Of a stretch of 64,000 bases of DNA, positions 1 to 64,000 are shown one piece after another. The translations under genes and the position numbers were made by a program. The notes beneath the pieces are model-generated. The model was not told the DNA's origin. It saw only the letters and a list, made by a program, of their open reading frames with translations, and searched no databases. Source of the stretch: Obelidium mucronatum (taxonomy: Eukaryota; Chytridiomycota; Chytridiomycetes; Chytridiales; Chytriomycetaceae). The DNA lies in NCBI GenBank assembly GCA_025765595.1, contig JAIVFH010000036.1:62001-126000 (forward strand), given 5' to 3'. Each line of letters starts with the position of its first letter. Positions within the stretch are counted from its first letter, which is position 1.

Positions 1-1
1 C

Positions 2-501
2 AACTCTTTGCCAGTAACCTACATATCCCCTGCACTTGTAATGGACAGCAATCACGATGGAGGGGTAGACGCGTTTATGCGCAAGCTTCCTCGGAATCGG
101 TTGCGCCGAATCAGCTTTGACTCTGCTGGAAACGAAATTGAAAGAGACGAGTTGCCCGAAAAGTCTAGCAGCCGCGGAAATTCAAACCAGCTCCAACTGA
201 ACGTGGTGGTGTCTGTGAGTCCAAATGGATTCCTTGTAAGTTGTGCCCTTCTTTTTTTTTTCCCCAATCCTCTTGCTTGTATGCCAGTCAAAACACTCAC
301 TCACTCACACAACATTTTTTTGTCCAATAGGATACCCTCACTACAGTTATGAGTTTGCAGTTTTCGTTGCTATACATTCTTACCTTCAGTGCCTGGATGG
401 CTGCGAGGAAAACAGTGCTGGGAAGCGCCATTGGAACTGATTTGCATTTTGGTGATGTGCCACAAAGTATTCGGTCCCACTCGCGTAAGCGGAAATCTTA
501 A
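2..501 (+). CDS. 3' end of an unidentified C-terminal membrane-anchored protein
   Basis: The reading frame is open from base 2, so the gene starts before the window. Two exons are supported: 2-235, ending at a GTAAGT donor, and 331-501, opening after a pyrimidine-rich stretch and CAATAG. The join is in phase 0. The first exon is polar (many Asp, Arg, Ser). The second carries one hydrophobic segment (SLQFSLLYILTFSAWMAA) followed by a basic, Ser/Arg-rich tail ending HSRKRKS. This looks like a tail-anchored or last-TM protein with a cytosolic basic end. I do not recognise the family, and too little of the protein is inside the window to assign a role. Confidence 0.6.
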
Positions 502-683
502 GATTGAATTAGATTTATTAGATGAGAAATTTAGTTAGACGAGTCTTTTTTGTTATAAATTCCAGTTCGTTTGTTCTTTATTGTTGAGTTCTCTTTTTTT
601 TTTATCGCTGTAAGATTAAAGTATAGAGAGTGATAGACAGAAATGGAGTTGTTGGCTTGTGTTCCCATTTGTTCTGAAAAAAA

Positions 684-1568
684 ATGTCGAGTGCAACATC
701 CAGCGCCTTTGCATCTGCAGATTCAGTGTCCATCGATGTCCTGCCCTCACTACTTACCGTGCCAGCAGTCTTAGTGGCAAAAGCAGGCCGTAAACCAGTG
801 ACTCTGAGCGTGGTTCAAGAAGAAGCTGGGCCTACAATTGTTTGGGGAGGCAGCGCCAGCAGCGGAACAGCAACTCCCTTGGCCAAACAGGTGTTGTTCT
901 ATACTTTTGCGTATCCCTTAAATTTGCCTTTTAAATGTACTGAGCTGTCGCCAAAGTCATCCAAGGCCTCCCTTTTCTCATTGACCCGCCCACCAGCTTC
1001 AGACCCATGTTCCATCCAGGCCCGCTACGTCTTTGCCATGAGTCTCAGTAACGCTTCAGAGTTAATTCTGCATTATTTGGATACTGGAGGTGCCCGCACA
1101 TATAAAAAAATCATGAAGCTCAAATCACTCATGCTATGTTGTTCTTTTGTATTTCAGGAATCCCTCCGACCAAAGCTAAAGCCCCAGTCATCAGAACCAT
1201 CACATTTGATTTAGAAACGGGGTCTACAAGAGATTCCGCGGTGTTAGCTCTCAAAAGCCTTCGTATTCCTTGCAAGGACTATGATGGTGAAGTGTTTTCT
1301 TTGTCACACACAAAACAAAACACTAATCAAAAAAAAAAAACAAACAAACAAACAAACAATCAAACAAAAACTAAAAAAAAATAGTCTCTAAAGGAATTCC
1401 TCCCCGAAAGCCAATTTTCATGTTTGTCAACCCATTCGGCGGTGTTAAGGAAGCAGTCAAGATTTTCGATTCAGTTATCCTTCCCATGCTTGAAACTGCT
1501 GGAATCCCATATGAACGTAAAGGTTCTTCCCCCCAAAAAAACCAAATCACACACACACACACACACAC

Positions 1569-1646
<78 letters not shown>

Positions 1647-1995
1647 ACTCTCTCTCTCTAACTCTCTCTCTCTCTCCATCTTTTTTTTCTTCTTGATTTC
1701 TAAACTTTTTCCCTCCAAAAAGACACCGAATTCATGGGCCAAGCTGAGAAAATCATGCAAACAATCGACGTAACCAAATACTCTGCCTTCATCTCCGTCA
1801 GTGGAGACGGTGTATTGCACGAAGTGATTAACGGAATGATGAGCCGTCGGGACTGGAGAGCCGCAAGACTTGTCCCCGTGGGAACAATCGGAGCCGGGTC
1901 CTCGAACGCCATGAATGCTAATTTGGGACACCATTTTCCAGCGTATGGAGTCTTGAGTATTATTAAAGGTTTGTTCCCAAGAAGAGGAAAACTTC

Positions 1996-2026
<31 letters not shown>

Positions 2027-2916
2027 CACCACAAATACATACACACACACAAACAGAAACAACCCGCCCCATGGATCTCATCTCATGCACCTTCCATAAA
2101 TCGAAAAAGGTTGTTTATTCACATTTGAATATGGCGTGGGCGTACATTGCCGACTTGGACATTGAATCCGACCAATTCCGTTGGATTGGGCGTGAAAAAA
2201 CCACACTCAGTGCTTTGAACCGGTTAATCCGGCTCCGTAAATACCGTGCCCATGTAGGCATCTTGCCGGTCTCGGAAGCACCGCAATACGAAAACGACCA
2301 TCATGAATCGACAAAGTTGGATCCAGAAGCACCGGCGGCAGCACCACCAGCGGCGGCGGAGGCGGCAGGCAGCAGTGAAGATTCTGCTGCTGCTGCTTCG
2401 GCTGCTGCTGCTGCTGAGGCAGAAATTTTCAGTTATGGCCCCAAACGTCATCTCAGCAACCTTGCCGTAACGGATCCGATATATAGTAAACAGTTGACGC
2501 CGTTGCGGGATCCGATTTCTTATTTCACGGCGACTAATCTTCCATGGATTAGTACGACTTTCAAGGCTGCGAATCGTGTGGATTTCGCGAGCGGGTGCGT
2601 TGAGGTTACGTTTGGCGGGAAGCATTTATCGCGATGGGGAATGATTACGGCTTTGTTGAATGAATCTGTGCCGGAGGATTTGAGGGCTGTTGGGGTGGAG
2701 AGTATGCAGGTGAAGGGGTTCCGTTTGGAACCTCTTGGCTGGGGGTGGGGGTTGGAGGATTGGGTGGAAGGGCGGGAGCAGAGTCATATTGACAAGTTGG
2801 TTAAAAATGTCGGTGGGGTTGTGGCAATTAGTGGGGAGGCGTTTGGAATGGAGCCTTTGACTGTGGAAGTTCATGATTCCATTGTGAATATTATTTCGGG
2901 CTCTTGGATGGAGTAG
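684..2916 (+). CDS. Sphingoid long-chain-base kinase (sphingosine/diacylglycerol kinase family)
   Basis: Six exons join in phase: 684-890, 1020-1089, 1158-1286, 1385-1516, 1723-1968, 2057-2916 (547 residues). The DAG-kinase catalytic fold is clear: nucleotide-binding FVNPFGG near residue 147, SVSGDGVLHEVINGM near 205, GAGSSNA, then a PMDLISC strand and a long C-terminal half. In this family the enzyme phosphorylates long-chain bases such as sphingosine or phytosphingosine with ATP, feeding sphingolipid breakdown and signalling at membranes. An Ala/Glu-rich low-complexity insertion at 2326-2430 separates conserved blocks, as in fungal LCB4/LCB5 proteins. Lcb4 versus Lcb5 cannot be decided. The first donor is GTGTTG, a weak match, so exon 1/2 is the least certain join. 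Confidence 0.88.
1551..1676 (+). repeat. CA/CT microsatellite in kinase intron 4
   Basis: A short (CA)n run passes directly into a long (CT)n run with two CTAA interruptions near its end. It lies wholly within the intron 1517-1722 of the long-chain-base kinase gene. The CT tract is on the pyrimidine-rich side before the acceptor, so it doubles as a very long polypyrimidine tract. Confidence 0.95.
1996..2023 (+). repeat. Poly(T) tract in kinase intron 5
   Basis: An uninterrupted run of about 28 T lies in the 88-bp intron 1969-2056 of the kinase gene, followed by a CA-rich stretch and the CAG acceptor. Homopolymers of this length are prone to length error in sequencing. Confidence 0.9.
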
Positions 2917-3147
2917 ACAAAAAAAACTCACTCTTTTCTGTTTGTTGGCTGATTCTTATTTTTTTGGTTCCAACACCTGCGTGCTTAAATAAAAGGTTCT
3001 TTGTTTTCGAAACCGTTTATGAATTTATTTGATCTATCTAACTGTTTAAAATTAAAAACACAATGAAGAGGGAGGGAGAGGTCGAAAGGAAGCAGGAAAA
3101 TGAAGTTAAAGACGAAAAAAAAAATTATCAAAGAGATACAGACGAAA

Positions 3148-4762
3148 TTAACGAGAATCTGCAAATGCAACCTTCTTGGCAGCGCTTGCCAACACCTCCT
3201 TTTCATTATACCGTTCCACTTTGCCTGACTCGCTGACACCTGGTTCTAATTGAATAGATTCCACGACATTTGTCTTGAATTCGACTTCCTCTTCCACGTC
3301 ATCTTCATCGTCCACACAAGTATCGGTGACATACTTGAAGTTGAATGTACCGTACATGATCAAAGCCAAAACCACCATGCCGATACAAATGAATTTATCG
3401 TATGATACAATGGCCTCAACGTTTTCCGTGAGAGCAAACTTGATGGCTGAAGTAAGGTAATAGATTGCATACAGGAAACCAACGTATCGCGCTTGCTTGA
3501 GTGGGTTGTTTGAAAAGCACGCCAAAAGCCAAACAAAAAATGTGTGAGTGAAACCGTCAAAGAGGCCGTACAGAGAGTAAGAAGCGTAGGCAGTGACAGT
3601 CTTGATATATGTGCCAACGAGAACAGCCATGAGGAAAACAATCAGCATTGCGCTTGTCATTCTGGCTCGTTTAGAGCGCGTGTGGTTTGTATTGTCGAGG
3701 AAGGCGAGACTAATGATCCAGGCACCGAGAATGTATGTGACTTGGTAAATCAAGCGAAGGAGACTCATCATGCGAACCGAATCAGTGAACGTGCTATTCA
3801 ACGAAACGGGGCTGAAGGAAAGGGTAGTTCCATTGTAATATGACATAAGCGCAGCACAAGCCCCCTAAAAGAAAAAAAATTTGTGTGATATCAATTTACA
3901 GGTGATTCCCAATATAAGGCACAGGGTTACAACATACAAGGGTCCAAAGGCCTGGATTAGAAAACAGAGCCTTCGCTTGAATGATTTCCCCACGAACAGT
4001 AGGTTTAGCGCCTTCCAGAATAGAGTGGCCGTCCCTCACGACCTTCCACGGGTGCAGCACAAGGATGGAGAAGGCCCAACCAATAAGCGGAATGAGCAGA
4101 CACACCCAGTACGTGTAAACGGGCAGCAGCGGCATGCGGTCCTTGCTCCAGGTAAGCGCCACGTTGACGGCCTCGGCGGCGACGAGACACAGGCCGGTGA
4201 TGGACAGCATTGCGGCGGCGGCGACGCCGCGGCGCGACTCCTTCGCGTAGGTCAGCACGGCGGGGGCCACGGCGGCAAAGACGGCGGCGCGCGCGGCGGC
4301 GGCGAAGGCGGCGGCAAACAGCGCAAACTGGACGCCGTTCGCGGCCAGCGACTCCTTGTTGTCCTCGCGCGTCAGCAGAAACGTGCGGGCGCCGACGTCA
4401 AACAGCGCGGCGACGGCGGCGGCGGCGAGCAGCAGGCGCGGGCCGAGCAGGTTCGCCAGCGGGCCCGCGAGCAGCCCGCCGAGCACGGCGAGCACGAGGC
4501 CGGCCACGCGGCCCGCGAGCACCGGGCCCGCGCCAGACAGCTGCTCGCCGCCGACGGCCGCGAGCGCCGCCGGCGCGCCGAGCACGAGCAGCGCCGCCAC
4601 GCACGCAACAACGAGCTGCGTGCGCGCCGCCGCCGCCGTCCGCGTGAGCGCCGCGTCGACGCGCGCATCGAGCGCCGCGTACTGCGCCGCCGCCGTGCGG
4701 CCGTGCGCGCGGAGGCGGTCGCGCGTGTCGGCCGAGACGAGACGCTTGAGCAAATGCGACAT
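3148..4762 (-). CDS. UNC93-like MFS membrane protein
   Basis: Two exons on the minus strand, 4762-3938 and 3864-3148, join in phase 0 at a GTATGT donor (513 residues). The protein has about ten hydrophobic segments, an Ala-rich GC-rich first half and an acidic then Lys-rich cytosolic tail. Topology and the C-terminal half, including the short extracellular loop with SYYNG, match fungal UNC93-like major facilitator proteins. Members of this group are mostly uncharacterised transporters or regulators, so the substrate is unknown. The ATG is 81 bp from the start of the SET-domain gene on the other strand. Exon 1 is strikingly GC-rich (near 75 per cent by eye over 4100-4750) while exon 2 is AT-rich like the rest of the window. 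Confidence 0.7.
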
Positions 4763-4843
4763 TTTCTGAAATCTGAAATTGAAATTGCTCCAAATTGATT
4801 TTTTATTTTTATTTTCTTTATTACTCTTTATTTATTCTTTGCA
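4763..4843. promoter_or_regulatory. 81-bp divergent promoter between UNC93-like and SET genes
   Basis: The two start codons (4762 minus, 4844 plus) leave 81 bp for both promoters and both 5' leaders. The segment is AT-rich with T-rich and TTTATT stretches, in contrast to the adjoining GC-rich UNC93-like exon. No TATA or CCAAT motif is convincing. Confidence 0.5.
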
Positions 4844-7537
4844 ATGAGACTGCCTGAAGACACCAAGTCAACAACCTTCCAGCACTTTCGCAACCAGCTC
4901 GTAAGTGCTTGCCGAGTCAACATGATGAACTAAATAAATAAATAAATAAAACACTAGGCTGCTTTCCTCGACACGGCTCACAAGGACAAAAACACTCCCC
5001 TGTACTCTGTCTTCAAGAGCCACCAAGGCATCACAAACACCCTGCCCATCCATGCAATCCAAAAGACTACTGGCGCAAAACTCTCTTCCCTCGATGCTTT
5101 CGCACGTGCCTTTGTGGCTGCAATGTACGGCAGCACTGAAGCTAAACTTGCAAAAGTCGGTGACTATGCTGGTGCCCCCGATGTCCTCTTTGAGCAATGG
5201 AATCATGTCCAAAAGAGGAAAAAGAAACACGCGTTTGAATTGGATGCTCCCGTCAAAGTCGTTGATGCAAACAAGTGCAAAAAGGGTTCAGTTACGGCTG
5301 AAGTTGAACGGGTCGTTCTTGCTACAGAGGATATTCCCAAAGGCCGCATTCTTGGTCTTTTTGATGGTTCTTTAAATTATTCCAGAGATTTGGAGAAGGA
5401 GGTTACTGTGGTTGATCGTTATGAACGAGAGCGTTATGTATGTCTAGTGTATCGTATCAGCCGTAGGCTGATTTTACAGCCGAAGGCTGTCATGTTTTAT
5501 TTTGTACACAGCCGAAGGCTGTGAATTTCCTTCTTCTTTCTTCTTGTACGCAGACAGCCGAAGGCTGTGAATTTCTTTCTTCTTTCTTCTTGTACACAGA
5601 CAGCCGAATGCTGTGAATTTCCTTCTTCTTTCTTTGTGTACTATACAGCCGAAGGCTGTGAATTTCTTTCTTGTTTCTTTTTGTACGACAGACACAGCCG
5701 AAGGCTGTGAATTTCCTTCTTCTTTCTTTGTGTACTATACAGCCGAAGTCTGTGAATTTCCTTCTTCTTTCTTTTTGTACTATACAGCCGAAGGCTGTGA
5801 ATTTCTTTCTTTTTTCTTTGTGTACTATACAGCCGAAGGCTGTGAATTTCCTTCTTTTTTCTTTGTGTACTATACAGCCGAAGGCTGTGAATTTCCTTCT
5901 TTTTTCTTTGTGTACTATACAGCCGAAGGCTGTGAATTTCCTTCTTTTTTCTTTGTGTACTATACAGCCGAAGGCTGTGAATTTCCTTCTTCTTTCTTTT
6001 TGTACTATACAGCCGAAGGCTGTGAATTTCTTTCTTTTTTCTTTGTGTACTATACAGCCGAAGGCTGTGAATTTCCTTCTTTTTTCTTTGTGTACTATAC
6101 AGCCGAAGGCTGTGAATTTCCTTCTTTTTTCTTTGTGTACTATACAGCCGAAGGCTGTGAATTTCCTTCTTTTTTCTTTGTGTACTATACAGCCGAAGGC
6201 TGTGAATTTCCTTCTTCTTTCTTTTTGTACTATACAGCCGAAGGCTGTGAATTTCCTTCTTCTTTCTTTTTGTACTATACAGCCTTGTGAATTTCTTTCT
6301 TCTCTCTTTTTGTACACAGACAGCCGAAGGCTGTGAATTTCTTTCTTTTTTGAATTTCCTTCTTCTTCTTTCTTTTAGCACACAGTGAATTTCCTTCTTC
6401 TTCTTTCTTTTAGTACACAGTGAATTTCCTTCTTCTTTCTTCTATTTCCTTCTTTTCCTCCAAGTATACGCAGTCGTCCTACTATTGGCTCTTGCAAAGT
6501 CAGATATCCAAATCACAAAGACCCTTCACTTACCCTTCCTTTTTTTTTTTTGTTTTTCCTCCAAGCAAAGTCCTTTTCATTGAAATCCTTTGAAGACAAG
6601 AAACAACTCTGCGACAAGTCTCAAGACTACGACCAAGACTTTATCGTCGAAGCCATACGCGACAACAAATCATTCTATTCGTGGGTTTTTGAAGTCAATG
6701 ACGTTGTCGACTTTACTGAAGGCGGCAAATACGACTTTGAGCACGACTATGAGAAGCCACATGATTATTACATGAGAGAACCAGACAAAAAGAGGGATAC
6801 CAATGTTGCTCGCTTTGAACTTATTTGTCTCGGATGGCCCTACATATTTCTCGTTGCGTTTGCCGATATACCCAAGGGCGAAGAACTATTGATGGATTAC
6901 AACACAGAATGGTCAAACCAATGGTAATCTTAACCGAAATTGTGAATAATGAATCTTCTCTTTTTTTTTTTTTTATTGAAAATATTCCTCCCCCAACAAC
7001 AGGCAACACCGAGAAAGCTACATGATATACCACAAACTACTTGTCCCCATCACAGACACAATTAAAAATGATTTACACAAGTCCGCGAAAACACACAACT
7101 CGTTTGTTTCCATCAACAGAGATGTGCTTGTTTCCCAGCTTGACGATGGATTGAAACCTCCCTCTGTTGTTGGATCATCTCTTTCCGTGCACGAAAAACA
7201 GGCTCTCAAAGAGTTTTCGTCGTCTCTTGCAGAGATTGACAAGACTTGTGCGGATCTTTCAATGACGTTTTGTTTACCGCTTTTGCTTCAGCCGTCCTTG
7301 ACGCATGAATTCAATTATGAAAAAAGTGCTCGAAATGACGAAAAGGTTGAGAAGGATGTTATTGGGTGGGTTGATGTGTTGCAGTCAGGTCGAGCTGGTA
7401 GTAGTACTATTAGTAATAGTAGGATGGCTTCTACTGGTGGTATGACTGGGAATCGGCTTGTGAAAAGGGATTTGAAGAGGCGGAAATATGATGCAAATAA
7501 CGCCATGATTTTATTTGATCAATCGTCGACTTTGTGA
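4844..7537 (+). CDS. SET-domain protein (putative lysine methyltransferase)
   Basis: Supported exons: 4844-4900 (GTAAGT donor), 4958-5437 (GTATGT donor), about 6571-6923, and 7003-7537. With these the frame closes at 474 residues. The SET fold is split around a 1.1-kb intron: the N-terminal SET strand (TEDIPKGRILGLFDG) lies before it, and after it come DTNVARFELI, IFLVAFADIPKGEELLMDYN and a post-SET region. The KGEEL..DYN motif is typical. The canonical NHSC pocket is not evident; DTN occupies its place. Family members methylate lysines on histones or other proteins using S-adenosylmethionine. The acceptor of the large intron is uncertain, and a small extra exon around 6465-6510 is possible. 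The gene ends 32 bp from the convergent channel gene. Confidence 0.75.
5464..6345 (+). repeat. 45-bp minisatellite with palindromic core, inside SET-gene intron
   Basis: About 20 copies of a unit built on CAGCCGAAGGCTGTGAATTT followed by a T/C-rich stretch. From about 5740 to 6280 the spacing is exactly 45 bp; outer copies are irregular and decayed (for example 5602, 5740 and 6280 carry changes in the core). The core CAGCC-GAA-GGCTG is a perfect 5-bp stem with a 3-base loop. Since 45 is a multiple of 3, every unit keeps the frame, which creates long spurious open frames on both strands. The array lies in the intron between 5438 and about 6570. Confidence 0.93.
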
Positions 7538-7569
7538 GTCATTAAGAAGCCCAAATTAAGATTATGCCC

Positions 7570-10355
7570 TTAAATTTCTTCTACATTATCACCAAGGTGC
7601 GTCCATGCAGCGGACTCCCTCTTCCATAGCAAGATTGAAAGATCCAGCAGTACTTTTGAGAAATTCCAGTAGTCGTAATCCATTTGAAAAACTTTTTCAG
7701 TGACTTTTGGTGAGTTGGGGACCTTTTGCCGGCTTAGGATTAACTTCACGGTTTTACTTTCTCCTGATTGGCTGACTTTATCCAAGTACAAGAAGAATTT
7801 TCCTTCGGTACTAGTAGATCCTAAAAATCTCGGTCAGCTGGGTCCCAAGAGTTTGCATTCCTTGCATACCTTCAATATTTTGTTTCGCTGAAAGAGATGC
7901 GAGTACCGAAAATATATGTCCTATCCATTCACATATTCCTTTGTTGCCATTCTGTCCATTTGGGCTAGAACCTGTGCAAGATTGACCCACATTCTTTGCT
8001 GAAGTTGGACTCGGTGTGTATATGGTTGTTCCGTCGTCAAATTCCTCCTCAACAAGGTTCGCGTAGTTGAATCCCAACTTCAATACCAAGGCTTGAGTAC
8101 TTTCTGATAAATTTCTATCAATATTCACTGTGATTCTCGCCATTTGAAGAAGCCATTGCGACTCCTTGTCTTCTGCGATAGCATTGAACGAATCGACAAG
8201 TAGCGCAACCAGTATATTCAGTAATAAAACAACCACAATTAACTGATGAAGCAGAACTAGTAGGACAGCGGTAGTTGACCCCGTCTTGCGCATGTTGTCA
8301 AAGTCTGTAAAGGCAAACAGAAATCGAATCGTCCATAAAACAGACCCATGTAATGTGTTCCAGTCATTTGGTGCTTCCGTGTCGTAAACGGCATGTTTGA
8401 GTATGCAGTAGAATGCAATCGCGAAACCAAATGCGACCAATGTGTAAATTACAAGCCAGTTCTTGAAGCCACTGTGAGAATAAATTATCGGCTTTTTTTT
8501 TTTAAAAAATAATGAAGGAATGAAGGAAAGCTGGAATTACCTGGAAAAAACTTTTCGAATGACCAGGATGAGGGGTCCCACTTGGAATAATGCTTGAGTA
8601 AAGTAAAGAATATGAATCCACCCTACTAGACCTCCAATGGCATGGATTGAGTTGGTTGTTGCGTTGCTGATGATTTCTAGGTTTGGATTTATGTTCAAAC
8701 CACAGGCAACCGTGGATAGCACCACGCAACAATAGAATGCACAGCGAATAACATCTTCATCCATATTTGGAAACACAGCATGCAGTAGAGTTTCAGGATT
8801 TGGAGTTGAGCATACTTTTTCCCATTTTTCTTTTGATGTTTTGAATTCTTGGTAAGCCTTGGATTTGTCTTTGAACAGTTGTACGGCCCCTATCGTAGAA
8901 AAGCCAAGAGAGACATAGATGAATACAATCTGCTCCATTTTCGAGACAGTCGTTATGATTTCACGGCCACTGTCGTACGCGATATAGACATTGAATGACA
9001 AAACAGCAAGCAATGCCATAAAGAAGCGCTGCATAAAGTAACGGCGAACATATAGCTCCCATTTGACGCGAATAATTGCTTTGAATATCGGATGGCTGAT
9101 CATATCGTGGTCCCATCGATCTACGATTATAGACAAGATCGGCTTAGAGACATCACCCGTTGCACCCTTCTTCTCTTCGTTTTCTGCCTCTACTTCCAAT
9201 GTCTTTGCTTTCTTCTTGAATGCGATAGGGCAGATATCCTCAATGGGAACCGCATATTGAATGAAGTCTCCAAACTGATTTCAAGAGTGATTTACTTGAG
9301 TTAAGAAGCGCGAAAGCAAGAAACGGCTAACCTAACCTTCCAATGCTGTTGTTTTATCGCTTCAATCATTGAGAAATGCCCACGGCTAATGCCAAGTTGT
9401 ACAGGTGTCAGCCCATGACAATTTTTTTTGCGTTCAAGATTTAATTTCAACGATTCGCTTTCCTTGAGAAAATACGTGTAGATTTCGTTGAAGATTCCGT
9501 GATATGCCATTACATGTAGAACATTATTTCCTAAGTATATGATTGCATAGAATTAATATCTCAATCAAAAGTATCAAATTTTACCATAATAATCAGTGTC
9601 TTTCAATTGAGCTGCCTTTTCGTAGTTTTTCCACTTCTCCAGCAAGAGTTTTACGATTGTCAGCGTATCTTTTTGATTCTCTGAAGCAACAGCAAAATGC
9701 AGTGGCGAATCTCCGCAATAGAGAACTGGGTACTTTTTCCTGCCTGCTTTGTCTATTGATCGAAATTCCGTTCCAGTAACTTTTGATACAAGGGGGTTGT
9801 TTTCTTCCACAAGAATCTTGACAACTTCTGTCAAATGATTTCTGCATGCCAGATGAAGTGCTGTCTCCCCAGCATATATACCGGAATAACAAATATCAAT
9901 GAATTTTTTCGTTGTTTTGTCGTGTTTGTCGTGAAGGCTGATGGGGAAATTCTGAATAAGATGCATTGCAATTTCTTGTTCGCCAAGTACGAGAGCAATG
10001 TGCAATAATGTTTCTCCATAAGGACCTCTTTGCTCATCATTGTCTGGCTGTTTTTCATTCACCAGTTTTTCGAATGTTGCGAGGTCTCCATGACGAATCG
10101 CCTTGATGGGAAAAAAAAAAAGATGGATCAACACTGATTCAACAGGTGAAAGAAAAGGTGAATTAGAAGCAAAATACCATGCATGTATCCTGCTTCAAAA
10201 ACCGTGCCTGTGTGTTCTTCAAACATTCCTTTGCATTGTTTGTGTCTATTGTAAGTGCACACTGTGTGGAGTGTTGCATTATTTATGTTGAGGGCAGCAT
10301 CGGCGGCCGGCCGCTTTTCTAGTTGGACGGCGATCCAATCATTTTTGTGTGCCAT
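7570..10355 (-). CDS. Ankyrin-repeat TRPV-like cation channel
   Basis: Exons on the minus strand: 10355-about 10263, 10101-9585, 9530-9337, 9274-8541, 8471-7870, 7820-7570. All inner joins are in phase. The first donor (GTGTGC) is the weakest choice. The N-terminal third holds ankyrin repeats (GETLLHIA, GETALHLACRNHLTEVVKIL, GDSPLHFAV, YYGNNVLHVMAYHG), then about six membrane segments, with a pore-like stretch before the last helix and an LLLNILVALLVDSFN segment like TRPV S6. The cytosolic tail has a Ser/Thr/Gly-rich linker. TRPV channels conduct Ca2+ and other cations in response to physical or chemical stimuli; a sensory role in motile spores is possible but is inference. The stop lies 32 bp from the SET-gene stop. 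Confidence 0.8.
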
Positions 10356-10502
10356 TGTTGTTGTGTTATCAAACCCCGGTAAGAGAAAGATGTGCGCCAA
10401 TCATTTACCAAACATTGTCCCGCTATGCCCTATCAAGTCACACCGTCACTGGCGCAGAAACAAATATTCATCAACAATTTATTTGAAATCATGTCACGCA
10501 AA

Positions 10503-12221
10503 TTAAAGTGCAGCTTTTCCGCGCGTTTCGATTGGAAGGAAGAACGAAACAACTCCCATTAACGCAAACAGAGCGGCAGATAGATACAACGCATAGTTAG
10601 GATTTTGAGCAATTAAAATTCCTGAGAGAAATGGTGCCGAGACTCCGACGATTCTCCCAAGGCACGAAGCCATTCCGACAGCTGTACCGCGATGGCCAGT
10701 CCTGAACACCTCTGGAGTATACGCATACAAGACACCATACACCAAGTTTGAAAGGAAAGAAGCAATACAATTGAAAAAGAGTTGCCACCACGAGTTTCCT
10801 GTAGTTGTGAAAAGAAAGAGAGAGATTCCGACACCAATGGCCCCTCCAGCCATGGTTCCTTTGCGCCCGATCTTGGAATCGATCAGGTAAGTTCCAGCCA
10901 CGGATCCTGGAATCCCACACAATGTTTGGATGAAAAAGTTGCGGTACGTTTCACCAAGAGATAATGGAGCATCGGTGGACACAGACTTGAGAAACTTTGG
11001 CAAAAACCCATAGAACATCGTATAGGCCACAGAAATCAACATCCAGGTTGCCCAAATCAAGACAGTAGAAAGCCAGCTGTCTCGTGCAAACAGCTCCTTG
11101 AGAGAATGAATGAATCTCCTGACGGATTCAGCCTGGGTTTCGCGTTGGCCTACGTCAGGGAAGTCATCAATAGATACTTGAATATCCTTTCCATTCATTC
11201 GGGCAAGATCTTTAAGTGTTTCAATCGCTTCTTCTTTTCTACCGACGCTGAGAAGCCACTTTGGACTTTCACGCATCTTGATGAAGAACATTCGGAAGAT
11301 GAGCATCGCAAAAGTGATGAGACCCATGGCAGCAAGAGTGTATCTCCATCCGCGGTTAGAAGCTGATTCACAAATTGCAGCTGCAGTATCGCAGGAGTAG
11401 GACGGGATCAGCCACCAAGCAAAAATGGCTCCAATGACGGCTCCAACCGGCCAAAACAAGGAAAGCAGCATCAGAAGACTTTGTCGTTCTTTTGGGATGA
11501 ATTCAAGAAACAAAGCGCCTATTTGTTAAAGAAAGAAGATGTAACTAATGAGCTTGTGTGTCAACTCAAGTTCAAGAACGCACCATCAACTGGAAGATTT
11601 CCACCGACACCAACTCCCATCAATCCCAAAAGAATGCAATAGAGTGTGAAGTTTGGTGAAAACGCAGCGGCCGTTCCGAAAATACCACCAAGTGTCAACG
11701 TGGCAACAAAAGCCGTTTGGCGCCCAATGATGTCAGATATGACTCCCCATCCCAAAGATCCAAAGATCATTCCAATGAAGACACAAGATGTCCCCATGCC
11801 TCTGAATATTACTAATTAATCATATGACAAATTCAGCATTGAACTTACGAAATGGCATCAGGGATTTGGAATTCCGCCTGAACTTGAGGAAGCACAGTAG
11901 CTAAGATCTATCAATAGAAATCAAAGCAAAAACGATAAGAAGCGGATAAGAATTTGACTTGATATGCGGATCACCTGAAGCCACATGTTGTCTGCAATCC
12001 ACCCGAGACCACAAAGATAGAACAGTTTCTATACCCACGAAACAAGCGCCTTTCTTAGTCAAGCACAACCATTTATGATCAACAGTATTACTCACCCATT
12101 GATATTCGCCCATCCCAATTTCAGAGATGACGTCATTAAGTCTGTGGACGGCAGCATCAGAACCTTTCTTGTCCTCCGAGGCGATGGCGGCTTCAACGTC
12201 GGGTTTCTTGATTTCAGCCAT
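10503..12221 (-). CDS. SVOP/SV2-like MFS transporter
   Basis: Five exons: 12221-12096, 12028-11975, 11907-11849, 11801-11584, 11518-10503 (490 residues, all joins in phase). The start MAEIKKPDVE precedes a conserved cytosolic entry (GEYQWKLFYLCGLGWIADNM), the DIIGRQTAF loop between TM2 and TM3 (MFS signature), GVGVGGNLPVDGALFLEFIP and a second half with RKGTMAGG. These match fungal sugar/organic-ion transporters of the SVOP-like MFS group, which move substrates across the plasma membrane by proton symport. The actual substrate cannot be read from sequence. Transcription runs in the same direction as the channel gene 147 bp downstream. Confidence 0.85.
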
Positions 12222-12960
12222 GGCAGATGATTTGAAAGAAAAGAGCAAAAATTGATGAAACAGCAGCTTTTTATTGCATCACGATCCGGAAAATTTTTCC
12301 GGTCAAGCCTGGATTATGAGGTGAGCGGCCAACAGGAAAACAGCCACAATGCATTTCACACACTTTTCTCCTCATATTCCACAGTTTGCAACCTCTCTAA
12401 ACGATAAGCAAAGTCGATTCCAGTAACAGAATGCACAACATTTCTTTCCCATTGTAACTCTGCGTTTTCTAAAGTCGAAGGAATGGAATGAACCTTTTGA
12501 GCGACTTTCACATTTTCTCGCTCGGCTGGTACAGAGCAGCAAACGCGACAGCCTATTTATACACAGGGCCAATTGGCCATGACTATCAAGGAGAAGCAAG
12601 TTAAGTACACCGACCGATGGAAAGATGATGTGACATATACACATTCAACCTGACAGACTAAGAGAAAGAAGCCTGAAGAACAGGCTGGGTTTTGTTTTGG
12701 TTTTTGTTGGAAACTCTGCATCAAAATATCTGAACAATCAGATGTGTCTAACTGCTGACTGACTGTTTTTTGTCCAAGATCAAACGGCATTAACTCCTCG
12801 TTTTACTGTGATCATTGCTTGGATCACTCCGATGACAGCATCGACTGAAATGAAGTCATCAACGAAAGTGGTGCAGGCTGATCTTGTTTGGGTTTTCCAA
12901 ATGAGACCAAACACAAAAAAAAAGTAGCGTGTGAATCTCTGTTGTTGCCCCCAACTCGTA
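12222..12960. other. 739-bp divergent intergenic region
   Basis: This lies between the starts of the transporter (minus) and the PAK-like kinase (plus). Open frames here have no family resemblance and no consistent splice context. I see no RNA gene or repeat. It presumably holds both promoters and leaders. Confidence 0.6.
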
Positions 12961-15917
12961 ATGGCAATTCGATCAGAATACGTTCAAGTGCGAAGCGATG
13001 GCGCATTTGGATCGTGGTCGAAGCGGCACTTGAGGCTGAATGAACGCACACTTACACTCCATAAGAATGAGGTATCACCAGTCGTAGATTCATTTACTCA
13101 ACCTCATCCCTTTGCACTCACTGCGTAAAAAAATAGAGTGCGCTTTCTTCTCTTCAATTCATTCTCCTTTCTGAGATCCAACTTGTTGCAAAGTCTACAG
13201 CAAAGCTGTATTGTTTCGAAGTGAGGAGCCCAAATCGTAAATTGCTTGTAGCCTGTGATTCCGAAAAGATCATGTTGGATTGGATTGAAGGCATCAAAAA
13301 GGTATGGCGATGTTTCATGAATGCACACCAAGTTTTGATCTTCGTTCTCCTTGTATAGCAAATTGAGTTTGTCAAGTCGAGCTCGAAAGTATTGACTGTG
13401 GAGGATCTCAAAACCGTTCCCGAAGAGTGGAATGTTGCTATACGCAACTCATCGATTTCCAAGGACGAAGTTGCGAGTGATCCAGAACACGTGGTAGCCG
13501 CAATCAACTTTTTGACAAACACCAACAAGGCTCAGCCACCGACTCCATCGCCGCTCTCTGTTGCGGTCGATATCGAATCGGAGCCAACGTATGAGACGCC
13601 ACCGCTTCGACGGACAAAGTCAGACTCGCAAGCCTTTAGATCAACGCTTTACGATGACATATTCTCGTCGCTCGACAGCCATCCAATGCCAACGCTGGAC
13701 TTTTCCCTCAAGCTCTCTTCTCCACCAAAGCGGACCCTGCAGGGCTTTTCTGGCGAAGACAAGCCAAAAAAGTCCCAGTCCACAAACGAGACACGCGCAC
13801 GACCTGCAGGTCTGGTGTCAGACTTTGGAAAAGCCGAAGACTTTGCCCAAACATTGTTTGAATCTCTTTCGACAAAGTTTGCAGATACTCCACCTGATGT
13901 TCCAAGTAAAGAACCCGCTCCTGCAACAATTCCAGCTACAACAGCAGCGGTTGAAACAGCAACAACTCCTCCGTCACTTCCAAGCTTCACTCAAAGCCTG
14001 GATCGCGTTCCGAAACCTGCGGTAAACGAAGACCGACAGAGTATTGCCAGCATCGGTTCTGAGAGTAACAAGCACAATTCGTCTATCTTTCGAAACTTGA
14101 CTGGGAGAAGTGCGTCAGTTCAAGATAACCATTCGACTGGGGCGAAAAAGAAAGGGTTCTTTCCATTCGCAAACAAAGTTGGTGGGACTAAGCTTGCCTC
14201 TATCGAAGACGAGGAGACAATTCCTCGACCTAGTATTCCTTCGACTACAAGTCTAAGCTTGCACCGAAATAATTCATCCATCAAGCACCTGCTGTTCCGA
14301 CAACAAACTGCGTCTCCCAGTAACAGTATGGCTGATTCGACGGTGGAAGAAAAAGAGGAGGTTGTTACTACCAGAATGCGGAGCTTTTCTGCAGGAGAAC
14401 AAGATGTAAGTGCGATTCGGGCCTCCCTACGAGTAGAGGCAGCCGCTGCAGCCCAACAACAGCATCAGCAACAGCAGCAGCGAGAATGGGGAAAATTCCC
14501 GCTCATGCGAAAACTGTCCACTACAGCAACAAAAGGTCCAAGCCAGGAAATCCCACTCCCTGCTCTTCCAACGGAAGCGAATTCGGAGTCAGATGCACCT
14601 ACTCCAACCCCACTGTCACCACCGCCGCCCCCAGTTCCTACGAATTCCACATTGCCTTCACCACCAAACTCTCCCTTACCAGTATCGCCACTTCCAGCAT
14701 TGCCACCGCCTCCAGTATCCAAAGATGACCGAGCAAAAGCAACCTATGCTTCAATGACGGCCAAACTTCAAAAATCTAAACAAAACAGAAAGTTGAATCT
14801 CTCCAAGATGAGTAAAAGCCAGTTATTGGACACCTTGTGTATGTATAAAAATTCCGAAGAAAATTTTTCTCACTCATTTTTTTCCTCCAAAAAGACGACA
14901 CTGTATCACCTGGTGACCCAACTTACCTCTACCAACAAGTCCGACAGCTTGGAAAGGGTGCCAGTGGGCATGTGTATCTCTGTCACTCCCTGAAACAACC
15001 AGGATATCCCCTTGTTGCTTTGAAGCATATGGACATTCGTGACCAGCCACGCATTGATCTTGTTTTGAGTGAAATCTTGATTATGAAGGAGATCGGCATG
15101 CATCCCAACTTGGTTGGCTTTGTTGACGCGCATTGTGTTTACAACTACTTGTGGTTGGCTCTTGAGTACGTGGAAGGTGGGAAGCTGACGGATATTTTGT
15201 CATACAAGCTGTCGGAACCTCAAATTTCGTTCATAACTTTTGAGGTGATCATTTTTTTCCTGCTTGCGTTGATAATCCTTTCTAACTGACTGTAAAAAAA
15301 AGACTCTCAAGGGAGTGCAGTACTTGCATTCCAAGAACATTATCCATAGAGATGTTAAATCTGACAATGTGATGCTGAGTTTGAACGGCGACGTCAAATT
15401 GACGGACTTTGGGTACTCCACTCAATTGTTGTCTCATTCTGATAAACGTACGAGTGTCATCGGAACCCCGTACTGGATGGCTCCAGAAGTAGTGAAGCAA
15501 CACCATTATGGTCCAAAGGTGGATGTATGGTCACTTGGAATTCTTGTGATTGAGATGATCGAAAGGGAACCACCCTATATGGCAATGGATCCACTGAAAG
15601 CACTCTTCATGATTGCCGCCAACGGTACGCCAAAACTGCTTGCTCCGGAAAATACATCTGTGGCGTTACGTAGCTTTTTGGCTGCTTGTTTGGAAACTGT
15701 GCCTGAAAAGCGATCTGGAAGCGACATTCTTATGTTGCATCCCATCTTCAAGACCCAAGCTCCCAAGGAAGAGATAGCGAAATTGATCTTCAAGTCAATC
15801 AAAGCAGCCTCCGGAGCCAAACCCAAATTTGCAGTTTCACCAAATCCCCACGAAAATGCTGGGCCCCCCCAACCACCTCCGCTACCAGTTATTGCTTCTT
15901 CCCAGGAGCAAATTTGA
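12961..15917 (+). CDS. STE20/PAK-family protein kinase with N-terminal PH domain
   Basis: Five exons join in phase: 12961-13071, 13176-13301, 13359-14838, 14895-15244, 15303-15917 (893 residues). Order: PH domain (residues 1-78, GSWSKRHLRL ... WIEGIKK), a PBD-like segment (VPEEWNVAI with following helix, about 90-130), a long Ser/Pro/Gln-rich linker with poly-Pro, then a kinase domain (about 600-860). Kinase landmarks are QLGKGASGHVYLC, ALKHM (catalytic Lys), HRDVKSDNVML, TDFGYS, VIGTPYWMAPEVV and DVWSLGI. Fungal Cla4-type kinases have this PH-CRIB-kinase order and act downstream of Cdc42/Rac in polarity, septation and cytokinesis. The classic ISxPxxFxH start of the CRIB motif is not visible; only its C-terminal half is. 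Confidence 0.9.
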
Positions 15918-15993
15918 ATTTGAATTACGAAATAGATTGATACATCTTTTTTACAATGTTTTTTACTTTGAAGAATATGAGGGGAGGCACGTC

Positions 15994-16568
15994 TCAAGTT
16001 TCACGTTTCTGCACGAACGACTTTGGATAGATGCCCTCTCTCCCATTACATTTCCCGCGCGCCCAGTTTGCATCGACTTGAGTAAGTGGTGTGTGTTAGT
16101 AAAGCGCCGTTGAGTTTCTCAGAAGGCCGCTCACCATCGCTGAGATACTCGATAGTTTCGCCGCGCCGGAACTCGAGGTCGCCCGCCTGCTGCGCCTGAA
16201 AATCTTCTGTCGCAATCATCAGCGCGCCGCTGTTCCCGATGGATATCTTGCGGCCAAAGACTGACACCGAGTGGCCCAGGCCGCCAGCGCCGAGCTTCGA
16301 GGCGTCGACCGTTGCGGCGCCGATCGATGCGGGCGCGCGGCCCATTGCGGCTCCCTCGGCGTCGGCCTTGTCGAAGAGCAGCCCCTGCATCATGATGTCT
16401 GGGGGGAGTCAAGCATTGTCAAGCGCCTGTCTGTCCCAAAGAGTGTTTACCAAACGAGTGCGTTGTGATCCACTGGTTGTTGTGCAGACTCTCCAGGTGG
16501 TGCACGATTGAATCGAATAGGTCATCACGGAATGCTTTTTCGCCTCGGGTCAATGTCTTTCCTGCCAT
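15994..16568 (-). CDS. Small SH3-domain protein
   Basis: Three exons, 16568-16451, 16398-16135, 16076-15994, give 154 residues. The SH3 domain is C-terminal and split by the second intron: ATEDFQAQQAGDLEFRRGE and, after splicing, NWARGKCNGREGIYPKSFV, which supplies the conserved Trp, the GREG turn and the PxxFV end. The first 45 residues are helical (short coiled segment), and the middle is Ala/Gly-rich and GC-rich. The layout (helical N-terminus then one SH3) resembles fungal Lsb1/Pin3-type actin-patch proteins, which bind Pro-rich partners such as WASP. That assignment is tentative; the SH3 call is firm. The stop faces the kinase stop 76 bp away. Confidence 0.78.
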
Positions 16569-16995
16569 TTCGTGCCTCTTTGTAATATTTTTTGAATCAA
16601 CCAAAAAAACATCCCAAAAACAATGGACACAGCTTCTTCTCTTGGACTTGTCTCCAAAACTTAACACCCATACCCAACCTCCCACCCCTTTCCATTCATC
16701 AACGACGCTCAGATTAATTACTTGATCCTGGTTTACATTGCCGTTCAAGTCCAGACACTAAGCAACATTTTTATGCATCCTGTTCTGAGTTGCTTTGCCC
16801 TTTCTTCTTTCCTTTCCCTTCCTACGGGTTTGGATTGGATCGTTGTCTGGGTGGACCACCGTTTGCGCCATGAACACATGACATTAACGTCAGTTTTTGG
16901 CCGCTCAAGGACGATGCGAGATGTCTTTTCAAAAAATTGATGAAAAAAATAAAAAGAAAAAAAAAGAACAAAGACCAACGACACAAAATTCCCAA
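16569..16995. other. 427-bp divergent intergenic region (SH3 gene / PDE6-delta)
   Basis: Divergent promoters for the two flanking genes. It is AT-rich with an A-rich tract just before the PDE6-delta start. No gene, RNA or repeat is seen. Confidence 0.55.
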
Positions 16996-17726
16996 ATGGC
17001 GGCCACACAAGAAGAAGTCGTTCGCGGATTTAAAATGTAACTGGTAATCTTCCAATCACTATTGTACTGTAGTACACGTCACGAAGATCGTTGTTCCTTC
17101 CAGAAACTGGATGAACTTACGCGACGCCGATTCCGGAAAGATTATTTGGGAAGCCAAAGACTGGGCCGATGCTCTTACTGCTAGTGGAAAGCAAGGTTGG
17201 TTTTCCGCATCATATAATAACAAAAGAATGGATGGCACTCAACCAAAAAAAAAAAATCAAATTAGCTCATATTCCAAAACACATTCTCAAGTGCAAATCA
17301 GTCAGCCGCGAGATTGATTTCTCGTCCGTTCATTTGATTCAGCATTTCCGTGTGGTTCAATCGGTGTTTGTTCACGGCCAACAAGTGGAAAGCTTTCATT
17401 TTGACTTTGGATTTGTGATTCCTGGGTCCACCAACACATGGCAAAATATAGTTCGTCATCCCTTCCCTTGAAAATCTACTTCTTTCTGTTTTTGTGTCAT
17501 TCGTATTTTAAAACTATGGCTTCCTTTTTTTGGCAGATTGAAGCAGACGAAGAAGGGGGAATGATTCCCCCGGAAGTTTTGAGGTACTGTCGCCAGGGGC
17601 CCTTAATTAAGCGTTGTTTCTGTCTTTCTAAAATAATACTGTAGTGGCAACACTGTGATAGAGACGAGTTTCTTTGATGGTCAAAACTTGGTCAACCGAA
17701 GCAAAGTCACCCTATTTTACGTATGA
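16996..17726 (+). CDS. PDE6D: PDE6-delta homologue (prenyl-protein shuttling factor)
   Basis: Five exons: 16996-17036, 17104-17195, 17266-17450, 17537-17583, 17645-17726, giving 148 residues, the usual family length. Nearly every family landmark is present: [20 protein letters not shown], the PKHILKCKSVSREIDFSS block, HFDFGFVIPGSTNTWQ and the end VNRSKVTLFYV. The protein is an immunoglobulin-like beta sandwich that binds farnesyl or geranylgeranyl groups and delivers prenylated cargo, notably to cilia with Arl3 release. The third donor is GTTCGT, a rare form, but it is forced by the protein alignment. Presence of this gene argues for a flagellated life stage. Confidence 0.95.
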
Positions 17727-17840
17727 GAGCTGGGAGTTTCGGTTTTGGATAACAATGGATGTGAAGAACCAACTGCCCAATATACTTGATTGTTTATGAA
17801 GAAAGCGAAAAAAGGATAAAAAAAAAACGCCCGACCGCTC

Positions 17841-18683
17841 ATGCTTGGAAACCAGCAGCAACTTCCAGCGGAACTTATCACACAGATCTTACTACATCCA
17901 CAGATCTCCCTTTTGGATATTAGAACAGTGAGTCAAACAAGCCGAAGGATGCGTGAGATTGTTGCAAATCCCTCGTTCGGAGCACGCTTCTTTGCAATGG
18001 ATACCCCCTCACTCTCTCTAGACATTTCTCTAGAAACAGATATATCCACGTTCGATGTACTGTACTACGGTATATCCCATCGCGAAGAAAACGAACTGTT
18101 GCCGTATACAGTGTTTCTTGTTCACGTGATGCCAGAGTCCCAACAAGTCCAACTACTCAAGTGGAAGTTGAGCACGTCTGGCAGGCTTCAGTATTCGAAG
18201 GAAAACAAAAAGACTGGAAACGATGGGCTTTGGATCTGTAACCTCTGGCAAAAGACTCCCAACGGCATTGCTTCTTCTTCGCCTACTGGCAGAAAAGCCA
18301 CGGTCAATGGCCATCTCGCCGCACGTGTTTCAGCCACGCATCTATCTAAATGTACCGTTTGCTCAAGTGTAAACGCTCAATGGACGTTTGAACCGATTGA
18401 CAAAAACTATCGAGTTTTTTTAAAGAGTTGGTCTGATTCGCTGGCTTTTTCATTGCCGTCGAAAGCTCGAGTTGATTTACGTATCGCGGCTTCTGATTAC
18501 CCGTTTCAAGAGTCGAACGTGGCGCGGTACGGCTTGCGGACGAGTCAAATAGCTGTCAAAGCAGTTGAAGAGTGGTTTGGATTCGCAAGCACCGACAACC
18601 TTTGCGAAAAAGACGCAGTCGAGGACAAGGAAGCAGAGGTTGTTTCGGAGATGCCAATCAGGGTATACAATCCGTGGATGTGA
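17841..18683 (+). CDS. F-box-like protein
   Basis: Single exon, 280 residues. The N-terminus LPAELITQILLHPQISLLDIRTVSQTSRRM fits an F-box (Leu-Pro start, two-helix core), which would bind Skp1 and place the protein in an SCF ubiquitin ligase. The remainder is a mixed alpha/beta region with no repeats I recognise (FEPIDKNYRVFLKSW near residue 190 is the clearest hydrophobic block), so the substrate-binding part is unassigned. It follows PDE6-delta by 114 bp. Confidence 0.65.
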   Translation: MLGNQQQLPAELITQILLHPQISLLDIRTVSQTSRRMREIVANPSFGARFFAMDTPSLSLDISLETDISTFDVLYYGISHREENELLPYTVFLVHVMPESQQVQLLKWKLSTSGRLQYSKENKKTGNDGLWICNLWQKTPNGIASSSPTGRKATVNGHLAARVSATHLSKCTVCSSVNAQWTFEPIDKNYRVFLKSWSDSLAFSLPSKARVDLRIAASDYPFQESNVARYGLRTSQIAVKAVEEWFGFASTDNLCEKDAVEDKEAEVVSEMPIRVYNPWM

Positions 18684-19051
18684 ATCGAGTCTGCTGCTCT
18701 GCAGCCAATCTCTTTATACCAAAAACCACAAACGTAATGATCCTGGTTTTTTAATCATTTCATTGCTGTTTCATGTTGACGATTTTTACCAAATGAATTT
18801 TGTTTCACATCATTCATTTTCGAATGAATCCTTGTCTCTGATTTTATGATTATCCCATTTCGATTCTGTAGTGGTCGTCGCCAGTAAGAGAAGACGGAAA
18901 GACAGGAAGGAGAGATATGAGGGCGAATCTTGCAATTTTTTCCCGTAAAATTCGTAAAAAAAGGCGTATGGGAGAAGAAGCACCCCCCCGTCCAAACGGA
19001 TTTTTCGATTTTTCGCAAAAGCCTTGAAAAAAATCAGAAAATCAGACTCAA
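18684..19051. other. 368-bp intergenic region
   Basis: This separates the F-box gene and the zinc-finger gene, both plus strand. It contains AT-rich sequence, a short purine-rich stretch near 18885-18920 and A/T runs up to the next ATG. I see no gene. Confidence 0.5.
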
Positions 19052-20965
19052 ATGGAACCTTCCGCAGCCGAAAATAGACATGTTGTACCACAACCAGAAG
19101 GCACTGACATGAGCGGCAAGATTTCAGTCTTCACCAGTGCAATAGGGCAGCTTGGAACGCTGGTCGAGGCAATGATCACCGAGAAGCCAGCGGCTGTTGG
19201 TACGACTGAAGCACCCCCGCTTTCGAACTTGCCCTATTCGACCTCGATCACCAAAGACGTACCGCAACTCAGCAGACAAAGCTCGGCCGGTCTCGCCTGC
19301 GCCACGCCCGCACCAACTCCGACAGCGACACCGCAGGCGCCGTTCAGCTTTGCGAACCTTGCAGGCGCCAGCCGGCAGCCGCAGCCGCCCACGGCCGCGG
19401 CCGCGCCGCCGCACCCGCCGCCGCCGCCGCCGCTGCTGAAAATCCCTGCGGGAAAGCCGCTGTCGCCGTCGCCGCTGAGCTCGTCGGCGACGCCGTTCCA
19501 AACCCCGACGAGCGTTCTTTCAAACCAATTTGGGCCAATGTCTCTCAATTCCCCGTCAACACCACTTCCCTCAATTGGAGATCTCCTGCGGGGTACAAGA
19601 AGCGACTTTACCCAGCACCACCACCACCATTCCTACCCGCAGCAACCGGTGCCGACAGCGTTTGCCCATCATCAACAACCACACCAGCAACCGCACCAGC
19701 AACAACAACAGCAACAAAGTTCGGTTATTCCATCGTCTCAATACAGCCACCCACCACCATTGCTGAACGAACCTCCACACTTGTATCGGTCACATCATCG
19801 AAAAAGCGTTCCTAATGTGTATTGGAGGCCAAGTGCTCCGCCGCCTGCTGGCTCACACCACCATCCCTACCAGCAGCAACAACAGCATTATTCTCAACAA
19901 CAACATCCACAACATCCACAACATCCACAACAACAACCACCCCCACCACCACCACCCCCGCAGATGACACCTCAACAACAGCACCAATATCAGCTCTACA
20001 TGATGCATCAGCATCGGTCGCACCACAACCAGAGCAGCCATCCATATGGAGGAGGACGGAGTCCTGTGACAAACCCTTCTTCAAGGAATTTGATGATGAT
20101 GATGGGACCGCACAGTGCTCACCCTTTAAGCACTGGAGCGAGTAACAACAACAGTTTTGGCTCTGTTACTACTACTACTTCTGGGTCTTCCTCTTCCGGT
20201 AAACTGGACGCACATGGTAGTGCAGGAGCGGTTGATGGTGGGAAACGAGCTGCTGGGACGACGGGGACAGGGGGTGGTCGAAGCGATAGTTTGTTGAATC
20301 TTGTTTCGGCGGCGGCGAGTGTTCAGGAAAAAGGAAGGAAGAATGATGCGGAAGCAGCAGCAGCAGCAGGAACAGTATCCTCGACGAAAGCTTCAACAGC
20401 GACACCTTCTGCAACGCCTGCAACTGTAAAGAATGGGAAGGCAGATAAACAACGGGTCACGTCCAGCGACAGTGAGGACGAAGAAGATGATGGGGAGAAT
20501 GATGACGGAGAAACCACGGAAGATATGGAGGTGGTTTCTAGGCCGAATGAGGGACCGGGATTTGGGCTTGCATTCAAGCGGAACGGGGTTTCTTCTGGCT
20601 CAAATGCAGGGAACACGGCCTCTTCTGCTGCTGCAAGCTCACTGGCGAAACCATACAAGTGTGTTGCTTGTGTCAAGGCGTTCAGCAGGAGCAATGATTT
20701 GAAACGGCACCAACTGACACACACGCCTGAAGAGAAACCTTACAGCTGCCGGTGGTGCAACAAAAAGTTTAGTAGGCCGGACTCTGTTCGAAAACACGAG
20801 CAGAGTGTGGCGGAAGGCAGACGCGTGCGATGCAGTGGAGTATCGTCCAGCCGACAGTGGGGGAGCGGGATTGTGGGGACCAACAAGGGGGATGTTTTTG
20901 TAGTTGTGCCGTCCGCGTCTGGCGGGAGCAGCGCGAGCCAGGAGGCGATGCAGACGGACTCGTGA
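19052..20965 (+). CDS. C2H2 zinc-finger transcription factor, low-complexity rich
   Basis: Single open frame of 637 residues. Residues about 537-595 hold one classic C2H2 finger (C-x2-C-x12-H-x3-H with LKRHQLTH, linker TPEEKPYS) and a second one, CRWCNKKFSRPDSVRKH, whose last ligand is displaced: no His follows at the usual spacing, and a Cys comes 12 residues later. Upstream is almost all low complexity: poly-Pro with Ala near 110-130, His-rich and Gln-rich tracts (200-320), Ser/Thr-rich parts and an acidic block (about 470-490). Tandem C2H2 fingers near the C-terminus with long disordered activation-like regions are typical of fungal DNA-binding regulators. The target is unknown. GC content peaks at 19260-19500. 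Confidence 0.82.
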   Translation: MEPSAAENRHVVPQPEGTDMSGKISVFTSAIGQLGTLVEAMITEKPAAVGTTEAPPLSNLPYSTSITKDVPQLSRQSSAGLACATPAPTPTATPQAPFSFANLAGASRQPQPPTAAAAPPHPPPPPPLLKIPAGKPLSPSPLSSSATPFQTPTSVLSNQFGPMSLNSPSTPLPSIGDLLRGTRSDFTQHHHHHSYPQQPVPTAFAHHQQPHQQPHQQQQQQQSSVIPSSQYSHPPPLLNEPPHLYRSHHRKSVPNVYWRPSAPPPAGSHHHPYQQQQQHYSQQQHPQHPQHPQQQPPPPPPPPQMTPQQQHQYQLYMMHQHRSHHNQSSHPYGGGRSPVTNPSSRNLMMMMGPHSAHPLSTGASNNNSFGSVTTTTSGSSSSGKLDAHGSAGAVDGGKRAAGTTGTGGGRSDSLLNLVSAAASVQEKGRKNDAEAAAAAGTVSSTKASTATPSATPATVKNGKADKQRVTSSDSEDEEDDGENDDGETTEDMEVVSRPNEGPGFGLAFKRNGVSSGSNAGNTASSAAASSLAKPYKCVACVKAFSRSNDLKRHQLTHTPEEKPYSCRWCNKKFSRPDSVRKHEQSVAEGRRVRCSGVSSSRQWGSGIVGTNKGDVFVVVPSASGGSSASQEAMQTDS

Positions 20966-21037
20966 CAGCAGCGCTTGATTAACTTTATTGACCTTACCAA
21001 AATAAACGCAAAAAGCATTTTTTGTTCTCGAACGCAA

Positions 21038-24000
21038 ATGTCCCCCCCGCCCCCCTCGCCAGCGCCAGCGCCCGCGATCGGCCGGCTGCCGATGCTCGTC
21101 CTCCAGCGCATCGCGCTCCACATGTCCGCGACGGGCGTAGTCGCGGCGTCGACGCTCGTGCGACTAGCGCTCGTGCAGCGGGCGTGGACGGAGCCGGCGC
21201 TCGCGTGTCTGTACCGCTGCCCGCCGCTCTCGCAGCCGGACTCGTTCGAGCAGCTGCTCGGCGTGCTGCAGCGGCGCGTGCCGACGGCCGCCGGCGCCGT
21301 CGCGTACGCCGACCTCGTGCAGGAGCTCGACCTGTGCGGCGCCGCCGCCGACAACGTGTACATCGGCGACCTCGACGGCGCGCTGCGCTGCTGCAAAGAC
21401 TCGCTGCGCATCCTGCGTCTCGGCTCCGTCTTCCACATGAGCAACATGATCGTGCAGAGCATTGCCACCCACTGCCACGTGCTGATGCAGCTGGAGCTGC
21501 CCGGCTGCCCCGTGTCAGACGCCTTCATCCCGCTGCTGACTAAGCAGTGCGCGAAGCTGCTCAGGTACGCTTCGCTCTTTGCTTTTTTGCCTGTCTTGAC
21601 CTGCACCCCGCCGCAGACTGGATGCCGCCTTCACCAATCTCTCGGTCGGGAGTCTTGTGCCTGTCGTTCGATATGCAAGCTCTCTGCTGGAACTCGATTT
21701 GAGTGAATGTCGCGAGGCCGAAAACGGACTAGATCTCTCGCCAATGGTGAGTAGGCCCTTATTATGTCATGGCCTGTCAATCGTGCCCCCCCCCCCCCCG
21801 GCCACCAACACCCCCTTGAATCACCAATCTGTTCCCCACGATCATTTATTACTATTATGAGATTGATTTATTCTTCGTAATGGGATCGACGTGCGCTTCA
21901 TTGCTGGGGTAGATAGTGATTGATTTAATCATCCGTCCAATTTAAAAAAAAAACGAAGAAAAAACCAGCCGCACAATCCTTTCGTCTGCGTAACAACTAA
22001 TTGAAACCTTTAAAAAACAAAAAACAAAAAAATCACTCAGCCTGACGTCCGACGGCCGCTTAAATTCCTGAATCTCCGCAACACTCAAATCACGGACCCG
22101 CTTCTAATCTTCACCATATCCCATTGTCCATTCCTCGAAATTCTGATTCTTGAGTCGTGCTCAAAAGTTACCGATGAATCCCTTTCGCCGCTGTTTTCAT
22201 GCTGTCCAAACCTTCGATCTGTTGATGTCAGCTTCTGTGATTCAATCTCTGATGTCACTGTGAATGCTATTACGGCACAAGCTGGAAAAATAGCTGCCAC
22301 TTTGGGTACTCTGGCACTTGAAGAACTGTATCTTAGTGGTTGCGATTTGATTACACCACTGTCTATTCACAAGATGGTTGCAAAAGCAAAGCGACTAGAA
22401 CTTCTCGTGATGGATGGATGTGAGCAAGTGTCGTCCTCCTACATAAAAGAGTATGCAGTGGAAGGCGATGATGTGGAGTGCACTTTGGAACGTGACGGGA
22501 TCTTGAAATTGGCTCAACTTCCCATCAATGACGAAGATGAATACGTTCCACCAGGTGGTGTTTTATCACCACCAATGTCCCCTGTGATGCAGAAACAAGC
22601 CATGATGCAGGATTTGAAGGTGGAAGTGAGTTATGGTGAGGAATCGGTTCACGGTAATTTTGCGAAAGGAAGAAAATCCGATTTTGGATTCGCAAAGTCG
22701 GAAATGATGAAAAGCCCCGCTCCTACCCCCGCTGCTATGGCTGCTTTTTCGCAACTTGCTACTGCAGCTCTTCCAGCCCCAGCCGGAGTTTCTCCTGCCG
22801 TTGCTGTCACTATGGATGAAAAGGAGGCTGCCGAATATAAAGCGCTGCAAGAATCAGCAGCTAATTCGGTGTCTGCGGGCCAAAGAAGACAATCTAAAAC
22901 ATTGAGGCATCGAAAGAGTTTGTTGGGCCTCTCCGCTAGAGCTGAAGAGGAAGATGTTGATGAAGTACAAGAAGCCGCCAAACAAGAACGTGCTGAAAAG
23001 ATTAAGGAAAAGAGACGTTCTGCTGGAATCTACTCTCCAAGCGGTCACAACACTGGCAACAGCAGAAACTCGTTGCATATCTCATCCAACAACCCGTCTT
23101 TGTCCAATTCCACACTTGCTCTGCATGAGCGATTCTTGGCTGCAGCATCTATTCCAAGACCTGCCTCTGAAATGATGGGATTATCCGGCTCCTCTTTGGC
23201 GTCTTTGCCCGAGGACTCTGAAGCCAGCAAAGCGGCGTTCCTGGCGGCTGCAGCAGCTAAAGGCGTTAAAATTGGTGCCCCAGCATCATCGTCTGCCGAT
23301 TCAAGTCCCCGCGGTTTAAGAAAAAGGCCAAGTTCGATTCTTCGTGCCGATGTCGCCGCTTTCATTCCAATCTCTCCTCCCGTCGACAATGCGGCGCTGA
23401 ATGACCCAGCCTATGTTCCTCCTGCAAACCCAGTCAGCAAGGAAAACCGGCGTATCAGTGTTGGTATTCCTTCTGGTCCTCCACCGCCCGATTCAAGAAT
23501 GTCGTGGTCAACTCCAAATGGCATTGCACCAACATCTGCTGACGTGAGCTCTCCGACACTTGCCCAGCAAGCTCCTACCTCAATAACCACACCGACAGGA
23601 GAAACGGGAGTTTTATTGTTTTCAGGCCGGGCTTCCCGCATGTCTATGAACCGAGAAGCTGCCGCAACCCCAACACCGCAAAACGCTGCCCCCGTAGCAC
23701 CGACGGCATCCGGCGAAGAAGAAGCCCCAATTGTGATTGCAAGTGGACGACGAAGAACTCGTGGAACCTCCATCATTGATGACTCAAAAACCGCTGCTGC
23801 AATTTCATCTTTTACCAACCCACCAGTGTCGTCTGCACCACAAAACCCAAATACCCTTCCTTCTTGGGCAACTGCGCCTGTTCCAGCACCCGTCACAGCC
23901 CAACCATCGCAATGGGGTGTTGACCCAACGGCCTGGAATAACCCTGCCCAACTAACCAGTGCATCGTCCACATGGTCCTCAACTCAACAGCAACAATTCT

Positions 24001-24823
24001 CAGATCCTTGGGCCGCGAATCAATCCGTTTCTGCCGCGGGACAACAACAACAGTCCTCGAACGTGAAGGGAGAACCAGCAACCAGCGTTCTTGGTCCCGC
24101 TCCTGTTATCAACAGTCTCGATCCATGGGCTGCACCACCTGCTAACGCAGCCAACAGCGTAAGCCCACCGACGGCTGTAGTAACCAATGCAGCTGCCGCT
24201 GGCGTTGTTGCAGGAAACCCATCTGTCGCTTCGTGGCAACAGCAACAACAATTGAAAGCGGCTGCGGCGGCGACAGCAGCAGGAGGAGTAGCGACCCCAG
24301 GAAGCGTAACGGCGCCACCAAGGCCATTGTCTGTGAACTCACGGTTTGGGGGTTTGGGATCGACGGGAATCAGTAACTTGATGAGCACACCGGCTGGACT
24401 TCTTGCGAATCCACCTGGTCTTGGGGGAATGGGTCGTGGCGGCAATACATCCGGGGGGTCTTCTGGGGGTGTTGTTGTCCAAGCGCCTCGGGATAAGACT
24501 GAAGGATTTTTGTATAGTGTGGCGAATCGTGGTCGGTTGTTGTTGAAGTTGAAGATTGAAACCAAGATTGGTGGGGAACAAATGTTGGCGGTTCATGAGG
24601 TAAATCAAAAAGAAGCATGATTTTTTTTTTCCTTCCTTCCTTCGAAACACTCACCTTTTTAATCTTTTTCTTTATTTTTTATTTTTAGTATGATGATCCC
24701 CAACAACTTGCCACCGAGTTTGTCAACTTTTGGGAATTACAGGCATTCAAGGATCCACTTGTTAGATTGATTGCCGTTCGTAAAACCAATGTTCTTAGAA
24801 ACCGAGGCGCGTTGAATGCATGA
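21038..24823 (+). CDS. F-box/leucine-rich-repeat protein with long disordered region and conserved C-terminal tail
   Basis: Four exons, 21038-21564, 21617-21746, 22041-24599, 24689-24823, join in phase to 1116 residues. An F-box-like N-terminus (LPMLVLQRIALHM) is followed by cysteine-containing LRRs of the AMN1/GRR1 type (LVQELDLCG, LMQLELPGCPVSD, LLELDLSECRE, LKFLNLRNTQITD, LEELYLSGCD), so an SCF substrate receptor is likely. Residues about 340-1040 are disordered, Ala/Pro/Ser/Gln-rich. A compact end block (LKLKIETKIGGEQMLAVHEY, then DDPQQLATEFVNFW and a basic helix) looks conserved and is separated by the last intron. Exon 1 is very GC-rich and the rest is AT-rich. The start is 72 bp after the zinc-finger gene. 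Confidence 0.85.
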
Positions 24824-25036
24824 AACAAGTCGAACTGAAAAAAAAGGAAAATCTCCCTTTGGTTGCTTTTTTTTGATTTTTTTTTTGTTGATTCTATATT
24901 ATTACTCTCTCTTTTTTTCATTCACAAGATTTTGGTTGATCATCGTTTTTTAATGTTTACTATAAATAAATACCTTAAAAAACGAAGTCTTCTCAAATGG
25001 GTTTCAATCGATAATTGTTAGTATTATTAACACCTA

Positions 25037-26485
25037 TTAATAATCAAACCCAACCATCAATCTCGGAATCGATCCACGCACTATTTCCTGCCAGCCAACC
25101 CACTCCAGTTTATCCAGCCGACTCAAAACTTGCCCAGATGGATCAACCCGTAAATCTGCCAAAAGAGCACGCGCAGCTTCGTTGTAATCACGTTCAACAG
25201 CCACACGAAGTGGAAAATTATTCCAAACATTGGGATCGACTCTATCATCTCCAAGCAAAAGCGGGATAATCTCCGCCATTCCATTTTCAGCAGCTTCACG
25301 AATGGCCTCATTGTCACACGCTGACGGGTCCACTTTGGCATCAGCAAGCAAGAGTCGTACAACACGTGGACACACTGAAGAAGCATATCGAATCGCCCAA
25401 TTCTCTTCCGCAGAAGCATCCACTCTCTCATCTTTTAGTAATAAATCAACTATATCTACAAGCCCATTTGCAGAAGCGTCCCGAATCGCACGATTATAAT
25501 CGGCAGCTGGATCAACCAAGGCAATAAGAAGCCGTGCAACATCCAAACATCCAAACGCACAAGCCCCAATAAATGCATAATCATCTCTTGCTGACGGATC
25601 CGTTTTGCCTGTTTCCAGAAGCAAGGAAACAATGTCTGCGTGTCCGGACAATGAGGCAAGGATAAGCGGGTAATTGTCGTCTGTTGCTGGATCCACGGTG
25701 TCGATAGAAAGAAGGAGTTGTACGATTTCAGTGTGGCCGTTTTCGCAGGCAAGTTCGAGTGCATCGTTGTATGCACCGACACGAGTGTCCGTGAGAAGAA
25801 GTTGGATAATCTGTGGGTATCCCATTTCTGCGGCTTTTTTAATCGCTTGGTTATCTTGAGCTGAAGGGTCCACGGAGGGGTGGTGGTGAAGGTCTGTTGA
25901 AGTAAATGTCTTGGCCATGGAAAGATGTTTGGATTCCGCCGTCGCCGCTGTTTCAAAGCCAACGTTGTTTCCCGAACATGTATCATCAAGAACCAATGTT
26001 GGACTTTGGCGGAGGAGCATTTTGACGACATCCGTGTGTCCGAGGGACGAAGCCATTCGCAAAGGTCGGTTATCTTCACAGCAAGGGTTGAAGTATTTGG
26101 GGTTCTCTAGAAGAAGATGTACAATCTTTGAATCCATATTTGGTGCTGAACAGTGTTTCCAGTTGTTGTAGATCTGTCGCTCGGTATTGTACAAAGATTC
26201 CTCCAAACCAGGTTGGTGCTGCATGTGTATCTTGTAGATAACAGCTTGGTATGTCAGTGGTAACTGGTTCCATGGAGAAAGGGTGTTCAAATAGTGCACC
26301 GTGTTTTTGTTGTTCCAATTTAAGAAATGACGGTGGGAGTGTCGGTTGGCAAACGAGAGACTGTTGAAGACCAATACACCAAATGCTGTTGAGCTTAATC
26401 CAACTGCATTCAATCCAGCATCCACTGGGAGGTTGACCAGGATCGCTTCTATCAACTCAGGTGCTAGATTTGTGATTTCCGCCAT
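25037..26485 (-). CDS. F-box plus ankyrin-repeat protein
   Basis: Single exon. I take the ATG at 26485 (MAEITNLAPELIEAILVNLP), which begins exactly at an F-box-like segment; an in-frame ATG at 26566 would add 27 residues. About ten ankyrin repeats follow from residue 130 to the end, with repeated DNYAIRxAxxxGHxDIVxLLL-type units and the recurring phrase VDPSA. Fungal proteins of this layout are common, expanded, and thought to be SCF adaptors whose ankyrin solenoid binds substrate. That is family inference. The last repeat is degenerate. The gene is convergent with the F-box/LRR gene. Confidence 0.8.
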   Translation of the reverse strand: MAEITNLAPELIEAILVNLPVDAGLNAVGLSSTAFGVLVFNSLSFANRHSHRHFLNWNNKNTVHYLNTLSPWNQLPLTYQAVIYKIHMQHQPGLEESLYNTERQIYNNWKHCSAPNMDSKIVHLLLENPKYFNPCCEDNRPLRMASSLGHTDVVKMLLRQSPTLVLDDTCSGNNVGFETAATAESKHLSMAKTFTSTDLHHHPSVDPSAQDNQAIKKAAEMGYPQIIQLLLTDTRVGAYNDALELACENGHTEIVQLLLSIDTVDPATDDNYPLILASLSGHADIVSLLLETGKTDPSARDDYAFIGACAFGCLDVARLLIALVDPAADYNRAIRDASANGLVDIVDLLLKDERVDASAEENWAIRYASSVCPRVVRLLLADAKVDPSACDNEAIREAAENGMAEIIPLLLGDDRVDPNVWNNFPLRVAVERDYNEAARALLADLRVDPSGQVLSRLDKLEWVGWQEIVRGSIPRLMVGFDY

Positions 26486-26679
26486 TTTTATTTTTTGAAA
26501 GATTGCCTTCCAACAATTGAACTGTCCACACTGTAGGAAGGGAATAATAAAGGGTTGGGCTGCCATCCAAGCGATTCAAGGTTGCAACTTTCTCGTATCT
26601 CTCGGTAAATAACAGTTAAATAACATATTCAGACATATTCCTACAGCTCCTTTTTTAACTCAAAAATTCTAACAATTCA

Positions 26680-27467
26680 ATGGTTCTCCACACCTACCAC
26701 TAAAGCAACAAGACAAACAGCTGACCAACCAACCCCAAAACGCACACAAATAAAAACGCGACAGGCATCCGTACCATCGAAAGCAGCAGCAGGCGGTCCT
26801 GGTCTTAAACGCGGCCAACAAGCAGCAGCAAAGCCACACCACCAACACAACTCCAACGAGCACAACCTCACCACAGACCAAAAGCAAGAAATCCGAGAAG
26901 CCTTTGATTTGTTTGACACGGACGGTAGCGGAACCATTGATGTCAAGGAATTGAAGGTGGCGATGCGGGCGCTTGGTTTTGAGCCAAAGAAGGAGGAAAT
27001 CAAAAAGATGATTGAAGGCATTGATAAGAGTGGGTCTGGCACGATTGATTTTAACGAATTCCTGGCTTTGATGACTGCAAAGATGGTGAGTAGTTGTTTT
27101 ATTGTTTTGAATGTCCTCCTGTCAAACTTATTACTCTCTCTCTCTCTCGCCCTCGCAACCGACTACCAGGCTGAAAAAGACTCGCGCGAAGAAATTAGAA
27201 AGGCGTTTCGCCTGTTTGATGATGACGAAACAGGCCGTATTTCGTTCAAAAACTTGAAGCGCGTCGCCAAAGAATTGGGCGAGAACTTGACTGACGAAGA
27301 GCTTCAGGAAATGATTGACGAAGCAGATAGAGACGGAGATAATGAGGTTTGTAAAGAGTCTATTTGTTTTGACCCAACAGTTGACTTCAAATTCAAAACC
27401 CTTCAAATACTACCAGATCAACGAAGATGAATTTTTCAGAATCATGCGTAAAACGGGAATGTATTGA
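26680..27467 (+). CDS. Centrin (Cdc31-type EF-hand protein)
   Basis: Exons: probable 3-nt first coding exon 26680-26682 (ATG, donor GTTCTC), then 26765-27085, 27170-27346, 27417-27467 (183 residues). From [17 protein letters not shown] onward it is unmistakably centrin: EF-hands [36 protein letters not shown] and DRDGDNEINEDE, linker [11 protein letters not shown], and end [11 protein letters not shown]. The third loop deviates from the calcium consensus (DETGRI), as is common in centrins. The first 30 residues are Ala/Gln/His-rich. Centrins build basal bodies and spindle-pole structures and also join TREX-2 and XPC complexes. The 5' end is the uncertain part: no in-frame ATG exists in exon 2, so a spliced start is required. 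Confidence 0.9.
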
Positions 27468-27660
27468 AACTTATTATGAGTCCTTAAAAAAACAAATACA
27501 ACCCATATTTATTTGAAATTTGCTCCCGAATATTTGAAACGCGCAACAGTTATATTTATGTAGCAAAAAATAGCCCAGAATTCTTTAACGTTTTCGAGTG
27601 GACCTCTTCACCGCCTACAAACAATGCTGTCAAAACCAAACAGATTGAAAAAACTTAAGG

Positions 27661-30600
27661 TCAAACCTTTGCCTCCTTAGATTCCTGGCTGCTGCTATTT
27701 GTGTCAGAGTTTGACGGAACTACCGAATGCGACTGAAAACAATCAAGATTAGACCAATGCACTTTCCACGAATGAAAAAAGTTACCTTCGAAGCAGATGC
27801 TGGTGACTTTGCCGCTGACTTGGAAACGGATACAGGTGACTTTGTCGCAGATTTGGAAACAGGCACAGGTGACTTTGCCGGTGATTTGGCGGCAGACACA
27901 GGTGACTTTGCTGGCGACTTCACTCCATCTATTGCGGGTGTACTCTTTCGGACACGTCGAACAAGTGGAACCTCTTCTTCGTCGTCGTCGTCGTCAACCT
28001 CGGATTCATTTTTTTCTTCATTCTTGGTTTCAGTGGCATCAACATCCATATCCTCTCTGCAGTGAATGAATTTCAAATGAGTATTCTACGAAAGCAAAAA
28101 AAACAAAAACATACGACTCTTCTTGGGACTCCTTCTCAGTGTAACTTTTCACAGCTTTGGCGCGTCGCGTTGACTTTGCTCTACACAATTCGCATTAAAA
28201 AAAAAAACTTCACTCCAAATATTCATTTGAAGGCGTACCTCGGAATCACTTCCTCCTCGTCTCCAGCGCTGCCATCTGATTTTCTCTTCTTTCCTCGACT
28301 AGCGCTACTCTTTTTACGAGTAGTCGTACTACTCTCATTGCTGGTTCGTCTCCTCTTTGCCTTTGTCTTCTTCTTTTTGGGTTCATCATCGTCGTCGTCG
28401 TCATCGCCATTGTCTTCCATCTCAGTTTCTTCTTGGCCATCTCCATCATCGTCATCGTCATTCTCACTGATAAGTTTGGCTCTTTCCGCCTTTGTCAAGG
28501 AGGACTTGCGACGTGATGAAGCCTTTGGTGAAAAAAAATTTTTTAGTCTGAAAGAAAAAAAAACGTCGCGTAAAACCTCACCTTTTGCTTCACTGCTGTG
28601 TTGGCATGTTGCGTACTCTCCATCCACTTCTTACTCAAATAACTAATCTTGATGTTCTCATTACTTTCCTTGGAAGAGGGGATTTTGGAAAAAAGCTCTC
28701 GTTTGTACGGAATCACATCTGGATAGGAATCGAGCGTCCAGAGGTGGTGTTTGCAGTGTTCCTGAATCAAGAACTGGGTAAGGTCACTAATGTGGTACAA
28801 ATCCTGAGACGAAAAAGAGGTTTCGTTTAGGTGACACACATATCGCCAGCAGGCAAAAGCTTACCTTGGATGACGCTGCATGAGAATCTCGAAGAGTCTT
28901 GAGTTGGGCCGCAGAATGGAATAAAAATGACACATTGTCGGCGGTAGCAACAATGTCTATGTAAAATTGGATATACCTGTTCCAAAAAAACTTGAACACT
29001 ATGCAATTCGCAATTAAAAGAGGCACATACTTTGCAGACAACGAAATGTCTTCTTCATCTGTTCCAAAATCCGGGTGATGCGTTACCATATACAACACCT
29101 CCACAAAGATGGACTCCAAAGTTGAAGCATCATCTGACACGAAAAAATTAAAAAATTAAAAAACTACCACCGTCAAAAAAATCTCTCTCACCCGTCCTCG
29201 GCGCTTTCGCAAACCTCGTCAAAAACGTTTTGGCCTTCACTCGAATATCTTCATCTGGTTCCAACGCCGCCATACACAAGATGGCAATATAGCGATAAGG
29301 AATCACACGCTTTAACAAATACTTTCTCAATCGCTCCACAAAGGCATCACGCGTCTGCCAACAAGGATCCTGAATCGTGAGCATCAACCGATTCCGATCC
29401 AACACAGTCATCAACGCATCACAAGCGGACAATTTAGAAAGTTTCAAGAGGGATATAGCCGCTACTTGGCGTAGATGAGACTTGAAAGCATTACTGCCAA
29501 GAAAAAAATGACGAAAACAAAGAGTTTAAAATCTTAAAAAAAAATTAGATAATCAAAAAAAAAACTCTTACCAAGTCGGCACATCCCCACCTCTTCCACC
29601 AAGAACAATCTCCCCTTCCTTCTCAACAATCAAGTTCAAAAGCTTATACAACGGCTTCCCAAAATGCAAAGCCGCCTCTCGATTCTCATCGTCTTGGAAA
29701 CTCCGCACTCGATTCACCAAGACTTTGACTCCCAACACTTTCAAATACCCTTCAATATGCAGGCTATCCCATTCAATCCAATCTTCACCATCGTGGGGGT
29801 CTTCTGAAGGCACGTGATTCTTGCTCAAGACTTCCTTCACAATGAAATCTCCAACCAGACTTTGAATCTCCTCGTATTCTGCGCGAGAGTACAAGGCGAA
29901 TTGGGACAGTGTGGCAAGCCAGGTTGGTAGTTTGATGAAGGGCATTTCGTGGCTTGCGAAACTCAATTGGCTGTCTTCTGGGGGAGAATCTTCTTGCTTT
30001 TGAATTTCTAGAAACGCTTCATATTCTTGGATACACTTGGGAACCACAGTTGCAGACCCAGCTTTCGCCAAAACAGCACTGATTTGCCGAATAATCTTCT
30101 TTCGCGGCTCAGCGTCACCCAATAACGCAAGAATAATCCCGGCTTGTTTTCCTTGTTGAGCAGTTCCGTGAAGTGCAAAGTTGGCAACAACTTGAACCTC
30201 GGTGCTTTTGAAACAAATGTGAAATTAGGGAATAGCTATATACACCATGCAAATACTCTTACGAATTCAGCTGGACTACACTGTTTGTTTGTATCTTCAT
30301 GAACCGCGATAAGTCCTCCAAAGTTTCAACGACTACAACAAGGTCGTTAGTTTTCAAAATTGACTGCTCAACAAATCATGGAGAAATTACCAAGACTCTC
30401 ATCATTTGACCGCAATAAATTTAAAAACTCAGTCAATTGGCTTCCATAAACCCCAGGAAACGCACTTGACAACTTTTTAATCAATGCTTCAGCAGTTGCA
30501 GCAACTCGTGAAATATCGTTATCCACAGTTGTATCAGCCATTGAAACTTCCATTGAGCGGTTTTGACGTTGCGATGATACTCGAGCAACTTCAATCAAGC

Positions 30601-33288
30601 GAGGAATATTGGACTTGCCAATAATTGTCAACGAAACGCGTCGCAGTATCACCACGAATATCTCATGGAGTCCTGCATGTGGTTCCAGTCGCTTCAGGAT
30701 TTCTTTCTGCAAATTCGGTGACGTATTTGTGAGGACGACAATCTTACACCTAAATAATTGATGCGACTTACCGAATTCTTTGTAATCGTTTTGAAATCAG
30801 CAGATTCGCTCATCAGTGCCGTGAATAACTTATAAACACGATTTTCGTTGTTTTTGGCGAACTTCTGAAGGCCTGTCATTGCTTTTTTGCTATCGGGAAA
30901 TTTGGCTACCAAAAAATTAAAACATAAACTGAGAATCTTGAGAATATATAAAACAAAGCACAAACATGAAATATGCATCATCAATGGATTCAACTTGGCT
31001 TCAACAGCTCCATCATTCTTTTCCATGATTCCACCCTACAAATAAAGTTTAAATCAAAGAACAACAATTTACAAAGTACAAACATTGAACTCGACACAAA
31101 GCCGAATATACATCATAAAATCCTTCAACATTCTAAAAATCGGCACCAATTAACTCTGGCGGATCAAACCCGTAACAAAAAGGAACATACGCTGCTTGCT
31201 TATCAATTACAGACATAAACGCCTTGTACTGCTTCTCCGTCAAGTTTCCCACAATTCTTAATAGTCTGTCGGTACGCTGCATATCATCATATGTGTAGAC
31301 GAAAATATCTTCGTGTAGCACTCGCTCCATAACAATCCTAATTTCCTTTAACTTTCAATAAATGAAGCAAAATAAGATATTGTAGTTATTACCCTGTTTC
31401 TAAGTCTCCCAGATAAACGAGTTCCAAGATACATCCTGGAATCCAGCCGTACTTCTCTGCTGCTTGATTTTCGTCCGAAACACTAACAGGAAATCATATT
31501 CAATAAAAAAGGGCACAAAAGTCAAAGGCAGACTTACATATCTGAATATGTCAGCTTGAAAATGTTGGAAAGTGCTTGAATGGCTTCCACACGAACAGAC
31601 ATCTTCATTTAAGAGATTTTAGATTCGTACCTTAAAAAAATTGACACCATGTATACCTTTTTGTCTTTACATCGATCGGCAAGATGCAGTAACAGTTCGC
31701 GAGAGACATTAACGAGCGAGACAGAATCCATCATTCTCATCACTTTAATGGCAGCAAGACGAACCTTATCATCTGGATCATAAAACTTTTGCTCCAGACC
31801 AGCTTATAAAAATGATATTTTCTGTTGGAAACAAAAGCGAACAAAATGATTGAAAACCGGACAAACATGATATGTCCGGACATAATTCTGGGTGGTGGCG
31901 ATAAACTTCGTGGCAATATTGGAGCCACAAAATACGAATCGCGGAGTTTTTATCGTTTCGTCTTGAGTGTTTTGAGAATTTAGTTTTTGGATGCCGTGAA
32001 TTCGATCATTGACCAACCGTTCCAACCACACTCTCCAAATAGCCGGATACACGACGGCAACACGCGAACCACTATCCACAAAAATCTTTCCGAGAACGTC
32101 GGTCGACAATTCGCGTACTTTTTCGTCTTCGCACTGAGAAGGTTGAGTGAGGTTGAATAAACAGCACGCGCATTTCATTTCAACGCCAGACTCCAACCTT
32201 TAACTGATCTTCAAATAGAGGAATAACGTTCAAAAGAATGTTTCTGCATGTGTTGTTCATTTCAAGAATCAGCCTGTGAGCGTACTGGAACTCTGAATGG
32301 GCGACACGGGCGCCACCGTCCTCTTCATCGTCATCATCTTCGTCATCGTTTCTGCTGGTTGCATTCTTCATGGATGCATAAAAGAGATCGCCAAAGTACT
32401 GCAAAAAAGGGGAGGGGCATTTTTGGTCAACGTCCGAAGCTTTGACCAAACCCCGACTTCAAGAAATCAAGATCAAAGGAAAAAAACCTGGCAGATGTAA
32501 CGCTGGAGCTTGTCGGTCACAGCATTGCACAAATCAATGGACAACTGGCGCGACATTTGATTGTGCGGCTTATCAAACTGCGAAATAATAATCTCAATGA
32601 TATCTGAATTGATTGTCTGGCTTTCTTCAATGACGTATTGCAGCAGCAGTAGCAGCAGGCCGTACACGTTCTTTTGGAAGTCCGGACGCACCAAGGTGTA
32701 TATCGCCTTGAACAGCCGCGTCACCAGGTCGTCGGCGTCCAGATCGGTCAGCAGGATGATCGACTTGACGGTGGCCAGCGACTCGAGCAGGTAGTAGTAG
32801 TTTTCGAAGAACGGGCCGTGCGGGTCGGCGAGGCCGGGCAGCTGGGCGACAAACAGCGCAAAGACCGTCTTCAGCTCGGGCTCGGTGTACGGCGCGTCCG
32901 GCGCAAACAGCCGCAGCACGTCGGCCAGGCAGCACGCGGCCAGCGCGCGCACGGCCTTGTCGCGGTGTCCGACAACCACGAGCAGACTCGCCGCCGTGGC
33001 GCCCAGGCGCGCCGTGTCGGCGGCCTCCTGCTCCTGCGTGCGCAGGAAGCCGTGCACCTTCTGTGTTTGTGTTTCGAGGTTCGTTGGTTCGAGTTCGCTG
33101 GCCCCGCTGGACTCGTCCACCCACACCCAACCACCCACCCACCCACCCACCTGCAGGCGCTGCACAAGCTCGCTCGTCGCCAGCGGCTTCGCCGGATTCA
33201 GCACCCCGAGCAGCGCGTCGCCCTTGGCCGAAGCCTGCGATTGCGACTGCGACTGCGACTCAAAGGCAAACGGGTCCGGTTGGGTCAT
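27661..33288 (-). CDS. PDS5: Sister-chromatid cohesion regulator Pds5
   Basis: Twenty-two exons on the minus strand run from 33288-33151 and 33060-32488 through to 28056-27786 and 27732-27661. They sum to 1427 residues, and 20 of 21 joins are forced by phase; the donor near 31928 (GTGGCT) is the least certain. The HEAT-repeat start is diagnostic: HRDKAVRALAACCLADVLRL then FAPDAPYTEPELKTVF. Other blocks are LGKIFVDSGSRVAVVYPAIW, GLEQKFYDPDDKVRLAAIKV and SKFPDSKKAMTGLQKFAKNN. The C-terminus is acidic and basic with KSP repeats, as in other Pds5 proteins. Pds5 binds cohesin (Scc1/Smc3) and controls its maintenance and release. Exons 1-2 are GC-rich; later exons are AT-rich. Confidence 0.93.
33122..33150 (+). 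repeat. (ACCC)n short tandem repeat in Pds5 intron 1
   Basis: Seven or so CCAC/ACCC units lie at the 5' splice side of the first Pds5 intron; on the coding strand the donor is embedded in GTGGGTGGGTGG. Confidence 0.85.
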
Positions 33289-33315
33289 TGGCGAAATTCG
33301 ATTTCTTTTGTTTAC
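33289..33315. promoter_or_regulatory. 27-bp divergent intergenic space between Pds5 and Som1-like genes
   Basis: Only 27 bp separate the ATG of Pds5 (33288, minus) from the ATG of the Som1-like gene (33316, plus). The space is AT-rich (CGAAATTTG/TTTCTTTTG-like). The two core promoters and leaders must overlap each other and probably the coding 5' ends, unless an upstream start is used. Confidence 0.6.
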
Positions 33316-33655
33316 ATGCAAACCCAACCACCACCACCGGTAATGGAGCCAAACTGCATCATCAAGGACATTTACAACTACCAGTGCGAAGTCAGTCGGA
33401 TGAAGGAGGGCGAGAAGGCAGAGACAATCGAAGGGATCGTCACAAGTCAGCAATTCGAAGCTGTCTGGAGGTGCAAGCCGCTGCTCCGGCGCTTCAAGCA
33501 GTTTAGTTTCTTTTCTTTTCCATTTCTGGTTTGTCTGCTCCTAAAACCGCGCGTGCGTCTGTGTCTCGTTTTGCCTCCTTTCTAGATGTGTTGGAAAACC
33601 CACTGTTGAGATCACATTCCAGTACGATCAGTATCCTGAGAATAATAAGCAATAG
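33316..33655 (+). CDS. Som1-like small cysteine protein
   Basis: Two exons, 33316-33500 and 33586-33655, give 84 residues. Features are MEPNCIIKDIYNYQCEVSR near the start, an internal WRCKPLLRRFKQC block formed across the splice, and a GKPTVEITFQY end. The Cys spacing and the CxPLxRxFxxC plus T-V-E-(I/V)-T pattern recall fungal Som1, a small subunit of the mitochondrial inner-membrane peptidase. I am matching from memory of the family pattern, so the name is tentative. That the gene is real is supported by the in-phase splice and the conserved-looking cysteines. Confidence 0.6.
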
Positions 33656-33790
33656 TTTAAAATAAAAAAACAGAATTAAGTTATTAAGTGCGTTTGGGTT
33701 TGCCTTGAAAATGATCATTGCTTCATTTCCTTCTTTCTTTCTTTTTTTCAACACAACCTCAACCTCAATTACCACCGCAACCCAAACACA

Positions 33791-35038
33791 ATGCCTGTCG
33801 AACCGAACGAGATCAAAAACAAAATTAAAAGGAGCGAAGTTGTCAACAAGCTTCGCACGGAGAAAGCGAGACAGAAGCTCAAGCGTCGTATGAAAACTCG
33901 CAAGGAGGAAGCTGCCAACCCCGAACTCAAGGAAGAACGTTTAGCCGCAAACGTCCCAAAGACCCTAGAAAACACAAGAGAGGCTGACGAGACCATTGTG
34001 GATGCCGACGATGAAGAGGTACTGTAAAACCTGCCAAGGTCAACGACGGGCACCACCTTACGAAGCTATTTCTTCAGGTCTTTGCCAGTGAAGAAACTGA
34101 TGAATTTGCAGAGTATTTCAATGGAACCACTCCAAAAGTACTTGTGACTACCAGTCGACGAGCTACACCAGTTAATGACGATTACATTTCAAAGAACGAA
34201 TCTATTCCTCTGACTGTTGATCTCAATTAGGCAACATATGAATTTGCAAATGAGTTTGTTGGTATCTTTCCAGATGCTCATTTTGTAAAACGAGGCTCGC
34301 AATTCGAAGTCAAGAAAGTCGTCGAATTAGCTATTGGAAGGGATTACACAGACCTGATCATTATCAATGAAGACAAAAAGACACCAAGTGAGTATTTTTA
34401 ATATTCCCTTTTCTTCTTTGAATCATTTCATTCTAAAACGCCCCAATTCGCTCAAGACGCCATCACCATTATCCATCTTCCCAACGGTCCAACAGCCCAC
34501 TTCAAGCTCAGCTCCATCAAACTCAACAAAGAAATCCGCGGTCATGGAACAGCATATGCTCATAAACCGGAACTCATTCTGAATCACTTCAACACCCGTT
34601 TGGGTCACACAATTGGTCGCATGTTTGCTGCCCTCTTTCCACATGTTCCAGAATTTAAAGGAAGACAAGTTGCAACATTCCATAATCAGCGTGACTTTAT
34701 CTTCTTTAGACGTCATCGGTTGAGTATTATTTTATTTCGTGGCTTTTATATCCAGCCCTTGAGCGATTCGGCTTTCGTTAAACAAGAGACAAAATAATTT
34801 AGGTACATTTTCAAAGACGGGAAAAGATGCGATTTACAAGAATTGGGACCAAGATTTACTCTCAAATTAAAGTGGCTTCAGAAGGGTACATTTGATACTC
34901 GATACGGTGATTACGAATGGATATTCAAGGTTTGTATTATATCGGAGTTCCTTTTCTCTTGTTCTCTAATTCCCTTTTTTTTATGAATCATCTTTTCAGC
35001 CGGAGATGGAAACTTCACGTAGAAGGTTCTTTTTGTAG
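33791..35038 (+). CDS. RPF1: Ribosome production factor 1 (Brix domain)
   Basis: Six exons, 33791-34018, 34078-34170, 34231-34387, 34457-34718, 34803-34929, 35000-35038, join in phase to 301 residues. The basic N-terminus ([16 protein letters not shown]) precedes a Brix domain with the pi-RL/Brix core [19 protein letters not shown] and [17 protein letters not shown], and ends ETSRRRFFL as other Rpf1 proteins do. Rpf1 acts in the nucleolus in 60S subunit maturation (27S pre-rRNA processing). The second intron (34171-34230) uses a GTTAAT donor. Without that splice the frame stops at 34228, so the intron is required. Confidence 0.95.
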
Positions 35039-35201
35039 TTAACTCTCTTTTTTTGTTTGGACAAACAACGAGGGAGAAACTTTTTGTTTTGTTTGTTCTC
35101 ACATTTTGATTGGGTGCCTCAGCAGCCACAATAAAAAAAAAGTATCATTGTGTTCACCACGTCCTAAAAACAGCAATAAGAAAAACCTCTAAAAAAAACC
35201 C

Positions 35202-35480
35202 ATGAAGTTCCTCATTTCACTTCTCGCTCTTCTCGCCTTGATCTTGATTGTTCAAGCCGCCGCCGTCAACGCCAGAGAAGGCGGCATCAAGGTGTCTGCC
35301 CCAGAAGCAAGAGACAAAGTTCCCAAAACGGAACCTGTATTCCCAAAAAAGAAGCCAAATGGCAAACGTGACAAGGTTCCAAAGCTGAGTGATCAAGTTC
35401 CACCAAAGAGAAAGCCAATTGGTAGACGTGATAAGGTTCCAAAGCCCGCCAGTACCGGGAAGAAGCCAAAACGAGGTTGA
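35202..35480 (+). CDS. Short secreted Kex2-type repeat-peptide precursor
   Basis: Single exon, 92 residues. A textbook signal peptide (MKFLISLLALLALILIVQAA) is followed by a Lys/Arg/Pro-rich mature region. Three copies of RDKVPK occur, two of them directly after dibasic sites (GKR-DKVPK and GRR-DKVPK); another dibasic site lies at the C-terminus (PKRG). No cysteine is present. The layout, secretion signal plus near-identical short peptides separated by KR/RR, is that of fungal kexin-processed repeat precursors, which give pheromones, ribosomal peptide metabolites or wall peptides. The specific function is unknown. The neighbour at 35775 has the same organisation. Confidence 0.72.
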   Translation: MKFLISLLALLALILIVQAAAVNAREGGIKVSAPEARDKVPKTEPVFPKKKPNGKRDKVPKLSDQVPPKRKPIGRRDKVPKPASTGKKPKRG

Positions 35481-35774
35481 AACCAAAGTTTGTCGGCTGA
35501 AGGAATCCTTTTTTAAAGAAAAAAAAAAAAAAAAAAAAAAAAAAAATTAAAACTACTCCCACACAATATGCATTTAATGTAATTTAATTTGGTGTTTGAT
35601 GCAAAATAATAAGTGGCCTTTTTTCGGTGCTTTCGGCTTGCTTTTTTGTTGATGCGATTACATCATAATTTTTCCACGTGATATGCAGAAAAAATTTTGG
35701 CCTTAAAAAAAATTTAAACCCGACTTTGCTCGTGTCTATCCGGTAAAATAAAAGAAACTACAAAAAAAAAAGCC
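35481..35774. other. 294-bp intergenic region with poly(A) run
   Basis: This lies between the two secreted repeat-peptide genes. It begins with an A run of about 28 at 35519-35546 and is AT-rich throughout, with several A/T runs. No target duplication or other retroposition mark flanks the A run. It should hold the terminator of the first gene and the promoter of the second. Confidence 0.6.
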
Positions 35775-36596
35775 ATGAAATTGGGAAGCATCTTCCTCTG
35801 CGCCACTCTCTCCTTGGTTCTGTCTGCCCAAGCGGCCCCAGCTGCCGATGCCAGCCTCCAACTCCGCGACGCTCCCGCTGCGAAGCCGCCAGTCAAAGTG
35901 GTCGTCCAAGCCGGCAGCCCAAACAAGCGCTCAAAGCCTCCAGTCAAGAAGGTTGTCGTTGCTGCCGCTGATCCTGGCTTGGGCAAGCGCGCTGCTGCCG
36001 AAGAGGATGCTCCAAGCATTAAGCCACCAGTCAAGATCATTGCCGACAAGACTGCTGCTGATGACGATACCAGCATCAAGCCACCTGTTAAGATTGTGGG
36101 AGGTGCCGACGCTCCCAGTGTGAAACCACCCGTCAAGAGTCTTGCCGAGAAACGTGACACTCCTCCAGTTAAGGCCCCAAAGAAGCAGGACTCAAGAGAC
36201 GCGCCAACTCCTCCTGTGAAAATCGTTGCAAACTCCAATGAAGTGGATGCTCCCAGCTTGAAGCCTCCAGTAAAGAGCCTTGCTGATAAGCGTGAGGTGG
36301 ATACTCCCAGCCTGAAGCCTCCAGTCAAGAGCCTTGCTGACAAGCGTGAAGTGGATGCTCCCAGCCTGAAGCCTCCAGTCAAGAGCCTTGCTGACAAGCG
36401 TGAAGTGGATGCTCCCAGCCTGAAGCCTCCAGTCAAGAGCCTTGCCGAGAAACGTGATACCCCCCCAGTCAAGGCCCCAAAGAAGCAGGACTTGAGAGAT
36501 GTACCAACTCCTCCTGTGAAAATCGTTGCAAACTCCAACCTGAACGACACGCCTCCAGTCAAGGTTCCAGCTGTTCGCAGGATGGATCGCCGTTAA
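35775..36596 (+). CDS. Secreted Kex2-type repeat-peptide precursor with PPVK repeats
   Basis: Single exon, 273 residues. The signal peptide MKLGSIFLCATLSLVLSAQA precedes about 15 copies of a (K/T)PPVK core. In the centre (about residues 153-230) four near-identical blocks EVD(A/T)PSLKPPVKSLA(D/E)KR follow one another, each ending in KR. Further KR/RR sites lie at the N-terminal part (NKR, GKR) and at the very end. Kexin cleavage would release several copies of an 18-19-residue peptide and related ones. A larger block (DTPPVKAPKKQD...TPPVKIVANSN) occurs twice, showing internal duplication. No cysteines. The function is unknown; a signalling, wall-associated or modified-peptide product is possible. 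Confidence 0.75.
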   Translation: MKLGSIFLCATLSLVLSAQAAPAADASLQLRDAPAAKPPVKVVVQAGSPNKRSKPPVKKVVVAAADPGLGKRAAAEEDAPSIKPPVKIIADKTAADDDTSIKPPVKIVGGADAPSVKPPVKSLAEKRDTPPVKAPKKQDSRDAPTPPVKIVANSNEVDAPSLKPPVKSLADKREVDTPSLKPPVKSLADKREVDAPSLKPPVKSLADKREVDAPSLKPPVKSLAEKRDTPPVKAPKKQDLRDVPTPPVKIVANSNLNDTPPVKVPAVRRMDRR

Positions 36597-36675
36597 TTCT
36601 TTTTTTTTGTGCTTCTTTTGAAGTTTGGTGTCTCGGCATTATGTAATAATAAAATCGTGTGTAAAATTTTCTTTC

Positions 36676-38446
36676 TTAATTCAAAGATGCAATCACTTTC
36701 TTCAGTCTCTCAGTTCGAGCTTTCCCTGACGCTCGCATCTGTGCAATCAATTCATCCATCCTAATTCTATTATCTATCACACTTTCGGCCTTAATGAAGC
36801 GTACCGACATTTAGCACCAAGACACTCAAAGAAATAAGCTTCTTTCGTACCTGTCGAATTCTTGAGCGCTCCAGAATCGCGTCGACTGTGCTTTTAAATG
36901 GCTCCAAATCAATGGTGATGCTTACAACCCGATCCTCTCCACCCGCCTCGTCATTGACGGGACTGAATACTTCAGCATCACCGCTCATAATCTCTTCTTT
37001 CTTTTCTTTTTCTGAATTTGTCTCTTCGGTTTCATTTTCCTCTTCGTTTTCAGTCTCTGGGTTCCAGGTGATAGCATCAAGTCGTTCTTGTCTATAGAAG
37101 ACGCCGGCAAAGTGAAGCGAGAACAAACAAGAGATTAGAAATACTATTTAGGCAATAGAAACTCAACTCATCGCCAAATCTCATTTTCGACAGTCGTTTC
37201 TCTTCTGGACCAATGTCTACTTCATCCAACACCGACAACTCTTTCAATCCATAAATTAGCTGTAATCTGTAATCAGGAGCAATGGTACATGGATTTTCTT
37301 TGATTAGGAAGTTCTCAAGGGATTGGGGGAGCTGTTCTGTGGCACATGGTTAAGTAAATTTGAACCACAAAAAAAAAAAAAAAAAAAAAAAAACGCAACC
37401 AATTTCAATTTCTTGTATCAAATTCTTGCTAACATCCAGTAGCTTCAACTCCTGCAGCTCATTCAGCCCCTCGATCCTGGAAATCAGGTTCCCTTCTGCA
37501 CAGAGGATTCGTAAATGTGGCAGATTGGCCAGAGGCTTTAAAGACGAGATGAAGTTGTACTGAATGTGTAGATGAGTGATGGCTTGAAAATGAGTGATTC
37601 CATTGAGAGTTTCAATATTGCTTCTGTCCAGGCGGATGTGGGTGGCGTGTTGGAGCATGACTGCACTGTATTCAGAAGATAAAAAAAAGGTGTTTTACAC
37701 AAGTGAGAATACTTTTAAAAAAATAAAGCAAAGCAAAATATTTTCTAATGAACCTTTCATGCGGGGTCAAGTCTGACGGAGTTGGGTTATTCTTTGAAAT
37801 CATCAGAGCAATGTCAATTTCGCCTGTTGTTTGCGAAACATCAACAAAACAAAAGTTGAGCACTTAAATAAGTGAAAAATTCAGGGAAAATACCGTCAAC
37901 GTGCGCTGGAATTATGGTGAGTGATTCCGAGTTCTTCGCAATGACAGACTTTGACGATTTTCCCGATATTCCAATGCTATTCAATTTGTTCGTAGACGTT
38001 CCCAGCCGCGAAGAGGCGATAACTGACGCTGTTGATTTACCCGAAGTCGTAGCAATTGAATTTGGACGTGTAGTGGAAACAGAGGCTGCCGAACGCAGTT
38101 TGGTGGAACTGGCAGATGACGATGAAGAAGCAATAGTCAGAGAAGAAAGCGTTTTCAAAAGCTTTGGTGGTGCTTTCACAGGCTGCGATGGGGTGGCGCG
38201 AGTTGTTTGTTGAGCAGATACTGGTTTCACGGGTTTGATGGGTTTGGCAAGTGTCGTCACAGGAGTTTTCAAAGCACCAACTTTAGATGGAGCTGAAGTA
38301 ACTGCCGTAGATGATCGCTGAGATGCTTGATTCACGGGCTTTGCTAATCCACCAGATCGCAGCTTGGCAGAATTGACCAGTCCCATCGGTTTCTTGTCAT
38401 CCACAGACTGACCTGCGACAGCGGAAGTTGCTGCACCTCTCAACAT
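36676..38446 (-). CDS. Leucine-rich-repeat protein, LRRC46-like
   Basis: Six exons, 38446-37894, 37823-37754, 37665-37400, 37336-37168, 37091-36851, 36789-36676, join in phase to 470 residues. The N-terminal 180 residues are Ser/Thr/Ala-rich and disordered. Then GEIDIALMISKNN leads into SDS22-type LRRs (ATHIRLDRSNIETLNGI, THLHIQYNFISSLKPL, LRILCAEGNLISRIEGL, LKLLDVSKNLIQEIE) with an LRR cap (ENPCTIAPDYRLQLIYGL). The C-terminus is Glu-rich and coiled. Order and spacing resemble LRRC46, a sperm/cilium LRR protein, although the long N-terminal extension is extra. That homology is tentative; the LRR call is firm. A flagellar role would fit PDE6-delta and centrin in the window. Confidence 0.78.
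37371..37393 (+). repeat. Poly(A) run in LRR-gene intron
   Basis: A run of 23 A lies in the intron between exons 3 and 4 of the LRR gene; on the coding strand it is a poly(T) tract just after the donor. Confidence 0.9.
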
Positions 38447-38527
38447 TATCTTCTACACTGCGTTTTCTTTATTTGAATATGTGTTTTTTATGTTTTATTT
38501 TACTTTGAACGCGTAGTTTGGGAATTG

Positions 38528-39097
38528 TCACTTTCGGAACAGATTCTTGACCTTATCAACAACAGTCGCTTTTGGCGCCTTTCCATCATCTACAACATCC
38601 ACAAATTCTGCATCTTCAATGGTCTTGCCGGTTTTACTAGGCAGAGGGGCAGGTGGTGGGGGCGCCGCCCCAGCACTTCCACCAAACAAAGCGCTCATAA
38701 TTCCACCACCGCTGCCACCAGCTGCATTCCTCACCGCTTCGTCGTCAAGCACACCCAGAGCTTTCAATCGAATACCAACCTGCTTGATCAGCCCAGACAC
38801 CTCGCCATCCATTGCAATCTTCATTAACTCACTCATGCTTGGCTTCCGAGTTGGGTTGGCTGGATCAATCAGCTTCTTTTTGGCCAAGGTCATGCTGAGA
38901 GTGGAGCAGAGTTGCAGCAGGGCAGGGTCTCGCTGAATAGCGTCGAATATCTTTTGGGCTGCAAGAGCCATCTTGGGATCCATCCCAGCAGCAAACGGTC
39001 CACTACTGCTTGCGTATCGACGGTGACATTGGGAGAATGTGAATGCAGGTTTAGGCAACGCTCGAGGCACAAGGATTCTGGCTGAAATACGAAACAT
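38528..39097 (-). CDS. Probable mitochondrial protein of unknown function
   Basis: Single exon, 189 residues. The first 33 residues (MFRISARILVPRALPKPAF and on to RRYASSS) are basic, Ser-rich and free of acids, with a matrix-targeting look and an RRYAS-type cleavage region. A helical core follows (MALAAQKIFDAIQRD, then LLQLCSTLSMTLAKKK and MSELMKIAMD), then a Gly/Pro-rich linker, and the end KATVVDKVKNLFRK forms an amphipathic basic helix. No membrane segment and no motif I know. It ends 81 bp from the LRR-gene start and begins 80 bp from the Sam50 stop, all on the same strand. Confidence 0.72.
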   Translation of the reverse strand: MFRISARILVPRALPKPAFTFSQCHRRYASSSGPFAAGMDPKMALAAQKIFDAIQRDPALLQLCSTLSMTLAKKKLIDPANPTRKPSMSELMKIAMDGEVSGLIKQVGIRLKALGVLDDEAVRNAAGGSGGGIMSALFGGSAGAAPPPPAPLPSKTGKTIEDAEFVDVVDDGKAPKATVVDKVKNLFRK

Positions 39098-39176
39098 TTT
39101 CGAGGTGGAAAAAAAGGCGAAAAATTCAACATGGTGGAAGAAATCTGTTTTCCAAAACAACAAACAAATGGACAGT

Positions 39177-40793
39177 CTACGAGAAGTGGAGGCCCTATAG
39201 GAAGATGGTGCAATTAGAAATACCTTTGGAACGAAAGAAACAGCAACTCACAACTCCGAATTGAAGACCTGGTTTCACGCTATCAGTGCTGGTCACACTG
39301 ATTGGCAAGCAATAGTTGATTTCAAGACGCAAAATGCTGAATCGCACTGCAAGACCCAATCCTACGGCTGTACTAAACGCCCCAAACAGCTTCTTGGACG
39401 CTGCACTCAAATCACGATCTGTAAAATCACAAAATAAAATGTCAGATTCCAACAACACACTTTAAACACATACCATTATCGAACTTAACCATATTTCCTG
39501 CATTAGCAAACAAGTGCCCCTTGATTGGATAGTTGGACAAGAATGGCAATGGCGTGAACAGGCTAATTCCGGCGGAAGTGAACATATCCCCGCCAACGAC
39601 ATCACCTACAAAGCCAAAGTCATAAGAAAAGCGACACATGCAAAAACTCGAGAAGACTCAACTGCCATCTTTTGGTCCGACACCGTTATGCAAGAATCCA
39701 CGAACAGAAGAAGGACCCCCAAGAAGGAAGCGGTCATTGACTCTGGATTGGTTAGGACCGAAAGTCCACAGTAATCCACTTCGCAAAGAGGATGCAATGC
39801 TCTGAATAAATGTCAGTTTCTGCCATCCATAAAACACAGAAACACTACTCACAAAACCAAAACCAAGAGGAAAGTGGACTTGCCCTTCTACATCAGTCTT
39901 GACATGGCGAACATCTCCTCCGAGACCTGCACCCTCAAGAAGCCCCTTCAAATAGTAGCCTCGCGAAGGAAGCAAGTCATCGTCTCTCCTATCCAAAGTC
40001 CCAAGATAGGACACAGCAGACTTTAAAGAGTGGCCAGCATCTTTGCGAACAGTCATTGAAGCCGCACTGCCCAAATCAAAGAGGCGACGCCAGCAAGCCT
40101 CATAGGTCAGCTCATGGAGGGCCCCAACCACATGATCAATAGTCTTGTACTTTGCCGAGAGTCCAGAATCTTGCTGCGAATATGAAGAGTACAAGTTCAT
40201 GCTCTTGTTGTGCTTGAATGCTGACAACACGAACAACTTGTCTGGATCTGCATCGATGGGTTTCGAAAGAGCAACATTGAACGAGTTTCCAAGCTGGCTT
40301 TTGAATGCAGAATTTTCGTAGATTGGCGTGTTAGTTTCCACACCGTAAGACACGTTTGCTTCCAGGGTTTCTGCATTTCCAAGGGCGTTTCTGATCTTGA
40401 GCGACGTGAACATTGATCCTTCGTTGTTTCCCACTTCAGTTCCGGTCTTTGCAAAGAGACGGGCTAATTGTTAAGCACGGATCAGTCATGCGAGAGGCCC
40501 GGTAAAACACCCTTCTTGTAATACATACACACTTCCTTGACGTTGAACACGACCGACACAAGGCCCTTCTCACTGGAGTCCAGCACCACGTCAACGTGCT
40601 TGAAGATGCCCAGGCGATGGAGCCGCGCAGCAACATCGTGTGAGAGCTGGGCAACGTGGCCAAAGGGAGTTCCTGGCTCGAGGTTGAACAGGTCCAGCGA
40701 ATGACGGCTAAGGAGCGACTCTGAAGTGTGCACAATTCCCTCAAACTTTACGCTTGAAACTGTGACTGGAATGCTGAAGTCGCCTGCTTCCAT
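39177..40793 (-). CDS. SAM50: Sam50/Tob55 outer-membrane assembly protein
   Basis: Six exons, 40793-40529, 40463-39853, 39801-39663, 39605-39474, about 39418-39252, 39194-39177, join in phase to 443 residues. The N-terminal POTRA-like region (SSVKFEGIVHTSESLLSRHS) leads to the Omp85 barrel. Typical blocks are RLFAKTGTEVGNNEGSMFT, NDRFLLGGPSSVRGF (the Omp85 RGF signature) and DVVGGDMFTSAGISLFTPLP, with the barrel-closing end KPGLQFGVGLHFS. Sam50 inserts beta-barrel proteins into the mitochondrial outer membrane. The last coding exon is only 18 nt (GLHFS plus stop), but it is required for the correct C-terminal strand. Its small mitochondrial neighbour may be unrelated. Confidence 0.93.
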
Positions 40794-41162
40794 CGTTGGT
40801 TTGTTGTTTGTTTGAAGAGAAAAGCGAAAACCAACCAATCACAAATTCACATCCAAAATGGTACTTGCTCTGCCCACCCACTTCCTCTGCACCACCACGG
40901 CCCAGCTGCACGGCTCTGTGCTGGAGTGACTGCGGACCAGAACATGCCCGCCGAGTCAGCGTTGCCGGGATGAGCGATGCGGAGGCGAACTGGAAACTGC
41001 AACACCCATCTGCCCGCTCACATCTCCCAATGCGGCAGCCAACCACTGCCTTATCAGCCACAAGCTGAAACCCTGTTGATCAGCTGTATATAACTGCGGA
41101 TGCTAAAAATCTCTTTCCCTTTGACGTAGGCCGACACTGACGCAAAATTGACTGCTGCCGGT
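40794..41162. other. 369-bp divergent intergenic region (Sam50 / Sec61 beta)
   Basis: Holds the promoters of both genes. It is moderately GC-rich around 40860-41030. Short open frames run through it on both strands without family resemblance. A 5' non-coding exon of Sec61 beta could lie here. Confidence 0.5.
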
Positions 41163-41429
41163 ATGAGACGTAGAACCACTGGATCCAAGCCTGCTTCTGC
41201 CCAACCTGGTCGTCCAACCCCTGGACCAGGAGGTATGATGAAGATGTACACGGATGATGCTCCGGGAATCAAAGTGTAGGTTTTGTCCTCTTTTCTTTAC
41301 ACTTTTACGGTGTTGCCATATTTACCCGACCACCCCGCCAGTGACCCTGTCGTTGTTCTTGTTGGAAGCTTGACCTTTATTGCGTCTGTTTTCATCCTCC
41401 ACTTGGTTGGAAAGTACACCAGAGTTTAA
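41163..41429 (+). CDS. SBH1: Sec61 beta subunit of the ER translocon
   Basis: Two exons, 41163-41275 and 41342-41429, give 66 residues, normal for a fungal Sec61 beta. The basic, Pro/Gly-rich cytosolic head (RTPGPGGMMK-like: GRPTPGPGGMMKMYTDDAPG) is followed by one tail-anchor segment, PVVVLVGSLTFIASVFILHL. The TDDAPGIKVDP junction is the family hallmark. It is a single-span subunit of the Sec61/SecYEG protein-conducting channel. An upstream start in another exon is not excluded. Confidence 0.93.
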
Positions 41430-41671
41430 GGATGAGGAAGTCTTGGAGGAGTGACTGTGTATTCATTAGCACCTCTTTTTTTCAATATGTTCTTTTATTT
41501 GGTGTGGGGGCGAAAGTTGATGACGTCTTGAATTTTTTCTCCTTATTTTCTCTTATTTTTGGACGTTGAAAAGGTCCCAAGTTGTAAAAAGAAGGGGTTG
41601 GGGAATAAGTGTATTTTATTATTCTCACATTTTTTGCCTCAGTGGTATTGTTGTTTGATGAAAGGTCTGCT

Positions 41672-42697
41672 TTAAAGCTTGGCCTTTGGTCTCAAGTCCT
41701 TCAAGACTGCATCCAACTTTGTCGCCAACATAATCTGTCCCTTGACCTTAATCTTTCCAGACATGAATGCCTTCTGTCCATTCAACTTTCCATTGGCCAA
41801 ATCAACAAAGTCCTTGTCTTTGGGCAATATTAATAACAGTTAACATACGTTACGTACACTCTTACCGCCAACAGCAACAGTCACATCTGCTGCACTAGCA
41901 CCAGCTCCCTTTGCAATGATTCCAGCAGTCTTCAGATCCAAAGTCCAAGTTTGAACGGTTCCTGCGGCATTCTTGACATCAAATTGGAATACCGCCTTAA
42001 CCTTCTTAATTGCAGCATCGCGCTGTTCTTTAGTACTCGCTTTCAAGCCGGTTTCGATTTCAGCAAAAATTGCAGAAGAATCAAAGGCCGGAACAGCAAC
42101 GGTTCCACCAGTTGTGGGTGCGGCTGGAGCAGAAGCTGGAGCAGAAGCTGGAGCCGCTGGGGCAGCAGCTGGTGCAGACTTCGCAGCCTTAAGAACACTG
42201 TCAAGTTTTGTCGCGAGACCAATGTTTCCCTTGACCTTGAGCTAGAATAAACCAAAGAATTCGTTTGTTTGTTAGAAAACCGCCAAGGCAACCAACCACA
42301 ATACCGAAAAAAGTCGTTTCAATTTGTGCTCACCTTTCCGCTCATGAAAGCCTTTTGTCCGTTCACCTTGCCTTCAGCCAAATCCACAAAGGTTTCATCC
42401 GCCAAGTTGACAACAATATCCGGCTTTCCTTCAGCACCAAGCAAAACGTCACCTTTTTGCTTCAAATCCAAAGTCCACGTGGTTTCCTTTCCCTCGCTGT
42501 TTTTCAAAACAAGGTGGAAGATTCCGTTGACTTTTTTGAGGGCGTCCTGCTTTGCAGTTGGGTCTGCAAGGGAGGCCTTCAACGTAGTGAAGAGAGTGCT
42601 AGACTTGTAGCCTGGAACAGAGACCTGAGTTTATTTGTAGATATGGTTTTGAGTCAACGGTTTGGGAAATAGGAGGAAGGGAGGTTTGTCGAGACAT
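41672..42697 (-). CDS. Tandem SCP2-domain lipid-transfer protein with peroxisomal AKL terminus
   Basis: Three well-supported exons (42624-42334, 42241-41866, 41817-41672) encode two SCP2 sterol-carrier domains in a row. Each has the pattern [12 protein letters not shown] or [19 protein letters not shown], then DxxFVDLAxGK, [15 protein letters not shown] and a final helix. An Ala/Pro-rich linker of about 25 residues ([20 protein letters not shown]) joins them. The protein ends RPKAKL, a good PTS1 signal, so peroxisomal import and lipid or acyl-CoA binding are likely. The start is uncertain: the nearest in-frame ATG (42697) needs a 34-nt intron (42658-42625), which is unusually short, so a more distant first exon is an alternative. 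Confidence 0.85.
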
Positions 42698-43036
42698 CCA
42701 GAGCAACAGAATCAGCCGTTTCCTCTTCCGACTCCTACCGCCCTGCTTATCTTAACACGAGGCTTTCATTGTGTCGCTTTCTCCAAAAACTGGGTGGTGG
42801 GCTGGTAGGCGTAGTGGATTAACCAACCATTTTTGAAGAAGTTTTGTTGCCTCGTGGGATGTGAAAACACCAACGCGACAATATTCCTGTCGAGCTGTTT
42901 CCTCAATAAACAAGCGCGTTTAACTTGAGAGTATGGTCATGACAGCAACAAGCTGTCAAGCTCCAACATTCACTGAATCAATCTTTGTTTATTCAAACTT
43001 GCAGGAAAACAGACACTTAAACGCGTGTTTTTCTAC
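42698..43036. other. 339-bp intergenic region
   Basis: This lies between the SCP2-gene start and the thioesterase stop, both minus strand. It may contain the true first exon of the SCP2 gene. No other gene or repeat is visible. Confidence 0.45.
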
Positions 43037-43887
43037 TCATTGTTGTCTTTGCTTCATCTTGTCCAGCTGATCTTGCTTTACCTTGATGAACAGGGCGGTG
43101 GCTTCTGCAAACTTGATTGAGCCGGGGATGTATTTGTCACCCACCGACGCATTCTCATCATTTGTGGAAGAACCGTTGTCAGATTCTTGAGTGGGAATGC
43201 TTCTTGCCTCCCCTTTCAGAAACACTTTCCTTCCCTCTGTTTTGTCAATCCAAATTACAAAAGCTACATTTTGGGGGGCTGGCATTGGAGCACGATAATT
43301 GACGTTTAAGTTTGCCGTGACACCCGATTCGCCTTTGGAAAAAAGGGAGAAGAGCGTTCCAAATTGGTCATCGAAAAAGGCTGAAATTAGACCACTGGAA
43401 GAAAAACATAGCAGTATGAAATTAGTTGTAATGGACAGTTTTTGTCGGATGGCAATTAAATCACTCACCCATGTACAAGCCCCTGATGGCCACACATGGC
43501 ATCACCGAACCGAGCAATTGTAACAAGAACATTATCTGATTCGTTAAATGCTTGCAGCGCATGCTCAATTCTTGATTCTCCGTGCAGAGTAGCACCTCGA
43601 ATGAGGGATTTCTTCCACAATTCAGCATTCTCCGCCTTTGGATCGTTTTTGGCAACACCAAGTCCACCAGGAAAGACAAACCAGTTGCCAGAATCGTTTT
43701 TTTGATCCTCAGTAAGAACAGTGAAACTTGGACGGAAAGCTACAAGCGTGTGATCGGCAAGAAGACGGTGAACTAACGGCAGACTTTGTAACTCTTGCAC
43801 AAGTTCCACTGGAGCAGAGTAAGGCTTGGGCTCGGGCTTCTTGTAAGCAAGCCAGTCAAAAAGGGAGAATCTTGTTGCTTCGGGCAT
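43037..43887 (-). CDS. Hot-dog fold thioesterase-like protein
   Basis: Two exons, 43887-43469 and 43394-43037, give 258 residues. The ATG at 43887 (MPEATRFSLF) is chosen as the first clean start; the open frame extends upstream. The PaaI/4HBT-type core is formed across the splice: GQHGGLISAFFDDQFG-like (CGHQGLVHGGLISAFFDD), the helix with its catalytic Asp, then strands NVNYRAPMPAPQNVAF and GRKVFLKGEAR. A Ser/Asn-rich insert (about 205-220) and a Gln/Lys helical end follow. THEM4-like enzymes hydrolyse acyl-CoA thioesters, often in mitochondria. A clear targeting peptide is not seen here. Confidence 0.82.
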
Positions 43888-44235
43888 CAGTGTAATTTGA
43901 AACAGCTTTTGGAATGTGTAATTTAAATTCAAGAAAATCGGATGATATTTGAAATGGATTCGGCACACGTCCTGGTTGCTGACAAATGCTAACGTTGATT
44001 AACTTTCGCAACTTCGTTGGTAGAATAATGCACATGTGTGATTTGCTGTTTCAAATATCACCTCTGTTATCTCTGTTATGAGTTCCGAATGGTGGAAACG
44101 CGTAACTTTAAAGCTTAACCTCGCATCGTTCATTATTCTATCATTCATTTAAGAATGAACAATCGCGAGGAGTTCTTTTTTTACCAGTTTGATTGTCAAA
44201 GTGGAATCCCGCAGGAAAACCAAAAAAAAAAAAAC
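43888..44235. other. 348-bp divergent intergenic region (thioesterase / Clu1)
   Basis: AT-rich and contains both promoters. An in-frame upstream ATG for Clu1 lies at 44155, followed by an A-rich run just before the preferred ATG at 44236. No RNA gene is visible. Confidence 0.5.
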
Positions 44236-47200
44236 ATGACCGAAGCCGAACTTGTTGAAGCAACTGCGGAGGACGTTGCCGCTGACCAAGCACCCGAAAG
44301 TGGTCCAGAGCTTGTTATTCTGTCAGTTACGCTTCCAGTGAATGCTGGCGTTGCTAAAGTGGCTGTAAGTAGACTTTGCCTTTTTTCTCCTTTCGCTGAG
44401 TTCGCTGTTGATGGCCCCAGGTTCCACCCACTGCATCTATTGCTGATATTCGCAATCATTTGATTGATAATCCAGAGGGAAACTTCAACACTTGTTTTTA
44501 CCTTGCGTTCAAGGGCCAGCGCTTGAGCGATGCGATTACTTTGATCGAGATTCCTGAATTTGACTTGGACGCTCCAGCACTGACAATGGTCACTGGTTGG
44601 TAGTACATTGATCTTTTGCGGTGGTCTTTTGTTAATTGTGCGTGTAGATGAATTCAACGAAAGAGAAGTGCGAATTCAGCTTTCGAGACTTCGAGAGATT
44701 CTCACTGGATTTAAGTCATCAACATCGTCATTCTTTGGAGTAGACGTCGGAATTCACTATCTTCCTGACATTGCAGCTGGCCACGGTCTGTTTTCACTTT
44801 TTTGTCTGTTGTTCTCTAACTTGTTTTACAGATATCAATCCAAGTCAGCATATTCCAGAAAGCGAAGATGAAACCAAGAAGTCTCTTTCTCATCCATTTG
44901 GAGACTACAACTTTGAACTTTCTGCTTTATCCATCAACATTGTTGATCTTTTGCCGCAGGGACCTAAAAACACAGATGCACCATGTTTGAAGTCCTTGGC
45001 AACTTCTTGCTGGAACCCTCCCCCACCCCACCGTCGCACTGCTGGAGATATTTTGTATTTGGCTGTCACGACGAATGAGTTGGCTTCGGTCCACATTACT
45101 TGCTCCGTTACAGGATTTTATGTTGCCCGCTCAACTGACAAGATCTTTGATCCAACCGTCAAGAGCTTTTCTGGACCAACTCTGCCACACGTCCTCTCCC
45201 TCCTGTCTCCATCGTTCAAAGCAAATTTTGCAAAGTTGCAGTCCAGCATTCAGAAACGTCATCCGCATACATACATTCTTCCATCGGTCCAACAAGCAGT
45301 GCCATGGATTGTTCAAGAGCCACGTAGCACTCCTGATGCATCTCGTACTTTAGATGCTATTCTTGCTGCGTCGGACAATGCGGATACATTGGCGACTAGA
45401 GATTGGAACGAGGATTTGTGTTCCGCAGCTTTGCTGCCACATGGTACCCCAAGTGAGAAGGTGACGCGCTCCTTGACTCTGCACAGGGTTTACTCTGAGT
45501 TTGTGGATGCCGCAGTTAAGGGCGTGACTCAGATTGTCCAAAAGTCTTTGGCAGGTGCTCTTGGTGATGCTGGTGCTGGAGTGGGAGGTCAAATGTTTCT
45601 GCATGGGGGAATCTTCTACTCTTTTGCCAAGGACCAAGGAGATATTTATACTACTACCGGTGGTGCTGCTGCGGCCCACGTTGCCGTTTCCAAGGATGTT
45701 GATGGTGTTGCCAAAGTCGACGCCATCGCCTCCAACAATTGGGTTGGATTGAACACTCTTGGAACTTGTGTGGTTGACTTCAAAGGTCTTCGTGTAGTTG
45801 CTCAGGCTGTTGTTCCTGGGATTTTGAGTAAACAACAGACGCCAAAAGGAGAAGATGAAACTACCAACGAAGTGATTGTTTACGGGTCCGTCGACGGTGG
45901 AAAGACTATTTCGTCCCAGCCAGAGTTCCACGCCCTTTTGGCCAAGGTTGCTCCAGCCCTGCGACTTGATTCGCATCCAGTTACAGACTCAAACGGAGTC
46001 GAGCACACTCTCTACACTCCAGTGGATGCCAAGGGTGTTATTGGAAATGACGGTCGCAAGTACTTTTTGGATTTGGGACGGTTGACTCCAGGAGATGTCG
46101 AGTTTTTGGAGCAAGCTGATGCTTCCACTGCAAACGGCCTTCCAGAGTACCCTCATAGATTGGCCGTCTTGCGCCATGAGCTCGTTGATATGTACTATGA
46201 AAACGAATTGGCCAAGTTCATCAATGTTAAGAGAGCGGAAATTATTGAAAAGGTCAAGGACTTGCCAGAAGGCGAACAGAAGGACGAAGAAATTGACTGT
46301 ATGTACTTTTGTTATCGGTTGTGAAGGCTGTTCTAAAAACAAAAAACAGTGTCTGGATTTGAGCTCAAGTTCAATGCAGATGCCTTCATGGTTTCTTCAG
46401 AAATCGAAGGTTCTGAAACCGATGCTTTGACTGAGCAAAAAACGAAAGTTCGTGCTCTTTCCAAGTTCTTGCAAGAAACTGTTGTTCCAGCAATTGTAAG
46501 TCCAGTGTTAATTGGTTGATGGTATTTTTGATGTATTTTTTTTTCCAGACTGTTGAATTGGGCACCAACCCAAATAGTGTTCCTTTGGATGGCGAACGTT
46601 TAACCAAGTTCCTGCACGATCGTGGTGTCAACATGAGATATTTGGGTAAAATGGCCCTGGCACTTGAGAAGCTCAACTCGGCTCCAAGCTTCACCAAGGT
46701 GGGTTATTTTATTAATTTTCCGAAGAGACACTTACTTTTAATGCATACAGGAGCTTTTGATCACTGAAATGATTGCTCGTGCTGCCAAATCTGTGTTGCG
46801 TGAATTACTTCAAGAGATCCCTCTTCATTTGGCCAGCGAATGCATCGCCCACTTCTTCAACTGCTTTTTCGCCTCAAAAGACGCTGTCGTTAAACCTGTC
46901 AAGTCCAGATCCGCCATGAAAGATTTTGCCTACTTGGCTCTAACTCCTGCTGCTTTGGATGAACGCCTACGTTTGGAAGTATCTTCCAGATTTAGATTCC
47001 CGGCTTCATATTTGCCTGATACTTTGTCTTCTCGCAAAGTCGCGCTTTTGCGTTCAATTGCTTTGAAGGTTGGAATTCAAATCAAGTCCAAAGCCTACGA
47101 CCTTGTTGACTCCACCAACGAAGTCATCTTTGAGACTGGAGACATTATCAACCTTTGCCCAATTGCAAAGTATCCCGAACCAAAGTGTTCGTTTGGAGAC

Positions 47201-48368
47201 GATGTTCTTGAGCACGCAGTTTACTCTTTGCGTCAAGGAGAAAAGAAGGCGGGATTGGAAATGATGGGAGAGGCTCTCCATATTTATGAGCAAGTGTATG
47301 GCCCTGTTCACCTGGAGGCAGCCAAGGTGCAAAACCAGTTGGCAAGATTGCATCACGACCAAGGGGACTTTAAGCAGTGCAGATTTTTCCAAAGACGGGC
47401 TTTGTTGATTCATGAGCGCTTGTCTGGATTTGATGATCCAGAAACGTTACAGCAATATGTATGAACCACTTTTTTTTTTTGTTTATCTTGTTTCAATTAA
47501 CGATTCCACAAAAGCTGAATCTTGGATTTTTCGAATGCTTGAGTCAAAACTATTCGGTTGGATTCAAGTACATGAACCATTCGCTCAAGTTGATGCAGAT
47601 GCATTTGGGAGCGTCAGTCCACACCGAATTGGCTGCGGCTGATGTAAGTTATCTCACCGACGAATCGCAACACGGTTCTAATTTATTCGCCAACAGGCAC
47701 AAATCGCTATGCTTCTTGCTGAGAGCAAATCTGACCCTCAACTTGGACTCAAATTCCTCGCTAGAGCCATTTCAACTTACGAATCTGTTCTTGGCAAGGG
47801 ACATGATCAAACCATCCGTGCATACGAACTATACGTCAACAATTTGATTCAATCAGGAGATTTCGAATCTGCTCTCGAGTACCAGCAGATTGTGACCCAG
47901 TTTACAAAGGAAAAGCATACCGGAGACGATGAGAAGAGCAAAACAATCGTTTCCAATTCAGAAAGAGTAGTACAGTATTTGCAACAGAGAATCCAGCATG
48001 ATGTATGTATCTGTTGTTTTTTATTTGCTGTTTTTTTTTTTTTGTGAAGTGTTTTGACTTTTGACTTGCAGAAGGACGAAAAGGCAGCCGCAGCCCAAAA
48101 GGCGGCCGAAGCAGCAGCAGCTCCAAAAAAGTCCGCACCAGCATCTGCAAATTCTGCATCAAAGGGAACCAAGTCTGCGAATAAAAGCAAGGCTTCGCAG
48201 CCAGTATCAAACGGTACAGCCAAAGCAGCAGCACCTGTCGCTGTTCCAGCAGCAGTAGCAGCCGGCGACGAAGCAGTATCAACCAAGGGACACTTGTCGA
48301 TCGACGAGTTGATGAACTTTATTGACGGGACTGGGAAGAAGTCCAAGGGAAAGAAGGCCAAGAAGTGA
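44236..48368 (+). CDS. CLU1: Clustered-mitochondria protein Clu1/CluA (TIF31)
   Basis: Ten exons, 44236-44364, 44421-44595, 44648-44785, 44832-46298, 46350-46495, 46549-46698, 46751-47458, 47515-47643, 47697-48002, 48072-48368, join in phase to 1214 residues. Domain order fits the family: ubiquitin-like N-terminus with EFNEREVRIQLSRLREIL, CLU domain (about 336-580, RDWNEDLCSAALLP to RHELVDMYYENEL), CLU-central/eIF3-p135 region (about 740-900), TPR repeats (about 910-1060, EALHIYEQVYGPVHLEAA) and an Ala/Lys-rich end. Clu proteins bind mRNAs of nuclear-encoded mitochondrial proteins and keep mitochondria dispersed; yeast Clu1 associates with eIF3. An in-frame ATG at 44155 would add 27 residues. 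Confidence 0.95.
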
Positions 48369-48399
48369 TGAACATTTTACCCGTAATAAACAGACCAAC

Positions 48400-50277
48400 A
48401 TGCCTTCGTACTGCTGCCCCGACTGCGGCCAAGTGTTCAACAAACTCGGCCGCATCCGCATCCACGCCGGCGACAGCGGCCACATGGGCGGCATTCCCGC
48501 CCACAGCATGCAGCAGGCGACGGTCGTCCCGGAGACAACGCGCCAGCAGCTTCCGCCGCGCGCCGCCCCGCCGCCGCCTCTGGGCGGCCCCGCAGCGGCA
48601 AGCAGCGCCAAGAAGCGGGCGCCCGCGCTCGGTCTGGCGTCCCTCGAAGAACGCGTCCAGAAGACTCTGCTCGACACCTCGCGCTTCCACGACGAAGCCG
48701 CTGGCCCGCAGTACGAAGACGTCCTCAAAACATTCGACGATTTGCACTTGAGCCACGGCCCGCACGAGCTGCCCGCCTCTCTGTTTGACACTTTCACCCA
48801 CCAAATCAGAAAGCCGAAATCAACGCGTCGCCATGGAATGTCCCTCGCAAACCAGCACTCCAAGCATATGCTGGTGGAGTCTGCGTTTCTCGGCGTATCC
48901 TTGGACGACCGCGCAAGTGATTCTGCAGTTGATTTGTCGCTTCAGAATGACACCGAACTGGAACAGGACGACGGAACCTCTGAGAGTGATTCTGAGAGTT
49001 TTTCTGACTCGAACGAGCATCGTGAATCAACTGCGATTGGTAGACACCAGGAAATCTATTTGAACATCCACGAGCCATTCTGTTTGGTAGCGCTTGGTGT
49101 TCAAGGTTCCGGAAAATCCCACACCATGTCTGTCATTCTTGAAAACTGTCTCTTGCCAACAAGGCACCATAACTTCAAATTCCAGAAAGACCGTGATATC
49201 GTGAATCTCAAGGAACCGATGTGTGCCCTAGTTCTTCATTTCGACCAGAATCCTCAAAGTTTATGCGAATCAACGGGATTGATTAACCCAGCTCGTATTG
49301 CCGGCGAATATACCCTTCCCGCTCTCCCACGCGAAAAAATGACCGTCTTGGTTTCTCCATCTTACTTTAAACAACGCCGCCTGTTTTATGGAAGTTATTG
49401 CGAAGTTCGACCCCTCTTGTTTACCTGGACAACACTCTCCGCTGACCACATCAAGAAACTGATGCGTATCACTGAAGACGATAATCAGTTGTACATGGCC
49501 ACGCTGCTCGAACTTCTCCGCACCTACCAAAGAACCGGCAAAAAACCAGACTTTCAAACATTCCTCGATCAAGTGCAAGAGCTCTCCAACGTGAGAGGCC
49601 AAGAAGCCCCGCTCATCCAACGTCTTAATATTCTCCAGTCGTTTATCATCGAGAGCGAAAGAAACAAGGATATCCGTGACTACGCTATTGACTTGAACTT
49701 GCTTGTGAAGAAAGGGAACTTGATTATCACGGACTTGACTGATCCAATGCTTAGTTCGAACGAAGTAAACGGCGTCTTCCAGTTGTTGGTTGAAAAGTTT
49801 AGAGTTGCACCCTTGAGTAATTGTGGTAAGTTGTTGGCGTTGGATGAAGTGCACAAGTTTATGGATGGAAACAAGGAAGATGGATTGAGTGATGCGATTC
49901 TTGATACAGTGAGATTGATGAGACATGATGGGATCCGCGTCTGTTTGAGTACGCAAAGTCCGAAAGCGTTGCTGCCTGAGATTTTGGAGCTTGTGTCTGT
50001 GGCTGTTATGCATCGTTTTCATTCAAAAGACTGGTTTAGTTATTTGAGCGCAAAGTTACCGTTGAAGGACGATGACTTTGACAAGATTGTCGGATTGGAG
50101 CCAGGCGAGGCAATTGTATTTGCCGGAAGACATATGTTGGGTTTGGGTGATTGTCAGGCGGCTGATGGCTCTGCTATGGGTTCGACTAATCTTCAAAGTG
50201 GCCAGGGATACACTTTGAAAGTTGGCATTAGACCACGTTTGACGGCGGATCGTGGCTCTTCTCGAATGAATAAGTGA
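48400..50277 (+). CDS. Zinc-finger P-loop ATPase of unknown function
   Basis: Single exon, about 625 residues, starting 31 bp after the Clu1 stop. The N-terminus carries one C2H2 finger (YCCPDCGQVF ... RIHAGDSGH), then a Pro/Ala-rich GC-rich linker, an acidic region, and an ATPase domain from about residue 225. Walker A is VQGSGKSHT (about 237-245) and a Walker B-like KLLALDEVHKFM lies near 490, followed by a sensor-like CLSTQSPKALLPEIL. This order (A, B, then the STQ motif) resembles the HerA/FtsK/VirD4 superfamily of additional-strand ATPases rather than AAA+. I do not know a characterised fungal relative, and the substrate is unknown. Confidence 0.8.
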   Translation: MPSYCCPDCGQVFNKLGRIRIHAGDSGHMGGIPAHSMQQATVVPETTRQQLPPRAAPPPPLGGPAAASSAKKRAPALGLASLEERVQKTLLDTSRFHDEAAGPQYEDVLKTFDDLHLSHGPHELPASLFDTFTHQIRKPKSTRRHGMSLANQHSKHMLVESAFLGVSLDDRASDSAVDLSLQNDTELEQDDGTSESDSESFSDSNEHRESTAIGRHQEIYLNIHEPFCLVALGVQGSGKSHTMSVILENCLLPTRHHNFKFQKDRDIVNLKEPMCALVLHFDQNPQSLCESTGLINPARIAGEYTLPALPREKMTVLVSPSYFKQRRLFYGSYCEVRPLLFTWTTLSADHIKKLMRITEDDNQLYMATLLELLRTYQRTGKKPDFQTFLDQVQELSNVRGQEAPLIQRLNILQSFIIESERNKDIRDYAIDLNLLVKKGNLIITDLTDPMLSSNEVNGVFQLLVEKFRVAPLSNCGKLLALDEVHKFMDGNKEDGLSDAILDTVRLMRHDGIRVCLSTQSPKALLPEILELVSVAVMHRFHSKDWFSYLSAKLPLKDDDFDKIVGLEPGEAIVFAGRHMLGLGDCQAADGSAMGSTNLQSGQGYTLKVGIRPRLTADRGSSRMNK

Positions 50278-50374
50278 TGTTTTGGGCACGAAAAGAGTAA
50301 TGAGATGAAGGAGATGATGATGGAGAAAGAATAAAGAAACGTTGAGAATCCCCATCAGTTTTATTGCAAACACA

Positions 50375-52473
50375 TCACGACCTTCTGCACCGAGTTTCCA
50401 GATTGCTTGTTCCAACCATGGATGAATCTGCTGTATTGCTTTGCCTAAGGAGGTTCCCATGACTTTCAAGAAGTTCGACGACTTTGGAGTCAGTAAGCTG
50501 TGAGTTGTGGTCATAAAGAATAAAACGATATGTCATAATAAAATTCTAAGTCACACTTGCCGTGGAAACTTGCTTAAGGATCCAGAGAAGCCCGTATCTG
50601 AGTTGATGATGATTGTCTTTGGCCCGATTCTTCCAAGCCAAGGCATCAGCCTCGTTTTTCTCTATACCCCTTCCCTTTTCATACATATAGCCTAGCATAT
50701 ATTGCGCCTGATGAAAGTTTTAGTTGCGTTGATGGGCAGGATAAATAACTGACATCTGCAAGCTCCAGTTTCGCGGCTTTCTGGTACCACTCAAAAGCTT
50801 GAAAAAAATCTTGTTTTATTCCGGAACCAAGGTAATATAGAGTCCCCAGTCTAAATTGTGACTGTGATATTGCCGTCGACTGTTCGCCCAAGAGATTATG
50901 TTGTGAAGCAGCTTTCAACGACCATTCCATGGCTTTGGTGTAATCCTTTTTGTCGACATAAATTCTACCCAAAGAGTCTTGAGCTTGAATATCACCCTCT
51001 TCCGCCGCTTCTGTGAGACGCTTGATGGCTAAGTGTTCATCCTTCTTGACTCCAATCTCTTGTTCAAGCATTACACCCAGCCTCACTTTGGCCTGTGACA
51101 ATTTTGTGAATTCTGATTAAAACAAGTCACAGATGCATTATTTACTTTAGTGTGTCCAGCTTTAGCAGCCTTCTCATAATAAGCTTTGGCTTTTGTATAG
51201 TTCGGAGCTGCCAGACCGCGTCCTTTCTCATACAGAGAGGCGAGGTTAAACTGCGCCTGGAAAACAAACTATTCAATTGGAATTATTATACATTAGAATG
51301 CGAATAGCACCTGGATTTCACCCTTATCAGCTGCCAGGTTATACCAGTGTATAGCTTTTGCGACGGATTCTGGAATTCCACGTCCGTTCTCGTACATCAC
51401 TGCCAAGTTACTTTGCGCCTTTTGATCAATTTTAATTGCAAGACAATGTTACGAAGTGATTGGACAGAAAATTCAAGCTGATTACCTCTGCATGTCCGTT
51501 CTCTGCTGCCTTCAGGTACCACTCAAAGGCAAGTTTATCGTCAGCAGTTGGACTGCCAAAATTTGAATCAAACCTAAGACCCATCCTAAATTGGCTCGTT
51601 ATGTCGTCTCTCTTTGCGTCATCTTCCAATGCTTGAAGAGGATCTGAAACGGTTGTGAGACTGGAAATACTTGGCAAAGCCTTCGTTAACTCGGACATAT
51701 TGATGGGTTGGTTGGTTGTATCGTAATAAGGAGTGTCGCTCGCAATAAACCCTGCACAGCTCTTCGTCCATTGGCATGGAGTGTTTCCAACAAGAATCAT
51801 GATACGAGGGAGTTTACATGCGCGAGTTATGTACTGGAACTCAAGCTTGCAGTTTTCGGATGCCAGATACTGTTCAGACATGCAGATTATCGCAAACTTG
51901 GAGACGGTTATCGCGTCATGTAACTCCTTGGAGAGACGGTTTCCAAGTTGCAGCCTATCGACATCAAGCCAAGTTGAGTATCCGTTCTTCGACAAATCTC
52001 GCGCCAACTGCCGTGGATCGCATGGGCCAGTGTTAGCCGATCCCTAATTCACCCTTGTCTTTGGCTTCCTTTGAGTTGCGCCAGCAATAGCTCATAAAAA
52101 TGGTCCATGGTTTTGATATTGTAGTGGGCAAAGCAGGAAGAGGGCCATTTTGGACTGGTGAAAGACTGGTAGTTGGTGTGTTCGACTCGGCAGGTTGTAG
52201 CGATGGTGTCAAAGCAACGTTCGGAACTTGCAAAGGTAATAAGCTCCCCTGTTTTGTCAGAAGCTCATTACGTGCAGCAAGCAACGGTTTGGTTTCTTCC
52301 GTATTGGCTTTCATTTGTTCTCCGCACTCTTTGAGCTGTTCCTTGTATATCTCGATCTTGTGATAACCGTCAGTGTTATCAATTTTTGTTGTTAGGTCCT
52401 TGCGCTCTCTTTGCAGAGCCTGACGCTCATTGTACAACTTCTCTAGCTTTTTGTTGATTTCACTCAGTTGCAT
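50375..52473 (-). pseudogene. Broken TIR-Sel1 copy (array copy A), GTPase missing
   Basis: This is the paralogue of the complete copies to its right. The coiled coil and the start of the TIR domain (52473-52033) are intact. Then, compared with copy B, five bases are missing near 52040, which brings TAA at 52033 and shifts the frame; the rest of the TIR (SKNGYSTWLDVDRLQLG to SEQYLASENCKLE) is open in the shifted frame. Sel1-repeat exons remain spliceable at 51418-51311, 51256-51146, 51092-50754 and 50707 onward. After KNRAKDN the sequence diverges, a weak match to the linker (SKVVELLESHGNLL) reappears near 50450, and it ends before any GTPase. The left edge abuts the ATPase gene. No restored protein is implied; it could survive only as a truncated product. 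Confidence 0.75.
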
Positions 52474-52521
52474 GTTAGGAAGGTAGCGGCTGCGGCGTTT
52501 CTTCTAACTGACTTTGTTTGA

Positions 52522-52570
52522 AATAAGAGATTGACGGCCGCTTAAATCGCCTTCTTCGAACAAAAGATTG
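52522..52570 (-). promoter_or_regulatory. Upstream element shared by the TIR-array genes (copy A)
   Basis: A block of about 50 bp, 49 bp upstream of the copy A start, reads (plus strand) AGAGATTGACGGCCGCTTAA then CGCCTTCTTCGAACAAAAGA. It recurs almost unchanged upstream of copy B and, with an insertion of a few bases, upstream of copy C whose neighbouring sequence has diverged. It includes the TTCGAA palindrome and a CGGCCG palindrome. Confidence 0.6.
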
Positions 52571-52609
52571 TCGCGAAGAGATTGACAAAAGTTCGGCTTG
52601 TGTTGCTTG

Positions 52610-53659
52610 TACGGTGGTCCGTACGCCCCTGCAAAATTTCAAAAACACAAAAAAACAACTGACCAATCAGAAACCGACCAATCAGAAACTGACCAATCAG
52701 AAAATGGTCAAGAAAAACATGAAACGCAACTCCCAAGCAACCAAGCATCTACCACCGCTGCCCACCACCTCCAGTCCCAGTAGCCACAGTCGCTTGCTTC
52801 GCTCATAGAGCCGATAGCCGCGGCAGCCGCTGTCAACGGTCGTGCCACTGCCAACCCAATCTGCCAGCAGGATCTTGTGTCCCGCTCTCCTGGCCAACGG
52901 CATTGTCTCCTAACGTGGTTCATATGCTTCCATTGCCATCGTATAGCCGTCGACGCTGCCGCTGCGGTGTAAGTGCAATCATGACTTTATTTTCGCTGCC
53001 AACATTCTCTAACACTGACATGTAGCACTTTTAGTTCCAGCCACGCTGTCCAGAGCCTCCACTATGGCTCTCTTTGCCGTGTCGGTCCCTTCGACGCTGC
53101 CGCTGCTGTGTAGGTACCATCCCGACTTTATTTTCACTCTCAATTGCTCTCACTGTGATAGCTAACAATTTCAATACACCCATTAGCATTCCACTGTAGT
53201 TCTCTTTCCTTTTCCGGCTCTGGACGCTGCTCATCATCTTCAGCATCACCTTCGGCGTCAAACTTGGGTCTCTCCTCCTCCAAACCTGCCCCACCACGCC
53301 TCTTCCTTCCCTTTCCTGCAGCTTCATTGCAAGCGGATAGTTCTTGAATTCGTCCTTGATTTATCATGCGTCTATGGGCGACTGCTGGTCTTTGGGTGCC
53401 ATTTCAGAGTCTTTTAGCAATGTGGACAGTATTGAGACGGTAAAAAGAGCCACAGGGACAACGTGAGACAATGTGTCTGTTATTAAAAGAGTTAGATGTC
53501 ACAGTTGGCGTTTGTTGACAGCACAAATAAAGTTGTGTTAGTGCATTTAGTGCTTTTTTGACCATTTTCTGATTGGTCAGTTTCTGATTGGTCGGTTTCT
53601 GATTGGTCAGTTGTTTTTTTGTGTTTTTGAAATTTTGCAGGGGCGTACGGACCACCGTA
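52610..53659. mobile_element. Non-autonomous DNA transposon with 102-bp terminal inverted repeats
   Basis: The ends 52610-52711 and 53558-53659 are exact inverted copies of each other, 102 bp, beginning TACGGTGGTCCGTACG and carrying three CCAATCAGAAA units. The element is flanked by the direct 6-bp repeat TGCTTG (52604-52609 and 53660-53665), a target-site duplication. Total length is 1050 bp. The interior has only short open frames and two short direct repeats (around 52945 and 53085, GACGCTGCCGCTG followed by an ACTTTATTTTC stretch). No transposase is recognisable, so it must move with help from an autonomous relative. The perfect end identity suggests a recent insertion. The superfamily is undetermined. 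Confidence 0.88.
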
Positions 53660-53919
53660 TGCTTGGGACGCCGTTCCTTCAAACAATGGCACATCGAAAT
53701 GTCCCATAAAATTTAATGCGTCAACAATGATACAGGTTTCTAGAAACCTGGAAAAAGCGGCAGGGTCCTTAGTTCCCGATAAATCAGAATGTTTGACTGT
53801 CAATTATCGAAAAAGTTATATTTTGGGGAAAGGTGTCGATTAAAATGATAAAATAGACGAAAGAATGTGGAAATAAAGGAAACAGTGGATAAAAAAGAAC
53901 AAAGAAGCTTCACGCGGAT

Positions 53920-56900
53920 TCAAATGTATGTCTTGTTTCCGTTACCATTGATGTAGTACCGGCCACCACGTGGGCCTGTATAAATTTGACGTCCATTCAA
54001 CCCATCATTCCGCTGAAGATATAAGAAATAATGTAAGCCGATCACAAACGTCACAAAATTTAAATACCGTCATGGCTTTCAATTCACGCTTTTGCCTCTC
54101 CATTGCCTCCCTGGTTTCTTCAGTTTCTCGTTCCAGAATCAAGTATTCTTCTCTGGCTCTCTCCTTTTCGGATTCTTGTTCCTGAAGCTGCTTTTCAAGG
54201 AGAAGTTGCGTTCGGATGGCCTGTTTCTCTCGCTCTTTCTCTTGAGCTTCTCTCAACATCACCATTCGTTCAACTTCCGCCTTCTTTTTGTTTCGCTTAT
54301 TTTCTTCATTCATTCTCTTCTTCATTGTGTCCAAGGTTTGGTGGGTCTCTTGAATTTTCAAGTTTAACAACTTGAACTGCTCTTCAGTTTTTTGTTGTTC
54401 GTTCTTGATTAAGTCTTCCATAGCTTTGTCTTTTGCTTGATTGGCTAGCTTAGCTTCATTCTTGAGTTCAGCAATTTCTCGATCCAGCCTTATTTGCAGG
54501 GCTTTCAATTCATCCTCCAGAACCAGCCCTGCACTTGTCTGATTCAATGGCATATGGTTCTTCACTATTTCAACTTGCAGCTTGGTAGATTGTGCCGGTT
54601 TGTGGATGAACTCCTTCATGAGCGCTATTCCATCACCTTCAGTGACGAGGCGAGCATATTTCGCCCCTTTGTCCAAAAACAGCTTGAAAATTGAATTTTG
54701 GAGCTGCCCTTCTCGCTGGACAGCTTTCTTCATTTCAACTTCCGCTTGGACCATATCCCAACGAGTTGTTGCAATTGCCACATTCGTGTAAAAATCCTCC
54801 CCGCAGAGCTCCTTGAAGAGCCTGATGGTTTTCGTTGTTGAACCACCAACCCTGGGATTGGCAATAGAATGAATGTATATAATCCCAGTCAGCAGAGCAT
54901 TTTTTTCAGAAGCATATGTCAAGTATCTTGATATCTCTTGCAACACATCGGCGTCTGACTTAAACTCTCTTCCTTTTCCGCCAGACTCATCAAAGCCAGG
55001 AGTGTCGAGTATTTGAAATTCAACGCCATCGATTAGAGCAGTATATGCTGCGACTTCTGATGTTTCAGACTCAATGTTTTCTCCGATAACTATATCGTCA
55101 CATCCTGTGAGCTGCTTAACAAAAGTGCTCTTTCCACTGCCTGTCGAACCCATTACAGCCACGATTTTTGGCCCTTGATTTGACGATTCAGGGTGGAGAT
55201 GAAAGAAGTCTTCATGTCTTACCTGTATCGGTAACGATATCATTAACTCTCTCCTGATTACTTGATCCATTGCTGGATGGTTCTGTGGCAGTATTTTGTG
55301 CTAGGAGGTCAAAAGAATGTAGTGCTATGACTTTGGCCGCTTTTAGCTTCTGTTGGTCGGGTTGGTAGCCATTGTCTAGGGCGCGATTCTTCCAGGACAT
55401 AGCATCAGCCCCGTTTTTCCTTACACCTCTTCCCTTATCATACATATGACCTAGCATATGTTGCGCCTAATGAGGCTTTTGGTAAGCATTGGTAGAACCA
55501 GTTTAATGAGTAACTTACATCTGCAAACTCAAGGTTGGCGGCTTTTTGGTACCATTCAAAAGCTTCACGATAGTTTTGCTTTACTCCATAACCAAGATAA
55601 TATAGGTTTCCTAGTCTGCATTGAGACTGAGATATCGCCATCGAATGTTCGCCCAATAAATGATTCTGTGAAGCAGCTTCAAACGACCATTTCTTGGCAT
55701 TAATGAAATCATCTTTGTCGCCGTAGATTCGGCCCAGCGTATCTTGAGCTTGAATATCACCCTCTTCCGCCGCTTCTGTGAGAAGTTTGATGGCTAAGTT
55801 TTCATCCTTCCCAACTCCCCTTCCCTGTTCAAACATTAAAGCCAGCCTCACTTTCGCCTATGATACGCTTAAAAATTGATAGAAAGAATCCAGCATGGTG
55901 TTACAAACCCCAGAGTGACCAGCTTTGACAGCCTTCTCATAGTACGCCTTTGCCATTGTATAGTTAGTGACTTCGCGTTCTTTCTCGTACAGAAGCGCGA
56001 GATTGAACTGTGCCTGCATAAAGACAAAGAATTCAATCAGGCGATAAAGTGGGCATCATGGAAAGTTGTACCTGGAGTTCGCCGTTATCAGCTGCCAGAG
56101 TATACCAGTGCAGAGCTTTTGGCAGCGAGACCGAAACCCCATGCCCTTTTTCATACATAACTGCCAAATTATTTTGTGCCTGTTATTCAAATTTAATTCT
56201 GAGATATGCGGCTATATGCTTTAGAAGACAGGCCGAATACCTCTGCATGTCCACTCTCTGCTGCCTTCAGGTACCACTCAAAGGCAAGTTTATCGTCAGC
56301 AGTTGGACTGCCAAAATTTGAATCAAACCTAAGACCCATCCTAAATTGACTCGCAGCGTCACCTCCCTTTGCGTCATCTTCCAATGCTTGAAGAGGATCT
56401 GAAACGGTTGTGAGACTGGAAATACTTGGCAAAGACTTTGTTAACTCGGACATATTGATGGGTTGGTTGGTTGTATCGTAATAAGGAGTGTCGCTCGCAA
56501 TAAACCCTGCACAGCTCTTCGTCCATTGGCATGGAGTGTTTCCAACAATTATTACAATGAACGGGACTTTTATACGAGCTATGAACTTCAACTCAAGCTT
56601 GCAGTTTTCGGATGCCAGATACTGTTCAGACATGCAGATAATCGCAAACTTGGAGGTGAGTATTGCTTCATGTAAATCCTCAAAAAAACGTTTTCCCGAT
56701 TTAAGCCTATCGACATCAAGCCAAGTTGAGTATCCGTTCTTCGACAAATCTCGCGCCAACTGCCGTGGATCGCATGGGCCAGTTTTTGGTTCTGCGATCC
56801 CTAATTCACCCTTGTCTTTGGCTTCCTTTGAGTTGCGCCAGCAATAGCTCATAAAAATGGTCCATGGTTTTGATATTGTAGTGGGCAAAGCAGGAAGAGG

Positions 56901-57230
56901 GCCATTTTGGACTGGTGAAAGACTGGTAGTTGGTGTGTTCGACTCGGCAGGTTGTAGCGATGGAGTCAGAGCAACGTTCGGAACTTGCAAAGGTAATAAG
57001 CTCCCCTGTTTTGTCAGAAGCTCATTACGTGCAGCAAGCAACGGTTTGGTTTCTTCCGTATTGGCTTTCATTTGCTCTCCGCACTCTTTGAGCTGTTCCT
57101 TGTATATCTCGATCTTGTCATCACCGTCAGTGTTATCAATTTTTGTTGTTAGGTCCTTGCGCTCTCCTTGCAGGGCCTGACGCTCATTGTACAACTTCTC
57201 TAGCTTTTTGTTGATTTCACTCAGTTCCAT
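53920..57230 (-). CDS. TIR-Sel1-GTPase protein, array copy B (complete)
   Basis: Seven exons, 57230-56241, 56179-56072, 56013-55909, 55857-55519, 55466-55223, 55173-54068, 54012-53920, join in phase to 994 residues. Order: coiled coil (1-60) and linker; TIR domain (about 125-260) with PWTIFMSYCW, GYSTWLDVDRL and the NADase-type motif SEQYLASENCKLE, whose last Glu is residue 213; seven Sel1-like repeats (about 290-565); GTPase (about 600-760) with G1 GSTGSGKST, G3 DTPGFD, G4-like TTRWD and GIIYIHSIANPRVGGS as in fungal AIG1-like G proteins; coiled coil rich in Gln/Glu/Arg (to 960); tail QIYTGPRGGRYYINGNGNK. No signal peptide or membrane segment, so cytosolic. An immune-type sensor whose TIR cleaves NAD is my inference. 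Confidence 0.88.
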
Positions 57231-57599
57231 GTTAGGAAGGTAGCGGCTGCGGCGTTTCTTCTAACTGAATTTGTTTGAAATAAGAGATTGACGGCCGCTT
57301 AAATCGCCTTCTTCGAACAAAAGATTGTCGTGAAGAGATAGGCAAGTTTTTATCGGTTTGTGTAAATCTCTTTTATCAAGAAGGGACAGTCACAGTTGCA
57401 ACTCAAAAGTTGAAATGGAATTCATTTTTATACAGCAGTACGGGGTAGCAGTATGGGTGTCCAACAATGTCTGTTTATTGGAGCTCTTGAAATTCGATGG
57501 ACGAAAACAACTTCTTATAACGGTCGGATTGATTAAGTTGAAACGAATAAAGAATAGAAAAAGAAAGGAATCAGATGAAGAATATATGTGGGTCTCGAA
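57231..57599 (-). promoter_or_regulatory. Intergenic region B/C with shared upstream element
   Basis: 369 bp between the copy B start and the copy C stop. Bases 57231-57333 match the region upstream of copy A nearly base for base, including the conserved block at about 57279-57327. After that the two diverge. The remainder carries the terminator of copy C; no gene is visible. Confidence 0.6.
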
Positions 57600-60500
57600 T
57601 CACAGGTAAGTCTTGTTCCCATTTTCATTAATGTAGTAGCGGCCGCCATGGGGGGCTGTATAAATCTGATCATAGCTGGGTGAGGCTTGCATCTGAGGCA
57701 AAAGACGTACATTGTAAGATACAGGAAAAAAAAAGATCTACAAAATACCGTGAAAGTAATCACAGCACGGATTTGTCTTTCCCTTGCCCGAACTTCTTGA
57801 CTTGGTCTCTGTCGCAATTCTAAAGATTCTTGGCTTGCCCATTCTGCATTCTCCCGTTGCTCAGCCAATGCCGCATCATGATCGAATTCTGCCTTTTGCC
57901 GTTCCTTTTCGCGGTATCTCTCTTGCTTTTTTCTGAGCATTACGAGTCGTTCTGTTTCAGCAATATCTCTCTGGCGAGTCTTCTCTTCAATCATCTTCTC
58001 TTTCATTGTGCCCAAGGTCTGATGTGTCTCTTGAATCTTTGCATTCAGCGAATCCAGCATAACTTTCATATTGGCTATCACACTTTCTTCTGTACTCTTC
58101 ATTGATTTTGTCAGCTGATCCAGTGCTTGTTTCTGTGCAAACAATTCATCCCTAAGAACCAACCCTGCCCTTGTTAGACCAAATTCCTTTTGATCATTTG
58201 AAATTTCCTCTTGTAACTTGACAGGCAGTCCCTGTTTGTCTTTGAGTTTCCTCAATAGTGCAAATTCATCGCCTGTGGCCTGGAGGCGACTGTATTCCGC
58301 CCCCCTGGCCAGAAACGGTTCATAAGTTGACCTTATGAGCTGCCCTTCTCGCTGGACAGCTTTCTTCATTTCAACTTCCGCTTGGACCATATCCCAACGA
58401 GTTGTTGCAATTGCAACATTCGTATAAAAATCCTCTCCGCAGATCTCCTTGAAAATGTTGATGATTTTCCGAGCTGACTTTCCAACTCTGGGAATGGTAA
58501 TATTGTGGAGATAAATAATCCCAGACAGCCGAACATTATTTCCGAACGCGAATACCAAGTATCTGGATATCTCCAACAATACATCTACATCCGACTGAAA
58601 CTTTCTTCCTTCTCCGCCAGACTCATCAAAGCCAGGAGTGTCAAGAATCTGAAATTCAACGTCGTCAATTAAAGCAGTATATGCTGTGATTTCAGATGTT
58701 TCAGTTTGAATATTATCGCCAATAATGACGTCATCACATTTTGTGAGTTGCTTGACAAGCGTGCTTTTTCCACTGCCAGCTGAGCCCATTACCGCCACAA
58801 TTCTTGGACCTTCGTTTCAATTAGGATTACTTTGTGCGATTAAACTCTATGGAGATTTAAATCTTACCTGCGTTCGTGACATGGTCAGGAGGGCAACCTA
58901 GGTTGTCTAATCCCTTGTTGGATGGCTTGACTGCATTATCTTGTACCGCCTCAACAAGGCGATCCGTACAATGGTATGCTATGTCGTTCGGGGCAGTTAA
59001 CTTTTGGGTATCAATAGATTGGTATCCATTGGCTTTGGCCCGATTTTTCCAAGCCACGGCATCAACCTCGTTCTTCTCTACCCATTGTCCCTTGTCATAC
59101 ATATAGCCTAACATATACTGAGCCTGATAATGGTTTTAGTAGGCGTCTATAGAAGATGCTAAATGGAGTAACTAACAAATGCGAAGTCATGTTCTGAGGC
59201 TTTCTTGTACCAATAAAAAGCTTTACGATAGTTCTGTTGAGTTCCGAAGCCAAGATAATACAGGTTAGCCAGTCTGCATTGAGACTGTGATATCGCCATA
59301 GAATGTTCTCCCCGCACATGATTCTGTGAAGCAGCTTTCCGCGACCATTCCATGGCTTCGCGGAAGTTCTTTTTATCGCTGTAAAATCGACCCAGGGTAT
59401 CATGAGCTAGAATATCACCCTTTTCCGCTGCTTCGGTGAAAAGCTCGATAGCCAAGTCTTCATCTTTGTCCACTCCCGGTCGTCCTTGCTCAAATATTAA
59501 ACCCAGCCTAACTTTCGCCTATGGCACGTTTAAACATGGCTTGAAATATTTATTATTGAGTTACGTACCCCGGTGTGCCCAGCTTCAGCAGCTCTCTTAT
59601 AATACTCCTTGGCTTTTACAAAGTTCGGAATTAGGAGACCCTTTCTTTTCTCATACAAGAACGCAAGATTGAATTGTGCCTGAAAGACAAGAGTTCACTC
59701 AGGCAATTAATGTAGAACGTAGTACCTCGAGTTCACCGTTATCTGCTGCCTGGGTGTACCAGTGTAAAGCTTTTGGCACGGATTCTGGAATTCCACGGCC
59801 GTTTTCGTACATCACTGCCGAGCGAGTTTGCGCCTGTTGATCAATTGTAATCGCAAGATAATGCTACGACGTGATTGGAGAGAAAATTCGAGCTGATTAC
59901 CTCTGCATGTCCATTCTCTGCAGCCTTCAGGTACCACTCAAAGGCAAGCTTATCGTCAGCAGTTGGACTGCCAAAATTTGAATCAAACCTAAGACCCATC
60001 CTAAATTGACTCGCTGCGTCACCTCCTTTTGCGTCATCTTCCAAGGCTTGAAGAGGATCTGAAACGGTTGTGAGACTGGAAATACTTGGCAAAGCTTTTA
60101 TTAACTCGGACATATTGATGGGCTGGTTGGTTGTATCGTAATACAGAGTGTCTCTCGCAATAAACCCTGCATAACTCTTGTTCCATTGGCATGGAGTGTT
60201 TCCAACAAGAATCATGATACGAGGGAGTTTACATGCGCGAGTTATGTACTGGAACTCAAGCTTGCAGTTTTCGGATGCCAGATACTGTTCAGACATGCAG
60301 ATTATCGCAAACTTGGAGACGGTTATCGCGTCATGTAACTCCTCGTAGACATGGTTTCCAAGTCGCAGCCTGTCGACATCGAGCCAAGTTGAGTATCCCT
60401 TCTTCGACAAATCTCGCGCCAACTGCCGTGGATCGCATGGGCCAGTTTTTGGTTCTGCGATCCCCAATTGATTCTTGTCGTTGGCTTCCTTTGAGTTGCG

Positions 60501-60920
60501 CCAGCAATAGCTCATGAAAATGGTCCATGGATTGGAAGCGAGCGGCAATTCGGTTTTCGTTGGCGGGTGCAGCTGGCTGGTCTCCGCGTCGGCGGGGAGT
60601 GGCGCGGATGTGCTTGGACTCACGGCGACTCGCAGCGGGGTGCGCGAGTCTGTTTTAGCGCTTCGATTTGCAGCGCGTGGCTCTTGGCCAGCAGCGCCAG
60701 CTAGACGCTCTCGTGTAGAGTGTAGACAACGTGTTTCGCCGATTTTCGCCGCGATGCGCCTGGCGCAATCTTTAAGCTGGTCGCTGTATGTCTTGATTCT
60801 AGCAGGCTCCTCTGCAGATGTGTTGTCGATTTTCGTTTTCAAATTCGTGTGCTCTCCTTGCAAGGCCCGAAGCTCATTGCCCAACTTCTCGAGTGCTTTG
60901 TCGATTTCATCCAAGTTCAT
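57600..60920 (-). CDS. TIR-Sel1-GTPase protein, array copy C (complete)
   Basis: Seven exons, 60920-59901, 59833-59726, 59679-59569, 59518-59177, 59123-58868, 58809-57749, 57692-57600, join in phase to 996 residues, same architecture as copy B. The N-terminal coiled coil and linker are clearly diverged (GC-rich linker 60540-60740), but the TIR domain is very close to copies A and B; catalytic-type Glu is at about residue 222. The Sel1 repeats differ most. GTPase: G1 GSAGSGKST, G3 DTPGFD, G4-like TTRWD. Coiled coil shorter, with a different heptad region. Tail QIYTAPHGGRYYINENGNK keeps the basic-adaptor-like pattern with A and H replacing G and R. Likely functional by the unbroken frame. Confidence 0.88.
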
Positions 60921-61502
60921 GGTGGGAAGGCAGTGCTACAGTGGAGTCACGAATTTGTTGGATCGACCAAAAATAACAAGAGATTGACGGCCGCTCTTTA
61001 GAAACTCGCCTTCTTTGAACAAAAGATTGCCACAGGAGGATTGCCGGCTTGTACTAGTTTGCTGTTCAAAGCATTTCTTATCACGTCCAACTCCCTCAGC
61101 TCTGACTCTGTATCTACCGAAACTGGTACTCTCAAGTATTCCGACTAAGTCGAGCTCTTTGACTTCATGCGCCATCTTCTCAAAACTTGATGGCAAAAGC
61201 CGAACAGAACGTATCAGGATATTGAGGGGGTCCAGCCACACAAACATTCTATTATTTGATGACCAACTTCATAATATAAAGGTTTAAAAATGCTTGGTTG
61301 ACGCCACTACAATCATTTTGGGAACTTAAAAGAATAAGCTGTGCCACCATGAATTTCAACCAAGGAACCCCTATCAATCTGATCATTTTGATGAACTTTA
61401 TTGAAGTCATTCAAAGAAAAACGAGCCGTTAAGATAAAGGGGGGAGAGCGAAAAGGGGGAAAAAAGAAAGGTAAGTATGGGAAAAGATGGCAAAGGTTGC
61501 AT
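60921..61502 (-). promoter_or_regulatory. Intergenic region C/D with shared upstream element
   Basis: 582 bp between the copy C start and the copy D stop. The conserved upstream block lies at about 60974-61029 (AGAGATTGACGGCCGCT, then CGCCTTCTTTGAACAAAAGA), interrupted by a few bases relative to A and B. A minus-strand open frame of 103 codons (61247-60936) overlaps it but has no recognisable motif. The end next to copy D is A/G-rich. Confidence 0.6.
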
Positions 61503-64000
61503 TCAAATATAAGTCTTGTTTCCGTTGCCATTGATATAGTAGCGGCCACCACGTGGACCTGTATAAATTTGGCGTCTTTCATGAGACCTGGATCTCGTTT
61601 CGTAATCGGGATTCTGTGCAAATTTCTGAGGAAAAGAACAATTTGTTACTGTTAGGGCTCAAAAATGAGTATCATTTCTACCGTCATGGAAATAACTGCA
61701 CGCCTTTGTCGCTCCACGGCATTTCTGGCTTCTTGGGTTTCTCTCTGCTGAATTAACAGCGCTTCTCTGACTCTTTGATTTTCCCATTCTTTTTCCATCA
61801 ACTGCTGTTCCAAGAGTCGTTCATGGATTCTTGATTCATGCTCAAGCCGAGTGCGTTGCTCTTCTAAAGCCTTCTTGCGAATGAAATCTTGCTGCTCGCG
61901 AATACTCCTATCCTCACGTTCTTTCTCTTGGGCTTGTCGCAACATCACCATTCGTTCTATTTCTGCCTGTTTGCTGCGGCGCTCATTTTCTTGAAGCATT
62001 TTCGCTTCCATTGCAGCCAAGTTTTGATGTGTTTCTTGGATTTTCTCAGTCAAGATTCGAACCTTTTCTTCAGCTTTTTGTTGCTCCTTCTTGATTAAAT
62101 CTTCTGTGGCTTTGTCTTTTGCCAGGTTGGCCTCCTTAGCTTCTTTCTTGAGCTCAGCTATTTCTTGATCCAACTTCGCTTGGAGGGCTGCCAATTCACC
62201 ACCAAGAACCAACCCTGCACTTGTTTGATCGAATTGCTTATGGTTGTCCACGATCTCAGTTTGCAACTTTGTGGATTGTGCCGGTTTGTGGATAAATTTC
62301 TTTAAGAGTTCGAGTCCATCGTGTGCTGTGTTGATACGTGTGTATTCTGCCCCTTGATTCAGAAACTTTGCATAAACAGATTTTTTGAGCTGCTCTTCGC
62401 GCGCAACAGCTTTCTTCATTTCAATTTCCGATTGCATCAAATCCCAGCGTGTTGTTGCAATTGTAACGTTGGTGCAAAACCTGTCTCCACAGAGTTCCTT
62501 GAAAATGTTGATGAATTTCGCTGATGATGCCCCAAGTCTAGGAGTAACAATATTATGAACATAAATAATCCCAGTCAAAAGATCTTTCCTTTGAAACGCA
62601 AAGGTCAAGTATCTTGATATCTCTTGCAACACATCAACGTCCGACTGGAACTTTCTTCCTTCTCCACCAGAATCATCAAAGCCGGGCGTGTCGAGGATCT
62701 GAAATTCAACCCCATCAATTAGAGCAGTATAGGCGGTTATTTCAGATGTTTCGGATTCAAGGGCATCCCCAATGATGATATCTTCACATCCTGTGAGTTG
62801 CTTGACAAGGGTGCTCTTTCCACTGCCTGTAGACCCCATTACAGCCACGATTTTTGGTCCTTGGTTTGAATTTTTTTAAGGGAGACGCAAATGATCAGCA
62901 TAAGCATCTTACCTGTGTTCATACTAGAAGTATTGCCCTGATTGCCTGATTGATTGTTTAACGGATCTGCTGACTTCTCTTGTGCAAGGCGCTCAGAAGA
63001 ATGGAGGGCTATGACTTTTGTGGCTATTAACTTCTCGTCGTTGGCTTGGTAGCCATTGTCTAGGGCGCGATTCTCCCAAGATAAAGCATCAACCTCGTTC
63101 TTATCTACACCTCTTCCCTTTTTATACAGATAGCCAATCATGTATTGTGCCTGAGAAAGGACTTCAGTTGTGTTGAATAGCAGAGCCAAGGTAACAAACT
63201 GACATCTGCAAACTCAAGTTTAGCGGCCCTCTCGTACCATTCAAAAGCTTGAAGATAGTTCTGTTCAGTTCCGTAGCCAAGGTAATACAGATGACCCAGT
63301 CGGCATTGAGACTGCGACATCGCCATCGAATGTTCACCCAGCAAATAATCCTGGGAAGCAGCTTTCAATGACCATTCAATGGCTCTGGCGAAATCCTTCT
63401 GGTCGCTGTAAATTCGACCCAATATGTCTTGTGCTTGAATATCGCCTTTTTCTGCGGCTTCTGTGAAAAGCCTGATGGCGGACTCCAGATCTTTTTTTTC
63501 GCTTACTTTTCCGTGCTCAAACATTAAGCCCAGCCGCACTTTCGCCTATGCTACTTGTTCAATTCCTACACGAAGAAATCAGTTCTCTTATTTACCCCCG
63601 TGTGTCCAGCCTGAGCAGCCTTCTCATAGTAAGCCTTGGCTTTTCCGTAGTTATGACCTGTAAGACCACGTGCTTTCTCATACAAAAATGCGAGATTGAA
63701 CTGTGCCTAGAATCCAGAATTGCAATTAAATCAAGTTCCTGGGCATATGCTGATCGGGCAAGTAATACCTGGCGCTCGTCCTGGTCAGCCGCCAGAGTAT
63801 ACCATTTGAACGCTTCTGAGTATGACTGCTGAGTTCCTTGACCTCGATCGTACATAACGGCCAGATTGTTTTGTGCCTGTTGAACATTCATCAGAATCTT
63901 CAATTCTCAATTGAACGACATACCTCTGAATGACCTTGTTTTGCAGCCTCCAAGTACCAATGTAGCGCTTGTTTATCGTCTGCAGTTGGACTGCCAAAAG
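61503..64000 (-). CDS. TIR-Sel1-GTPase protein, array copy D (5' end beyond window)
   Basis: Seven exons are inside the window: 64000-63924 (partial), 63876-63769, 63706-63596, 63545-63204, 63150-62913, 62859-61682, 61625-61503, all in phase. The visible part starts in the first Sel1 repeat (GSPTADDKQALHWYLEAA) and continues through six more repeats, the GTPase (G1 GSTGSGKST, G3 DTPGFD, G4-like TTRWD, GIIYVHNIVTPRLG) and the longest coiled coil of the array. It ends RRQIYTGPRGGRYYINGNGN with KTYI, identical to copy B in the core. The TIR domain is expected just to the right of the window but is not seen. Donors GTCAGT in copies A and D at the same exon show common descent. Confidence 0.86.

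Follow-up and report, generated by a model that had tools for sequence, protein, structure and literature searches.

A tandem array of TIR–Sel1–GTPase genes in Obelidium mucronatum as a candidate immune or cell-death system

Background

What might a fungal cell do with a protein that carries a TIR domain, Sel1 repeats and a GTPase in a single chain? The question is raised by four tandem paralogues (A, B, C and D), which lie head-to-tail on the minus strand of a 64,000-nt stretch of DNA from the aquatic chytrid Obelidium mucronatum (hereafter the window). A first-pass annotation made from the sequence alone had proposed an NLR-like system with no described counterpart. In the open-licence literature we found no paper that brings together TIR domain, chytrid and Sel1, and the accessible portions of PMC7159879, PMC7145615 and PMC3710099 do not show a TIR–Sel1–GTPase fusion.

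Results and discussion

Three intact genes and a pseudogene

The layout of four head-to-tail paralogues is borne out, the Pfam matches of B and C lying far beyond chance (Table 1). Two complete copies had been reported, which proved wrong: B, C and D are all complete, and D (1027 aa) crosses the window end, with its start 907 bases past that end and its gene end at 61503. Exon 1 of D, which carries the TIR, spans C36:126907-125924, and its TIR therefore falls outside the window. In copy A the TIR region is 5 bases shorter than that of B and an in-frame TAA is present at 52035-52033. The alignable stretch of A stops at about 50612, and within the piece compared (52472-50540) no match to the GTPase was found.

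Table 1. Features of the array. Positions are those of the window unless preceded by C36.
Feature	Position	Strand	Basis or remark
Copy A	about 50612..52473	-	pseudogene: N-terminal region, frameshifted TIR, part of Sel1
Upstream element of A, CAATCTTTTGTTCGAAGAAGGCGA	52547..52570	-	pattern search
Copy B	53920..57230	-	complete gene, 994 aa, 7 exons; spliced model
B exons	57230-56241, 56179-56072, 56013-55909, 55857-55519, 55466-55223, 55173-54068, 54012-53920	-	
B N-terminal region, residues 1-112	56895..57230	-	helical-looking; spliced model
B TIR, residues 113-275	56406..56894	-	Pfam TIR_2; PDB matches; Glu213 codon 56594-56592
B Sel1 repeats and linker to GTPase	55223..56405	-	exon 1 end to exon 5; Pfam Sel1
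B GTPase and long charged helical stretch (exon 6)	54068..55173	-	Pfam MMR_HSR1 and motifs
B C-terminal tail exon	53920..54012	-	PBCV_basic_adap-like, 24.1 bits at C36:115923-115994
Upstream element of B	57304..57327	-	pattern search
Copy C	57600..60920	-	complete gene, 996 aa, 7 exons, positions and phases as in B
C exon 1: N-terminal region, TIR, Sel1 start	59901..60920	-	TIR_2; Glu222 codon 60257-60255
C GTPase and charged helical stretch (exon 6)	57749..58809	-	Pfam MMR_HSR1, 35.3 bits
Upstream element of C	61006..61029	-	pattern search
Copy D, part within window	61503..64000	-	gene start C36:126907 (L009:907)
Upstream element of D	C36:126982-127005, outside window	-	pattern search

One chain with a fixed domain order

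Each of B, C and D is interrupted by six small GT-AG introns in identical places and phases (0,0,0,0,1,0 in the B model), and our model of D is identical to a deposited 1027-aa protein of the species (BDR26DRAFT_820927). The earlier claim of a single gene with one domain order is thereby supported: the chain runs from a short helical-looking N-terminus through the TIR, seven Sel1 repeats, a TRAFAC GTPase and a long charged helical stretch to a PBCV-type tail. That TIR–Sel1 and GTPase are separately transcribed genes, wrongly merged, is hardly credible. The join does coincide with an intron, stand-alone GTPases exist elsewhere in the genome (at C77), and the deposited model of C (P0002) is shorter (788 aa), beginning at an inner Met within the TIR; nonetheless, we reject the two-gene reading because the reading frame is preserved across the phase-1 intron at the join in B, C and D, and because the deposited protein of D is full length. 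No clear membrane span was found in hydropathy profiles of the intact copies (top 19-residue means of 1.7, 1.0 and 1.4, the 1.7 sitting inside the B TIR).

The flanking parts of the chain are less distinct. The N-terminal region of B is 44% identical to that of C and 60% to that of D. Both this region and the stretch after the GTPase are charged and almost devoid of proline, and from their sequence a coiled coil at either place is plausible, but a simple heptad score was equalled by 1-25 of 200 shuffles for the N-terminal region and by 20-31 of 200 for the post-GTPase stretch. As to the basic tail proposed earlier, in an exon-level search PBCV_basic_adap matches the tail exons of B (24.1 bits) and D (23.4 bits; cut-off 20.4), but in a whole-protein scan B reaches only 19.6 bits against the same cut-off, and C is listed in neither. 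A viral origin, at which such a tail hints, was rejected, since the GTPase as query found no relative in viral contigs (one scan gave no pattern match, the other 127 pattern matches and zero relatives).

The Sel1 repeats score 146.9 bits in B (E 8.5e-44) and 171.6 bits in C (E 1.3e-51; cut-off 30.7). Seven units, as claimed before, can be read by eye, whereas Pfam counts six stretches.

The TIR domain

Membership of the TIR superfamily is clear, with TIR_2 scores of 48.7 bits for B (E 1.3e-12) and 51.1 bits for C (E 2.3e-13; cut-off 28) and Pfam TIR scores of 34.3 and 40.9 bits (cut-off 21.3). The catalytic-type motif S..Y..S..C..E is kept in B, C and D; its Glu was correctly assigned to residue 213 in B and 222 in C, and is residue 211 in D. 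A profile built from 8 TIR stretches of the Obelidium mucronatum genome was compared with the PDB and matched the NAD-cleaving TIRs of Roq1 (6.4e-13), AbTIR (6.7e-7), RPP1 (1e-6) and SARM1 (4.1e-6). Among the plant matches listed, the motif Glu aligns with the Glu of Roq1 (chain residue 86, in an ungapped alignment) and of AtTIR, both of which we take to be catalytic. Such a match is no proof of catalysis, given that the non-enzymatic signalling TIRs of TLR1 (2.9e-6, better than SARM1) and MyD88 (5e-4) are matched as well. Judged from the motif, the array proteins are putative TIR enzymes.

An unlikely alternative makes the TIR a docking domain without enzyme activity and the protein a scaffold, in which assembly of the GTPase would cluster the TIRs and so draw in a further TIR protein encoded in the genome. 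The TLR and MyD88 matches agree with this, as does the TIR of the kinase–TIR–Sel1 locus at C37, which is 51% identical to that of B over a 61-residue piece, as compared to 25-35% for four other non-array TIRs aligned. Retention of the Glu and of its motif in all three intact copies argues against it, as does the fact that TIRs of plants and bacteria give the top structural matches.

TIR proteins had been called rare in fungi, which does not apply to this genome: at E up to 1e-3, TIR_2 finds 28 places, of which 23 exceed the cut-off, and the number of genes is below 28 because places were counted per exon.

A TRAFAC GTPase in place of a STAND switch

MMR_HSR1 is matched by B with 33.8 bits (E 4.1e-8) and by C with 35.3 bits (E 1.4e-8; cut-off 21.9), which assigns the domain to the TRAFAC GTPases. 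In B the P-loop GSTGSGKS starts at residue 604, DTPGFD at 652 and TTRWD at 731; G1 (the P-loop) and G3 are kept in B, C and D. G4 reads TTRWD in all three instead of the canonical NKxD, so that a preference for guanine is only assumed. In an alignment of four chytrid sequences, G.IY.H and a subsequent Arg are invariant. The label "AIG1-like" is imprecise, as the AIG1 profile itself is missed by B (19.8 bits, cut-off 27) and does not list C.

By definition these proteins are not NLRs, and we rejected that membership since no STAND NTPase profile reaches its Pfam cut-off: NB-ARC and NACHT touch only the P-loop portion of C (15.5 against 23.5 and 13.7 against 26.7 bits) and are unlisted for B, and nSTAND_NTPase5 scores 15.9 (B) and 17.7 (C) against 34. 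An effector and superstructure-forming repeats are present (TIR and Sel1), yet the repeats precede the switch. The array proteins may nevertheless work like an NLR, with a non-STAND GTPase as the switch.

Relatives inside and outside the genome

No protein with the same domain set was found outside Obelidium mucronatum in searches of limited sensitivity, which supports the earlier remark that no described system of this order was known. For the TIR alignment (A6), 34 bacterial pattern matches included no relative. For the GTPase (alignment A8), 11 of 120 bacterial stretches were relatives (28-65% identical over 23-99 residues), which we take as the common G1-G3 fold. With D as query, the best 25 of 29 NCBIfam families listed were all under cut-off; PADLOC listed five, the best being LeoBC at 7.3e-8 in the GTPase and PDC-S66 at 2.1e-6 in the TIR; each match covers part of its profile, about 55-60 residues.

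The same genome holds TIR–NACHT genes and two kinase–TIR–Sel1 loci (C37 and C282), which may be decayed because both show breaks. These loci share with the array a TIR followed by Sel1 repeats, but carry a kinase ahead of the TIR and no GTPase. The order also recurs in P0041, a TIR plus Sel1 protein (TIR_2 27.5 bits, cut-off 28) that likewise lacks the GTPase. At C282 the N-terminal frames of the kinase locus look helical by eye, and nothing in Pfam was matched up to E 1.

Selection, exchange and a shared upstream element

Comparison of the copies yields a dN/dS of 0.20-0.41 in all parts save the linker (32-34 codons; 0.37-0.85), and the TIR, Sel1 and GTPase domains, with values of 0.21-0.41, are under purifying selection. 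Between B and C, dS is lower in the TIR (0.30) than in Sel1 (0.76) and the GTPase (0.68); these are signs of gene conversion between copies and support the mosaic exchange claimed. Tandem birth and decay are supported by three intact copies next to pseudogene A. The description "typical of conflict genes" thus fits birth, decay and conversion signs, but not the purifying selection or the lack of excess Sel1 variation. Diversifying selection, sought between copies as support for a sensor, was not found. Given the low dN/dS and a Sel1 variability no greater than that of TIR or GTPase, nothing points to a sensor surface that evolves rapidly, and the idea of such a sensor is weakened.

This bears on allorecognition, a very improbable reading in which the copies would be specificities and not anti-pathogen receptors. 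Conversion between copies would suit it; the absence of diversifying selection counts against it, and we know of no habit of hyphal fusion in such chytrids. Distant TIR relatives, the HET domains, are used in fungal allorecognition, according to the available part of PMC10197012.

A 24-base upstream element (CAATCTTTTGTTCGAAGAAGGCGA) occurs 4 times in 48.3 Mb, once ahead of each of A-D, and the reversed pattern used as control occurs 0 times in the same 48.3 Mb. Co-regulation of A-D through this element is possible.

Proposed mechanism and comparison with known systems

From the domains we infer an immune or cell-death role, with GTP as the gate. Tentatively, each intact gene could well encode one soluble intracellular protein that acts as a GTP-switched TIR enzyme. 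The Sel1 solenoid would hold a partner or ligand and keep the protein quiet until some trigger allows the GTPase to take up GTP. In that state it would form dimers or polymers by way of its G face and the helical stretch, with the tail selecting the site, and this assembly would gather the TIRs and complete their active sites. Gathered TIRs might cleave NAD+ or produce a nucleotide signal. This could arrest metabolism, kill the cell or thallus, or raise an alarm against viral, bacterial or parasitic attack on the chytrid. The copies could serve as parallel detectors or as subunits in one mixed assembly.

Like TIR-type NLRs (plant TNLs, fungal and chytrid TIR–NACHT), the array proteins unite in a single chain a TIR effector near the N-terminus, repeats and a nucleotide switch, but their switch is a TRAFAC GTPase instead of a STAND NTPase and is placed last (TIR–repeats–switch). 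SARM1, whose TIR matches the array profile, also sets its TIR on a helical repeat scaffold, though it has no GTPase, carries ARM and SAM in place of Sel1 and has its TIR last. AIG1/GIMAP, septin and TOC GTPases ("paraseptins") have in common with the array the P-loop, DTPG and a helical stretch thereafter, and by analogy the array GTPase probably assembles through its G face; it differs in falling below the AIG1 cut-off, in its G4 TTRWD and in its fusion to TIR–Sel1. The portion of PMC7159879 available names TIR, Sel1 repeats and AIG-type GTPases as effectors in one group of bacterial iSTAND conflict systems, where they are separate parts of multi-gene systems, unlike the single fused fungal chain.

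Alternatively, the GTPase might lead a septin-, TOC- or GIMAP-like machine that serves processes of membranes, organelles or zoospores and has no defence role, TIR and Sel1 being its partner modules. We consider this improbable. It is in line with purifying selection throughout, with the GTPase unit at C77 that lacks TIR and Sel1 (one copy having a tail-like stretch), and with the inclusion of TOC and AIG1/GIMAP among paraseptins (PMC11238149, in the part available). Against it, housekeeping genes do not usually form tandem arrays that include a decayed copy and a conversion patch, and the searches made found no relative with the same domains outside the species.

Conclusions

Returning to the GTP-switched TIR enzyme, a wider claim, which we regard as rather doubtful, is that the array represents a fungal effector-first receptor class, in which a paraseptin-type GTPase and not a STAND ATPase would assemble and so activate a TIR NADase. 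Such a class would have come from the fusion of a TIR–Sel1 core with a GTPase–helix–tail gene of greater age. Should the TIR prove to be gated by the GTPase, TIR immunity under a nucleotide switch would have arisen with a second switch fold unrelated to the first, and it could be tested whether the sensor–switch–TIR logic, rather than the STAND domain, is what counts. Early-diverging fungi are little known for such immunity. With its TIR–NACHT genes, TIR–Sel1–GTPase array and (perhaps decayed) kinase–TIR–Sel1 loci, a single chytrid genome would combine one effector domain with three kinds of switch.

Gene models and copy state

The array of TIR–Sel1–GTPase genes is a real and intact architecture that stands under selection. 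The genome comprises 48.3 Mb in 694 contigs, and the window is C36:62001-126000 on a contig of 320266 bases. Four paralogues, A to D, lie on the minus strand of the window region, as the first-pass annotation had described. It had counted two complete copies, a figure that has to be raised: hand-built models from the DNA sequence are complete for B (994 aa), C (996 aa) and D (1027 aa), and the model of D is letter-for-letter identical to the deposited protein BDR26DRAFT_820927. Each of the three is interrupted by six GT...AG introns, 46-67 bases long, at common places and with phases 0,0,0,0,1,0. The deposited model of C (P0002, 788 aa) begins at a Met within the TIR domain; the open frame extends upstream of this start, to a Met in a region resembling B and D. 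For B, no deposited protein was found in the full-length, TIR and GTPase protein searches. In copy A the TIR is 5 bases shorter than in B and an in-frame TAA is present; its alignment to B stops past the Sel1 part, and the GTPase search of the genome gave no match there.

A segment of C before the TIR (window 60520-60740) has 62% G+C against 49% in its B counterpart and a strongly different sequence, possibly an insertion or replacement. The element between A and B belongs to a non-autonomous DNA transposon family (its end has 27 genome matches, 22 of which form 11 facing pairs), and its perfect terminal repeats suggest recent activity.

Locations of the array copies and of related or neighbouring features
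Feature	Location	Strand	Description
Copy A	window ~52473-50612	-	
Copy B	window 57230-53920	-	
Copy C	window 60920-57600	-	
Copy D	C36:126907 to window 61503	-	start outside the window
Transposon-like element	window 52610-53659		between A and B; 1,050 bases, perfect 102-base terminal inverted repeats
652-aa open frame	window 48319-50277	+	zinc-finger-like start by eye; P-loop weakly HerA- or Zot-ATPase-like, all below Pfam cut-off
TIR–NACHT genes	L016:3378-5345; places on C74, C70, C84, C319		conventional TIR NLR parts
Kinase–TIR–Sel1 loci	L029 (C282:10500-20000); L028 (C37:131000-140000)		two, very similar
TIR_2–BTK frame	L013:5163-7478 (-)		772 aa; TIR_2 66.1 bits, then BTK motif 27.2 (cut-off 24)
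C77 GTPase pair	L020 (C77:48422-51250)	divergent	related to array GTPase

Domain content

The TIR, Sel1 and GTPase domains claimed for B and C are borne out by Pfam profiles, all over cut-off in B and C, respectively: Sel1 with 146.9 and 171.6 bits, TIR_2 with 48.7 and 51.1, TIR with 34.3 and 40.9, and MMR_HSR1 with 33.8 and 35.3. The GTPase had been called AIG1-like; the GTPase itself stands, the AIG1 label is a loose one (19.8 bits in B, below the cut-off of 27). For D, the precomputed domain list gives TIR, TIR_2, MMR_HSR1 and Sel1. In an exon-level search the C-terminal tail scored over cut-off with PBCV_basic_adap for B and D, not for C; in the whole-protein scan B reached 19.6 bits, below the 20.4 required. 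The SxxYLxSxxCxxE pattern is kept as proposed, S..Y..S..C..E being common to B, C and D together with G....GKS, DTPGFD, TTRWD and GGRYYIN..GNKTY. The highest 19-residue mean hydropathy is 1.7 in B (inside the TIR), 1.0 in C and 1.4 in D, so that no clear membrane span is seen. The stretch following the GTPase consists for 43-52% of E, K, R and Q with 0-1% proline; its best heptad score was matched by 31, 20 and 27 of 200 shuffles for B, C and D, that of the N-terminus by 13, 1 and 25 of 200. Judging from their sequence, both regions are likely helical and may form the coiled coils named in the first-pass annotation.

The TIR of B alone finds AtTIR (1e-4) and Roq1 (3e-4) as best solved structures. 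When eight TIR stretches of this genome (three from array copies) are combined into a profile, 71 distinct PDB sequences fall under 0.01; the best 60 of these include Roq1 (6.4e-13), AbTIR (6.7e-7), RPP1 (1e-6) and SARM1 (4.1e-6), and also TLR1 (2.9e-6) and MyD88 (5e-4). The TIRs of TLR1 and MyD88 signal without known enzyme activity. At residue level, where the comparison covers five alignments, the motif Glu pairs without gaps with Roq1 residue 86, which we take to be its catalytic Glu.

Novelty of the architecture

As far as searched, the architecture is restricted to this species. Protein searches considered candidates sharing 5-residue words with the query at 0.55-1.75 times its length; the full-length search gave at least 94 hits, and among the 7999 candidates scored D (P0001) alone lists TIR, Sel1 and GTPase. 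The truncated C model lists Sel1 and GTPase, two further hits (P0005 and P0045) GTPase and Sel1 without TIR, and P0041 TIR_2 and Sel1 without GTPase. In the TIR search, 2 of 254 candidates hit, both from the own genome. The claim that no described system has this exact order is thus upheld for the proteins searched, and the fused order was likewise not found in the literature searched. The Kf of the 'KfNLRs' cited below denotes a green alga. Excerpts of the respective papers report chytrid NLRs with TIR (PMC9815663), fungal TIR NLRs forming a small group (PMC10197012), 'KfNLRs' in which NB genes are fused with Sel1 repeats (PMC7145615), a bacterial conflict group using TIR, Sel1 and AIG GTPases as effectors (PMC7159879) and kinase–TIR proteins in choanoflagellates (PMC6040629).

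Related loci in the genome

The stated rarity of TIR proteins in fungi does not apply to this genome, where TIR_2 matches 28 places, 23 of them over cut-off. Sel1 follows within 4 kb on the same strand at six or more of the 28 (the four array copies, C37 and C282), a lower bound because the Sel1 search scored 150 of 328 candidates; the neighbour count rests on all 10 NACHT places and on those 13 of the 150 listed Sel1 places whose contigs also carry a TIR match. NACHT lies within 2 kb downstream at five of the 28 (C70, C319, C84 and two on C74), and on C74 TIR_2 and NACHT share one frame.

At C282, consecutive frames encode a protein kinase (91.5 bits), TIR (28.4 against a cut-off of 28) and Sel1 (133.8), and at C37 the kinase end and TIR start lie within a single open frame; we infer that the three form one gene at both loci. 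Both are broken, C282 by a split kinase frame and C37 by about 2 kb extra separating TIR from Sel1. Read by eye across one intron, the C282 TIR retains SENC..E. TIR–Sel1 thus occurs beside two different regulatory modules, the second of which, the kinase, may be decayed; this leaves our main assessment unchanged, because that rests on the array.

For the GTPase, 4 of 3530 candidates fell under 1e-3: two own proteins, one of Arthrobotrys musiformis (36% identity) and an unnamed protein (34%), the latter two with MMR_HSR1 as sole listed domain. Within the genome, 20 candidates were scored and the 11 matches fall in B, C, D and two genes at C77. One of these, by eye, ends with a CCHC-like zinc knuckle. 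The other, the plus-strand gene, is followed by a tail-like stretch (PBCV_basic_adap 16.7 bits, below cut-off), so that GTPase, helix and tail resemble an older unit fused onto TIR–Sel1. The Arg after G.IY.H is invariant in four aligned chytrid GTPases and is Lys in Arthrobotrys; by analogy we would guess at a G-face arginine finger as in TOC, GIMAP and septins, leaning on an excerpt of PMC11238149.

Selection, exchange and upstream element

Between copies, dN/dS (Nei-Gojobori; rough values, as some dS exceed 1) spans 0.21-0.41 across the TIR, Sel1 and GTPase domains; the N-terminal region gives 0.31-0.37, helix and tail give 0.20-0.23, and the linker gives 0.37-0.85. The mosaic exchange suspected earlier finds support between B and C: the TIR has a dS of 0.30, compared with 0.76 for Sel1, 0.68 for the GTPase, 1.6 for the N-terminus and 2.3 for the C-terminal part, pointing to a conversion patch. 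Columns variable among B, C and D, gaps included, number 66/164 in TIR, 124/289 in Sel1 (which is no hot spot of variability among these copies) and 85/206 in the GTPase; outside the domains they number 91/128 in the N-terminus, 30/37 in the linker, 134/185 in the helix and 25/44 in the tail.

All four copies carry CAATCTTTTGTKCRAAGAAGGCGA 74-109 bases upstream of the ATG, shortly followed by AGCGGCCGT. The search pattern for the former was built from the four copies, which match exactly by construction; allowing three mismatches it has no match elsewhere in the genome, and the reversed-pattern control gave 0 matches. Kinship of the copies accounts for part of this sharing; the upstream DNA around the element is far less alike in C and D.

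Summarizing, the array protein is best read, from its sequence, as a putative GTP-switched TIR protein. The NLR-like system first proposed is kept as a possibility: the protein may function in the manner of NLRs, although it is not one itself.
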